NCBI GenBank assembly: GCA_025980335.1 | Contig: JAICXO010000004.1 | Location: 1 to 45,124 of the forward strand | Source: Sphingomonas sp. | Lineage (GTDB): Bacteria > Pseudomonadota > Alphaproteobacteria > Sphingomonadales > Sphingomonadaceae | Direction: 5' to 3' | Length of the DNA stretch: 45,124 nt | Shown: in pieces, positions 1-45,124 of the stretch | How the letters are laid out: each line of letters starts with the position of its first letter | Numbering within the stretch: position 1 is the first letter of the stretch | Made by a program: the position numbers and the translations under genes | Notes under the pieces: model-generated | Seen by the model: only the letters and a program-made list of their open reading frames with translations | The model's database searches: none | What the model was told of the DNA's origin: nothing

Positions 1-1
1 G

Positions 2-538
2 ATGCTTCCCGTGTTCGCGCGCGACGTGCTCCATGCGGGACCGGAGGGACTCGGCCACTTGCGCGCCGCGCCGGCGGTCGGGGCGACGCTGACCGCCGCC
101 TTCTTCTCGGCGCGGCCCCTGAGGCACAATGTCGGGGTCAAGATGCTGTTCGCGGTCGCGATCTTCGGCACCGCGACAATCATCTTCGGCTTCTCGCGCT
201 CGATGCCGCTCTCGCTTGCCTGTCTCGCCCTGCTCGGCGCCGCCGACATGTTCTCGGTCTACGTCCGTCAGTCGTTGATCCAATTGTACACGCCTGACGA
301 AATGCGCGGCCGGGTGGGCGCGGTCTCCTCGCTGTTCATCTCCGCCTCGAACGAGCTCGGCGAGACCGAATCTGGGTTTCTGGGAGCCGTGATCGGTCCC
401 ATTCCGGCCGTGATCGCCGGCGGCGTAGGAGCGATCGCAGTCGTATTCTTGTGGTCCTGGTGGTTTCCCGAGCTCCGCCTTGCAAAAAGCTTCGACGCAC
501 CCGATTTGCGCGAGGCCCAACCGGAGGAGCCTGCTTGA
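2..538 (+). CDS. MFS transporter, C-terminal part (5' end outside window)
   Basis: This is the C-terminal half of a major facilitator superfamily exporter of the EntS/MFS_3 type, an inner-membrane secondary transporter. About five hydrophobic segments are visible, and the stretch with [20 protein letters not shown] is the conserved cytoplasmic loop that follows a transmembrane helix in this family. The ATG at position 2 is probably internal, because family members have roughly 400 residues and only 178 are present. The stop codon overlaps the next start (TGATG), so it is translationally linked to cysK. The substrate cannot be told from the sequence. Confidence 0.85.
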
Positions 539-1458
539 TGAAGGCCGCAAATATCCTCGAGACCATCGGCAACACGCCGATCGTCAGGATCAACCGCTTG
601 TTCGGCGATCGCGCGGAAGTCTGGATCAAGCAGGAGCGCGCGAACCCCGGCGGCTCGATCAAGGACCGAATCGCGCTGGCGATGGTCGAGGATGCCGAGC
701 GCACCGGCAAACTGAAGCCTGGCGGGACCATCATCGAACCGACGTCGGGCAACACCGGCATCGGCCTTGCCATGGTTGCTGCTGTGAAAGGCTACAAGCT
801 CATCCTCGTGATGCCCGAGAGCATGAGCGTCGAACGGCGGCGGCTGATGCTCGCTTATGGCGCACAGTTCGACCTGACGCCGAAGGAAAAGGGCATGTCC
901 GGCGCGATCGACCGCGCTCGCGAGCTGATCGAGCAGACGCCTAACAGCTGGATGCCGCAGCAGTTCGACAATCCGGCGAACGTCGAAGTTCACCGGCGGA
1001 CCACTGCGCAGGAGATCCTCAATGACTTCGCCGATGCCCCGCTCGACGCCGTCATCACCGGCGTCGGCACAGGCGGGCATATCACGGGTGTTGCGCAGGT
1101 TCTGAAGAAGGAATGGCCGGGCCTTGAGGTGTTCGCGGTAGAACCGGCCGCTTCGCCGATCCTCAGTGGCGGCAAGCCCGGACCGCACCCGATTCAGGGG
1201 CTCGGTGCGAATTTTGTGCCGAGCATCCTCGACACCTCGATCCTCGACGGGGTGATCGACGTGGATGCCGGCGCGGCCAAGGAAATGGCCCGGCGCGCCG
1301 CGCGCGAGGAGGGCATGCTGGTCGGAATGTCGTCGGGGGCGACGCTTGCCGCGATCGACGAGAAGCTGCCGGAGCTCGGAGACCATCCGCGAGTGCTCGG
1401 CTTCAACTACGACACTGGCGAGCGCTATCTCTCCGTCCCGGATTTCCTGCCGGAATAG
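538..1458 (+). CDS. cysK: Cysteine synthase A (O-acetylserine sulfhydrylase)
   Basis: PLP-dependent enzyme of 306 residues that makes cysteine from O-acetylserine and sulfide in the cytoplasm. The PLP lysine is in NPGGSIKDR near residue 42, the substrate loop TSGNTG follows near residue 70, and the phosphate-binding glycine loop [10 protein letters not shown] lies near residue 177. The length matches CysK. The reading frame is open upstream, but the ATG at 538 gives the canonical N-terminus ([14 protein letters not shown]) and overlaps the MFS stop by one base. The gene ends two bases before the convergent TIR gene, so no terminator fits between them. Confidence 0.96.
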
Positions 1459-1460
1459 AG

Positions 1461-3476
1461 TCAGTGTGGCAGCGGTTGGCTCACGACCTTCGCCGCGACT
1501 TGCCGGCAGTCGTACGGTAGCTTGGGATTGCTGCAAAAGTCCGGCCACTGGCCGGAGCTGCGCCAGTATTTGACCAGTCCGAACCGGGCCGCGAGGCTCA
1601 TGAAGCGCGGATCGCGGCGGAGCGGCTCGGTCTCCGGCTGAAAGAGAAACTCGGAGGAATCGTCCTCGCTGCTGTCGACTCGCAAGTCTCGTTGAGCGAC
1701 CGAAAACGCGTCATCTACGAAGCCTAGCAACGCCAAGCGGCCGATCGCCTGCTCCGGGTTGGTGCTGCTGGAGGCCAGCAGGTCGGCGCGCACGGAGTTG
1801 CGTGCAGCCGGATCGCCGGACTGGAGTGCGCCCAGAATCTCGCGCAAGCCTGCCGTCCAGGATGGTGAAAAGGCCGACTCGAAATCGCTGGTGCGATCCA
1901 CCAGCTTGAGCGCGTCGCCCCATCGTTTCTGTGCGATCATGCTTTCCAGCTGGTATTTCAAATTCTCGGCGCTGTTCGGCCAGAGCTGCGACAGGCGCGC
2001 CAATTCCTTATCGGCTTCGCTCGTGTCTCCCATGCGGATCAGGCCGGCCGCTGCTTCCAGTGCCCAGTCGTCGCTCTGCGGATTCACCGACGCTGCACGC
2101 TGGTAAAGGCTCGCAGCGTCTTTCAGCCGTCCGGTGTCCGTCATGACATTGCCGAGAAAGCCGTTTGCGTGAGACCAGGAGGGGTTCGACGCGAGTGCCT
2201 GACGGTAGAAGCCTTCGCGCCTGGAATATTCCAGCGGCGACGTGAGCAAACCGAAAGTCACGAAAGCGTCGGGATCCTTCGGATCGAGCTCCAGCGCCCG
2301 ACGGGCTTCGCGCTGCGCCTCGTCGCGGAGCGGGGCCGTCTGGTCCACCAGCTTTTCAGCTGCGACGAAGGCGAGATGCTTCGCCAGGACGGAGTGCGCC
2401 GCCGCGAAATCGGGTGCAATGCGGGCTGCCTGCCGCATCGCGTCGAGCATCGCGTAGGCTGCGCGGCCGCCTGCCAGACCATGGAAGGCGGTTTGCGAAA
2501 GCTCACAGGCATGCAGGAACGCCTGAAGGGCGGAATCCATGAGATGGACACCGGGCGCCAACCCTTGCGCCGAGCAATTCAATACCGCGACGGTCAGTGC
2601 GCCGACGCGCGCCTGAACCTCGTCGGGTTGCGCCGCGGGGCCTGAGATTTCAGCCGTCCAAAGCGTCGAATGCTGCACGGGGTCGTCGAGGCGCATGCTG
2701 ACGTCGATGTTCGGGCTTTTCGCCTGGACAGTGCCGCTGAACATCAGCCCGACGCCGAGCTTCTTCGAATTGGCAGCAAGATCGGCTCCCCTGAGCGCGT
2801 CGGCCTCGGATGGCGATAGTGTCTGCAGCTGGTCCTGCGTCAGCACGTTCTGCAGGCTGTCGGAGAGCTCGGCAGCGAAATCAGTCAAACCGGCAGCATT
2901 GCCGATGGTACGAAACGGCTGAATTGCAATGCGGGCGCCACGCGCAGGCTGATCGAAGCCGCGAAGGACCATTGCTCCGGCACCCAGAACGGCAACGAGC
3001 GCTGCAGCCGTCAGCGCAAGCTTGCCGTTTCGGCCAACTGCGAAGCGTTTCGGGAGCCGCGGCGGAGCGACCGCCGAGCTGTTCATGGAAGCCTGGAGGT
3101 GGGCGACGCTCGCCAACACTTTCTGCCACTGCTGATTAGCGGGATCGCCGCGCCAGCGGCGGAGATCGGCGGTCTGAAACTGATTGAACGGAAGCGGGAC
3201 GGGCGATTGATCGATTGCGACTTGCACCAGCTTGTCATCGGCACGGCCGAGTTCCGCTTCGGCGCGCACCCATTGCGACTTTGCCGCGATCTCCGACCAA
3301 ATGACCAGCACCGCGCGCGCGGCACCGATTTGCTCCTCGATGACATTGGCAAAGCGATTATGTGGAAGCAGCTCGCTGTCCCACCAAACACTGTATCCGG
3401 CTTCGATCAACCGCTGAGCGACGACGCGCGCAACTCGCTCGTCCCCTCTCGCGTAGGATACGAAGACATCCGCCAT
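1461..3476 (-). CDS. Membrane-anchored TIR domain protein with TolB-like domain and TPRs
   Basis: Protein of 671 residues. The TIR domain covers about residues 1-125: it begins MADVFVSYARGDE, and SQWVRAE places a glutamate at residue 73 where TIR NADases carry their catalytic glutamate. A single hydrophobic segment (about 152-172) follows, then a TolB-like region (about 180-310, with the divergent motif SGTVQAKSPNIDVSMRL) and alpha-helical TPR-like repeats to the end. The start was set at the ATG opening the TIR domain; an in-frame start 24 codons upstream is possible but lacks a clear ribosome binding site. The topology would leave the TIR domain cytoplasmic and the TPR part periplasmic. Two soluble relatives are encoded at 25852-29410. 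Function unknown: NAD-cleaving signalling or defence is an inference. Confidence 0.85.
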   Translation of the reverse strand: MADVFVSYARGDERVARVVAQRLIEAGYSVWWDSELLPHNRFANVIEEQIGAARAVLVIWSEIAAKSQWVRAEAELGRADDKLVQVAIDQSPVPLPFNQFQTADLRRWRGDPANQQWQKVLASVAHLQASMNSSAVAPPRLPKRFAVGRNGKLALTAAALVAVLGAGAMVLRGFDQPARGARIAIQPFRTIGNAAGLTDFAAELSDSLQNVLTQDQLQTLSPSEADALRGADLAANSKKLGVGLMFSGTVQAKSPNIDVSMRLDDPVQHSTLWTAEISGPAAQPDEVQARVGALTVAVLNCSAQGLAPGVHLMDSALQAFLHACELSQTAFHGLAGGRAAYAMLDAMRQAARIAPDFAAAHSVLAKHLAFVAAEKLVDQTAPLRDEAQREARRALELDPKDPDAFVTFGLLTSPLEYSRREGFYRQALASNPSWSHANGFLGNVMTDTGRLKDAASLYQRAASVNPQSDDWALEAAAGLIRMGDTSEADKELARLSQLWPNSAENLKYQLESMIAQKRWGDALKLVDRTSDFESAFSPSWTAGLREILGALQSGDPAARNSVRADLLASSSTNPEQAIGRLALLGFVDDAFSVAQRDLRVDSSEDDSSEFLFQPETEPLRRDPRFMSLAARFGLVKYWRSSGQWPDFCSNPKLPYDCRQVAAKVVSQPLPH

Positions 3477-3654
3477 TTGCCTGCCATCACCGCTCTGGTC
3501 GCCAGCAAGGTCTAGGCAATTCTCGGAAGCGATGCGAGATGCTGCCATTAAATCTCGTTAACTCTATCCATTAGCTGGACGGTCAACCCACTCGATTAGA
3601 AACTCCTCGTTTGACGCTCCGGGTTGGCTCCCGAGTGGTGTCACATGGGGTGTT

Positions 3655-6336
3655 ATGCGTCGCACTTTGTTCGGCAAGTCACTGGAAGTAGAGCGGCTGG
3701 CGCCTCCTCGCGCGTCGATTCGCGATGCATTGCTGTTCGACGTCGTCGACCAGCAGGAAAGCGCTGACCTGACGCTCGCCGAACGGCGGGTCGACAGCTG
3801 GACCTTCGCGCCGTGGCTGCTTCTTGCGGGGCACCTGATCATTGCCGCCACCTTGCTCGTGCAGCGGCCCGGCGCCTCCCAAATCACGATCGCATGGCTG
3901 CTGCCGATGGGGGCAACGCTCGTTCTCGACGCGGCCGCCGGCTTTGTCCTGCTCGGTTGGCGACGGCTTCAAACGGCGCCGCACACGATCGGGCGGCTCA
4001 TGTGCGGCTATCTCGCGGTCATGGGCGCGTTGTGGACGATGTCGAGCGTCGGCACCGCCAGCTTCAGCCTGAAGGACCCGGGATTTGTTACGCTGGCGAT
4101 GACGGCGGGCTTTTTCGTCCGATCGATTGCCGCCGTCACCGCGCCGCCGCTCGCAATCATCAATGCCGTTGTCGCGGTGGCGGCAACGCTTCTCTTCTCA
4201 ACCGATCCGGCGATTACCTTCGCCATCGATGCGCTGGCGATCGTCATGTTTGCCTACAGCGTGGCGAACACCCGCGAATCTGTCGCGAGGGGGCGTCGCC
4301 GCCTAGCGGTCGAATGGCAAGCGCAGAAGGCGCTCAACTTCGTCGACGAGTTCGAGAACAGCGGACGCGGGTGGTTCTGGGAAACCGATTCGCTCGGCAC
4401 CTTGTCTTACGTTTCGCGCCAGCTTGCCGACGATTTCCAATGCCAGCCGGAAGCCCTTCTCGGCCGCAAGTTCACCGATCTGCTGTCGGTCGATCAAGCG
4501 TCCGAAGCGCTCGAGGAGCGCAAGACTCTCGGCTTCCATCTCTCCGCACGATTCCCGTTTTCGGACGTCGTCGTCAGGCCGGCAAGCGAGGAGGACGTCC
4601 ATTGGTCGTTATCGGGCAATCCGATCTTCGACGAACGCGGCCGGTTCCTCGGCTTCCGCGGCATTGGCACCGACCTCACCGAGCAGCGCAAGTCCGAGCG
4701 CGAGATTTCGCGCCTCGCTCGGTCCGACTCGCTGACCGGACTGCCCAATCGCGCAATGATGCGCCAGACGCTCGATGAGGCGCTCCGCAACGCAGCGCAC
4801 CGCCAGAAGGGCTGTGCGCTGTTCATGATCGACCTCGACCGGTTCAAGAACGTGAACGACACGCTTGGCCATCCGGTAGGCGATGCGCTTCTCCGGCAGG
4901 TCTCCGAGCGGCTGAAATCGGTGATGGGCAATCATGGGCAGGTCGGTCGCCTGGGCGGCGACGAGTTCCAGGCGGTGCTCCCTGGGACGGTCGATATCGG
5001 CCTGCTGGAATCGCTTGCGCGCACGCTGATCGAGCAGGTGTCGCGACCGTACCAGATTGAAGGCCACAAGGTGACGATCGGCGCTTCCGTGGGGATCGCG
5101 ATTGGCGATCCGGGCCGGGCAAGCGCCGATGCGCTGGTCCGCAATGCAGATCTTGCGCTTTATGCCGCCAAGGCCGCCGGCCGAGGCAAGCATTGCCTGT
5201 ATCAGCCCTCGATGCACAGCGAGGCGGCGGAGCGGCAGCTGCTCGAGAACGATCTGCGGCAAGCGGTCGAACGGGGCGAATTGTCCGTCCATTATCAGCC
5301 GGTCGTGCACGCCGCCGGGGAGGAAATCTCCGGCTTCGAAGCGCTGGTCCGGTGGCACCATCCCTCGCGCGGCTCGGTCTCTCCTACGAAGTTCATTCCG
5401 GTCGCCGAGGAAGCAGGGCTGATCGGGCGGATCGGCGAGTGGGTCCTCCGCACAGCGCTCGAGGAAGCCGCGCACTGGCCGGAATCGGTTCGCGTCGCCG
5501 TGAACCTGTCGCCGCTGCAGTTCAACGACCCCGGCGTCGTGATCATGGTCTCCAACCACCTCAACGAGACCGGCGTCGCGCCGGAGCGGCTCGAGCTGGA
5601 GATCACCGAGGGAGTCTTCCTGGCCGAAGGCGATTCCACGGATGAAACCTTCGCCAGGCTCAAGAAGCTCGGCGTCCGTCTCGCGCTCGACGATTTCGGC
5701 ACGGGCTACAGCTCGCTCGGCTATTTGAAGAAGGCGCCGTTCGATAAGATCAAGATCGACCAGAGCTTCGTCCGCGGCGCAGCATTGAGCGCCAACCGCA
5801 ACGGCGCGATCATCCGCGCGATCGTCACGCTCGCCGAAACGCTCGGCATGGACACGTGCGCGGAGGGCGTGGAGACCCACGACGACCTCCAGCTGATCCG
5901 CGAACTCGGCGTCAGCATGGTCCAGGGCTACATTTTCGGGAAGCCGAGCGAATCCTCGGTTGCTCGCGAGCTGGCCAACAACGTGACAGTCGCGGCCGAC
6001 GGTTTCGCTTGCAGCCGCGAGCCGCGTCACCGGCTAATGCGCCGGGCCGTGACCTTCATCGACGGCGCGAGGGTTGAGCTGAAGCTCCGCAACATTTCGT
6101 CGATGGGCGCGCTGGTCGAATGCGACGTGCCGGTGTCACCGGGCTCGGAGCTCGCGATCGATATCGTCGGCGTCGCACCGGTACGCGGGATCGTGCGCTG
6201 GGCGCAGGCGGGCAAGTTCGGAGTCCAGTTCGAACACCAGTTCGACCTTGGGCGCCTCACGCCGAAGAAAGAACGGCGCAATGACGTGACGATGCTGACG
6301 CCGTGGTACGTTCAGGATCGGCGCCAGGCCAGCTGA
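3655..6336 (+). CDS. Membrane PAS-GGDEF-EAL-PilZ cyclic-di-GMP signalling protein
   Basis: Protein of 893 residues combining synthesis, breakdown and binding modules for cyclic di-GMP. In order: cytoplasmic N-terminus, about six transmembrane helices (45-210), a PAS domain (about 230-345, ending in the PAC-like GIGTDLTEQRKSE), GGDEF (about 350-515, intact RLGGDEF), EAL (about 525-775, intact FEALVRW and DDFGTGYSS) and a C-terminal PilZ domain (about 785-880, with RHRLMRR and the NISSMGALV signature). The allosteric RxxD inhibition site normally just before GGDEF is not present. The preceding gene is divergent, with a shared 178-bp upstream region; the stop is three bases from the convergent L,D-transpeptidase. 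Whether cyclase or phosphodiesterase activity dominates cannot be decided. Confidence 0.94.
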   Translation: MRRTLFGKSLEVERLAPPRASIRDALLFDVVDQQESADLTLAERRVDSWTFAPWLLLAGHLIIAATLLVQRPGASQITIAWLLPMGATLVLDAAAGFVLLGWRRLQTAPHTIGRLMCGYLAVMGALWTMSSVGTASFSLKDPGFVTLAMTAGFFVRSIAAVTAPPLAIINAVVAVAATLLFSTDPAITFAIDALAIVMFAYSVANTRESVARGRRRLAVEWQAQKALNFVDEFENSGRGWFWETDSLGTLSYVSRQLADDFQCQPEALLGRKFTDLLSVDQASEALEERKTLGFHLSARFPFSDVVVRPASEEDVHWSLSGNPIFDERGRFLGFRGIGTDLTEQRKSEREISRLARSDSLTGLPNRAMMRQTLDEALRNAAHRQKGCALFMIDLDRFKNVNDTLGHPVGDALLRQVSERLKSVMGNHGQVGRLGGDEFQAVLPGTVDIGLLESLARTLIEQVSRPYQIEGHKVTIGASVGIAIGDPGRASADALVRNADLALYAAKAAGRGKHCLYQPSMHSEAAERQLLENDLRQAVERGELSVHYQPVVHAAGEEISGFEALVRWHHPSRGSVSPTKFIPVAEEAGLIGRIGEWVLRTALEEAAHWPESVRVAVNLSPLQFNDPGVVIMVSNHLNETGVAPERLELEITEGVFLAEGDSTDETFARLKKLGVRLALDDFGTGYSSLGYLKKAPFDKIKIDQSFVRGAALSANRNGAIIRAIVTLAETLGMDTCAEGVETHDDLQLIRELGVSMVQGYIFGKPSESSVARELANNVTVAADGFACSREPRHRLMRRAVTFIDGARVELKLRNISSMGALVECDVPVSPGSELAIDIVGVAPVRGIVRWAQAGKFGVQFEHQFDLGRLTPKKERRNDVTMLTPWYVQDRRQAS

Positions 6337-6339
6337 CGC

Positions 6340-7665
6340 CTACAGAAGTCCCGCGAAGCGCCGGGTTTCGGATCGATCCTTGCCGTAGAAATCGTCGAAA
6401 TAGACGATCGACGTCCCGCTCGGCACCGCGGTCAGATAGGTGATGTACAGGGGCACCGGCGCGGGAAGGTTTACCTTCTGCTCCGGCTTGGCGCGCTTCC
6501 AGCTCGGCGGCCGTCCGTCGAACAGCCACCGCTCGAGCCGCGCGGCATCCTCGAGCCGAACACAGCCGTTGCTCTGCAGCCGCGCCGCATCATCGATCTT
6601 TTCCTTCTCCGGCGTGTCGTGGAGCCAGATGCCCTGCGCGTTGGGGAACATGAACTTCATCCGCCCCATCGAATTCGCCGGACCGGGCTTCTGGCGCATC
6701 CGGATCTGCTTTCCGGCAGCGACCGCGTGCCAGTCGACGGACATCGGATCGATGACGTGCGCGTGGTCGGACCAGTCCGAAAGCACCTGGTAACCGTGCG
6801 AGTTGAGGTAGGTGAGCCCGCCCTTGAGCACGCGCGGCGCGAGGAGCTTGGAGGTGAGGTCCGGCGGCGAGTTCCAATAGGGGTTCAGCGCGACGTAGCG
6901 GATATACGCATTCATCATCGGCGTCTGCGCAACCGCATCGGGTCGGCCTGCGACGACCCGCATCGAATCCACGACCTGCCCGTTCTCGTACATGTAGAGA
7001 CGGGCCGCCGGCGGATTGACGATGACGTAGCGGCCGTTGCCCGACGGAAGAGCGCGTGCCCGCTCGAGGTTCAGCTGGAGGATCCGCCGCTCCGCGTCTG
7101 TTCGGTACATGCGGCTCGCGATCGCCGCCCGAAGCTTTGCGTAGATCGGGTTCATCCAGCCCATGTTCTGGACATAATCGGAGAGCGAAGGCGCACGCGC
7201 CGCTGCGTCGAGGAGCTCGGACGCAGACGGCGGCGTGGGCCGAAGCTGCGGATCGACGTAGATTATTCCGCCCGGATCGTGCTTCTGGTCGCGTGCGTAG
7301 GCGACGAAGGCCTCGCTCAGCATCGAGTCCGCGCGTCGGACCGCGCCCGGATCGCCGCGGTGCGCATCGTCGACGGCGCGGCTCAGCGCCTTCACATTGT
7401 ATCGCTTGGGATTGAGGTTGTCGGCCTGCGCGGTCGCGAGAAGCGACAGGAGCTGCTCCTCCGCCGCGCCGGATTTCGGCGTGATCCACAGGGGAGCACC
7501 GCCGCGCGCACGGTAGAATGCGGAGATCTCCGCATCGCTCGAACGTGAGGCAACCGCTGCGGCCGCCGGCGGTCCACTCGCCCCGAACGGCACGGCAATT
7601 GCTGCCGCCGCGAGTCCGACGAAGATACCATTCAGCGGCCGAGCGCCGCGTAGAAGCTTAGCCAT
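6340..7665 (-). CDS. L,D-transpeptidase of the YcbB/LdtD type
   Basis: Secreted or membrane-anchored murein L,D-transpeptidase (441 residues) that would form 3-3 cross-links in peptidoglycan in the periplasm. A hydrophobic N-terminal segment (about residues 10-35) is the export signal; a scaffold region follows, and the YkuD catalytic motif is seen as WLHDTPEK followed by SNGCVRLED, supplying histidine and cysteine near residues 355 and 375. I preferred the ATG at 7665, preceded by a purine-rich GTGAG, over an in-frame GTG eleven codons upstream. It converges with the GGDEF-EAL gene with three bases between stops. Confidence 0.9.
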   Translation of the reverse strand: MAKLLRGARPLNGIFVGLAAAAIAVPFGASGPPAAAAVASRSSDAEISAFYRARGGAPLWITPKSGAAEEQLLSLLATAQADNLNPKRYNVKALSRAVDDAHRGDPGAVRRADSMLSEAFVAYARDQKHDPGGIIYVDPQLRPTPPSASELLDAAARAPSLSDYVQNMGWMNPIYAKLRAAIASRMYRTDAERRILQLNLERARALPSGNGRYVIVNPPAARLYMYENGQVVDSMRVVAGRPDAVAQTPMMNAYIRYVALNPYWNSPPDLTSKLLAPRVLKGGLTYLNSHGYQVLSDWSDHAHVIDPMSVDWHAVAAGKQIRMRQKPGPANSMGRMKFMFPNAQGIWLHDTPEKEKIDDAARLQSNGCVRLEDAARLERWLFDGRPPSWKRAKPEQKVNLPAPVPLYITYLTAVPSGTSIVYFDDFYGKDRSETRRFAGLL

Positions 7666-7813
7666 TGATCTCACTTCGCTTGTTCGTTGATGCGCCACGC
7701 ACCCGCTACCCGCTGGTCATGAACGCACCAGTTCGCGTCCGGTTTAGCCGCACCGGCGCTGAACCTGCAATGTCCGGATAAATTGAATTTTTGCAGCGCC
7801 TTAGCGCGTGCAC

Positions 7814-7844
7814 GAAAAAGAAGCGCCGGCGCATGCCGGCGCTT
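7814..7844 (-). terminator. Intrinsic terminator of the Gly/Tyr-rich protein gene
   Basis: A perfect 10-bp stem (AAGCGCCGGC and its complement) with a GCAT loop lies at 7821-7844. On the minus strand it is followed by CTTTTT, the classical intrinsic terminator layout, 24 bases after the stop of the gene at 7868-8386. Confidence 0.85.
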
Positions 7845-7867
7845 CCCATTTCAACAGCAGGCCGTCG

Positions 7868-8386
7868 TTAGCGACGCTTGATGTCCACGTTGCGAACGTA
7901 GCCACGGTAATCGACATTACACCTGAACGACAGGTCGGCCGACTGGTTGTACCCATAGCCGAGTGCGCCATACGCACCGACGCCGTACGCACCATAATTG
8001 TTATATGCGTAGCGTCCGCTGCTCGCGAGGCCGCGAATCTGCATGCCGCCGTTGGCGGTGCGCGTTTCGCGCGTGACGCTCAGCACCCGACCTGCGGGGG
8101 TCGTCGGAAGGCCGACTAGCGAGCCGAGGATCGCGCCCAGGCTCGTCCGGTTGTAAAGCCGGCTCTGCACCGCAGCCGTGCACTGCTGCGAGGCTGTGGC
8201 GGCATTTACGCCATAGGCGCCGCCGCCATAGGCGTAACGGTTCGCTCCGTAGGGGTTGTATGCGGTCCCGTACGCCGTTCCGTAAGCGTTATAGCCGTAG
8301 GGATAATATTGCGCCGCAGCAGGCGCCGCCGCTGTAATCGCCGCAAGCCCGGCCGCACCGGCAAGCATTTTCGTCGTCATACGCAT
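7868..8386 (-). CDS. Secreted Gly/Tyr/Ala/Asn-rich protein
   Basis: Small exported protein of 172 residues. A signal peptide (MRMTTKMLAGAAGLAAITAA, cleavage after APAAAQ) is followed by a low-complexity stretch of YGYN, AYGTAYG and YGGGAYG units, then a more ordered part with one cysteine in ASQQCTAAV and another in SFRCNVDYRGYVRNVDIKRR. Start choice is firm: AAGGAGGAAAGAGCC precedes ATG at 8386, whereas the open frame upstream to 8548 has no such site. It is monocistronic, ending at a strong terminator. I recognise it as a conserved kind of sphingomonad hypothetical protein but know no function; a surface or periplasmic role is inferred. Confidence 0.85.
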   Translation of the reverse strand: MRMTTKMLAGAAGLAAITAAAPAAAQYYPYGYNAYGTAYGTAYNPYGANRYAYGGGAYGVNAATASQQCTAAVQSRLYNRTSLGAILGSLVGLPTTPAGRVLSVTRETRTANGGMQIRGLASSGRYAYNNYGAYGVGAYGALGYGYNQSADLSFRCNVDYRGYVRNVDIKRR

Positions 8387-8641
8387 GGCTCTTTCCTCCT
8401 TCCACATCGGTTGGGAGCCTTGCGCATAAAACGCCCGCACATGCGGCGATGGTTCTGCGCTTGTCGGATACAGCGGGCAGGTCGTCGTGCCATCGTGAAC
8501 CGCCGTTGAATGCGGATCAGCCGCGAATTGCTGCGGCGCGCAACTCATCCACGACTAAGTCGCTGACTCGTCACGATTTCACATCAACTTCGAATTGATT
8601 TCGTGCTAAGAGTCGGCTCGGGGACACAATGGGAGGCTGTC

Positions 8642-8737
8642 ATGGAAAGCACCTTCGCGAACTGGCGCAGCGCGGCACTCGGGCTGGGCCTTACAGTCGC
8701 GGTTGTCGGCACGGGATTGGCGCTCGCTTTCTGGTAA
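8642..8737 (+). CDS. 31-residue single-span membrane peptide
   Basis: A short ORF with a strong ribosome binding site (GGGAGG, five bases before ATG) encodes MESTFANWRSAALGLGLTVA followed by a hydrophobic run ending LALAFW. It reads as one transmembrane helix with a short polar N-terminus. It lies alone in the 0.38-kb gap between two minus-strand genes, so it must have its own promoter. No function is recognised. The well-placed ribosome binding site and clean hydrophobic pattern are the whole case for it. Confidence 0.6.
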   Translation: MESTFANWRSAALGLGLTVAVVGTGLALAFW

Positions 8738-8767
8738 GCGACTGATTTCCGAGCCGCTCGCGGCTCT

Positions 8768-9061
8768 CTATTGAGAATTCCCCGGCGGCGCTTTCGCGGG
8801 CCGACCCGGTATGGGCGCGATATCGTTGAGCGGCTCGTTCCCGGCGGCCGCTGCCGTGCTGCTGTTGCTGGCTTGAGCCTGAGCCGCTTCGTTCAGCGCC
8901 GCCTGCGGGTTCATGCCGTTCTCGGCAGCGCCTTCGAGAACGTTCGCGGCCGCGGGCGTCGACTGGTTCGCCGCGGCATTGAGCTGGTCCTGCTTCGATG
9001 CATGACCGCTGCAGCCGGCGAGCACGATCAGCGCCCCGATCGGAACGACGGCCCGGATCAT
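8768..9061 (-). CDS. Small lipoprotein
   Basis: Protein of 97 residues with a lipoprotein signal peptide: MIRAVVPIGALIVLAGCSG, where LAGC is the lipobox and cysteine 17 the lipidated residue. The mature part is short, Ala/Asn/Gln-rich and probably unstructured, ending PGRPAKAPPGNSQ. It overlaps the upstream gene by four bases (ATGA), so the two are co-translated. No conserved domain is recognised; an envelope location is the only safe conclusion. Confidence 0.8.
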   Translation of the reverse strand: MIRAVVPIGALIVLAGCSGHASKQDQLNAAANQSTPAAANVLEGAAENGMNPQAALNEAAQAQASNSSTAAAAGNEPLNDIAPIPGRPAKAPPGNSQ

Positions 9062-9624
9062 CGCGCAGGCTCCGGCTCCCGGGCCGCGGGCGCTTCGGCA
9101 CCGACGAGATTATCGAACAATGCCCGGTAATGGATCATCGCCTGGCGCAAGTCCTCGGTGCTCGCATCGCCGTGCTCGTGACGAACCGCGATCTCGTGCG
9201 CCTTGCGGTAATGTTCGACGACGACCGGATGATCGACCGATATGTCGCCGGCGCGCTGATCGAAGTCGGCGACGGGATAGCCGCGTGCCCTCATCACCTC
9301 GCCGACGAGCGCATCGGCAAACGCAACCGCGCGGGCGGGATCGTCCACGAACCGCGCCTGCACGTCCTTCCACCGTGTCAGGAACTCGCGACGCTCCGCT
9401 GGCTCCAGCGGCCGGATGTCGAGCTTCGCGACCCGCTTCTCGCGATCGGCGAGCTCCGCTTCGGCCTTTCCCTTCCCGCCCTTCGCGTCGACCGTGCGGT
9501 CATATTCCCGTCCGAACCGGTCTTTGAGGTGCGCCGAGCGGCGGCTCCGCGACCACAGAAACCCCGCGATGATGAGCAGCGCCACGACGACGATCGCCAC
9601 GATGATCCAGCCGGTCTGCGTCAT
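9058..9624 (-). CDS. Conserved membrane-anchored hypothetical protein
   Basis: Protein of 188 residues with one N-terminal transmembrane helix (about 6-25, WIIVAIVVVALLIIAGFLW) and a charged, helical cytoplasmic part containing LKDRFGREYDRTV and a C-terminal conserved stretch with YRKAHEIAVRHEHG and MIHYRALFDNLV. This pattern recurs in a family of uncharacterised bacterial proteins that I know only as hypothetical. AGGAGAAGGACA precedes the ATG. It forms a two-gene unit with the lipoprotein gene, overlapping by ATGA. Confidence 0.85.
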   Translation of the reverse strand: MTQTGWIIVAIVVVALLIIAGFLWSRSRRSAHLKDRFGREYDRTVDAKGGKGKAEAELADREKRVAKLDIRPLEPAERREFLTRWKDVQARFVDDPARAVAFADALVGEVMRARGYPVADFDQRAGDISVDHPVVVEHYRKAHEIAVRHEHGDASTEDLRQAMIHYRALFDNLVGAEAPAAREPEPAR

Positions 9625-10051
9625 TGTCCTTCTCCTCGACGAGGTCCGGAACCATCAACGAACGGCGGCCGCGAGCGGGTGCAGCGGCCGCATTAATCGG
9701 CAGTGGTGCTCTGCGCGTGTTTGACCGGCCCTTCGCTCGCGTTCCAGTCGATGCGGGTCTCGGGAGAGAGTGCAACTGGGCCGGTTCCGCAGACGTCGGG
9801 CGGCACGACGTGTCCGGAAGGAAGCGGAATAAGACCGTTTGCGCGAATCTGCGGCGCGGAGATCGGCTGCTCGAAGGGGCCGAGTGCAAGGGAAGGACTT
9901 GCGTGGCGGGACAGTCGGGAAGCGCATGGCTTGGACACGCGAACCCGGTAGCCGTATGCAACCGATCCGCGAAGGCAGGCGGCCTGCCGTGCGTCGAACA
10001 GCGCGGCGTTTCATCGAATTTGAGCGCCGCTCCGGCGGACGCTGGCAGTGC
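9625..10051. other. 427-bp stretch with no confident gene
   Basis: Between two minus-strand genes there is no ORF with both a recognisable product and a good start. The best candidate is an 81-codon minus-strand ORF starting GTG at 9938 and ending at 9693 (C-terminal part RIDWNASEGPVKHAQSTTAD), with codon use not unlike its neighbours but no ribosome binding site and no family I recognise. The plus strand carries TCCGGAAGGAAGC at about 9809-9821, which recalls the SRP RNA tip but lacks its flanking conserved bases. Confidence 0.4.
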
Positions 10052-11854
10052 CTAGAACGCCTCGGCAGGAATCTGCATGAGGGTATCCGCTCCGGCTTCG
10101 ATCTTGCGCCGCAGTGCGGTCGAGAGCGGTAGCTCGCGCGCCGCGTAGAAGCGGGCCGTGACGAGCTTGGTCTCATAGAATCCGGCGCCTTCCTTCCGCT
10201 CGGCAGCAGCGAGGGCCTGCGACGCGGCGGCCGCCATCTTGAGCCACATCCAGCCAAGGGTCACCAGGCCCATCAGGTCCATGTACGCGTAAGCGCCCGC
10301 GCCGGCATTGTCCGGGTTCGCGGGCGCGTTCTGCGCCAGCCACATTGTCGCGGCCTGCAGATCCTGGAGCGCAGGCTCGAGCGCGGCGGCGACTCCGGCC
10401 GGATCGCCCGACGCTTTCGCCTCCGCGATGTCGCGGCGGACCAGCTCGAACAAGGTGCGGGTCGCTCGGCCGCCGTCGCGCGGGAGCTTGCGGCCGACGA
10501 GGTCCATCGCCTGGACGCCGTTGGTGCCCTCGTAAATCTGGGTAATCCGCGCATCGCGGACGAACTGCTCCATGCCATGCTCGCGGATGTAACCGTGGCC
10601 GCCGAGCACCTGCTGCGCATACACTGCCGCCTCGAACCCCTTGTCGGTGAGATAGCCTTTGATCACAGGGGTGATGAGGCCGAGCAGGTCGTCGGCCTGC
10701 TGGCGCTCCGCGTCGTCGGGCGACCGGCGCACGAGGTCGACGAGCAGCGATCCCCACAGGCAGAGCGCGCGGCCAGCTTCGTTCCACGCCTTCGACTCCA
10801 TCAGCATCCGCCGCACATCGGGGTGGACGATGATCGGGTCCGCTTTCGCGCCCGCCTCCCGTTCGGACTCGTCGAGCGCCTTACCCTGGCGCCGCTCGCG
10901 GGCATAATCGGCGGCGTTTTGATAAGCGACTTCGCCCTGTGCGAGGCCCTGCAGCCCGACACCCAGGCGCGCAGCGTTCATCATGATGAACATCGCCTGG
11001 AGACCCTTCTCGCCTTCCCCGACCATCCAGCCCTTCGCGCCGTCATAGTTCATCACGCAGGTCGCGTTCCCGTGGATTCCCATCTTCTTCTCGAGCGCGC
11101 CGCACGAGAGGGCGTTGCGCTCGCCGAGGCTTCCATCCTCGTTGACCAGGAACTTGGGCACGACGAACAGGCTGATGCCCTTGACGTTGTCGGCTGCCCC
11201 TACGCGCTTCGCCAACACCAGGTGGATGATGTTCTCGGAAAGGTCATGCTCGCCCGACGAGATGAAGATCTTGGTGCCGGTAATCGAAAAGCTGCCGTCG
11301 TCGTTCGGATCGGCGCGGGTTTTGAGAAGCCCGAGATCGGTCCCGGCATGTGGCTCGGTCAGGTTCATGGTCCCGGTCCACTTGCCGCTGATCATGTTCG
11401 GCAAGTAGCGCTGCTTGAGCTCGTCGGATGCCTTCACATAGAGTGCCGCGACTGCGCCGCTGGTCAGTCCCTGGTACATTTCGAAGCTGTGGTTCGCGGA
11501 CAGGACATATTCGCCCATTGCGGTGCCCACCACCTGCGGAAGTCCCTGGCCGCCGAACTCCTCGGGGGCGGTCAGCGTCGGCCATCCGGCGGCGACCCAT
11601 TGCTCCCACGCATCCTTGAAGCCCGGCGGCGTCGTCACCGATCCGTCGTCGGCGCGCTTGCAGCCGATCTCGTCACCGATGCGGTTGAGCGGCTGGAGAA
11701 CCTCCTCGCAGAACCGGCCGGCCTCATCGAGGATCGCTTCGACCACGTCCGGCGAAGCATTGGCGAAGCCCGGCACGTTCGCGTAGCGGCCGATGTCGAG
11801 CACGTCATTGAGGACGAACAAGGTCTCGCGGACGGGCGCGCGGTAGGTGGGCAT
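10052..11854 (-). CDS. Acyl-CoA dehydrogenase, DmdC-like long form
   Basis: FAD-dependent acyl-CoA dehydrogenase of 600 residues, longer than the classic 380-residue enzymes and of the type annotated as 3-methylmercaptopropionyl-CoA dehydrogenase (DmdC) or AcdA-like. Visible: an N-terminal extension (to about 40), the substrate/FAD region [13 protein letters not shown] (about 165), [14 protein letters not shown], and the catalytic region with [18 protein letters not shown] (about 440), whose glutamate is the usual base; a helical C-terminal domain follows. ATG at 11854 is preceded by GGAG. It stands alone between a gene desert and the divergent msrA. The true substrate is not evident, and the DMSP pathway should not be assumed. 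Confidence 0.92.
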
Positions 11855-11966
11855 GTCGGACTTACTCCGTTGTCAGTACCGTCCTATTGAGCAACCCAAC
11901 CGCCGTCCAGCACGTGCATCCGAGGTTCACCGGTCGGCGTATATCCCACGCGAAGGAGACCGAGGA

Positions 11967-12575
11967 ATGAAGGCTGCAATGGGATTGTTGGCGGGAGCCT
12001 TGCTGAGCCTGCCGCTCGCGCAAGCAGGCGCAGCGCCTGCACGGACCCAGACCGCCGTGCTCGCCGGCGGCTGCTTCTGGGGCATGGAGTGGGTTTTCGA
12101 TCATGTGAAGGGCGTGACCGGCGTCGTGTCCGGTTATGCCGGTGGATCGGCGGCGGACGCGAGCTGTGACAAGGTCAGCTCGGAGAACACCGGCCATGCG
12201 GAGGCGGTGCGGATCAGCTACGATCCGTCACAGATCAGCTACGGCAAGCTGCTCGAAATCTATTTCACCGTCGCGCACGATCCCACTGAAGTGGACCGCC
12301 AAGGCCCAGACGAGGGCAAAAGCTACCGATCCGCGATCTTCCCGCAGTCCGCGGATCAGGAGCGCTTCGCCCGCGCCTACATCGCCAAGCTGAACGGCGC
12401 TCATATCTGGCGAAAACCCATCGCGACCGACATCGAGCACGGCGGCTTCTACCCGGCCGAAAGCTATCATCAGCATTTTGCCGAGAAGCACCCTTACTAC
12501 CCGTACATCGTGGTCAACGATCGGCCGAAGATCGCTTCGCTGCGCCGCAAATTCCCCGCTCTTTACAAAGGGTAA
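11967..12575 (+). CDS. msrA: Periplasmic peptide-methionine (S)-S-oxide reductase
   Basis: MsrA (202 residues) reduces methionine-S-sulfoxide in proteins. The catalytic cysteine is in GGCFWGMEWVF near residue 36, and GYAGG, YHQHFAEKHPYYPY and other family motifs are present. Unlike cytosolic MsrA it begins with a signal peptide (MKAAMGLLAGALLSLPLAQA, cleavage near GAA), so it should act in the periplasm. The start at 11967 follows GAAGGAGACCGAGGA; the open frame runs further upstream but gives no protein-like sequence. It is divergent from the acyl-CoA dehydrogenase gene and read toward purF, with 128 bases between. Confidence 0.95.
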   Translation: MKAAMGLLAGALLSLPLAQAGAAPARTQTAVLAGGCFWGMEWVFDHVKGVTGVVSGYAGGSAADASCDKVSSENTGHAEAVRISYDPSQISYGKLLEIYFTVAHDPTEVDRQGPDEGKSYRSAIFPQSADQERFARAYIAKLNGAHIWRKPIATDIEHGGFYPAESYHQHFAEKHPYYPYIVVNDRPKIASLRRKFPALYKG

Positions 12576-12703
12576 GCGACCAACCGTTGCTGCTAAGCGG
12601 TTAAGATTTCACGATTTATCGGTTCTAGGGGCGACAAGGGCACGACCCGCCCCTATATGCACCTCGACAGATTGCAATGCGGGTAGCCGGGGACCCTGGA
12701 AGC

Positions 12704-14152
12704 ATGCTGACGACCAATCCGTTCGACGATGACAAGCTGCACGAGGAGTGCGGCGTTTTCGGAATCTGGGGCGCCGACAATGCGGCGAGCTTCGTCGCGC
12801 TCGGCCTCCACGCGCTGCAGCACCGCGGCCAGGAAGCAGCCGGCATCACCAGCTTCGACGGCAAGCATTTCCACTCTCATCGCGCGATGGGCCATGTCGC
12901 CGGCAATTTCGACCGCGATGACGTGATGCGCCGGCTGCCGGGCCGGAGCGCCATCGGCCATGTGCGCTATTCGACGACGGGCGAGACTGCCCTGCGCAAC
13001 GTCCAGCCGCTATTCGCCGAGCTGGCGGAGGGTGGGTTCGCGGTCGCGCACAACGGCAATTTGTCGAACGCGATGAAGCTTCGGCGAACGCTCAATCGCC
13101 GCGGCTCGATCTTCCAGTCGACCAGCGATACCGAGGTCATCATCCACCTCGTCGCGACGTCCCATTGCGACATGACGCTCGACCGCCTGACCGACGCGCT
13201 CAAGCAGGTCGAGGGCGCCTATTCGCTCGTCGTGCTCACCAACGACGGGCTGATCGCCTGCCGCGACCCGCTCGGCATTCGTCCGCTGGTGATGGGCAAG
13301 CTCGGCGAAGCGACCATCTTCGCGTCGGAGACGGTCGCGCTGGACGTGATCGGCGCGAGCTTCCTCCGAGACGTCGAGCCGGGCGAGCTGGTCATCGTCA
13401 ACGACGGCGGCATCCGCTCCTTCCGGCCGTTCCAGAGCGTGCCGCCGCGGCCGTGCATCTTCGAGCATGTCTATTTCTCGCGCCCCGACAGCATCGCCGA
13501 AGGCGTCTCCGTTTACGAGGTTCGCAAGAACATCGGCGCCGAACTCGCGCGCGAAGCGCCGGTCGAGGCCGATTACGTGGTGCCGGTGCCCGACAGCGGC
13601 GTCCCGGCAGCAATCGGCTTCTCGCAGGAAAGTGGAATTCCCTTCGAGCTCGGAATCATCCGCTCGCACTACGTCGGGCGCACCTTCATCCAGCCGAGCC
13701 AGGAAGTCCGGCACCTCGGCGTCAAGCTCAAGCACAACGCCAACTCGGCGCTCGTCGACGGCAAGAGCATCGTCCTCGTCGACGATTCGATCGTTCGCGG
13801 GACGACCAGCGTCAAGCTGGTGCAGATGATGCGCGACGCCGGCGCACGCGAGGTTCACATGCGGATCGCCTCGCCGCCGACGCGGCACAGCTGCTTCTAC
13901 GGGGTCGACACGCCGGAGCGCGCCAAGCTCCTCGCCGCCCAGATGAGCGTCGAACAAATGCGCGACTACATCAACGCCGATAGCCTCGCCTTCATCTCGA
14001 TCGAGGGGCTTTACCGTGCGCTCGGCCAGGAGCGCGAGGCCGGCCAGCCGCAGCGCTGCGATGCCTGCTTCACAGGCCTCTATCCGACCACGCTGACCGA
14101 CGTGACCGAAAAGCAAAAAGGCGCGCCACTGTCGCTAGTGGCGAGCCGCTGA
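12704..14152 (+). CDS. purF: Amidophosphoribosyltransferase
   Basis: First enzyme of de novo purine synthesis, moving the amide nitrogen of glutamine to PRPP. Of 482 residues, the first 15 form a propeptide, and cysteine 16 in EECGVFGIWG is the glutaminase nucleophile exposed by self-cleavage. The PRPP-binding loop is IVLVDDSIVRGTTS near residue 365. Four cysteines (PRPCIFEH at 251, HSCFYG, and the pair in RCDACF) fit the 4Fe-4S ligands of the Bacillus-type enzyme. The ATG at 12704 was chosen because it gives a normal-length propeptide; an ATG nine codons upstream is in frame. It is followed by a repeat and an SDR gene. Confidence 0.96.
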   Translation: MLTTNPFDDDKLHEECGVFGIWGADNAASFVALGLHALQHRGQEAAGITSFDGKHFHSHRAMGHVAGNFDRDDVMRRLPGRSAIGHVRYSTTGETALRNVQPLFAELAEGGFAVAHNGNLSNAMKLRRTLNRRGSIFQSTSDTEVIIHLVATSHCDMTLDRLTDALKQVEGAYSLVVLTNDGLIACRDPLGIRPLVMGKLGEATIFASETVALDVIGASFLRDVEPGELVIVNDGGIRSFRPFQSVPPRPCIFEHVYFSRPDSIAEGVSVYEVRKNIGAELAREAPVEADYVVPVPDSGVPAAIGFSQESGIPFELGIIRSHYVGRTFIQPSQEVRHLGVKLKHNANSALVDGKSIVLVDDSIVRGTTSVKLVQMMRDAGAREVHMRIASPPTRHSCFYGVDTPERAKLLAAQMSVEQMRDYINADSLAFISIEGLYRALGQEREAGQPQRCDACFTGLYPTTLTDVTEKQKGAPLSLVASR

Positions 14153-14153
14153 T

Positions 14154-14203
14154 CCTTCGATACGCCATTTCGACAAGCTCAATGGCTACTCAGGAAGAGC
14201 GGG
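14154..14203. repeat. Sphingomonad-type intergenic repeat copy
   Basis: Directly after the purF stop lies a 50-bp stretch with the core TTCGACAAGCTCA and a 6-bp inverted repeat (GCCATT/AATGGC at 14164-14186). I recognise the core as a short dispersed intergenic element frequent in sphingomonads; here it is degenerate. It may act as a weak transcript end for purF. Confidence 0.5.
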
Positions 14204-14239
14204 TTTCCATTCAATCGTACCAGCTTTAGTGCGCCGCTC

Positions 14240-14956
14240 ATGACTGACACCAAACCTCTCGCCGCCAAGCTGGCCGTCGTTACCGGCGCCTCTCGCGGCA
14301 TCGGCGGCGCGACTGCCGAGGCACTGGCGGCAGCGGGGGCGCACGTGGTGCTGGTCGCGCGCACCGCCTCCGGTCTGGAGGAGGTGGAAGAGCGGATCCA
14401 CGACGCCGGCGGCTCGGCGACGATCGCGCCGCTCGACCTGACCGACGGCGAAAGCATCGGCAAGCTCGCCGTCGCGATCGCCGAACGGTGGGACAAGCTC
14501 GACATCCTCGTCCTCAACGCCGCGATGCTCGGCTCGCTGACTCCGGTCCAGGACATCGATCCGAGGGAATATTCTCGGCTGCTGAGCATCAACCTGCTCG
14601 CGAACCAGGCGCTGATTGCCGCGTTCGATCCGCTGCTTCGGCGTTCTGACCGTGCTGATGTAATTGCTCTCACCTCGTCCGTCGGCGCGGAGCCGCGTGC
14701 TTTCTGGGGAGCCTACGGTTCCTCGAAGGCCGCGCTCGAGACGTTGCTCGGCGCCTATGCGGACGAGACGGAGCATACGGGGCGCATCCGCGTCCATATC
14801 GTCGATCCCGGCGCGACCCGGACCCGCATGCGCGCGCTCGCCTTTCCCGGCGAGGAGCCCGAGACGGTCAAGCCGCCGGAGAGCGTTGCTGCTGCGATCG
14901 TCGAACGGCTAACCGCGGACTCGCCAAGCGGCGAGAAGGTCCGGATTGAAGCCTAG
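14240..14956 (+). CDS. Short-chain dehydrogenase/reductase
   Basis: NAD(P)-dependent SDR of 238 residues. The Rossmann glycine motif is TGASRGIG (residues 15-22), the structural motif is NAAM (about 94), the catalytic serine is in LTSSVGA and the catalytic pair in YGSSK (about 158-162). VDPGATRTRM is the usual post-catalytic loop. The order and length fit the classical SDR family, near the YciK-like group, but the substrate cannot be inferred. It follows purF by 87 bases, from which it is separated by a repeat, so co-transcription is uncertain. Confidence 0.92.
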   Translation: MTDTKPLAAKLAVVTGASRGIGGATAEALAAAGAHVVLVARTASGLEEVEERIHDAGGSATIAPLDLTDGESIGKLAVAIAERWDKLDILVLNAAMLGSLTPVQDIDPREYSRLLSINLLANQALIAAFDPLLRRSDRADVIALTSSVGAEPRAFWGAYGSSKAALETLLGAYADETEHTGRIRVHIVDPGATRTRMRALAFPGEEPETVKPPESVAAAIVERLTADSPSGEKVRIEA

Positions 14957-15023
14957 CGAGGCGCAAGGAAACCCTTTCCGCGCCGGCGGCATCCAAGTCC
15001 TCACCAACAGCGGAGGACAATCA

Positions 15024-15542
15024 ATGACACGAGCTGCATTCTTCATCGCGGCCGCGAGCGCGCTCGCGATTTCTGCTCCGGCGCAGGCTGCCGGACCGAC
15101 CGATCCGCAGATTGCGCATATCGCCTACACCGCAGGAAACATCGACATTGCGGCGGCCAAGCAGGCGCTCAAGATGTCGCACAATCCGGCGGTGCGCGAC
15201 TTCGCCCAGGAAATGGTGCGCGATCACACGGCGGTGAACGATAAGGCGCTGGCGCTGGTCAAGAAGCTCCACGTGACGCCGCAAGCAAACCCGACGAGCG
15301 CGAGCCTCACGAAGGCTGCCGATGCTGAGCGTGCGAAGCTCGCCAAGCTGAAAGGCGCCGCGTTCGACCGCGAGTACGCCAACAACGAGGTCGCCTATCA
15401 CAAGACCGTCAACGGCGCGCTCAAATCGACGCTGATCCCGTCGGCGCACAATCCTGAGCTCAAGTCGCTGCTCGAGACCGGCCTGAAGCTGTTCGAAGAG
15501 CATCAGGCGCACGCCGAGCAGCTGGCGGCCAAGCTGAAATGA
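15024..15542 (+). CDS. Exported DUF4142 protein
   Basis: Periplasmic helical protein of 172 residues with a signal peptide (MTRAAFFIAAASALAISAPAQA). The mature part has the ferritin-like DUF4142 pattern: IAYTAGNIDIAAAKQALKMS, FAQEMVRDHTAVN, and a terminal helix with LFEEHQAHAEQLAAKL. The start follows GGAGG at seven bases; an upstream in-frame ATG at 14946 would extend into noncoding-looking sequence. Its stop overlaps the next start by ATGA, so it heads a tightly coupled unit with a cupredoxin and a sigma factor. DUF4142 genes are often stress-induced in alphaproteobacteria (family knowledge); no binding ligand is known. Confidence 0.92.
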   Translation: MTRAAFFIAAASALAISAPAQAAGPTDPQIAHIAYTAGNIDIAAAKQALKMSHNPAVRDFAQEMVRDHTAVNDKALALVKKLHVTPQANPTSASLTKAADAERAKLAKLKGAAFDREYANNEVAYHKTVNGALKSTLIPSAHNPELKSLLETGLKLFEEHQAHAEQLAAKLK

Positions 15543-15865
15543 GGATGTTGCCGCGGCGATTACCTCTGTGCGCCGCGGTTGTCGGCGCGCTGCTGCCGGT
15601 GGCCCCCGCACCGGCAGCAGCCGCTACCCACGTCGTCGTCATCGACCAGATGAAGTACGGACCCGTTCCGCCGCTCAAGGTCGGCGACACGGTCGTCTTC
15701 GTGAACAAGGACATGTTCCGCCACACCGTCACGGCTTCGAACAACAGCTTCAACCTCGACCTGATGCCGGGCGCGCGCGGAAGCCTGCACATCAATTCTG
15801 CGGGCAAGGCAGCATTTTACTGCAAGTATCACCCGGGAATGCGCGGGAGTATGATCGCGAAATGA
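15539..15865 (+). CDS. Exported cupredoxin-like copper protein
   Basis: Small blue-copper-like protein of 108 residues with a signal peptide ending APAAAA. The mature 80 residues have the cupredoxin fold pattern: VGDTVVFVNKDMFRHTV supplies the first histidine ligand, and FYCKYHPGMRGSM supplies cysteine, histidine and methionine with the expected C-x2-H-x2-M spacing. It would bind copper in the periplasm and could carry electrons or buffer copper. It overlaps DUF4142 upstream (ATGA) and the sigma factor downstream (ATGA). Confidence 0.92.
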   Translation: MRMLPRRLPLCAAVVGALLPVAPAPAAAATHVVVIDQMKYGPVPPLKVGDTVVFVNKDMFRHTVTASNNSFNLDLMPGARGSLHINSAGKAAFYCKYHPGMRGSMIAK

Positions 15866-16584
15866 GCACGACCCCCAGCCTTGCGCGCGATTATGCGGGC
15901 ATGCCAGACATCGAACTCGCGCGCTGCTGCGCGGCCGGCGATGCTCAAGCGGTGCGCCAGCTGGTCAGCGCGAACAACCAGCGCCTGTTCCGCACCGCCT
16001 GGAGCATTCTCCGCAATCGCTTCGAAGCAGAGGACGTGCTTCAGTCCTGCTATGAAAAGGCGCTCGGCGCCATCCATAGCTTCGAGGGGCGCTCCTCGCT
16101 CACCACCTGGCTGACGCGGATCACGATCAACGAGGCGCTTGCCCGGAAGCGGGTCCAGGAGCGCCGGCGCCGCAATCTCGAATCGGAGGGCGTGCAGGTG
16201 CTCGAAACCTATCGTGAGCAGCTGGCAAAGGGCTCGGACGCGCCGAGCCCCGAAGCGGAAGCGGCGCGCGAGCAGCTGCGCGCGATGCTCGAACGGGCGA
16301 TCGCCGACCTGCCGGACAATTTCCGCATCGTGTTCGTGCTGCACGAGATCGAAGGCGTGTCGGTCGAGGATGCCGCGCAGACGCTCGATATTCCTTCGGG
16401 CACGGTCAAGACCCGGCTGATGCGCGCCCGGCGCAAGCTTCAGCAGGCGCTCGCTCCCGAAGTCCGCAATGCGCTCAGCGGCACATTTCCGTTCGCAGGC
16501 GCGGATTGCGCGCGGCTGACGGAAAAGGTGCTCAGCAACTTCGCTCGAGCACGAGAGCCGAAGGCGAAGTCGCACGATAGTTAA
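15862..16584 (+). CDS. ECF-type RNA polymerase sigma factor
   Basis: Sigma-70 family factor of 240 residues. Region 2 covers about residues 30-100 (RLFRTAWSILRNRFEAEDVLQ and the promoter-melting STTWLTRITINEAL-like segment), and region 4 about 145-200 (LPDNFRIVFVLHEIEGVS, then the helix-turn-helix VKTRLMRARRKLQ). A C-terminal tail of about 35 residues contains one cysteine (AGADCARL). The start at 15862 overlaps the cupredoxin stop by ATGA; the frame is open upstream but antisense-like there. No anti-sigma gene with a transmembrane helix or zinc motif sits next to it, which is unusual for an ECF factor. Confidence 0.93.
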   Translation: MSTTPSLARDYAGMPDIELARCCAAGDAQAVRQLVSANNQRLFRTAWSILRNRFEAEDVLQSCYEKALGAIHSFEGRSSLTTWLTRITINEALARKRVQERRRRNLESEGVQVLETYREQLAKGSDAPSPEAEAAREQLRAMLERAIADLPDNFRIVFVLHEIEGVSVEDAAQTLDIPSGTVKTRLMRARRKLQQALAPEVRNALSGTFPFAGADCARLTEKVLSNFARAREPKAKSHDS

Positions 16585-16703
16585 CCGCCACAACGGAAAA
16601 CTATTGCCGTTCAGTTCTCTGCGGGTTTACTCCACCGCCAGGGAGGTCGAGTCACGGAAGTGCTCGGCTTTCCCGATGGAATGACCTCTGTTTGGAGGGT
16701 CCA

Positions 16704-17012
16704 ATGTTGAAATTGATCGTTTCGGCAACCTTGTTGCTCGCATCCGCGCCGGTCATCGCGCAGAGCACAGCGGCAGCCCCACAGCAGGCTCAACAGCCGC
16801 AAGCGTCAGGCGGCATTGTGTTCGAAGACGCGCAGCCCGCCGCGAAAGCGAAGTCGCGGCTGGTCTGCCACGACGTGCAGGAGCCCGGGTCCAGGCTGGT
16901 TTCAAACCGGATCTGCATGACTGCCGAGCAGTGGAAGGACCAGCAGCAGCGCGACCGGGATCTGGTGGCCGACACGCAGCGGAACACCACGGTCGTCGGA
17001 TCGAGCCACTAG
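16704..17012 (+). CDS. Small secreted protein with two conserved cysteines
   Basis: Protein of 102 residues with a signal peptide (MLKLIVSATLLLASAPVIAQ). The mature part has a Gln/Ala-rich linker and then a compact module, RLVCHDVQEPGSRLVSNRIC followed by MTAEQWKDQQ. This C-x-x-x-(E)-x-GSR-(7)-C-MT-x-x-W pattern recurs in small sphingomonad exported proteins I know only as hypothetical; the two cysteines could form a disulfide. GGAGG sits five bases before the chosen ATG, four codons into a longer frame. It is followed by another secreted protein gene after 26 bases. Confidence 0.85.
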   Translation: MLKLIVSATLLLASAPVIAQSTAAAPQQAQQPQASGGIVFEDAQPAAKAKSRLVCHDVQEPGSRLVSNRICMTAEQWKDQQQRDRDLVADTQRNTTVVGSSH

Positions 17013-17038
17013 TCTCCTGAACGAAAGGGAGGCCTCAT

Positions 17039-17560
17039 ATGATTGCTGCAGCACTCGCACTGCTCCTCAACAGCGGTACTGCCGTTGCCGCGGCCGATGT
17101 CGGTCCGGCCGACTTGCCGCAACTGTTCGTCGCCGCGTGCCTCGACGGAAAGGCGACGCTCTCACCTGGTGACGCCGCCGCAGTCGGTTTCGGCGGACTT
17201 CCACAGGCACTCCAGCAGCGGTTGGGAACGCCGAGCACCGCGCAGGTGTGGCGCCTGAACGGAGGCGGCAACGCCTATCTCTACATCCTGAACTACGAGG
17301 GCGGACGGAACGCGACGCCGCGGATTTGCGGGCTCGCGTCGGACACGATGAACTACGGCAACGCGGCGGACACGGTAGAAAAGCGGGTCACCGGCGCGGT
17401 GTATCCGCGGTCGACCCGCTCGATCCAGTGGCTCGACCCTCAAGGCGCCTACAATGCGATGGCGACCACCGCAGGCACGTTCAAGGTGCTCCAGATCAAC
17501 TGGCTGAGCGATGCCCAGCGGCGGGTCGTCGCGAACGGATACCAGCACGATCAACGCTGA
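17039..17560 (+). CDS. Exported hypothetical protein
   Basis: Protein of 173 residues, probably secreted: MIAAALALLLNSGTAVAAAD is a short signal peptide. The mature part contains LFVAACLDGKATLSPGDAAA, a beta-rich centre (VWRLNGGGNAYLYILNYEGG) and CGLASDTMNYGNAADTVEKRV, with two cysteines in all. It has a good ribosome binding site (GGGAGG) and likely forms an operon with the preceding secreted-protein gene. No named domain is recognised. It ends seven bases before the convergent RNB gene. Confidence 0.8.
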   Translation: MIAAALALLLNSGTAVAAADVGPADLPQLFVAACLDGKATLSPGDAAAVGFGGLPQALQQRLGTPSTAQVWRLNGGGNAYLYILNYEGGRNATPRICGLASDTMNYGNAADTVEKRVTGAVYPRSTRSIQWLDPQGAYNAMATTAGTFKVLQINWLSDAQRRVVANGYQHDQR

Positions 17561-17567
17561 GCGCTGC

Positions 17568-18947
17568 TCAGGCCAGCGCAAATCGCGATAGCCGCCGCGA
17601 CGGATCGGCCTCTTCTAACCGCAGGCGCACGGGCTCCCCGATCTCGAGCCCGTCGACCGGAATTCGCGTGATCACTGCGGGGTCGGCGATCTGCACCCGG
17701 GCGCCACGCTCGTCGATGTCCGTGACTACGCCGCTGAAAATCTCGCCGGCGCGTCCGGCGAGCGCAACGGCTTCGGCCAGCTCGAGCACGGCGGCATTGA
17801 CCTCCGATGCGAGCCGGTCGGCTCGGTTCATCACGTCCGGCAACCGCTCGAATGCATCGCTGACGGCGCCGGGTACAGCGAGACCATTCGCGACGGCCAG
17901 CGCGGCCGCGTCGACATACCGGTCCGCGAGTCGACGGAGCGGCGCCGTCGCGTGGACATAGGTCGCCCGCATCGCCGAATGCCACGGCTTCTGCCCGGAA
18001 ACGTATCGCTCGTAGCTGGCGTGAGCGCCGGAGCGGCGGATCGCCAGCATGAATGCCGCCTCCTTCGGGTCGTTCGGATCGAGCGCCCGCTCGCGAGCCT
18101 CGAGGCTCATGGCCTTCGGCCAGTCGACGCCGATTGCGCGCGCGCTGTGACGCAGCCGCCGGATCGCCCAGTCATCCGGTTCCGGCATGACCCGGAACAG
18201 CCCGGTCCCATGCGCATACAGCGCGTCGGCAATGGCGAGGTTGGCGGCCAGGGACAGGCCCGCATTGGCGATCTCGGCCGCGCTCATCGGGCGGAATTCG
18301 AGCGCGAGCGCACCGCCGTGCTCCACCACCTCCTGCTGCGGCGGATCGACTCGCGACGCGCCGCGCGCGATCTCGGCTTGCTCGATGCGGCGCGACAGTT
18401 CCGCAAATCCGTCGGGCAGGTCCTCGGCGCGGACGGTCGCGTAGCCGAGCTTCGCCCGGCTCCTGACGAGCGCGCGCTCGGCGCCGTCAAGGCTCGTCAG
18501 CCCATCCGGCCGGACGCGCACCGTGAAGAGGATCGCCGGCCGGTCGCCGTCAGGCAGCAAGCTCGCCGCGCCTTCGCTCAGCACTGCGGGATAGAGGCTG
18601 ACCTTCGCGTTAGGCAAATAGATGGTCTCGCCGCGGGTCCATGCTTCGGCGTCGACCGGCCCGCCCTCGGCGACGAACCAGCCGATGTCGGCGATTGCGT
18701 AGCGCAGGATGATATCGCTTCCGGACCGTTCGATGGCGAACGCCTGGTCTAGGTCGGTCGAGCTCGCCGGATCGAGCGTGACGAACGGAATGCCGGTGCG
18801 GTCGACGTGATCGAGCAGCGTGAGGCGCGCGGCGGCAGCGGCGGCGGCCTCGACCTCGGGCGGGAAGCCGCTCGGCAACTGGAACTGCTTGCGGATTGCC
18901 GCGAGCCCTTCGCCGAGCGCCCGCGCGCGATCGTAGATGGCCTTCAA
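17568..18947 (-). CDS. RNB-domain ribonuclease (RNase II/R-like)
   Basis: Protein of 459 residues with the RNase II catalytic domain (about 30-345) and a C-terminal S1-like barrel (from about 385, EIFSGVVTDIDERGARVQI). The acid cluster reads TLDPASSTDLDQAF: the aspartates matching E. coli D201, D207 and D209 are present, while the fourth is glutamine. The substrate-binding region YVSGQKPWHSAMRATYVHATAPLRR is conserved in two parts. N-terminal cold-shock domains of RNase II/R are missing, so it is a short form. The likely start is TTG at 18947, overlapping the methyltransferase stop (TTGA); it is third in a minus-strand operon. Confidence 0.85.
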   Translation of the reverse strand: MKAIYDRARALGEGLAAIRKQFQLPSGFPPEVEAAAAAAARLTLLDHVDRTGIPFVTLDPASSTDLDQAFAIERSGSDIILRYAIADIGWFVAEGGPVDAEAWTRGETIYLPNAKVSLYPAVLSEGAASLLPDGDRPAILFTVRVRPDGLTSLDGAERALVRSRAKLGYATVRAEDLPDGFAELSRRIEQAEIARGASRVDPPQQEVVEHGGALALEFRPMSAAEIANAGLSLAANLAIADALYAHGTGLFRVMPEPDDWAIRRLRHSARAIGVDWPKAMSLEARERALDPNDPKEAAFMLAIRRSGAHASYERYVSGQKPWHSAMRATYVHATAPLRRLADRYVDAAALAVANGLAVPGAVSDAFERLPDVMNRADRLASEVNAAVLELAEAVALAGRAGEIFSGVVTDIDERGARVQIADPAVITRIPVDGLEIGEPVRLRLEEADPSRRLSRFALA

Positions 18948-20191
18948 GACTTGACCATGGTCACTTGGGCAACATCGATCGCTCCGCCGCGGAAGCCGCC
19001 CTCGCAATACATGAAATAGTAGCGCCAGAGATCATGGAACGGCTTGCCGAACTCGCGCAGCGCACCGCTCGCGACCGCCTGATCGTAGCGCTCGCGCCAG
19101 CGCTTCAGCGTTTCCGCATAATCGAGCCCGAAGCCTTGACGACCGCTCCACGACAGCCCCCGGTCTCTCGCCAAGCCGTCGAAACGAGCCTCGTCGACCA
19201 GGCAGCCGCCGGGGAAGATGTAGGTCTGGATGAAGTCCGCATTGCGGGCATAGCGCTCGAACAGCTCGGAGCGGATGCTGATGAACTGCAGCGCGGCTCG
19301 GCCGCCGAGCCTGAGGTTGCGCGCGATGCTGTCGAGGTAAGCGCCCCACCAGCGCTGGCCGACCGCCTCGACCATCTCGACGGAAGCGACGGCGTCGAAT
19401 TGCTCGGCCGTGTCGCGATAGTCCTGAAGGCGGATCTCGATGCGGTCAGTCAGTCCGGCCTCTGCGATCTTGCGCTCCGCCCACGCCTTCTGCTCCGTCG
19501 AAAGCGTAAGCCCGACGACCGATGCCCCGCGCTTCGCCGCCTCGATCGCCAGAGTCCCCCAGCCGCAGCCGATCTCGAGCAGGCGCTGTCCGGGCTTGAG
19601 GTCTAAGCGATCGAGCAACGCATTGATTTTGCGGAGCTGCGCGTCCTCCAGACTGTCTTGCGGGGATGCAAAGACCGCGGCGCTGTAAGTCATCGTCGAA
19701 TCGAGCCACGCGGCGTAGAAGTCGTTGCCGAGGTCGTAATGCGCGGCGATGTTCTTGCGCGCCTTCCCCGGCGCGTTGTCCCGCAGGCGATGAGCGAGCG
19801 CGTTGATCCAGCGGAACGGACCCTTGGCGCGGGCGGTATCGCCGAGCGCGGCCGCATTGGCGGAAAACAGCGCGAACAGCTCGACCGGATCGGGACTCGA
19901 CCATTCGCCGAGTGCCCACGCCTTGTACCAGCCGACCGAACCCGAGGTCGCAAGCCGCACCAGCGCCATCCAGCTTTGGATGTGAACGACCGCACGCGGG
20001 CCCTTGGCGTGGAAGCCGAGCCGCCGCTTCTGGCCGGTCGGCAGAGTCGCCTCGATTCCGCCGAGCGCGAGGCGCCCGTCGAGGTCGTCGAGGAGCCGGT
20101 CGAGCGCGGGCGCGGCGAGGCGCGCAACAAGTCCGCCGCCGGTCGCGAAACCGCGATCGCCAAGCACCAAATGCTCGCCGCGTGTGCTCAT
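18944..20191 (-). CDS. Cyclopropane-fatty-acyl-phospholipid synthase family methyltransferase
   Basis: SAM-dependent enzyme of 415 residues of the Cfa family, which modifies unsaturated acyl chains of membrane phospholipids. Visible: the N-terminal lipid-binding part, AAHYDLGNDFYAAWLDSTMT with YSAAVF, the SAM-binding LEIGCGWGTLAIEAA (about 205), VEMVEAVG, and YIFPGGCL near 300. Its length is close to Cfa (382 in E. coli) with a modest N-terminal extension. It lies between a membrane hydrolase gene (21 bases upstream) and the RNB gene (4-base overlap), indicating one transcript. An unsaturated fatty-acid methylase other than cyclopropane-forming remains possible. Confidence 0.9.
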   Translation of the reverse strand: MSTRGEHLVLGDRGFATGGGLVARLAAPALDRLLDDLDGRLALGGIEATLPTGQKRRLGFHAKGPRAVVHIQSWMALVRLATSGSVGWYKAWALGEWSSPDPVELFALFSANAAALGDTARAKGPFRWINALAHRLRDNAPGKARKNIAAHYDLGNDFYAAWLDSTMTYSAAVFASPQDSLEDAQLRKINALLDRLDLKPGQRLLEIGCGWGTLAIEAAKRGASVVGLTLSTEQKAWAERKIAEAGLTDRIEIRLQDYRDTAEQFDAVASVEMVEAVGQRWWGAYLDSIARNLRLGGRAALQFISIRSELFERYARNADFIQTYIFPGGCLVDEARFDGLARDRGLSWSGRQGFGLDYAETLKRWRERYDQAVASGALREFGKPFHDLWRYYFMYCEGGFRGGAIDVAQVTMVKS

Positions 20192-20212
20192 GAGGGCGAG
20201 GTATGAACTGAT

Positions 20213-21142
20213 TCAATGGTTGTCGAGCGGGATGAGGAAGCTGCCGGCGCCACTTCGGCGAGTCCCGTCGTAGAAGCGCTGGTCGGTGAGATAGGCTCGG
20301 CCGTCCTGTTCGATCACCAGCGGCATGCGCGACCAGAACAGGAAGGCGCGAACGTGCCCGTCGCGCTTCGCCGCGGCGGCAAGCCTCGGATCGCCGAGGC
20401 GCAGCGGTACGATCCTCGGGTCGAGGCTCGCGTGGTTAAGGCCTTCGAGCAGGTCGTAATCGCCGCTGCCGCCGATCGCATCGCTCCGCCAGATCATCTT
20501 GCGTTTCCAGAACTCGAGCGGGACTTCGCCCGCGACGACCATCCGCGGCGGCGCGACGTGCTCGACCAGCGGTCGGGTCAGCGCGACGGCGCGTGCCGAG
20601 ATCGCGGCATTGAGCCCGATGTAGAGCAGCATGGCGGTGAACGCCCACGCCGCCGGGCGGCGCCAGTCCCTCCCGAGCCGCTCGGCGCGCCACGAGAATT
20701 CGAGGCCGAGGATCAGCATCGCCCAGATCCACGGATCGACGATGAACAAGGTGTCGGCGTAGAACCAGCGGTGCGAAAAGGGCTCGAGCAGGCGCGTGCC
20801 GTAGGTGTTCATGAGGTCGAGCAACGGATGGCTGAGCACGCCGAGGAAGCAGGCCAGGAGCAGCCCGGGAAGGTTCAGCGGACCTTCCTTGCCGGGTCGC
20901 AACTTTTCCCATGCCCAAATGATTGCGACTGCCAGCAATGGCATGGTGACGAGACCGCCGATGCCGTGGGTGAAGCCGCGGTGCGCGGCTAACGGATCGC
21001 AACCGACCCCGGCGGCGACGAAGCTGTCGATGTCCGGCAGGTTCGCGGCGATGATCAGCGCCGGCATGGCGCGCGGGCTGAGGCGCTTGAGCCCCATGCG
21101 CCCCATGACCGCGCCGACGAGCGAGTGAGTGAGATTGTCCAA
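20213..21142 (-). CDS. Membrane-bound metal-dependent hydrolase (YdjM-like)
   Basis: Integral membrane protein of 309 residues of the YdjM/DUF457 family. Candidate metal ligands are His5 in NLTHSLVG, the aspartates of AANLPDID near 35, and the histidines of HRGFTHGIGG near 55; four to five transmembrane helices follow (including LLLACFLGVLSHPLLDLMN, another His-Asp pair), then a soluble C-terminal domain. The start is TTG at 21142, preceded at seven bases by GGGGAGG that belongs to the end of the adjacent palindromic repeat. It is first in an operon with the Cfa-family and RNB genes. Confidence 0.87.
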   Translation of the reverse strand: MDNLTHSLVGAVMGRMGLKRLSPRAMPALIIAANLPDIDSFVAAGVGCDPLAAHRGFTHGIGGLVTMPLLAVAIIWAWEKLRPGKEGPLNLPGLLLACFLGVLSHPLLDLMNTYGTRLLEPFSHRWFYADTLFIVDPWIWAMLILGLEFSWRAERLGRDWRRPAAWAFTAMLLYIGLNAAISARAVALTRPLVEHVAPPRMVVAGEVPLEFWKRKMIWRSDAIGGSGDYDLLEGLNHASLDPRIVPLRLGDPRLAAAAKRDGHVRAFLFWSRMPLVIEQDGRAYLTDQRFYDGTRRSGAGSFLIPLDNH

Positions 21143-21148
21143 GTTTTA

Positions 21149-21269
21149 TCCTCCCCACGATTTCGTGGGGAGGGGGACCAGCGAAGCTGGTGGAGGGGTC
21201 TTCGGGCGTCCCAAGAGGGCCCCTCCACCGCCTTCGGCGGTCCCCCTCCCCTGCAAATGCAGGGGAGGA
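21149..21269. repeat. 121-bp multi-hairpin palindromic repeat (CCTCCCC family)
   Basis: Framed by TCCTCCCC and GGGGAGGA. It contains an 11-bp stem with TT loop (21150-21173), a CCAGC/GCTGG hairpin, an ACCGCC/GGCGGT hairpin and CCCCTGCA/TGCAGGGG (21248-21265), giving a cloverleaf-like fold. This is a dispersed intergenic element of the kind common in sphingomonads. It lies between the hydrolase start and the korB stop, both on the minus strand, and its left end carries the ribosome binding site of the hydrolase gene. Confidence 0.88.
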
Positions 21270-21279
21270 TGTTTCTCGC

Positions 21280-22289
<1,010 letters not shown>

Positions 22290-22293
<4 letters not shown>

Positions 22294-22373
22294 GAGTGGG
22301 GCCTCAACCAGATTACGAGCAGGACGATGACGACCAGCATGATTGCCAGCGGGAAGACGTTGAGCTGTTTCAA
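22290..22373 (-). CDS. 27-residue membrane peptide between korA and korB
   Basis: Starting from TTG at 22373, this frame reads MKQLNVFPLAIM then a hydrophobic run VVIVLLVIWL and ends RPHS; its TGA overlaps the korB ATG. It is a single predicted membrane helix. Its start lies at the edge of an inserted palindromic repeat, so the original start may have been altered or lost. No good ribosome binding site is seen. It could be a genuine small operon member or a coupling leader for korB. Confidence 0.4.
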
Positions 22374-22378
22374 TGCCG

Positions 22379-22485
22379 TTCCCCGGCGAAGGCCGGGGCC
22401 CAGGACGCTGCGCAGCAGCGTGTCCGGCTCTGTAGGAAGGAATTGAAGCGCATCGCGCTCCTGGACCCCGGCCTTCGCCGGGGAA
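22379..22485. repeat. Inverted repeat element (TTCCCCGGCGAAGGCCGGGG family) in the kor operon
   Basis: Two 25-bp arms (22379-22403 and 22461-22485) are complementary at 24 of 25 positions, and each arm is itself a small hairpin (CCCCGGC-GAA-GCCGGGG type). The 57 bases between are unremarkable. This matches a dispersed sphingomonad repeat. It sits inside the korA-korB gap and would fold in the operon transcript. Confidence 0.88.
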
Positions 22486-22530
22486 CAGTGCGCGCGAATG
22501 TTCGCGAATGTTCGCAGTGACGACGCAGCT

Positions 22531-24423
22531 TCACTGACGCCCTCCCGAAAGCCCCGCATCGATGGCGGCCTCGATCTCGGCGATTCGGAACGGGTGGCCG
22601 CTGACCTTTGTCAGCGACTGCGCATCGACCAAAAACTGATCGCGGAGCACGGTCTTCAATTGGCCCATGTTCATCTCGGGCACCAGGATATGTTTGAAGC
22701 CCTTCAATAGGACAGCCATATTCTTCGGCATCGGCCAGATGTGGCGGACGTGGACGTGCGCGACGTCCTGGCCCTTGGCGAGCGCGCGCCGGACGGCCTG
22801 GTGGATCGGACCGAAGGTCGAGCCCCAGCCGACGACGGCGAGCTCGGCGCCTTCGCGGCCGATGCAGACCTGCTGATCGAGGATCGAGTCGGCGATTCCG
22901 TGGACCTTGCCGACGCGGGTGTTGGTCATCTCCTGATGGACTTCGGGGCGGTAGTCGATGTTGCCGGTGCCCGGCGCCTTCTCGATCCCGCCGATGCGGT
23001 GCTCGAGTCCGCGCGTTCCGGGCCGGATCCATGGGCGCGCGAGGTCCGCGTTGCGCACGTAGGGCATCACCCCCTCGCCTTCCGCCGGCGGCGTGTCGAA
23101 GAACTCGACCGGGAACGGCTGATATTGGCTCATGTCGGGCACGCGCCACGGCTCCGCGGCGTTGGCGATATAGCCGTCGGTGAGCAGCATCACCGGAGTC
23201 ATATAGCGGGTTGCGATGCGGCACGCCTCGATCGCGCAGTCGAACGCATCCGATGGCGAGCGGGCGGCGATCACCGGCACCTGGGCATCGCCGTTGCGGC
23301 CGTACACCGCCTGATACAGGTCCGACTGCTCGGTCTTGGTCGGGAGACCGGTCGACGGGCCGCCGCGCTGCGAGTTGACGACCACCAGCGGCAGTTCGGT
23401 CATGACCGCGAGTCCGACCGCCTCCATCTTGAGCGCGACGCCCGGTCCCGAGGACGACGTGATGCCGAGCTGACCGGCGTAGCTTGCGCCAATTGCAGCG
23501 CAGACGGCGGCGATCTCGTCCTCCGCCTGGAAGGTCGTGATGCCGAATTCCTTGAGCCGCGCGAGATGGTGGAGAAGCGGGCTTGCGGGGGTGATCGGAT
23601 AGGAGCCGAAGAACATGTTCAGGCCGGCGAGCTGGCAACCGGCGACGAGGCCGAGCGCGAGCGATTCGGCGCCCGTGACGGTGCGGTAGAGCCCCGGCTC
23701 GGCCGGCGCCGGAGCAAGGTGATGCTGCTTGAACGGAGCGCCCATCTCGGCGGTTTCGCCATAGGCGTGGCCTGCGTTCAGCGCGGCGATGTTCGCTTCG
23801 GCGAGCTCGGGCGCCTTGGCGAACTTCTTCTTGAGCCACTCGACGATCGGCGCGCGGTCGCGGTCGAACATCCACAGCGCGAGGCCGAGCGTCCACATGT
23901 TCTTGCAGCGCAGCGCTTCCTTGTTGCCGAGCCCGAACGGCTTCACGGCTTCGAGCGTCAGCTGCGAGATATCGAAGTGGACGACCTGCCATCTGGCGAG
24001 GCTTCCGTCCTCCAGCGGGTTCTCGTCATAGCCTGCCTTGGCGAGATTGCGCGCCGTGAACTCGCCCTCGTCGGCGATGATTAGCCCGCCTTCGCGCACC
24101 TCCTTCGCGTTCACCTTCAACGCCGCCGGATTCATCGCGATCAGCACGTCCGGCTGGTCGCCCGCCGTGTCGATCGCGGACGAACCGAAATTAATCTGGA
24201 AGGCGGAGACTCCGAAGGTCGTGCCCTGCGGCGCGCGGATCTCGGCCGGGAAATCGGGGAAGGTCGCGAGGTCGTTGCCGGCGAGCGCGGTCGAGAGGGT
24301 GAACTGTCCGCCGGTGAGCTGCATCCCGTCGCCGCTGTCGCCGGCGAAGCGAACGACGACCGCTTCCTGCGGCGGACTGGCGGATGCTTCGGTTTCGGTG
24401 ACGCGGTGCGAGGCTGTGGCCAT
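22531..24423 (-). CDS. korA: 2-oxoacid:ferredoxin oxidoreductase, fused gamma-alpha subunit
   Basis: KorA of 630 residues in which the gamma domain (about 20-200, VVVRFAGDSGDGMQLTGGQF, later TFGVSAFQINFGSS) precedes the alpha domain (about 230-610, with SYPITPASPLLHHLARL and TSSSGPGVALKMEAVGLA). Together with KorB it forms the oxygen-tolerant heterotetrameric type known from actinobacteria and archaea and used in place of or beside 2-oxoglutarate dehydrogenase. First gene of the operon; the next member, korB, begins 0.24 kb downstream behind a repeat. No ferredoxin gene is adjacent. Confidence 0.93.
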   Translation of the reverse strand: MATASHRVTETEASASPPQEAVVVRFAGDSGDGMQLTGGQFTLSTALAGNDLATFPDFPAEIRAPQGTTFGVSAFQINFGSSAIDTAGDQPDVLIAMNPAALKVNAKEVREGGLIIADEGEFTARNLAKAGYDENPLEDGSLARWQVVHFDISQLTLEAVKPFGLGNKEALRCKNMWTLGLALWMFDRDRAPIVEWLKKKFAKAPELAEANIAALNAGHAYGETAEMGAPFKQHHLAPAPAEPGLYRTVTGAESLALGLVAGCQLAGLNMFFGSYPITPASPLLHHLARLKEFGITTFQAEDEIAAVCAAIGASYAGQLGITSSSGPGVALKMEAVGLAVMTELPLVVVNSQRGGPSTGLPTKTEQSDLYQAVYGRNGDAQVPVIAARSPSDAFDCAIEACRIATRYMTPVMLLTDGYIANAAEPWRVPDMSQYQPFPVEFFDTPPAEGEGVMPYVRNADLARPWIRPGTRGLEHRIGGIEKAPGTGNIDYRPEVHQEMTNTRVGKVHGIADSILDQQVCIGREGAELAVVGWGSTFGPIHQAVRRALAKGQDVAHVHVRHIWPMPKNMAVLLKGFKHILVPEMNMGQLKTVLRDQFLVDAQSLTKVSGHPFRIAEIEAAIDAGLSGGRQ

Positions 24424-24505
24424 GGAGAGCAGGATAGGACCTGCGATTGCCTTTCGCCACCTCTTCTATAGTTTCGGCGGCGTAGCCAACCGGTGGGAGC
24501 CGCCT

Positions 24506-25264
24506 GTGTTTGTGCGCCGGCTTACGACCAGCCTCAAAGAGCAGCATTGGGTGACGATCGGCATCGAGCTGATCATTGTCATCATCGGTGTGTTCGTCGG
24601 CAACTGGGTCAACGATTGGAACCAGGAGCGTGCAGCGGGCCGCGAAACCAACAACTTATTGGTGGAGCTACGCCCCGAGATGATTCAGCAACGGCAGTCG
24701 ATGGAGAGCATCCGCAAATATCTTCAGATTACCGGCCGTTATGCCGACGTCGCCTTCGCCGGCTGGCGACGCGATCCCAGAGTTAGTGATACGCAATTCG
24801 TCATTGCCGCCTACCAGGCGAGCCAGAGCTACGGCATAAGCGCTAATGGTCAAACCTGGGCCCAGATCTTCGGCGGCGACCAGTTGCGGCGGATAAAGGA
24901 TGCCGCGATCCGAAGGCCGCTGCAGCGGCTAATGACGTACGATTACAGCCTGCTGTCATACGACCGGCTGGATTCGAAATATCGCAACGACGTCCGGTTG
25001 ATCATTCCGAACGACATCCAGCAACAGATTCGCGCCGCGTGCGGCGACCACCTGATACTCGACGGCAGGGGACTCGGCCTGCCGCCAACCTGCACAATTG
25101 ACATCCCGGACGTCGGCGGAGCCGCCGACGGACTGCGCGCGCATCCCGAGCTGGTCGGCGAACTTGCGCAGCACGAGTCTCTCATTGCGACTCAGTTCAC
25201 CAATGTCGACCTTGTCGAATCGCAGATCGACGAACTCGAGCACGCAATCGCCCACCTGCGCTGA
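24506..25264 (+). CDS. Single-span membrane protein with helical C-terminal domain
   Basis: Protein of 252 residues. A short cytoplasmic N-terminus (FVRRLTTSLKEQHWVT) leads into one hydrophobic helix (IGIELIIVIIGVFVGNWV) and then NDWNQERAAG, a helix-boundary pattern seen in DUF6090-like bacterial proteins. The remaining 210 residues look helical with two cysteines (ACGDH, PTCTI). GTG at 24506 was chosen because GGGAG lies seven bases before it; the frame is open far upstream but only as the antisense of korA. It is divergent from korA. Function unknown; a protein with a similar N-terminus is encoded at 35376. Confidence 0.75.
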   Translation: MFVRRLTTSLKEQHWVTIGIELIIVIIGVFVGNWVNDWNQERAAGRETNNLLVELRPEMIQQRQSMESIRKYLQITGRYADVAFAGWRRDPRVSDTQFVIAAYQASQSYGISANGQTWAQIFGGDQLRRIKDAAIRRPLQRLMTYDYSLLSYDRLDSKYRNDVRLIIPNDIQQQIRAACGDHLILDGRGLGLPPTCTIDIPDVGGAADGLRAHPELVGELAQHESLIATQFTNVDLVESQIDELEHAIAHLR

Positions 25265-25296
25265 CGCGACACGTCGGATGCGCTAACGCGCAGCCC

Positions 25297-25767
25297 ATGA
25301 GTGAACCCAATCGCTACCGCCGCGGGGTCGGCGTGATGCTGCTGAACTCGGACGGGAAGGTCTGGGTCGGAGCGCGGATCGATAATCCCGACGACGCCTG
25401 GCAGATGCCGCAGGGCGGAATCGACGCGGACGAGGAGCCGTGGGCGACGGCGCTGCGCGAGCTGGAGGAGGAGACCGGGATCGCGCCGCACCTCGTCGAG
25501 CGAATCGCGGAGTGTCCCGAGCGGCTGCGCTACGAGCTGCCCGCGGAGTGGCGCTCGCGCCTGTGGGGCGGGAAATGGATCGGGCAGGAGCAGGATTGGT
25601 TCCTCGCCCGCTTTCTCGGCCGCGACAGCGACGTGAACATCGCCACGGCGCATCCGGAGTTCCGCGCGTGGAAATGGGTCGAGCCCGAGCGGCTCCCCGA
25701 CCTCATCGTTCCGTTCAAGCGCGATCTCTACCGCCGGCTGCTGGGAGATTTCGCCGAATATCTGTAA
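25297..25767 (+). CDS. rppH: RNA pyrophosphohydrolase (Nudix)
   Basis: Nudix hydrolase of 156 residues that removes pyrophosphate from the 5' triphosphate end of mRNA and so starts decay; also annotated as dinucleoside polyphosphate hydrolase. The Nudix box begins GGIDADEEPWATALRELEEE with TGI after it, matching G-x5-E-x7-REUxEExGU exactly, and RGVGVMLLNSDGKVWVGARI plus QMPQGG are typical of RppH. The length matches the family. It follows the membrane protein gene by 32 bases and may be co-transcribed with it. Confidence 0.94.
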   Translation: MSEPNRYRRGVGVMLLNSDGKVWVGARIDNPDDAWQMPQGGIDADEEPWATALRELEEETGIAPHLVERIAECPERLRYELPAEWRSRLWGGKWIGQEQDWFLARFLGRDSDVNIATAHPEFRAWKWVEPERLPDLIVPFKRDLYRRLLGDFAEYL

Positions 25768-25851
25768 TTCCGTAAGGGCGTTACCGCGACGCTCCGGCTT
25801 GCAGGTTAACGCGTCTGAGCGCAGACAGGCAGCGAGTTCGGGGGAGAGTGT

Positions 25852-27621
25852 TTGGCTCGGATATTCCTCAGTTACGCGCGCGACGACGCCGAGGCAGCAA
25901 AAGAGCTTGCGAGTTGCATCTCCGAAGCCGGGCACGACGTCTGGTGGGACAGGCACCTGCACGGCGGCTCCCGCTTCGCGAGCGAGATCGACAAGGCGCT
26001 GAAGGACGCAGAGGCGGTCGTCGTCCTGTGGTCGCCGACCTCGATCGATTCGGCGTGGGTGCAGGACGAGGCCGCCGAAGGGCGCGATTCCGGGCGGCTG
26101 GTGCCGGTTTCGCTCGGCTCGGCCAAGCCGCCGCTCGGCTTCCGCCAGTTCCAGACCGTCGACCTCGGCGCGTGGGACGGAAACGGCAGCCCCGAGGCGA
26201 TCGACGACCTGCTGGAGGCGATCGGTCGAACCTGCGGCACCGAGGCGCGGCCGAGCGCGGCGGCCGCGGAGAAGAAGAGTTCGGCCAAGCAGAAGCGCGC
26301 GTCGGTGTGCGTGCTTCCGTTCATCAACATGAGCGGCGAAGCCGAGCAGGAATATTTCAGCGACGGGATCAGCGAAGACATCATCACCGATTTGTCGAAG
26401 GTCTCGGCGCTGTCGGTCGTCGCCCGCAACACCGCCTTCACCTACAAGGGCCAGACTGTCCACGTGAAGGACGTCGCGGCCGAGCTCGGCGTCACCTATG
26501 TGCTCGAAGGGAGCGTCCGCAAAGCCGGCAACCGGGTGCGGATCACCGCTCAGCTGATCGACGGCGCGGAAGGCGACCACGTCTGGGCTGACCGCTACGA
26601 CCGCGACCTCACCGACATCTTCGAAATCCAGGACGAGATTTCGAAGGCAATCGTCGAGGCGCTGAAGATCAAGCTGTTGCCCGAAGAGAAGAAGGCGATC
26701 GAGCGCCGCGGGACCAGCAACGTCGAGGCTTACAACCTCTACCTGATGGCCCGGCAGCAATGGGTCAGCGGCAACTTCGGCGACCCGCGCCGCGACCAAA
26801 CGATCGTTCGGCTATGCGAGCAGGCGATCTTGCTGGACGAGCATTATGCCGAGGCGTGGGCGCTGATGGCTCTCGCCCAGGCCGAGCTTCGGTTCACCCA
26901 CGGCCGCGACGAGAACGCCTTGCCGGCAGCGGAGCGCGCGATCGACCTCAATCCGGCGCTTCCCGAGGCGCACTGCATCAAGGCGCGCTACCTCGAGGAG
27001 GAAGGCAAAGAGGAGGAAGCGGAGCGGCAGATTCGAAAGGCGCTGAAGCTCAACCCCGACTCATGGGAGGTCAATCGCGAAGCCGCGCGGATGCTGTTCC
27101 GGCACAATCACATCCCGGACGCGATTCCCTTCTTCGAGAAAGCCGTGTCGGTGATGGAGACCGATTGGCACAACTCGCTGCTCCTGGTGACCTGTTACAA
27201 AGCGACCGGCGACGACGCCCAAATGCGAAGGGCCGCGAAAGTAACCTTCGAGAGGTCGGAGCGGGCGCTTCAGAAGGACCCCGCGAACGGTCAGGCGCTC
27301 GCCTCCGGTGCGCAGTCGCTCTTGATAACGGGCGACGAGGCACGAGCATTCGACTGGATTCGGCGCGCGCTTCTCCTCGATCCCGACAATCTCGTCATGC
27401 GCTACAATCTTGCCTGCACGCTGGCCGAAACGGACAGCACCCGCGATCAGGGGCTCGACCTTCTCGAGCCCTTCTTCGAGCGCGTGAACAGCAATTCCCA
27501 CATGCGCCACATCGAGGTCGATCCGGACATGAATCCGGTGCGCGACGATCCTCGATTCAAGAAGATGTTCGGCGCTGCGCGGCAGCGGCTCGGAATGGAC
27601 GAAAGCGCGCCCGATGCCTGA
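25852..27621 (+). CDS. TIR domain protein with TolB-like domain and TPRs (first of tandem pair)
   Basis: Soluble protein of 589 residues. The TIR domain (1-125) begins MARIFLSYARDD; SAWVQDE puts the putative catalytic glutamate at residue 73. A linker with AAAAEKKSSAKQKR leads to a TolB-like domain (about 150-275, VCVLPFINMSGEAEQEYFSD, VLEGSVRKAGNRVRI, DRYDRDLTDIFEIQDEI), the domain usually found beside class III adenylate cyclases. TPR-like helices fill 290-580 (EAWALMALAQAELRF, DSWEVNREAARMLFRHNH). The start is TTG at 25852 after GGGGGAGAG; no ATG fits. It overlaps its paralogue by eight bases. NAD hydrolysis is inferred from the glutamate only. Confidence 0.87.
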   Translation: MARIFLSYARDDAEAAKELASCISEAGHDVWWDRHLHGGSRFASEIDKALKDAEAVVVLWSPTSIDSAWVQDEAAEGRDSGRLVPVSLGSAKPPLGFRQFQTVDLGAWDGNGSPEAIDDLLEAIGRTCGTEARPSAAAAEKKSSAKQKRASVCVLPFINMSGEAEQEYFSDGISEDIITDLSKVSALSVVARNTAFTYKGQTVHVKDVAAELGVTYVLEGSVRKAGNRVRITAQLIDGAEGDHVWADRYDRDLTDIFEIQDEISKAIVEALKIKLLPEEKKAIERRGTSNVEAYNLYLMARQQWVSGNFGDPRRDQTIVRLCEQAILLDEHYAEAWALMALAQAELRFTHGRDENALPAAERAIDLNPALPEAHCIKARYLEEEGKEEEAERQIRKALKLNPDSWEVNREAARMLFRHNHIPDAIPFFEKAVSVMETDWHNSLLLVTCYKATGDDAQMRRAAKVTFERSERALQKDPANGQALASGAQSLLITGDEARAFDWIRRALLLDPDNLVMRYNLACTLAETDSTRDQGLDLLEPFFERVNSNSHMRHIEVDPDMNPVRDDPRFKKMFGAARQRLGMDESAPDA

Positions 27622-29410
27622 CAGCCGCGACGTGTTCATCTCCTACGCTCGGCCGAGCGAGGACGCGGCGCAGCGCGTCGCCGGGGCGCTGAGGCAACAG
27701 GGCTTCAGCGTCTGGCGCGACGACGAGCTTCCCGCGCACCGCGCTTATTCGGACGTGATCGAGGAGCGGCTCAAATCCGCGAAGGCGGTCGTGGTGCTGT
27801 GGTCGGGCGAGTCGGCCAAGTCGCACTGGGTGCGCGCGGAGGCCGACACTGCGCGCGAGGCGGGGACGCTCGTGCAGGCGACGCTCGACGGCGCGCTTCC
27901 GCCAATGCCGTTCAACCAGATCCAGTGCGCGGACCTGAGCGGTTGGGGCGGCGACACCAGCTCGGCCGGCTGGAAGAAGCTGGAGGGCAGCGTCGCAGCG
28001 CTGATCGGAGGCGGCGAGGACGAGCCGGCGGCTCCGGCCGAAGCGCGCGTGCAGAAGGTGCGCGCGTCGATTTGCGTCCTGCCGTTCGTCAACATGAGCG
28101 GCGAGGAAGAGCAGGAATATTTCAGCGACGGCATCAGTGAGGACATCACGACCGATCTATCCAAGGTCTCCGCGCTCGAAGTGGTCGCGCGGAACACCGC
28201 GTTCGCCTTCAAGGGCCAGAATCCCGACGTGAAGGAGGTCGCCCGACAGCTGAGCGTCAGCCACGTCCTCGAAGGGAGCGTGCGCAAGGCGGGCAATAGA
28301 ATCCGGATCAATGCGCAGCTCATCGACGGGTCCACCGGCAAGCACTTATGGGCCGACCGCTTCGATCGCGACCTGACCGATATCTTCGAAATCCAGGACG
28401 AGATTTCCAAGGCGATCGTCGATGCGCTCAAGGTGAAGCTGCTGCCGGCGGAAAAGAAAGCCATCGAGAACCGCGGGACATCGAACGTCGAAGCCTACGA
28501 TCTGTACCTGATGGCCCGCCAGCAGTGGATCAGCGGCACCTTCGGCACGGTCCGGCGCGAGCAATCCATCGCCCGGCTGTGCAAGGAGGCCGTGCTGCTC
28601 GACCCCGATTATGCCCAGGCCTGGGCGCTCATGGGGCTCGCGCAGCTCGAGTTGCGGTTCGTGCACGGCCACGACGAAGATGCGCTGTCCGCCGCCGAGC
28701 ACGCCCTCCAGATCAATCCCGGGCTGGCCGAAGCCCTGTGCATCAAGGCGCGCTACCTCGAGGAAGGGGGCAGCACGGAAGAAGCGGAGAAGCAGATCAG
28801 GACCGCGCTGAAGCTCGACCCCGACTCGTGGGAGGTGAACCGCGAGGCTGCGCGGATGCTGTTCCGCCACGGCCATATTCGGGAGGCGATCCCATATTTC
28901 GCCAAGGCAGCGTCGCTGAACGATACCGACTGGCACAACGCCGTCATGCTCATCACTTGTTATCGCAGCACCGAGGACCAGGCGCACTTGCTGGCCGCGG
29001 CGCAAATGGTTCGCGAGCGCGTCCAGCGGGCCGTCACCATGGACCCGACCAACGGCACGGCGCTGGCGAGCGGCGCGTACGCGCTTGCCATGCTCGGCGA
29101 ACGCGATCGCTCCCGCGAATGGATGAGGCGCGCGCTGCTCCTCGATCCTGACAATCTGGTGATGCGCTACAATGCGGCCTGCACGCTGCTCGGTCAGCTT
29201 GGCGACGAGGATGAGGCGCTGAAAACGCTCGAATCCTTCTTCGCCAAGGTTACGAGCACCACGTGGATCTGGCACGCCGAATCCGATCCCGACTTCGAGC
29301 AGATCCGCGATCGTCCGCGCTTCAAGGAGATGATCGCGTCGGCAAAGCAGCGGCTGGGGATGGCCGAAGCCGCCGACGCACCCGTTCAATCCTCGCCGCA
29401 GCAGCAGTAG
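27614..29410 (+). CDS. TIR domain protein with TolB-like domain and TPRs (second of tandem pair)
   Basis: Paralogue (598 residues) of the preceding product, very similar across the TolB-like and TPR parts and more divergent in the TIR part. TIR covers about 4-130 (DVFISYARPSEDAAQ, SHWVRAE with the glutamate at residue 76), TolB-like about 148-275 (ICVLPFVNMSGEEEQEYFSD), TPRs about 290-590. No signal peptide or membrane helix. The eight-base overlap with the upstream stop points to coupled translation. The pattern of conserved effector-sensor backbone with a varied TIR suggests duplication followed by divergence. TIR may alternatively be a protein-interaction module. Confidence 0.87.
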   Translation: MPDSRDVFISYARPSEDAAQRVAGALRQQGFSVWRDDELPAHRAYSDVIEERLKSAKAVVVLWSGESAKSHWVRAEADTAREAGTLVQATLDGALPPMPFNQIQCADLSGWGGDTSSAGWKKLEGSVAALIGGGEDEPAAPAEARVQKVRASICVLPFVNMSGEEEQEYFSDGISEDITTDLSKVSALEVVARNTAFAFKGQNPDVKEVARQLSVSHVLEGSVRKAGNRIRINAQLIDGSTGKHLWADRFDRDLTDIFEIQDEISKAIVDALKVKLLPAEKKAIENRGTSNVEAYDLYLMARQQWISGTFGTVRREQSIARLCKEAVLLDPDYAQAWALMGLAQLELRFVHGHDEDALSAAEHALQINPGLAEALCIKARYLEEGGSTEEAEKQIRTALKLDPDSWEVNREAARMLFRHGHIREAIPYFAKAASLNDTDWHNAVMLITCYRSTEDQAHLLAAAQMVRERVQRAVTMDPTNGTALASGAYALAMLGERDRSREWMRRALLLDPDNLVMRYNAACTLLGQLGDEDEALKTLESFFAKVTSTTWIWHAESDPDFEQIRDRPRFKEMIASAKQRLGMAEAADAPVQSSPQQQ

Positions 29411-29442
29411 CGCTGCGCCAGCCGCGCCGTTAGAGCCGGGGC

Positions 29443-30651
29443 ATGGCCGAATTGTCGTCAACCGAACGCGATGCCGTCGAGCGCGCTGCCGCCGCGCCGA
29501 TGCTCGACCAGGTGCGCGCCTGGGCGGCGGTCAACAGCGGATCGCGCAATCTCGGCGGGCTCGAGCGGATGGCCGACCTGCTCGCGGACGCTTTTTCGGC
29601 GCTTCCCGGCGTGCTCAGGTTCGAGCAGCCGCAGCCGGTCGAGGCGGTCGATTCCTCCGGCAAGAGCGTGAAGGTCAAGCATGGCCGCCACCTTCACCTG
29701 ACCGTCAGGCCGACCGCGCCGCTCCAGCTCCTTTTCACCGGCCACATGGATACGGTTTACGGGCCCGAGCACGCGTTCCAGCAGACCCGCTGGATCGAGG
29801 AGGGGGTGCTGAACGGCCCGGGTGTCGCCGACATGAAGGGCGGCCTCGCGGTGATGCTCGCCGCGTTGAAGGCGGTCGAGCGAAGCCGGGGTTCGGACCG
29901 GCTCGGCTACGAGGTGGTGATCAACAGCGACGAGGAGGTTGGTTCGCTCTCCTCGGCATCGCTGCTCGCGCAGGCAGCGCACGGCAAGCGTGCGGCGCTG
30001 ACCTACGAGCCTGCGGCGCTTCCCGATGGAACCCTAGCCGGCGCGCGGCCCGGCAGCGGGAATTTCGCAATGCTCGTCCGCGGACGCTCGGCGCATGCCG
30101 GGCGCAATCCCGAGGACGGACGCAATGCCCTGCTCGCCGCCGCCGACCTGGCGCTTCGTCTCGACCGGCTGAAGCGGGGCGGATTGACCGTCAATCCTTC
30201 GCGCATCGAGGGTGGAAGTCCGAGCAACGTGGTGCCGGACCTCGCCATCCTGCGGGTGAACATGCGCCCGCGCACGCCCGAGATCGAGGCGGCGGCAAAG
30301 GGCGAGATGGCCGATGCGGTCGCCGCCGTCACGGCCGAACGCGAGGTGGAAATCGAGCTGAGCGGCGGGTTCGGGCGGCCGCCCAAGCCGCTCACGCCTG
30401 CCGCCGAAGCACTGTTCGATCTCGTGCGGCAGGCCGGCGCGGACGTCGGCCAGACGATCGCATGGCAGCCGACGGGCGGCGTGTGCGACGGCAATAATAT
30501 CGCTGCGTGCGGCGTGCCCGTGGTCGACACCATGGGCGTGCGCGGCGGCAAGATCCACAGCATGGAGGAATATCTGATCACCGAAAGCCTCGGCGAGCGC
30601 GCTGCCTTGTCGGCCCTGACCATCCTGCGCCTGATGCGGGAGCCTGCATGA
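29443..30651 (+). CDS. M20 family zinc peptidase/deacylase in the ast operon
   Basis: Dizinc amidohydrolase of 402 residues of the ArgE/DapE/carboxypeptidase G2 group. Ligands are visible in FTGHMDTVYG (His), GPGVADMKGG (bridging Asp), NSDEEVGS (catalytic and metal Glu), LTYEPA (Glu) and GGKIHSMEEY (His); the dimerisation domain lies between about 190 and 300 (GRSAHAGRNPEDGRNA). It overlaps astA by ATGA and so belongs to arginine succinyltransferase catabolism. AstE, the usual succinylglutamate desuccinylase, is an M14 enzyme; an M20 protein here may do that step, which is an inference. Confidence 0.9.
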   Translation: MAELSSTERDAVERAAAAPMLDQVRAWAAVNSGSRNLGGLERMADLLADAFSALPGVLRFEQPQPVEAVDSSGKSVKVKHGRHLHLTVRPTAPLQLLFTGHMDTVYGPEHAFQQTRWIEEGVLNGPGVADMKGGLAVMLAALKAVERSRGSDRLGYEVVINSDEEVGSLSSASLLAQAAHGKRAALTYEPAALPDGTLAGARPGSGNFAMLVRGRSAHAGRNPEDGRNALLAAADLALRLDRLKRGGLTVNPSRIEGGSPSNVVPDLAILRVNMRPRTPEIEAAAKGEMADAVAAVTAEREVEIELSGGFGRPPKPLTPAAEALFDLVRQAGADVGQTIAWQPTGGVCDGNNIAACGVPVVDTMGVRGGKIHSMEEYLITESLGERAALSALTILRLMREPA

Positions 30652-31661
30652 GCTTCCGGATCCGCGCTGCGCGGCAGAGCGACCTTCGCGCCTTCTACAA
30701 TCTCGCCAAGCTGACCGGCGGCGGCTTCACCAACCTCCCGGCGGAGAAGGCGACGCTCGAGGCCAAGCTCGACAAGAGCGCGGCGGGGTTCGGGCGCGAG
30801 ACGGATACGCCCGGCGACGATCTCTACGTGTTCATGCTCGAAAATTGCGAGACAAAGCAGATCCGCGGCACGTGCCAGGTGTTCGGCGCGGTCGGGACCG
30901 ACCGGCCGTTCTACTCGTATCTGATCTCGACGCTGACTCAGAGGAGCGACGAGCTCGCCAAGACCTTCCGCAACCAGCTCCTCAACCTCACCACCGATCT
31001 CGAGGGATCGAGCGAGGTGGGCGGCCTCTTCCTCCATCCGCACGAGCGCGCCGGCGGCCTCGGGCTGCTGCTCGCGCGCTCGCGCTATCTGTTCATCAAG
31101 GCGCATCGTGAGCGCTTCGGAGATGCCGTGCTTGCCGAGCTTCGCGGCGTGATGGACGAGGGCGGCCATTCGCCCTTCTGGGACGCGATCGGCGGCCGCT
31201 TCTTCGGCATGACCTTCCCCGAGGCGGACGAGTTCAACGCGGTGCACGGCACGCAATTCATCGCCGACCTGTTCCCCAAGAGCCCGATCTACATGTCGAT
31301 GCTGCCCGAAAGCGCCCGCGCGGTGATCGGACAGCCGCATCCGACTGGCCGGGCAGCGCTGAAGATGCTGGAGAACGAAGGGTTCGTGTGGGACTGCTAC
31401 GTCGACATTTTCGACGGCGGGCCGACCGTGACTGCGCGCACGGACGACATCCGCACCATCAGGGCAGCAAGCACCCTGCGCGTGCTCGATCGCGAGCCGG
31501 CCGGCGGCGAGCCGATGCTCGTTGCCCACGGCCGGCTGCACGACTTCGTCGCCTGCTATGCTACGGTCGAGGTGAGCGATGACGGGGCCGCAATCGACTC
31601 GGCGGCGCGCAAGCTCCTCGACGTTGACAGCGGCGAAGAGGTGATGGCGGTGCCGCGCTGA
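30648..31661 (+). CDS. astA: Arginine N-succinyltransferase
   Basis: AstA of 337 residues, which transfers succinyl from succinyl-CoA to arginine in the first step of the AST pathway. Recognised from the GNAT-like N-terminus (RIRAARQSDLRAFYNLAKLT, GGGFTNLPA), EVGGLFLHPHERAGGLGLLL with the CoA-binding loop, the HSPFWDAIGGRFFGM-type motif (here HSPFWDAIGGRFFGMTF) and DLFPKSPIYM. The ATG at 30648 follows GGGAG and overlaps the M20 gene by four bases. Its TGA overlaps the astB ATG. Confidence 0.95.
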   Translation: MSFRIRAARQSDLRAFYNLAKLTGGGFTNLPAEKATLEAKLDKSAAGFGRETDTPGDDLYVFMLENCETKQIRGTCQVFGAVGTDRPFYSYLISTLTQRSDELAKTFRNQLLNLTTDLEGSSEVGGLFLHPHERAGGLGLLLARSRYLFIKAHRERFGDAVLAELRGVMDEGGHSPFWDAIGGRFFGMTFPEADEFNAVHGTQFIADLFPKSPIYMSMLPESARAVIGQPHPTGRAALKMLENEGFVWDCYVDIFDGGPTVTARTDDIRTIRAASTLRVLDREPAGGEPMLVAHGRLHDFVACYATVEVSDDGAAIDSAARKLLDVDSGEEVMAVPR

Positions 31662-32917
31662 TGCTGAGAGAAATCAACTTCGACGGGATCGTCGGGCCGA
31701 GTCACAATTATGCGGGGCTGAGCTTCGGCAATGTCGCCTCGATGGGGCATGCGGGCGAAGTGTCGGAGCCCCGCGCGGCGGCGCTGCAGGGCGTCGACAA
31801 GATGCGGGCGAACCTCGCGCTCGGGCTTGCGCAAGGCGTGTTCCTGCCGCCGCAGCGACCGCACCGCGGATGGCTCGGGCGGCTCGGCACGACCATCGAG
31901 CAGGCGGAGCCGGCGCTCGCCGCCAATGCGATGTCGGCATCGGCCATGTGGGCCGCCAATGCAGCGACGGTTTCGCCCGCACCCGACACCTCCGACCGCA
32001 AGTGTCATCTGACGCCGGCCAACCTGCGCACCATGCCGCACCGCAGCCATGAATGGCGCTCGACTCTCGGTCAGTTGCTGATCGCGTTCCGGGACGGCGC
32101 GCATTTCCAGGTTCATGCACCGGTGCCGCACGCTTTCGGCGACGAAGGCGCGGCGAACCACATGCGGCTCGCGGCGGCTCATGGCGAATCCGGCCTCGAG
32201 ATTTTCGTCTATGGGATATCCGGCGGCGGCTTTCCCGCGCGCCAGCATGTCGAAGCATCGAAGGCAGTCGCCCGGCTTCACCTGCTCGATCCCGAGCGCA
32301 CCGTCTTCGCGCAGCAGTCGGAGGAGGCAATCGCCGCCGGCGCGTTCCACAACGACGTCGTCGCGGTTGCGAACGAGCGAGTCCTCTTTGCGCACGAGCA
32401 GGCGTTCGCCGACAAGCAGCCGCTGCTCGACATGGCGCAGGCGAAGGTGCCCGGGTTCGAATATGTCGAAGTTGCGGCGGCCGACGTGCCGCTCGCGGAC
32501 GCGGTCAAATCGTATCTGTTCAATGCGCAGCTGGTGACCCCACCAGACGGGGAGATGACGCTGATCGTTCCGGCCGAGGTCAAGGCAACCGAGTCGGTGT
32601 GGCGCTGGATCGAGCGGCACGTCGCCGGCAACGGTCCAATCCGCAGAGTGGAAGTCGTCGACGTGCGTCAATCGATGGCGAACGGCGGCGGTCCGGCGTG
32701 CCTGCGGCTCCGTGTCGTCGCCGACCCAGCGACGATCGACCCACGATTTCTGGTCGACGAAGCCAAGCTCGATCGAATCGCCGACGTCATCCGCCGTACC
32801 TGGCCCGAGCAAATTGCGCATGACGAGCTTCAGAGCCCGGCGCTGATCGCCGAGATCGAAAGCGCCCGCGCCGCGCTGCTCAATGCGCTCGGGCTCGCCG
32901 AGCTGATCCAAGGCTGA
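31661..32917 (+). CDS. astB: N-succinylarginine dihydrolase
   Basis: AstB of 418 residues, which hydrolyses succinylarginine to succinylornithine, CO2 and ammonia in the second AST step. The amidinotransferase-fold markers are clear: INFDGIVGPSHNYAGLSFGN at the N-terminus, GAFHNDVVAVAN (histidine region, about 225) and SMANGGGPACLRLRV near residue 345 with the catalytic cysteine. It starts one base inside the astA stop (TGATG). astC and astD are not in the window; transcription appears to end soon after this gene. Confidence 0.95.
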   Translation: MLREINFDGIVGPSHNYAGLSFGNVASMGHAGEVSEPRAAALQGVDKMRANLALGLAQGVFLPPQRPHRGWLGRLGTTIEQAEPALAANAMSASAMWAANAATVSPAPDTSDRKCHLTPANLRTMPHRSHEWRSTLGQLLIAFRDGAHFQVHAPVPHAFGDEGAANHMRLAAAHGESGLEIFVYGISGGGFPARQHVEASKAVARLHLLDPERTVFAQQSEEAIAAGAFHNDVVAVANERVLFAHEQAFADKQPLLDMAQAKVPGFEYVEVAAADVPLADAVKSYLFNAQLVTPPDGEMTLIVPAEVKATESVWRWIERHVAGNGPIRRVEVVDVRQSMANGGGPACLRLRVVADPATIDPRFLVDEAKLDRIADVIRRTWPEQIAHDELQSPALIAEIESARAALLNALGLAELIQG

Positions 32918-32927
32918 ATCCCGAAAC

Positions 32928-32944
32928 GGAACAGAAGCTGTTCC
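32928..32944 (+). terminator. Possible terminator after astB
   Basis: A perfect inverted repeat GGAACAG-AAG-CTGTTCC lies 10 bases after the astB stop. The stem is only 7 bp and is followed by TTACC rather than a long T tract, so it is a weak or uncertain terminator; the first arm also resembles the GGAAC element of EcfG-type promoters but lacks a matching -10. Confidence 0.35.
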
Positions 32945-32955
32945 TTACCGTGACT

Positions 32956-32974
32956 TTAACCTTGTCTCTTAGGC
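32956..32974 (+). promoter_or_regulatory. TTAACC...GTCTCTTAGGC element, copy 1
   Basis: TTAACCTTGTCTCTTAGGC lies 45 bases before the start at 33019. The 11-base core and the TTAACC part recur 1.15 kb away at the same distance before another small gene (34172). The arrangement suggests a shared promoter or regulator site; the TTAA half resembles part of a CtrA box, but the spacing here does not fit. Confidence 0.4.
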
Positions 32975-33018
32975 TTTGAAGGGCTCAAAACAGCGCTTGA
33001 GGGGTTCAAGCGTTAACG

Positions 33019-33360
33019 ATGGCAAGTCTCCGCAAGATCGGCCGGCTGTTCACGATCAAGACGCGCTTCGAGGCGTGGCTGGTGATCTACGCGATCGCGC
33101 TTGGCGCCGTGGAGCGCGGACGACTCTACCTGGAAACCTATCCAGGCTACGGCGGCTGGCTGCTCGCGCTTGCCTGCACGGGCGTCGTTTTCGTCGCGGG
33201 CGCCAAATTGCTCGATTCGGTCAGGGCGCCGGAGCCGGCAATCGCTGCCGGTCCCTATCGCGCGCGGATGCGCCGCCGTTCGATCATTGGTCGTAGTCGA
33301 CCCACGCGCCTGCCGATTGGTCGCGTTTCAGAGTCACCGATTTCACGTCGCACAGATTGA
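33019..33360 (+). CDS. Small two-helix membrane protein
   Basis: Protein of 113 residues with a basic N-terminus (ASLRKIGRLFTIKTRFE) and two hydrophobic segments, WLVIYAIALGAVE and GWLLALACTGVVFVAGAKLL, separated by ERGRLYLETYPGYGG. The first 68 residues match a small conserved sphingomonad membrane protein of unknown function. The last 35 residues are basic and read through 77 bases that are antisense to the 3' end of the next gene, so the C-terminal tail may be a late extension. The ribosome binding site is weak; the TTAACC/TCTTAGGC element lies 45 bases upstream. Confidence 0.7.
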   Translation: MASLRKIGRLFTIKTRFEAWLVIYAIALGAVERGRLYLETYPGYGGWLLALACTGVVFVAGAKLLDSVRAPEPAIAAGPYRARMRRRSIIGRSRPTRLPIGRVSESPISRRTD

Positions 33361-33625
33361 TTCCCGCCCAGGTGACCGGCGGAGCGCCGGGCACCTCGGC
33401 ACGGATGTCGAACGCGCAATCCGGATTATCGAACTTGACCGGCGTCCGGGCCCCGGGGGCCGGCGCATTGCCGAGCGCCTTCCAGTCGTTGCTCTCGGCG
33501 CGGCGGATCGACAGCTTGCCGAGCGCCGCGCCGGTGCCGTTGACGAGCGTGAAGTCGGACGCGCCGGCGTAGGCAACCGACGCGGACCCGAGCAGCACGA
33601 GCAATAGTGCAAATCTCTTCGCCAT
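33284..33625 (-). CDS. Secreted small protein with one intramolecular cysteine pair
   Basis: Exported protein of 113 residues: the signal peptide is MAKRFALLLVLLGSASVAYA, cleaved before GASDFTLVN. The mature domain is beta-rich (FTLVNGTGAALGKLSIRRAE, KFDNPDCAFDIRAEV, WAGINLCDVKSVTLKRD) with two cysteines. This pattern is familiar from small exported alphaproteobacterial proteins that combine a 'VNGTG/IRxxES' opening with a 'DCxFDI' core; no activity is known. Its last 77 bases overlap the opposing gene at 33019-33360. Confidence 0.82.
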   Translation of the reverse strand: MAKRFALLLVLLGSASVAYAGASDFTLVNGTGAALGKLSIRRAESNDWKALGNAPAPGARTPVKFDNPDCAFDIRAEVPGAPPVTWAGINLCDVKSVTLKRDQSAGAWVDYDQ

Positions 33626-33681
33626 GAGCGCCACCATATGCCGGTGGCGCTCGCGAGGAAATGCCGGAATGTCAGCCCAGG

Positions 33682-33936
33682 TCAGGCGGCGTTGAGCTCG
33701 GCGTAGGTCGGACGCTTCCCGCTCCAGAACATGGGCGCGGCCGCGGGGCCGTGGGTCATCGCGTCGGTCAGCGGAAGCGCGGTCGAGCAGAACGCGCATT
33801 CGGCCGACATCCGGCCGATCAGCCAGTGGGTGCGGCCGCAGCCGGGGCAGTGATTGACCTCGCCGTCGTGATAGACTGCGTGGTACCCGCGCGCATTCGG
33901 ATTGAAGTTGCGGCGGGACTCGAGCGAACTCAGCAT
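33682..33936 (-). CDS. Small zinc-ribbon protein
   Basis: Protein of 84 residues. HCPGCGRTHW and ECAFCSTALPL give two CxxC knuckles 16 residues apart, a zinc-ribbon arrangement. It starts MLSSLESRRNFNPNARGYHA and ends with a Pro/Tyr-containing tail. ATG at 33936 is preceded by AAGGAAAG; an in-frame start eleven codons upstream is less well placed. No enzymatic domain is present, so a nucleic-acid or protein-binding role is possible but unproven. Confidence 0.82.
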   Translation of the reverse strand: MLSSLESRRNFNPNARGYHAVYHDGEVNHCPGCGRTHWLIGRMSAECAFCSTALPLTDAMTHGPAAAPMFWSGKRPTYAELNAA

Positions 33937-34109
33937 GGTGCTTTCCTTCGGAACCATTTGACCCGTCAACGAGCGGCGAGTCGTTAGGTTTCAAGGATGA
34001 TCCGCGTCCGGTTCCGGCGTGTCATCCTGGCGCAATCCGGCTGTTCCACGGCGGGACATTAGCCGTTATTGAAGTGAGTCGTTCCGGGGGCAGCTTTTCG
34101 GCTGCGGAA

Positions 34110-34126
34110 TTAACCGTCTCTTAGGC
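34110..34126 (+). promoter_or_regulatory. TTAACC...GTCTCTTAGGC element, copy 2
   Basis: TTAACCGTCTCTTAGGC lies 46 bases before the GTG start at 34172 and shares TTAACC plus the 11-base GTCTCTTAGGC with the element at 32956. In this copy the arrangement is TTAA-N7-TTAG, one base from the CtrA consensus TTAA-N7-TTAA. Confidence 0.45.
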
Positions 34127-34171
34127 ATTCCGGGCTGATGGTCCGGGGGTTCTCTAGCGGAGGGGGGACCA

Positions 34172-34348
34172 GTGGAGTCGAACGAGCGTTATTATCGAAG
34201 GCGCGCCGTCGAGGAACGAATGGCCGCCCAGCGTGCAATGACCGAAGCGGCGCGGGTGTGGCACGCCAAGCTCGCCCATGACTTCGCGGAGCGCGCAAGC
34301 GCCTGCACGACCGCCGCCGTTTGCACCGGAACCGCCATCGCCGGTTAA
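34172..34348 (+). CDS. 58-residue basic helical protein
   Basis: A short gene starting GTG, with GGAGGGGGGACCA directly before it. It encodes ESNERYYRRRAVEERMAAQR followed by MTEAARVWHAKLAHDFAERA and a small tail with two cysteines. I recognise the RYYRRRA-E-x-A-A pattern with a later HxxLAxxxxxRA helix as a small conserved sphingomonad protein of unknown function. It lies behind a promoter-like element shared with the gene at 33019. Confidence 0.7.
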   Translation: MESNERYYRRRAVEERMAAQRAMTEAARVWHAKLAHDFAERASACTTAAVCTGTAIAG

Positions 34349-34378
34349 TCTTGAATCCATCAAAAATTCATCCCAATC

Positions 34379-34546
34379 ATGGTGGGCGTGGACGATTGGG
34401 AGCACCATTTTCTTGAGAAGAGCCGCCGCCGTTTCGAGAAGGAACGGGTCGAACGGCAGCGCGAGCGCACCCGCCTGACGCTCGCCACTGCGCTCCTCGT
34501 CCTGCTGTTCGTCTTGGCCATCACTGCACTCGCTTTCTTCGCCTGA
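34379..34546 (+). CDS. 55-residue single-span membrane protein
   Basis: A short ORF giving MVGVDDWEHHFLEKSRRRFE, a highly charged helix up to about residue 32, and then a hydrophobic helix (LTLATALLVLLFVLAITALA) ending FFA. It follows the 58-residue gene by 30 bases and likely shares its transcript. No strong ribosome binding site is seen before the ATG; a GTG two codons in is an alternative start. The charged helix plus C-terminal anchor is why it is called. Confidence 0.6.
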   Translation: MVGVDDWEHHFLEKSRRRFEKERVERQRERTRLTLATALLVLLFVLAITALAFFA

Positions 34547-34549
34547 CGA

Positions 34550-35068
34550 TCAGGGCGTCTCCGCTTCGGTTTCCTCGATCGCGTCGAGCACCGCCTCGGG
34601 GGCGACCCGCTGCTTCATTTCCTCGATCTCCTGCTGCCCGCTCGTCGGGACATGCATTCGGTCGGCGATCGTCGAGACGAGCTCGACGAGCTTGGTGATC
34701 TCCGCCTCCGCGAGCAGGCTGACCTGGAGGTCGAGCTCGGCCCGCCGATCCGCCGCAGCGGCCATGCGGTTCTGGGTGATGAGGATGAAGGTCGAAAGGA
34801 AGATCGCTTCGACCGACGCGACCATCGCCAGGATGACGAAGGTCGGGTCCCATGGCTTCACGCCCGGAATCGAGCCGAGGTTGGCAACGATCCAGAAGCC
34901 ATAGATCGCCGCGTGGACATAGACGAAATAGAGGCTCCCGGTGAATCGGGTGATTGCGCGCGCGACTCGCTCCTCGAAGCCGGCGTGGGCTTCCTCATCC
35001 GCGCGGCGCTTGCGAAGCGCGTCGATGTTGCGCCTGAGCGCGCTGTTGAGGCTGCGGTCGTCGGTCAT
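34550..35068 (-). CDS. DUF1003 inner-membrane protein
   Basis: Protein of 172 residues matching DUF1003: a charged N-terminus, the conserved RFTGSLYFVYVHAAIYGFW (first helix, about 45-65), ANLGSIPGVKPWDPTFVILA, then SVEAIFLSTFILITQNRM (second helix) and ADRRAELDLQVSLLAEAE leading into a cytoplasmic helix. ATG at 35068 was chosen because the open frame upstream runs through the antisense of tRNA-Arg. Role unknown for the family. It converges with the 55-residue gene with three bases between stops. Confidence 0.92.
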   Translation of the reverse strand: MTDDRSLNSALRRNIDALRKRRADEEAHAGFEERVARAITRFTGSLYFVYVHAAIYGFWIVANLGSIPGVKPWDPTFVILAMVASVEAIFLSTFILITQNRMAAAADRRAELDLQVSLLAEAEITKLVELVSTIADRMHVPTSGQQEIEEMKQRVAPEAVLDAIEETEAETP

Positions 35069-35178
35069 TCGCGGCGCCAACGAAAGCTGGAGCAGCAGCG
35101 TTCCGGCGGGGCCCGGCGAAGGGTTGCGCCGCGCGCATGACGCCCCTATGTCGCGCCCCTGCCGTTTCCGGCACCCGC

Positions 35179-35255
35179 GCGCCCGTAGCTCAGCTGGATA
35201 GAGCACCAGACTACGAATCTGGGGGTCAGAGGTTCGAATCCTTTCGGGCGCGCCA
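35179..35255 (+). tRNA. tRNA-Arg (anticodon ACG)
   Basis: A full cloverleaf is visible: acceptor arms GCGCCCG and CGGGCGC, D arm GCTCAGCTGGATAGAGC, anticodon stem CCAGA/TCTGG with loop CTACGAA (anticodon ACG, read as ICG), T arm with GGTTCGAATCC, discriminator G and encoded CCA. A T run follows directly. It decodes CGN arginine codons, and the adenosine at the wobble position would be deaminated by TadA. Confidence 0.97.
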
Positions 35256-35305
35256 TTTTTTCCTCTGTGCTTCAATCATTTAGCTAAGTTCTGCAGCGCC
35301 GGGGC

Positions 35306-35331
35306 TGTCCGGCTTCCGCCCATTGCGGACA
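35306..35331. repeat. Short repeat with CCCATTGCGGACATT core, copy 1
   Basis: TGTCCG and CGGACA form a 6-bp inverted repeat around GCTTCCGCCCATTG, just after tRNA-Arg. A related copy is at about 36124-36150. The core is a small dispersed sphingomonad intergenic element. Confidence 0.55.
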
Positions 35332-35375
35332 TTAGCTCGTCTGCTAGGCTCCGCTGATTGCCGGGGGGCCGTCGG

Positions 35376-36074
35376 ATGCACTTCCGCCTACCAAAGCCGC
35401 TTCACGGCTGGCGCGAGTTCGCTGGCGAGGTTGGCATCATAGTCATTGGCGTGCTCATTGCGCTCGGGTTTGAGCAAGTGGTGCAGTCGCTCCATGACCA
35501 ATCGGTCGCAGGCCAGGCTCGCGACGCAGTCCGGGCAGAGGTGCGGGAAAACTTGTGGTGGCTCGAGTTTCGCGACGGCTACGAGCCCTGCATCGACGGC
35601 ATGCTCGCTGAGCTCGGGGACGTGCTCGCTCGCGCCCGGGCGGGCGAGCCGACGCCGCTGATAACCAATGTCCACTTTCCGGTTTATGCGAAGATGACGT
35701 CGCTTCGCTGGAACGGTAACGCAGAGGCGGGACGCACCAGCCTCTTCTCCGGGAACGAGCAGCGCCTGCTCGGCAACATGTATTTCACAACCGAGGATTT
35801 TCGGGCCTCACAAGGTGAGGAGGAGACCGTTTGGGCGCGGATGGGCTTCGTCGAAGGCCTCAGTCATTTCACGCCTGCCGATGTTCACGACCTGGCTGTA
35901 CTCCTTGCGGAGGCGCGGTATCAAAATATCAGAGCGAAGCTGACCATCGAACGGGGCAATCAGTGGGCCGCCAAGCTGCATCTGGTCGCGTCCAATCCCA
36001 ATTCGGTCGAGAACCTTCGGCTATCCGCAAGACCCATTTGCCCACCGTTGAGCGCGACAAATCAGCAGCGTTGA
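35376..36074 (+). CDS. Membrane protein with N-terminal helix, DUF6090-like
   Basis: Protein of 232 residues. HFRLPKPLHGWREFAGE precedes a single hydrophobic helix (VGIIVIGVLIALGFEQVV) and the rest is soluble and largely helical (QARDAVRAEVRENLWWLEFR and later parts). The layout and helix boundary resemble the protein at 24506, suggesting the same broad family, though sequence identity outside the helix is low. ATG at 35376 lies after a G-rich tract; a TTG six codons upstream is an alternative. It lies 120 bases after tRNA-Arg. The C-terminal 30 residues look less constrained. Confidence 0.7.
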   Translation: MHFRLPKPLHGWREFAGEVGIIVIGVLIALGFEQVVQSLHDQSVAGQARDAVRAEVRENLWWLEFRDGYEPCIDGMLAELGDVLARARAGEPTPLITNVHFPVYAKMTSLRWNGNAEAGRTSLFSGNEQRLLGNMYFTTEDFRASQGEEETVWARMGFVEGLSHFTPADVHDLAVLLAEARYQNIRAKLTIERGNQWAAKLHLVASNPNSVENLRLSARPICPPLSATNQQR

Positions 36075-36123
36075 ATGACAGGACGAGTGCGGAGGCTTTC
36101 CTCGTCTCGCACTCAGCGAAGAT

Positions 36124-36150
36124 GTGCGGTTTGCACCCATTGCGGACGTT
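36124..36150. repeat. Short repeat with CCCATTGCGGACGTT core, copy 2
   Basis: The core GCACCCATTGCGGACGTT (36133-36150) repeats the element at 35306 with minor changes. It lies in the 237-bp gap between 36074 and 36312, in which I see no other gene or signal. Confidence 0.5.
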
Positions 36151-36311
36151 CGCACTGCTGTTAGTGGAACAGAGTCGCGAATTCGGTCATGTCGTGCGCG
36201 TTCCACGCCGACTGAAACGCGTCGGGCGCCTGCTCGGGCGAGTGGATCTCGGGCACGGCCACTTCTCTTCGTCGGTTGCCGCGTCGGTGTTGCAATCTTA
36301 GAGCGGCGGAG

Positions 36312-36815
36312 ATGAGGTCCGCCACTCCGATCCTGCTGCTGACGGCGGGCGTCGCCGCCTGCTCCGCTCCCGCGGGCCGTTATCCCTCACTCCAGCCGCG
36401 CGCGGCCGAGGCGATCGACCCCAGGTTGCAGCCACCCGCACCGGTCAATGATCGGCCGGCGAAGCCCGCACTGGTATCGCAGCTTGCCGCGCTCGTCGGC
36501 GAGGCACGCAGCGGCGATGCAGCGTTCGCTCCGGCGATGGCCAATGCGGAGCAGCTCGCCTCTGTGGCGAGCGCTCCGCACAGCGAGGGCTGGATCGCGG
36601 CGCAGGAGGCACTTTCCGCGGCGATCGCGGCGCGCAAGCCGACTGCCGTGGCCCAGGCGGACATCGATGCGATTGGCGCGACCGCACTGCAGACGCAGGG
36701 GGGCATCGCACCGAACGACCTGAAGGCGATCCAGGCTGCGGCGACGGAGGTGCGTGCGATCGCGACCCGCCAGACCGACCGCATTGCCGCCGTCCAGAAG
36801 CGCCTCGCCGCCTAG
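36312..36815 (+). CDS. Probable lipoprotein, Ala-rich helical
   Basis: Protein of 167 residues. The N-terminus MRSATPILLLTAGVAACSAP fits a lipoprotein signal with cysteine 17 after VAA. The mature part is strongly alanine-rich and helical (SQLAALVGEARSGDAAFAPA, ADIDAIGATALQTQGG, TRQTDRIAAVQKRLAA), consistent with a coiled periplasmic domain. The start is the ATG twelve codons into a longer frame because it opens the signal peptide; GGCGGAG is just upstream. Its last four bases overlap the convergent acetyltransferase gene. No family recognised. Confidence 0.82.
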   Translation: MRSATPILLLTAGVAACSAPAGRYPSLQPRAAEAIDPRLQPPAPVNDRPAKPALVSQLAALVGEARSGDAAFAPAMANAEQLASVASAPHSEGWIAAQEALSAAIAARKPTAVAQADIDAIGATALQTQGGIAPNDLKAIQAAATEVRAIATRQTDRIAAVQKRLAA

Positions 36816-37387
36816 CTCAGCGCGGCTGCGCGCGCGGACGGCCAGTCGGCCGCATCGATCCAGTAAATGATCGACGGATTGAGCTCCGGCCCGAACCGCT
36901 CGTCGATGAAGTCCAGGTCCTCGCGGCGTGTCATCCCGAGCCGCTTCATCAAGCCCCAGCTCGCCTTGTTGTCGGGGACGGTCATGGCGATCACGTGAGG
37001 CGCTTGGAAGCGGCCGAACGCAAGGTCGAGGCTGGCGACCGCCGCCTCCTTCGCGATACCCTTGCCCCACGCTTCCGGGCGCAATCGCCAGCCGATCTCG
37101 TGCTTGCCGGTCAGCTCGCGGGCGCCGGGCGCGTTGACTCGCTTGATCCCGCAGAAGCCGAGGATTTCGCGCGATGCGCGGTCCTCGACGATCCAGAAGG
37201 TGTGGCCGAAGTCGCGACTGAATCCGCGTACCCGCAAACAAGATTCGCGCCATTCTGCGGGAAGCTGGACGCCGCCGAGGTGTCGCATCACCTGTTCGCG
37301 ATTCATCACTTCGTAGAAGCGGACCTCGTCTTCATCGTCCCAGTCGCGGAGAATGAGCCGGGCGGTCTGCGCGATCGGCTCAGCCAC
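36812..37387 (-). CDS. GNAT family N-acetyltransferase
   Basis: RimJ/RimL-type acetyltransferase of 191 residues. TARLILRDWDDEDEVRFYEV is the typical N-terminus, IGWRLRPEAWGKGIAKEAAV carries the acetyl-CoA pyrophosphate loop (RPEAWGKGIAKE for the Q/RxxGxG/A motif), and VPDNKASWGLMKRLGM matches the N-x-x-S-x-x-x-x-E/R-x-x-G region that ends the fold. It follows hemB with an eight-base overlap and so is probably co-transcribed. The acceptor is unknown. Confidence 0.93.
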   Translation of the reverse strand: MAEPIAQTARLILRDWDDEDEVRFYEVMNREQVMRHLGGVQLPAEWRESCLRVRGFSRDFGHTFWIVEDRASREILGFCGIKRVNAPGARELTGKHEIGWRLRPEAWGKGIAKEAAVASLDLAFGRFQAPHVIAMTVPDNKASWGLMKRLGMTRREDLDFIDERFGPELNPSIIYWIDAADWPSARAAALS

Positions 37388-38372
37388 GGATCAGGCGGGC
37401 CGCATCGAGTGCGTGATAGGTGAGGATTCCGCTTGCGCCGGCGCGTTTGAACGCGAGCAAGGTCTCGAGGATCAACGCGTTGCGGTCCCCTGCACCCGCG
37501 GCCGCGGCATGCTCGATCATCGCATACTCGCCGCTCACCTGATACACGAAGGTGGGAACGCCGAACGCATCCTTCACGCGGACAACGACGTCGAGATAGG
37601 GCAGGCCCGGCTTCACCATCACAAAATCCGCGCCTTCGGCGAGATCCAGTTCGACCTCGCGCACCGCTTCCTCGATGTTCGCCGGGTTCATCTGGTAGCC
37701 GCGCTTGTCGCCCTTCAGACGCCCGAGCGAGCCCACTGCCTCGCGGAACGGACCGTAGAAGGCCGAAGCGTATTTGGCGGCATAGGCCATGATCGCGACA
37801 TTCTGGTGGCCCGCCGCCTCGAGAGCGCCGCGGATCGCGCCGACGCGGCCGTCCATCATGTCGGATGGAGCGACGATGTCCGCGCCCGCGTCGGCCTGGA
37901 CCAGCGCCTGCTGCACAAGCACCTCGACGGTGTCGTCGTTGATGACATTGCCGAGTTCGTCGACGAGGCCGTCATGGCCGTGCGCGGTGTAGGGATCGAG
38001 CGCGACGTCGGTGAGTACACCGATCTCGGGCACCGCGTCCTTGATCGTGCGGATGGCGCGGCAGATCAGGTTGTCGCGGTTGAGCGCTTCCTCGGCGCGC
38101 TCGGTACGAAGCTCGTTCGGCGTGTTGGGGAAGAGCGCGATGGAGGGAATGCCGAGGTCCGCGGCCTCTCGCGCCTTTCCGGCGAGCCGGTCGACGCTCC
38201 ACCGGCTGACGCCCGGGAGCGACGCGATCGGCTCCTCCCGGTCGTGTCCCTCGCAAATGAACAAGGGCCAGATGAAGTCGGATGGATGCAGCCGGTTCTC
38301 GGCAAGCATCGAGCGCATCCATGCGCTCGAGCGGCCGCGACGCATGCGGAGGTCGGGGAACGAAGCAGACAT
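37380..38372 (-). CDS. hemB: Delta-aminolevulinic acid dehydratase (porphobilinogen synthase)
   Basis: HemB of 330 residues, condensing two 5-aminolevulinate molecules to porphobilinogen for heme synthesis. The two active-site lysines are in MAYAAKYASAFYGPF and FVMVKPGLPYLD. The metal loop reads VALDPYTAHGHDG with no cysteines, so it is the magnesium-dependent type rather than the zinc type. RMRRGRSSAWMR and LIWPLF-like FIWPLFICEG are typical of the N-terminus. It begins 15 bases after the hom stop, is read in the same direction, and overlaps the acetyltransferase gene downstream. Confidence 0.96.
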   Translation of the reverse strand: MSASFPDLRMRRGRSSAWMRSMLAENRLHPSDFIWPLFICEGHDREEPIASLPGVSRWSVDRLAGKAREAADLGIPSIALFPNTPNELRTERAEEALNRDNLICRAIRTIKDAVPEIGVLTDVALDPYTAHGHDGLVDELGNVINDDTVEVLVQQALVQADAGADIVAPSDMMDGRVGAIRGALEAAGHQNVAIMAYAAKYASAFYGPFREAVGSLGRLKGDKRGYQMNPANIEEAVREVELDLAEGADFVMVKPGLPYLDVVVRVKDAFGVPTFVYQVSGEYAMIEHAAAAGAGDRNALILETLLAFKRAGASGILTYHALDAARLIRG

Positions 38373-38387
38373 GCGGCCCCTCTATCG

Positions 38388-38412
38388 TCATTCCCGCGAA
38401 AGCGGGAATCCG
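38388..38412. repeat. Palindromic ATTCCCGC-GAAA-GCGGGAAT repeat at the hom 3' end
   Basis: An 8-bp stem with GAAA loop (38390-38409), a widely dispersed alphaproteobacterial repeat unit. It lies inside the end of hom: the repeat itself provides the last codons and the stop of that gene (C-terminus GFPLSRE). Confidence 0.85.
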
Positions 38413-39551
38413 CTGCCGTTCCAAGACCGCGCGAGCGCCGCCGCCCTCAGTCCGAGCGCATCGTCGAGCAGCGCGGCGGCGGTGACTTGCGGGCCGGCGC
38501 CCGGTCCCTGGATCACCAGTGGCTGATTCGCATACCGGTCGGACCAGATTGCGACCCGGTTGTCCGTACCGCCGCCGCCGGCCAGCGGGTCGCCTGCCCC
38601 GATCGCCTCCACCCCCACGCTTGCCCTGCCTGGAGCGAAGCGGGCGACGAATCGCAGCGCCCTGCCTTGCTCGCGCGCACGGGACAGCATTGCCGAGATC
38701 GGGGCATCGATCCGCGACAGCGCCTCGTCCAATTGGCAGAGCGGAAGCGTTGCAAGCTCAGGTGGAACGAGCGACTGCACCTTCACCTCCTCGCTGGCGA
38801 GCGCGAAACCTGCGGCGCGCGCAAGGATCAGGATTTTGCGGCGGACGTCTTCGCCCGACAGGTCCTCGCGCGGGTCCGGCTCGGTGAACCCGGCGTTGCG
38901 CGCCTCCCTCACCAGCGCCGAGAAGGGCCGCGTCCCGTCGAACCGGTCGAACAGCCACGCGAGCGATCCGGACATGATGCCGGCGATCGCATGGATTCGG
39001 TCGCCGCCGGCGCACAGCTCGCGGATCGAGCGCAGGAGCGGGAGCCCCGCGCCGACCGTCGCGCGATCGCCGAACCCGACGCCGCTATCGGCGCATGCGG
39101 CACCGATCTCCTCCCACAGCGCGAGCGAGGTGCCGGTCGCGAGCTTGCACGCGGTGGCGACATGGATTCCGGCGCGAAGCAGCTCGGGATGGCGCGTTGC
39201 GACGCCGCCGTCTGCGCTCGCATCGACGAGGATTCGAACGCCGCGGCTGCCGAGCGCTCTCGCAAGCGCTCCGGATTCGCAGCCGCTTGCCGCCGACGGC
39301 GCATCCACCAGTCGGCTTTTCGTCAGGAGCGGATCGAGGCCGGCCGAATCGCGCAGCGCCAGTCGCGTGTTCGCGGCATAGACCAGCCGGAGCGCGGCGC
39401 CACGATCGGTTCCGCGCCAGCAGTGCAGGCGATCTAGCACCGCCTGACCGACGGTGCCGCTGCCGAGAAGGGCAACTCGCGCAATTCCGCTGTCGGCTAA
39501 TCCGGCGTCCTCACGAACGAACGGCGGCGCGAAGTCAGCCGCCGCTAACAT
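38388..39551 (-). CDS. hom: Homoserine dehydrogenase
   Basis: NAD(P)H-dependent enzyme of 387 residues that reduces aspartate semialdehyde to homoserine, the branch point to methionine and threonine. The N-terminal nucleotide motif is VALLGSGTVGQAVLDRL (about 27-43), followed by VATACKLATG and the catalytic region GFGDRATVGAGLPLLRSIRE, IAGIMSGSLAWLFDRF and TEPDPREDLSGEDVRRK. It resembles the dehydrogenase half of bifunctional aspartokinase-homoserine dehydrogenases; no kinase domain precedes it and no ACT domain is recognised. It overlaps metB by seven bases. The final residues come from a palindromic repeat. Confidence 0.93.
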   Translation of the reverse strand: MLAAADFAPPFVREDAGLADSGIARVALLGSGTVGQAVLDRLHCWRGTDRGAALRLVYAANTRLALRDSAGLDPLLTKSRLVDAPSAASGCESGALARALGSRGVRILVDASADGGVATRHPELLRAGIHVATACKLATGTSLALWEEIGAACADSGVGFGDRATVGAGLPLLRSIRELCAGGDRIHAIAGIMSGSLAWLFDRFDGTRPFSALVREARNAGFTEPDPREDLSGEDVRRKILILARAAGFALASEEVKVQSLVPPELATLPLCQLDEALSRIDAPISAMLSRAREQGRALRFVARFAPGRASVGVEAIGAGDPLAGGGGTDNRVAIWSDRYANQPLVIQGPGAGPQVTAAALLDDALGLRAAALARSWNGSGFPLSRE

Positions 39552-40726
39552 CGAACCGGCTCCGGCGCCGCGGCGAGCGCGCGGTCGAGTGCTGCGACGA
39601 AGTCGGCCTTGAGGTCTTCGCAATCCTCGATGCCGACCGACACCCGCAGCAGACCTGGGCCGATCCCGGCCGCCCGGCGCGCCTCCTCGCTCATCGCCGC
39701 GTGACTCATCGTGACGGGATAAGCGACGAGGCTTTCGACTCCGCCGAGCGATTCGGCGAGCGTGAAGCAGCTCAGGCCGTCGACGAACGCGCGGACTGCG
39801 CGCTCGCCGCCCGCCAGCTCGAACGGCAGCATGGCACCGAACCCATCCTGCTGACGCTTCGCGATCTCGTGGCCCGAGTGCGTCGGCAGGCCCGGATAGT
39901 GGACTCGTGCGACCGCCGGATGGGCGTCGAGCAATTCCGCAAGCGCAGCGGCATTCACCTGGTGAAGCGCCATGCGCGCGTTCAGCGTTCGCAGGCCGCG
40001 CAGCGTCAGATAGCTGTCGAAGGGCGAACCGGTGACGCCGAGCGCGTTCGCCCACCATTTGAGCTGCTCGAGGATCGATTGGTCGCGCGCAATGACAGCG
40101 CCGCCGACGACGTCGCTGTGGCCGTTGATATATTTGGTCGTGGAATGGACCACGACGTCGCCGCCGAATTCGATCGGCCGCTGGAGCGCCGGGGAGAGGA
40201 AAGTGTTGTCGGCCACGACCAGTGCCCCGGCCGAATGCGCGGCGCTAATCACGGCTTCGAGGTCGATAATCCTCAGCAGCGGATTGGACGGAGTTTCGAC
40301 CCACACCAGCTGCGGGCGCCGGTCCAGGGCGGCGGCGAGCTGGGCCGGATCGGTGAAATCGCAGGTCTCGAACTCGAACAGCTCCTTGGCCGCGAGCGCG
40401 CCGAACAGCCGCCAGCTCCCGCCGTAGCAATCGTGCGGCGCGAGCAGCCGCTCGCCCGGCGCAAGGAGGGCATGCAAGACGGTCGTGACCGCGCCCATCC
40501 CGCTCGCGGTGACCACCGCGCCCGCGCCGCGCTCCAGGTCCGCGAGGGCCTTGGCAAGCGCATCGCGCGTCGGATTGCCGCTGCGGCTGTAATCGTAAGC
40601 CGGCGCCTGATCGAGGCTTGCAAAGCGGAACGTCGCCGAGAGCGTGACCGGCGGGATTACCGCTCCGTGCGCGGTGTCGCTGTCGATTCCGGCGCGGACG
40701 GCGCGGGTCGCGGGCGTGAAGGTCAT
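39545..40726 (-). CDS. metB: Cystathionine gamma-synthase / O-succinylhomoserine sulfhydrylase
   Basis: PLP enzyme of 393 residues of the Cys/Met metabolism family. SRSGNPTRDALAKALADLE near residue 55 and HSTTKYINGHSDVVGGAVI near 195, with the PLP lysine, are diagnostic; VESLVAYPVTMSHAAMS lies near 330. It converts activated homoserine to cystathionine, or with sulfide to homocysteine (MetZ). The two roles cannot be separated by sequence here. It starts within the metX stop (TAATG) and overlaps hom, so all three form one operon behind a SAM riboswitch. Confidence 0.93.
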   Translation of the reverse strand: MTFTPATRAVRAGIDSDTAHGAVIPPVTLSATFRFASLDQAPAYDYSRSGNPTRDALAKALADLERGAGAVVTASGMGAVTTVLHALLAPGERLLAPHDCYGGSWRLFGALAAKELFEFETCDFTDPAQLAAALDRRPQLVWVETPSNPLLRIIDLEAVISAAHSAGALVVADNTFLSPALQRPIEFGGDVVVHSTTKYINGHSDVVGGAVIARDQSILEQLKWWANALGVTGSPFDSYLTLRGLRTLNARMALHQVNAAALAELLDAHPAVARVHYPGLPTHSGHEIAKRQQDGFGAMLPFELAGGERAVRAFVDGLSCFTLAESLGGVESLVAYPVTMSHAAMSEEARRAAGIGPGLLRVSVGIEDCEDLKADFVAALDRALAAAPEPVRC

Positions 40727-41685
40727 TACGTGTTCTCCAGTGATTGCAGGAATTCGGTGATGATTGCGGCGACCTGCGCCTCCTCCTTGAGGAAGGCGTC
40801 ATGGCCGAAGCGCGAGTGGATGGTTCGGTAGCGCGAGCCCGGCACCGCGGCGGCGAGCGCTTCGACGTCCTCGGTCGGGACGAGCGCATCGCTGTCGGCC
40901 GCAGCGAACGTGGCGGGGATCGCCACGTCTGCCGGGTCGATGGAGTGCAGGTCGATCGATTCGGACAGCCGGCGGTACGCGACAGCGCTCATGCGCTCCG
41001 CGTGGCGATTGCCGTGATGGTCGAGATAATCGTCCGCGCCGATGCGGACGCGGTTGTTCTCAATCCGCGGCCGCTCGGCAAAGCGGTCGGCGAACTCGGC
41101 GGGGGTGCGGTAAGTCAGCATGGCCATTGCGCGGGCCAGCGCCACGCCAGCCCCCTCGCCGCCGAGATCGAGCGCTCGCCGCTGCGCGGATCGGAGCGCA
41201 CTCGCGAACGGATGCGCGGAGGCGGACGCGCTGATGACGAGGATCGCACCGCAGCGCTCCGGATGACGGGCGGCAAGCTGCAATGCCACCATCCCGCCAT
41301 AGGAAGCCCCGATGAACGCCGCATCGGAGCCGGCGCCGAGGCGAATCAGGAGCGCGGCGATCGCGTCGGCCTGGTCCGCGGCGTCAATCGGCGCGTCGAT
41401 GCTGCCGTCGCACCCGATCCAATCGATCGCGAGCAGGCGATAGCGGTGAAGATCGAAGGTTCCGGCCTGGGCCTGCCACCAGCCGGGCTCAGCGAACGGT
41501 GAGCTCGCGAGCACGTGCCTGCCGGCGGAAATGCCGCCTGCGACGATCAGCAAGCGCTGGCCGTCGCCGATCAGTTCGTATCGAAGCGCGAGATCGCAAG
41601 CGCCCGCGTAACGCAGCGGAAGCTCGAGACGCACTTCGTCCCGAACGGCCGCGAGCTCGCTGCTACATCGGTGGATCGGCTTCAC
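40726..41685 (-). CDS. metX: Homoserine O-acyltransferase, MetX-like alpha/beta hydrolase
   Basis: Alpha/beta-hydrolase of 319 residues, shorter than classic MetX and close to the Xanthomonas-type homoserine O-succinyltransferase. The nucleophile serine is in FIGASYGGMVALQLA (about 145), the acid in AADSDALVPTEDV (about 268) and the histidine in FGHDAFLKEE (about 297). The start is GTG at 41685, with GGGGG six bases before it. First of three genes for methionine synthesis, regulated by the SAM-sensing leader upstream. Acetyl versus succinyl donor cannot be told from sequence alone. Confidence 0.9.
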   Translation of the reverse strand: MKPIHRCSSELAAVRDEVRLELPLRYAGACDLALRYELIGDGQRLLIVAGGISAGRHVLASSPFAEPGWWQAQAGTFDLHRYRLLAIDWIGCDGSIDAPIDAADQADAIAALLIRLGAGSDAAFIGASYGGMVALQLAARHPERCGAILVISASASAHPFASALRSAQRRALDLGGEGAGVALARAMAMLTYRTPAEFADRFAERPRIENNRVRIGADDYLDHHGNRHAERMSAVAYRRLSESIDLHSIDPADVAIPATFAAADSDALVPTEDVEALAAAVPGSRYRTIHSRFGHDAFLKEEAQVAAIITEFLQSLENT

Positions 41686-41743
41686 TGTTCACCCCCGTCA
41701 CATTCCTCCAGCGAGGCGTGCGGGGTGACGGACAGCTTCGGAC

Positions 41744-41763
41744 CTCACCGCAAGTGCGGTGAG
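41744..41763 (-). promoter_or_regulatory. Hairpin downstream of the SAM riboswitch
   Basis: CTCACCGC-ACTT-GCGGTGAG is a perfect 8-bp stem seven bases beyond the aptamer. It is not followed by a U tract, so if it is the expression platform it probably works on translation or through Rho rather than as an intrinsic terminator. Confidence 0.5.
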
Positions 41764-41769
41764 CCTCGA

Positions 41770-41881
41770 CCATCTGCCGGCGGACCTCAGGTCCCCGCAG
41801 GACTTGGCACCTTTGGAGAAGCTTTCGCTCCTCCCGGTTGCCCCGGCGTCTTCGGGCCTGTCCCTCAGCCGGTCTCGATGG
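41770..41881 (-). promoter_or_regulatory. SAM-I type riboswitch upstream of metX-metB-hom
   Basis: The minus strand carries the S-box core: GAGGGACAGGCCCGAAGACG, then CCGGGGCAACC, a GGAG-GCGAAAGC-CTCC stem, AGGTGCCAAGTCCTGC, and closing GCAGATGG, with CCATC at the 5' side pairing with GATGG to form P1. These are the conserved kink-turn, joining and SAM-binding segments of the family. It ends 85 bases before the metX start and should lower expression when S-adenosylmethionine is plentiful. Confidence 0.93.
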
Positions 41882-41914
41882 ATGGCCGGCAAATGCAGGG
41901 AGCCGCGGCGGCTG

Positions 41915-43390
41915 TCAACCTGCGGGCTTGAGCGCGCCGCCGGCCTCGCGGGTGGCGAGCGCTTCCTCGATGCACTCGTCTTCGTCGGGGCATGGCTGCG
42001 CGACGGTCATTCGCGCCTTCTTCCAGCTGCCCTGGAGGTAGTATCCGACCGAAAGGGCGAGATTGGCGAACGAGCTTACGGGGAAGCTCCACCAGATGGC
42101 ATTGGCGCCGAGCCATTGGTCGGTCCCCAAGATGAACCCGAAGCGCACCGGAAGCAGACCGACGGTGAGGATGATCAGCGGCGCCCACACCGCTCCGTTG
42201 GCGCGCACCGTCGCGAACAGGACCATGGTGATGCCGAACAGGATGAAGTTCCACGTCGCGACGACATGGATGTGCCGCGCGATCGGGAGCGCGGGGCTGT
42301 TGGGTCCCATGAACAGCGCCATCACGGGCCTGTCGGCGATCGTCAGCAGCAGCACTAGCGCCGCCGTGATCACCACCGAGTAGATGATCCCCGACCGCGT
42401 TACCGCACCGACCCTGTTCCACAGTCCTGCGCCAATGTTCTGCGCGACCATCGCGCTGACCGCCGCGCCCAAAGCCATCGCCGGCATCTGGACATAGGTC
42501 CACAGCTGCATCGCGACGCCGAATGCCGCGGCGGTGTCGACTCCGTGCCCGTTGACCATCCCGACGAGCGCCAGCGCCGACAAGGAAATGACGATCATCT
42601 GGATGCCCATCGGGAAACCCTTGACCACGATCGTCTTCACGATCGCGCGGTTGGGCAGCAGATAGCCGAGCTCGCGTCCCTTCAGCCGGAGCGGCAGGTC
42701 GCGCGCGTAGATGAAGACGAGCAGCGCAACGAGCGCAGTGTAGTTGGCGATCAGCGTCGCCGTCGCGGAGCCGGCGATCCCGAGCCGAGGCGCAGGGCCG
42801 AGGCCGCGGATGAAGACCGGGTTGAGCCCGCTGTCGAGCACCACCGCGACGAGCATGAACCACAAGGGCGTCAAGCTGTCGCCGGCGCCGCGCAAGCTCA
42901 TCATCAGCATCGTCAGGAGCAGAAGCGCCGGCATGGCGAGGAAGATCACGCGCAGATAGGCCAGCGCGAGCGGCGCCGCGGCAGGGGGCGTGCCGAGCAG
43001 CTTCAGGATCGCCGGACATAGATACCAGCCGGCAATCGCGACGACGATGGTGATGAGGAGAAAGGCGCCGGCCGTCGTCCCGACCACCCGCCGCGCCTGC
43101 TCCACGTCCTTGCGGCCGAATGCCTGTCCGACGAGGATCGTCGCGGCCATCCCGAAGCCGAACACGAACGAGATCAGCAGGAACATCACGATGTTCGCGT
43201 TGGAGGTCGCGGCAAGCGCGCTTTCGCCGAGGAAGCGGCCGACCCAGATCGAGTTAATCGTGCCGTTCAGCGACTGGATGATCGACGAGGCGAGCGTCGG
43301 CAGCGCGAACTTGAGCAGGGTCGGGCCGATCGACCCTTGAGTGAGGTCGCCGCGTCCGAGCGCGCGGCTTCGTGGTTGTGCGTCTGCCAT
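41915..43390 (-). CDS. MATE family efflux transporter
   Basis: Inner-membrane antiporter of 491 residues with twelve hydrophobic segments, of the DinF/NorM-like MATE family. The N-terminal region (LKFALPTLASSIIQSLNG, IWVGRFLGESALAA) and the second half (VAMQLWTYVQMPAMALGAAV, MVAQNIGAGLWNRV) match the two MATE repeats. A short polar tail (AQPCPDEDECIEEALATREA) is cytoplasmic. Usual substrates are cationic drugs exchanged for sodium or protons; no specific one can be given. ATG at 43390; an inverted repeat element lies 17 bases upstream. Confidence 0.94.
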   Translation of the reverse strand: MADAQPRSRALGRGDLTQGSIGPTLLKFALPTLASSIIQSLNGTINSIWVGRFLGESALAATSNANIVMFLLISFVFGFGMAATILVGQAFGRKDVEQARRVVGTTAGAFLLITIVVAIAGWYLCPAILKLLGTPPAAAPLALAYLRVIFLAMPALLLLTMLMMSLRGAGDSLTPLWFMLVAVVLDSGLNPVFIRGLGPAPRLGIAGSATATLIANYTALVALLVFIYARDLPLRLKGRELGYLLPNRAIVKTIVVKGFPMGIQMIVISLSALALVGMVNGHGVDTAAAFGVAMQLWTYVQMPAMALGAAVSAMVAQNIGAGLWNRVGAVTRSGIIYSVVITAALVLLLTIADRPVMALFMGPNSPALPIARHIHVVATWNFILFGITMVLFATVRANGAVWAPLIILTVGLLPVRFGFILGTDQWLGANAIWWSFPVSSFANLALSVGYYLQGSWKKARMTVAQPCPDEDECIEEALATREAGGALKPAG

Positions 43391-43406
43391 GCCGTCCTTC
43401 CGTCAG

Positions 43407-43483
43407 GTCATTGCGAGCGAAGCGAAGCAATCCAGAACGTCACAGCAGCTGGATTGCTTCGTCGTCTCACTCCTCGCAATGAC
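43407..43483. repeat. Inverted repeat (GTCATTGCGAG...CTCGCAATGAC family)
   Basis: The arms GTCATTGCGAGCGAAGCGAA with GCAATCCAG (43407-43435) and its near complement ending CTCGCAATGAC (43449-43483) enclose a short spacer. This is the widespread 'CATTGCGAGCGAAGCGAAGC' bacterial repeat. It lies between the MATE start and the valS-end copy at 43496. Confidence 0.85.
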
Positions 43484-43495
43484 GCCGTGTGGGTC

Positions 43496-43543
43496 TTACC
43501 CCAAGCGATCCAATGCGGCACGCAGCCGTTCGGCCTCAGCGGC
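43496..43543 (-). pseudogene. Detached copy of the valS 3' end
   Basis: Read on the minus strand, 43543-43496 encodes [16 protein letters not shown] and a TAA stop. The true valS ends [15 protein letters not shown] at 43977, with nearly the same nucleotides over 48 bases (core GCGGCACGCAGCCGTTCGGC in both). Similarity stops abruptly beyond that. It has no start and is too short to be a gene; it is a duplicated or displaced valS terminus. Confidence 0.8.
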
Positions 43544-43628
43544 GACAGGTGCTGCAGGATGGTCGCAAAGTCGAGTGACGCGCAATGATTCGCCAGCTAA
43601 GCGTATGTCGTAAGTACGGGGAGATCCT

Positions 43629-43955
43629 ATGCGCATTATGTTGGTTGCCGTTTCAGCGATGGTTTTGTCCGGGTGCGCAACATCCGCGGCTGGTCTTGCT
43701 CAGCAGAGCGTAGGCTTTAGCTATTCGAGCGCCAAAACGGCTCAGGATTTCGCGACTTGCTTCGCGGAGCGACTGCAGGGGTCGAATGATCTTCGAGGCT
43801 CCGGGCACCACTGGTGGGTCCTTCGTGCGAATGGCTGGGGCGTGCCGATCGTGCGATGGGATTTTACCGACAAGCCTGCAGGTGGATCGCTGGCCGAATT
43901 GAGGGCGAACTCAATAATGGGAGCTGCTAAGGACAAAGTTGCGGCCTGCGCCTGA
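43629..43955 (+). CDS. Small lipoprotein between two valS ends
   Basis: Protein of 108 residues with a clear lipoprotein signal (MRIMLVAVSAMVLSGCATSA, cysteine 16). The mature part contains SVGFSYSSAKTAQDFATCFA, HHWWVLRANGWGVPIVRWDF and a C-terminal cysteine, a pattern of small envelope proteins I cannot name. GGGGAG is seven bases before the ATG. It is the only plus-strand gene in this stretch and its A/T content is higher than that of its neighbours. It lies between the true valS end and the duplicated one, so it may have arrived by insertion. Confidence 0.8.
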   Translation: MRIMLVAVSAMVLSGCATSAAGLAQQSVGFSYSSAKTAQDFATCFAERLQGSNDLRGSGHHWWVLRANGWGVPIVRWDFTDKPAGGSLAELRANSIMGAAKDKVAACA

Positions 43956-43976
43956 ATAACCTCGCAGGATGTAGCA

Positions 43977-45124
43977 TTATCCCAGCCGCTCCAACGCGGC
44001 ACGCAGCCGTTCGGCTTCCGTCGCCTTCGCCTCGTGATCCGCTCGAGCTTTCTCCACGGCCTCCGGCTTCGCGCGTTCGGTGAACTTCGGATTTGCGAGC
44101 CGCTGAGCGAGGCTGTCGCGTTCCTTTTCCGCTGCTCCGGCGGCCTTCGACAAGCGGTCGATCTCGTCGCCAAGTGCAATCACGTCCGCGAGCGGAAAGG
44201 CGACGGTCACCTCTCGAACCACGATCTGTGCCGAACCTGGCGACACGCGGTCGGCTGCGGAAATCCCGCCGATCTTCGCCATGCGGTCGAGGGTCTGGCG
44301 ATGTTGCTCCATGAACCCGATCATCGCCCTGTCGCCGCCGATCACCTGCGCATCGACCTTCTTGCTCCACGGAATATTCAGCTCGGCGCGCATCGTTCGG
44401 ACCGCGTCGACGATCTCGATCAGCGCGCCGATCTCGCGGGCAGCTTCAGGGTCGATTTCAACCTCGGGCTCCGGCCATTTCGCGACAATGAGATCGTAGG
44501 GCCTCGTCCCCATCGCGTGCCACAGCTCTTCGGTGATGAAGGGCATCAGCGGGTGGAGCATGACGAGGATCTGGTCGAACGCCCACGCGGCGACGCGGCG
44601 GGTTTCCTCCTGGCCCCCCCTACCGCTTGCGCGAGGGGAGTTCGAAAAATCGACCATTTCGCGATGGTCTATTTTTCGAACTGGGGTGGGCGCGTTGTGC
44701 GAGTGTTCCCACGACGGGCCCACCCCTTCGGCGCTGCGCGCCTCTTCCCCTCCCGCAAGCGGTAGGGGAGCAAGGTGGCCCTTCACCAGCTCGACGTACC
44801 AGTCGCAGAAGGTGCCCCAGACGAAGTGGTAGATGGCGTCGGCCATCTCGTCGTAGCGAAGCTCATCGAACGCGCGGTTCAGCTTCGCGAGCGTCTCGAC
44901 CACCTCGCCGACGATCCAGCGGTTTACCGGAAGCTCGGCGGCGGGGGCGGCGATGCTGTCGCTCGCGCCGACGCCGTTCATCTGCAGGAAGCGCGCGGCA
45001 TTCCACAGCTTGGTCGCGAAGTTGCGGTAGCCCTCGACGCGCTTCTCATCGAGCTTGATGTCGCGGCCCTGGCTTTCCATCGCCGCCAGCGTGAAGCGCA
45101 GCGCGTCGGCGCCGTACTTGTCGA
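43977..45124 (-). CDS. valS: Valyl-tRNA synthetase, C-terminal part (5' end outside window)
   Basis: The C-terminal 382 residues of ValRS, running off the right edge; the frame continues upstream as [20 protein letters not shown]. The anticodon-binding domain ([51 protein letters not shown]) is followed by the coiled-coil arm (about the last 70 residues, [20 protein letters not shown] to RAALERLG). Between [11 protein letters not shown] and [14 protein letters not shown], where relatives have about ten residues, there are about 55 extra residues encoded by a palindromic repeat, in frame and without a stop. Charges tRNA-Val with valine in the cytoplasm; the gene should be essential. Confidence 0.95.
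44617..44768. repeat. Palindromic repeat inserted in frame in valS
   Basis: A 152-bp element bounded by perfect 15-bp inverted ends (CCCCTACCGCTTGCG at 44617-44631; complement at 44754-44768). Inside are an 18-bp stem with one mismatch and a TTCGCG loop (44640-44681) and a 9-bp stem GGGGTGGGC/GCCCACCCC (44683-44726). The same kind of end, (C)CCCTACCGCTTGCGG, marks dispersed intergenic repeats in sphingomonads. It is translated as part of valS. Confidence 0.88.

Follow-up and report, generated by a model that had tools for sequence, protein, structure and literature searches.

Palindromic elements are carried by Wolbachia as well as by Rickettsia. Those of Rickettsia (RPEs) are 105-146 bp palindromes that lie in frame within conserved protein genes, and a guanylate kinase containing one is translated and active, its substrate affinity being altered, according to the parts of PMC2229807 that deal with these elements. 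The same parts describe MITEs with open reading frames, i.e., the 107-bp Correia element and ERIC, which are fused in frame with genes (PMC2229807). GTAG and CGTC REPs, in turn, have been reported within dnaE2, other repair genes and tRNA synthetase genes, the synthetase cases being from X. oryzae and from two sphingomonads, 'E. lithoralis' and S. alaskensis (PMC3733652). In its sections on such genic copies, that report names Xanthomonas recB as a single case in which different REPs share roughly one site, and states that, for other genes belonging to a functional category, the sites of the REPs differ (PMC3733652).

Here we describe a palindromic repeat lying in frame within valS, the gene of valyl-tRNA synthetase (ValRS), in the window, i.e., the whole 45,124-nucleotide stretch of DNA that was analysed. 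The repeat, of a family that we call A, is an instance of an already known kind of event, and the parallel with the RPEs drawn in the first-pass annotation is supported: family A is likewise palindromic, dispersed and in frame within conserved genes, the likeness being one of description. What is new, and was not found in print, is that unrelated repeat families lie repeatedly at identical ValRS loops across an order; among the papers listed by our literature searches, none was recognizable as a description of palindromic inserts in ValRS, the nearest report being PMC3733652. The ValRS repeats thus differ from the Rickettsia and Wolbachia elements in that they occur in another order and in that at least three unrelated families share one landing loop. 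They also depart from the REPs that the genic sections of PMC3733652 place at different sites, the ValRS loops being reused across an order. The explanation we favor, and consider probable, is that selfish palindromic DNA is tolerated in flexible loops and translated there as ordinary protein, the same loops being reoccupied over time.

The window constitutes contig C132 of a genome (G000) assembled in 151 contigs and 83% complete, whose top named relatives by ValRS score, among the matches listed, are Sphingomonas caseinilyticus, S. edaphi, Sphingomonas sp. URHD0057, S. alba and S. sediminicola. GTDB places species such as these in Sphingomicrobium. The valS fragment at the contig end carries the Pfam domains Anticodon_1 and Val_tRNA-synt_C. 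A second valS was not found in this 83% complete assembly, from which the N-terminal part of the gene is likewise missing, the contig ending within it. At the other end of the fragment, the last 42 bases of valS (43977-44018) recur at 43496-43537 (86%), 481 bp downstream, which looks like a duplicated 3' end of the gene with an inserted stretch between the two copies.

The first-pass annotation had described a 152-bp element with perfect 15-bp inverted ends and two internal hairpins, lying in an open frame of valS. Its coordinates and size proved correct (Table 1), the minus-strand frame is stop-free through the whole element, and the two arms can pair at 22 of 23 positions, with no mismatch among the first 15. 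Both internal hairpins are present, and the fold adds a third, small one, which gives the element a direction and has counterparts, as seen by eye, in other family A copies. The element was right in size and position but not in being single: it is a composite, in which a 44-bp hairpin is nested in a family A element. A DNA search with the element reported no further copy of this nested hairpin in G000, and its identity with a known element was rejected after its 19-base head gave no exact match in viral_contigs. The strong mRNA hairpin that had been foreseen was also recovered by computation, at -115.9 kcal/mol (z -12.1); 200 dinucleotide shuffles gave a mean of -64.5 (sd 4.3), and none of the 200 was as low.

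Table 1. Coordinates, in the window, of valS and of the parts of the palindromic element within it
Feature	Position	Strand	Basis
valS, C-terminal 381 codons, open at contig end	43977..45122	-	ORF and Pfam
57-residue loop codons (residues 115-171 of the fragment)	44610..44780	-	loop alignment
Family A composite palindromic element	44617..44768		arms, genome search and fold
Terminal palindromic unit, one end	44617..44639	+	arm complementarity and unit pattern
Terminal palindromic unit, other end	44746..44768	+	arm complementarity and unit pattern
Nested 44-bp hairpin	44639..44682		missing from the other 10 family A copies
Family A inner hairpin arms	44683..44726		arms and fold
Small GC hairpin adjoining one terminal unit	44730..44742		fold

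In the AF2 model of the valS fragment, the insert is predicted to be a disordered loop between two helices of the anticodon domain, in agreement with its earlier placement: it lies between helices spanning residues 90-113 and 167-189, pLDDT is below 50 at residues 128-165, and the flanking helices have block means of 84-95 overall, at ~94-95 from residue 171. At the same position, hereafter loop 1, only two residues (657-658) stand between the aligned pieces of 1gax, the Thermus ValRS. The loop is 57 residues long in the window vs 4-5 in most members of the genus, a net gain of ~53, ~50 added residues having been proposed from the sequence.

We surveyed 110 ValS loci, comprising 80 named loci (the best 80 of at least 576 matches to a query that itself carries an insert) and 30 loci from the same genus; 108 are distinct once one of each of two duplicate pairs is dropped. 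Alignment with relatives showed a loop of 4-5 residues at 27 of the 30 same-genus loci, the exceptions being the window and G036 (both family A) and G016 (family B, a different repeat). Over all 110 loci, loop 1 measures 4-5, 8-20 or 23-61 residues, and the frame reads through it in every case, with 0 breaks. Sequence of family A, B or C was recognized in the loop of 15 of the 108 distinct Sphingomonadales ValRS, fourteen of these loops having at least 29 residues and one having 23. Seven belong to family A, with two related kinds of end (L020, i.e., the window, L021, L064, L074, L083, L094 and L113), five to family B (L022, L072, L084, L085 and L105) and three to family C (L069, L080 and the short remnant L081). 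Occupied loops were found in the named hosts Sphingomonas populi 3-7, Sphingorhabdus soli D-2Q-5-6 and Sphingomonas sp. ID1715. Eleven of the 14 long loop-1 inserts fold at z <= -2.5, and L074, L105 and L084 fold only weakly better than their shuffles. At E <= 0.001, blastn joins the loop inserts within families only, A, B and C being mutually unlinked. Judged by sequence, then, unrelated repeats occupy the identical ValRS loop in other sphingomonads, of which the first-pass annotation had no knowledge. In the other sample, whose genomes were chosen irrespective of inserts, 36 same-genus genomes gave a match, and three of them have long loop-1 inserts (30 were assessed from fetched loci and six from the gaps separating match pieces); among 24 genomes of other families, judged from such gaps, there were 0.

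Family B is itself widespread in its hosts: a family B word was found in 10 of 10 genomes searched (a set outside which the host of L085 lies), with 0 hits for the reversed control, and among the matches listed such words often occur as close inverted pairs. By eye, family B (L022) has CGTC near the head of its unit. In G000 it gave two matches at E <= 0.001, neither of them at valS, and a short B word occurs seven times.

Inserts of this type are found in a second ValRS loop as well, located after the LGWP motif (placed by eye), a region that in G000 lies past the contig end. Of the 15 long inserts in this loop, 13 have z <= -3, and in seven genomes both loops carry a long insert. When the two loops are pooled, 24 of 31 long inserts are hairpin-like (z <= -3) vs 1 of 55 at six other insert-prone sites, or 25/31 vs 3/55 under a laxer rule (z <= -3 or arm >= 9). 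The Fisher value of this contrast takes no account of kinship, and the two loops were singled out with the data already in view. Two neighboring sites at ValRS core columns ~424-450 hold 40 long inserts, one of which has z <= -3; these are variable insertions of another origin, and because of them it can be said that not every tolerant ValRS loop is used. The second loop of one locus, L131, has an insert of 68 extra residues that includes the similar repeat-derived peptides PPFVLSEVEGQ and PPFVPSEVEGQ in tandem.

Within G000, family A amounts to 23 terminal-unit matches, 22 of them in 11 inverted pairs and one stray, the reversed-pattern control giving 0. The unit was also found in 29 of the 61 genus genomes searched, the reversed pattern matching one site in all. 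Given this dispersal, family A is presumably mobile. Like the GTAG and CGTC REPs, whose 20-40 bp palindromic units often form dimers and lie inside repair and tRNA synthetase genes in the genic sections of PMC3733652, it shows the REP/REPIN trait of a 20-40 bp palindromic unit mostly arranged in inverted pairs; by eye, neither GTAG nor CGTC was apparent at its ends. A RAYT-type mobilizing enzyme was looked for and not found in G000 (83% complete), where PF01797, the domain of the RAYT tyrosine transposase of the GTAG type, has 0 matches; it is present in 1 of 28 same-genus genomes, G000 included, nine further genus genomes of the other sample having been outside this draw. In the same sections, CGTC REPs are not tied to the RAYT tyrosine transposase either (PMC3733652). 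Family A also resembles the MITEs with open reading frames (the Correia 107-bp element and ERIC) in being a short, non-autonomous, in-frame repeat, for which neither a target-site duplication (sought by eye, the empty and filled loops differing too much) nor a cognate transposase (PF01797 in G000) was recognized.

Nine of the 11 copies in G000 measure 98-115 bp, the window copy and a copy in carA (L012) each reaching 152 bp. Beside its family A terminal unit, the carA copy has an extra hairpin-like sequence of its own, and the valS copy of S. populi (L094) has a third, separate one, both as judged by eye. The extra sequences in these three copies suggest that an element, once inserted, attracts or tolerates further ones.

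As for location, flanking frames and Pfam domains place 8 of the 11 copies in frame within seven conserved genes, i.e., valS, recF, a dnaE-type polymerase gene (two copies), leuS, the gene of a 2-oxoacid dehydrogenase E2, mutL and carA. Of the remaining three, one closely precedes pheT, another a nadB-like start, and the third is found at the N-terminal border of a frame resembling hemW (Pfam domains served to name pheT and hemW, whereas nadB was named by eye). The leading unit reads as PLPLAGG in seven of the eight genic copies, that of mutL being in another frame. In the orientation of extraction, the frame starting with PLPLAGG is stop-free in 11/11 copies on the minus strand and in 9/11 on the plus strand, and of all 66 frames over the 11 copies, 40 are stop-free.

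These locations bear on the earlier assignment of the element to a repeat family normally found between genes, which is not supported in G000, with 8/11 copies in conserved genes, and fits its relatives better. In a blind test, a noisy one that uses codon usage on both flanks of a copy to call a through-frame (intragenic), 5 of 22 family A copies in G083, G031 and G036 were intragenic, the valS copy of G036 being left out of the 22. The same test called 5/11 copies intragenic in G000. Its misses there were recF and both dnaE sites, and in G036 the mutL copy, all intragenic by Pfam, which also supports intragenic dnaE copies in G083, G031 and G036. Two of the five positives in relatives are without Pfam support: L164, which was outside the Pfam scan, and the second L180 copy, Pfam giving no match for L180:4004-5467. 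G000 seems unusual in how large a share of its family A is intragenic.

A second palindromic family, of the CATTGCGAG...CTCGCAATGAC type, is more abundant in this genome (41 match rows) and has a copy in the window at 43395-43490. The blind test was applied to 20 further copies, those highest among the 41 rows once the copy in the window and a short partial match had been skipped, and 0/20 were intragenic. Yet all 20, cut with up to ~20 flanking bases, have at least one stop-free frame, and 54 of their 120 frames are stop-free vs the 40/66 of family A. Stop-free frames were therefore discarded as a sufficient cause of the entry of family A into genes; since this second family is absent from genes in the test, tolerance and stop-free frames alone do not decide which family enters them.

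Several of the genic copies lie between domains. That of carA separates its two domains (56 residues vs 7 in chain 1t36_B), that of leuS sits at the junction of the catalytic and editing domains (38 residues vs 13 in 6q89_A), and that of the E2 gene precedes the E3-binding domain. Sites are also shared between genomes: G000 and G036 each have an element at the mutL site. One dnaE-type polymerase gene of G000 appears to hold two family A elements (C62:11806-11901 and C62:14080-14190; L004 and L005). One dnaE site is filled in G000, G083 and G031, the frame being different in G083, and is empty in G036; another is filled in G000 and has a single unit in G036.

In the mechanism we propose, a non-autonomous palindromic repeat, built in the manner of a REP dimer from two inverted units with a spacer hairpin between them, would insert at the flexible loop of valS, the copy in the window also gaining the nested 44-bp hairpin. 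The insert would then be transcribed and translated as normal coding sequence, yielding ~53 disordered Pro/Gly/Ser/Glu-rich residues that the enzyme would tolerate at presumably little cost. Surviving copies would be in frame, and in loops or linkers, because insertions that break the frame or hit the fold are lost, and the same loops would be occupied repeatedly because few spots in an essential protein tolerate inserts, and perhaps because an old insert offers the next one a harmless site. The 110/110 unbroken frames, the AF2-predicted disorder and the interdomain sites in carA and leuS point to simple translation of a disordered segment that is tolerated.

We consider it improbable that the inserts descend instead from a single ancestral insertion in the sphingomonad ValRS loop, later diverged, converted or lost. 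Many loops outside the genus do have 8-20 residues with no recognizable element, as remnants might, L072 and L085, both with B-type inserts, are 97% alike, and the seven genomes with long inserts in both loops point the same way. On a ValS tree of the 110 loci (loop left out, quick search, LG+G4, 54 of 107 inner branches starred), the families are moreover clustered when only inserted rows are considered, with 4 changes vs a shuffled mean of 6.8. Such clustering is expected if lineages draw on their own repeats or inherit some of their inserts. Over the tree as a whole, however, the distribution of the families calls for no fewer than 13 changes of state, among which gains and losses are not distinguishable, the three families have no mutual similarity, and at one dnaE site the element is read in different frames in G000 and G083 and is missing from G036.

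Domestication, whereby the hairpin or the segment would be useful, e.g., by slowing the ribosome between folding units or by adding tRNA contacts, also strikes us as quite improbable. A mid-gene hairpin of -116 kcal/mol, the position of several copies between domains and the reuse of sites in valS, dnaE and mutL would all suit it; the patchy presence (3/36 same-genus genomes with a match) would not, and since sequence and length vary and unrelated repeats replace one another, tolerance fits better than function. Removal of the segment from the RNA, or its bypass by the ribosome, leaving a normal protein, might be imagined from a strong hairpin with matched ends, but is very improbable, 0/110 ValS loops breaking the frame even though no more than 40/66 frames of the local copies are stop-free. 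That the insert stems from faulty assembly or binning of a metagenome-assembled genome, to be considered with 151 contigs, 83% completeness and a site ~360-500 bp from a contig end, is hardly credible when contigs of 99 kb to 1.3 Mb carry elements at loop 1 in the three named strains and 29/61 genus genomes have the family A unit, against one site for the reversed pattern.

The tolerance of selfish repeats in flexible loops can be taken further, to a more speculative proposal that we regard as unlikely though worth stating: the two ValRS loops and those of the dnaE-type polymerase and MutL may serve as order-wide docking sites, in which palindromic repeats of unrelated origin build up, take each other's place and become nested, old inserts being preferred targets or an mRNA hairpin at these inter-helix and interdomain positions pausing translation usefully. 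If our account of tolerated and reoccupied loops is true, a phenomenon best known from intracellular bacteria becomes a comparative system with culturable members, where one loop of one essential enzyme either lacks an insert or holds one of three unrelated repeats. Whether inserts are tolerated, drawn to older inserts or used would become testable in this system, which would also represent a route for selfish DNA to write new disordered protein segments.

Repeat-like units were also observed in an open frame adjoining the dnaE-type gene in two relatives, at L180:4305-4395 (G036) and L170:2164-2183 (G083), in each case before a similar protein stretch. Pfam gave no match for the open frame of G036; judging by gene order, the frame may be imuB.
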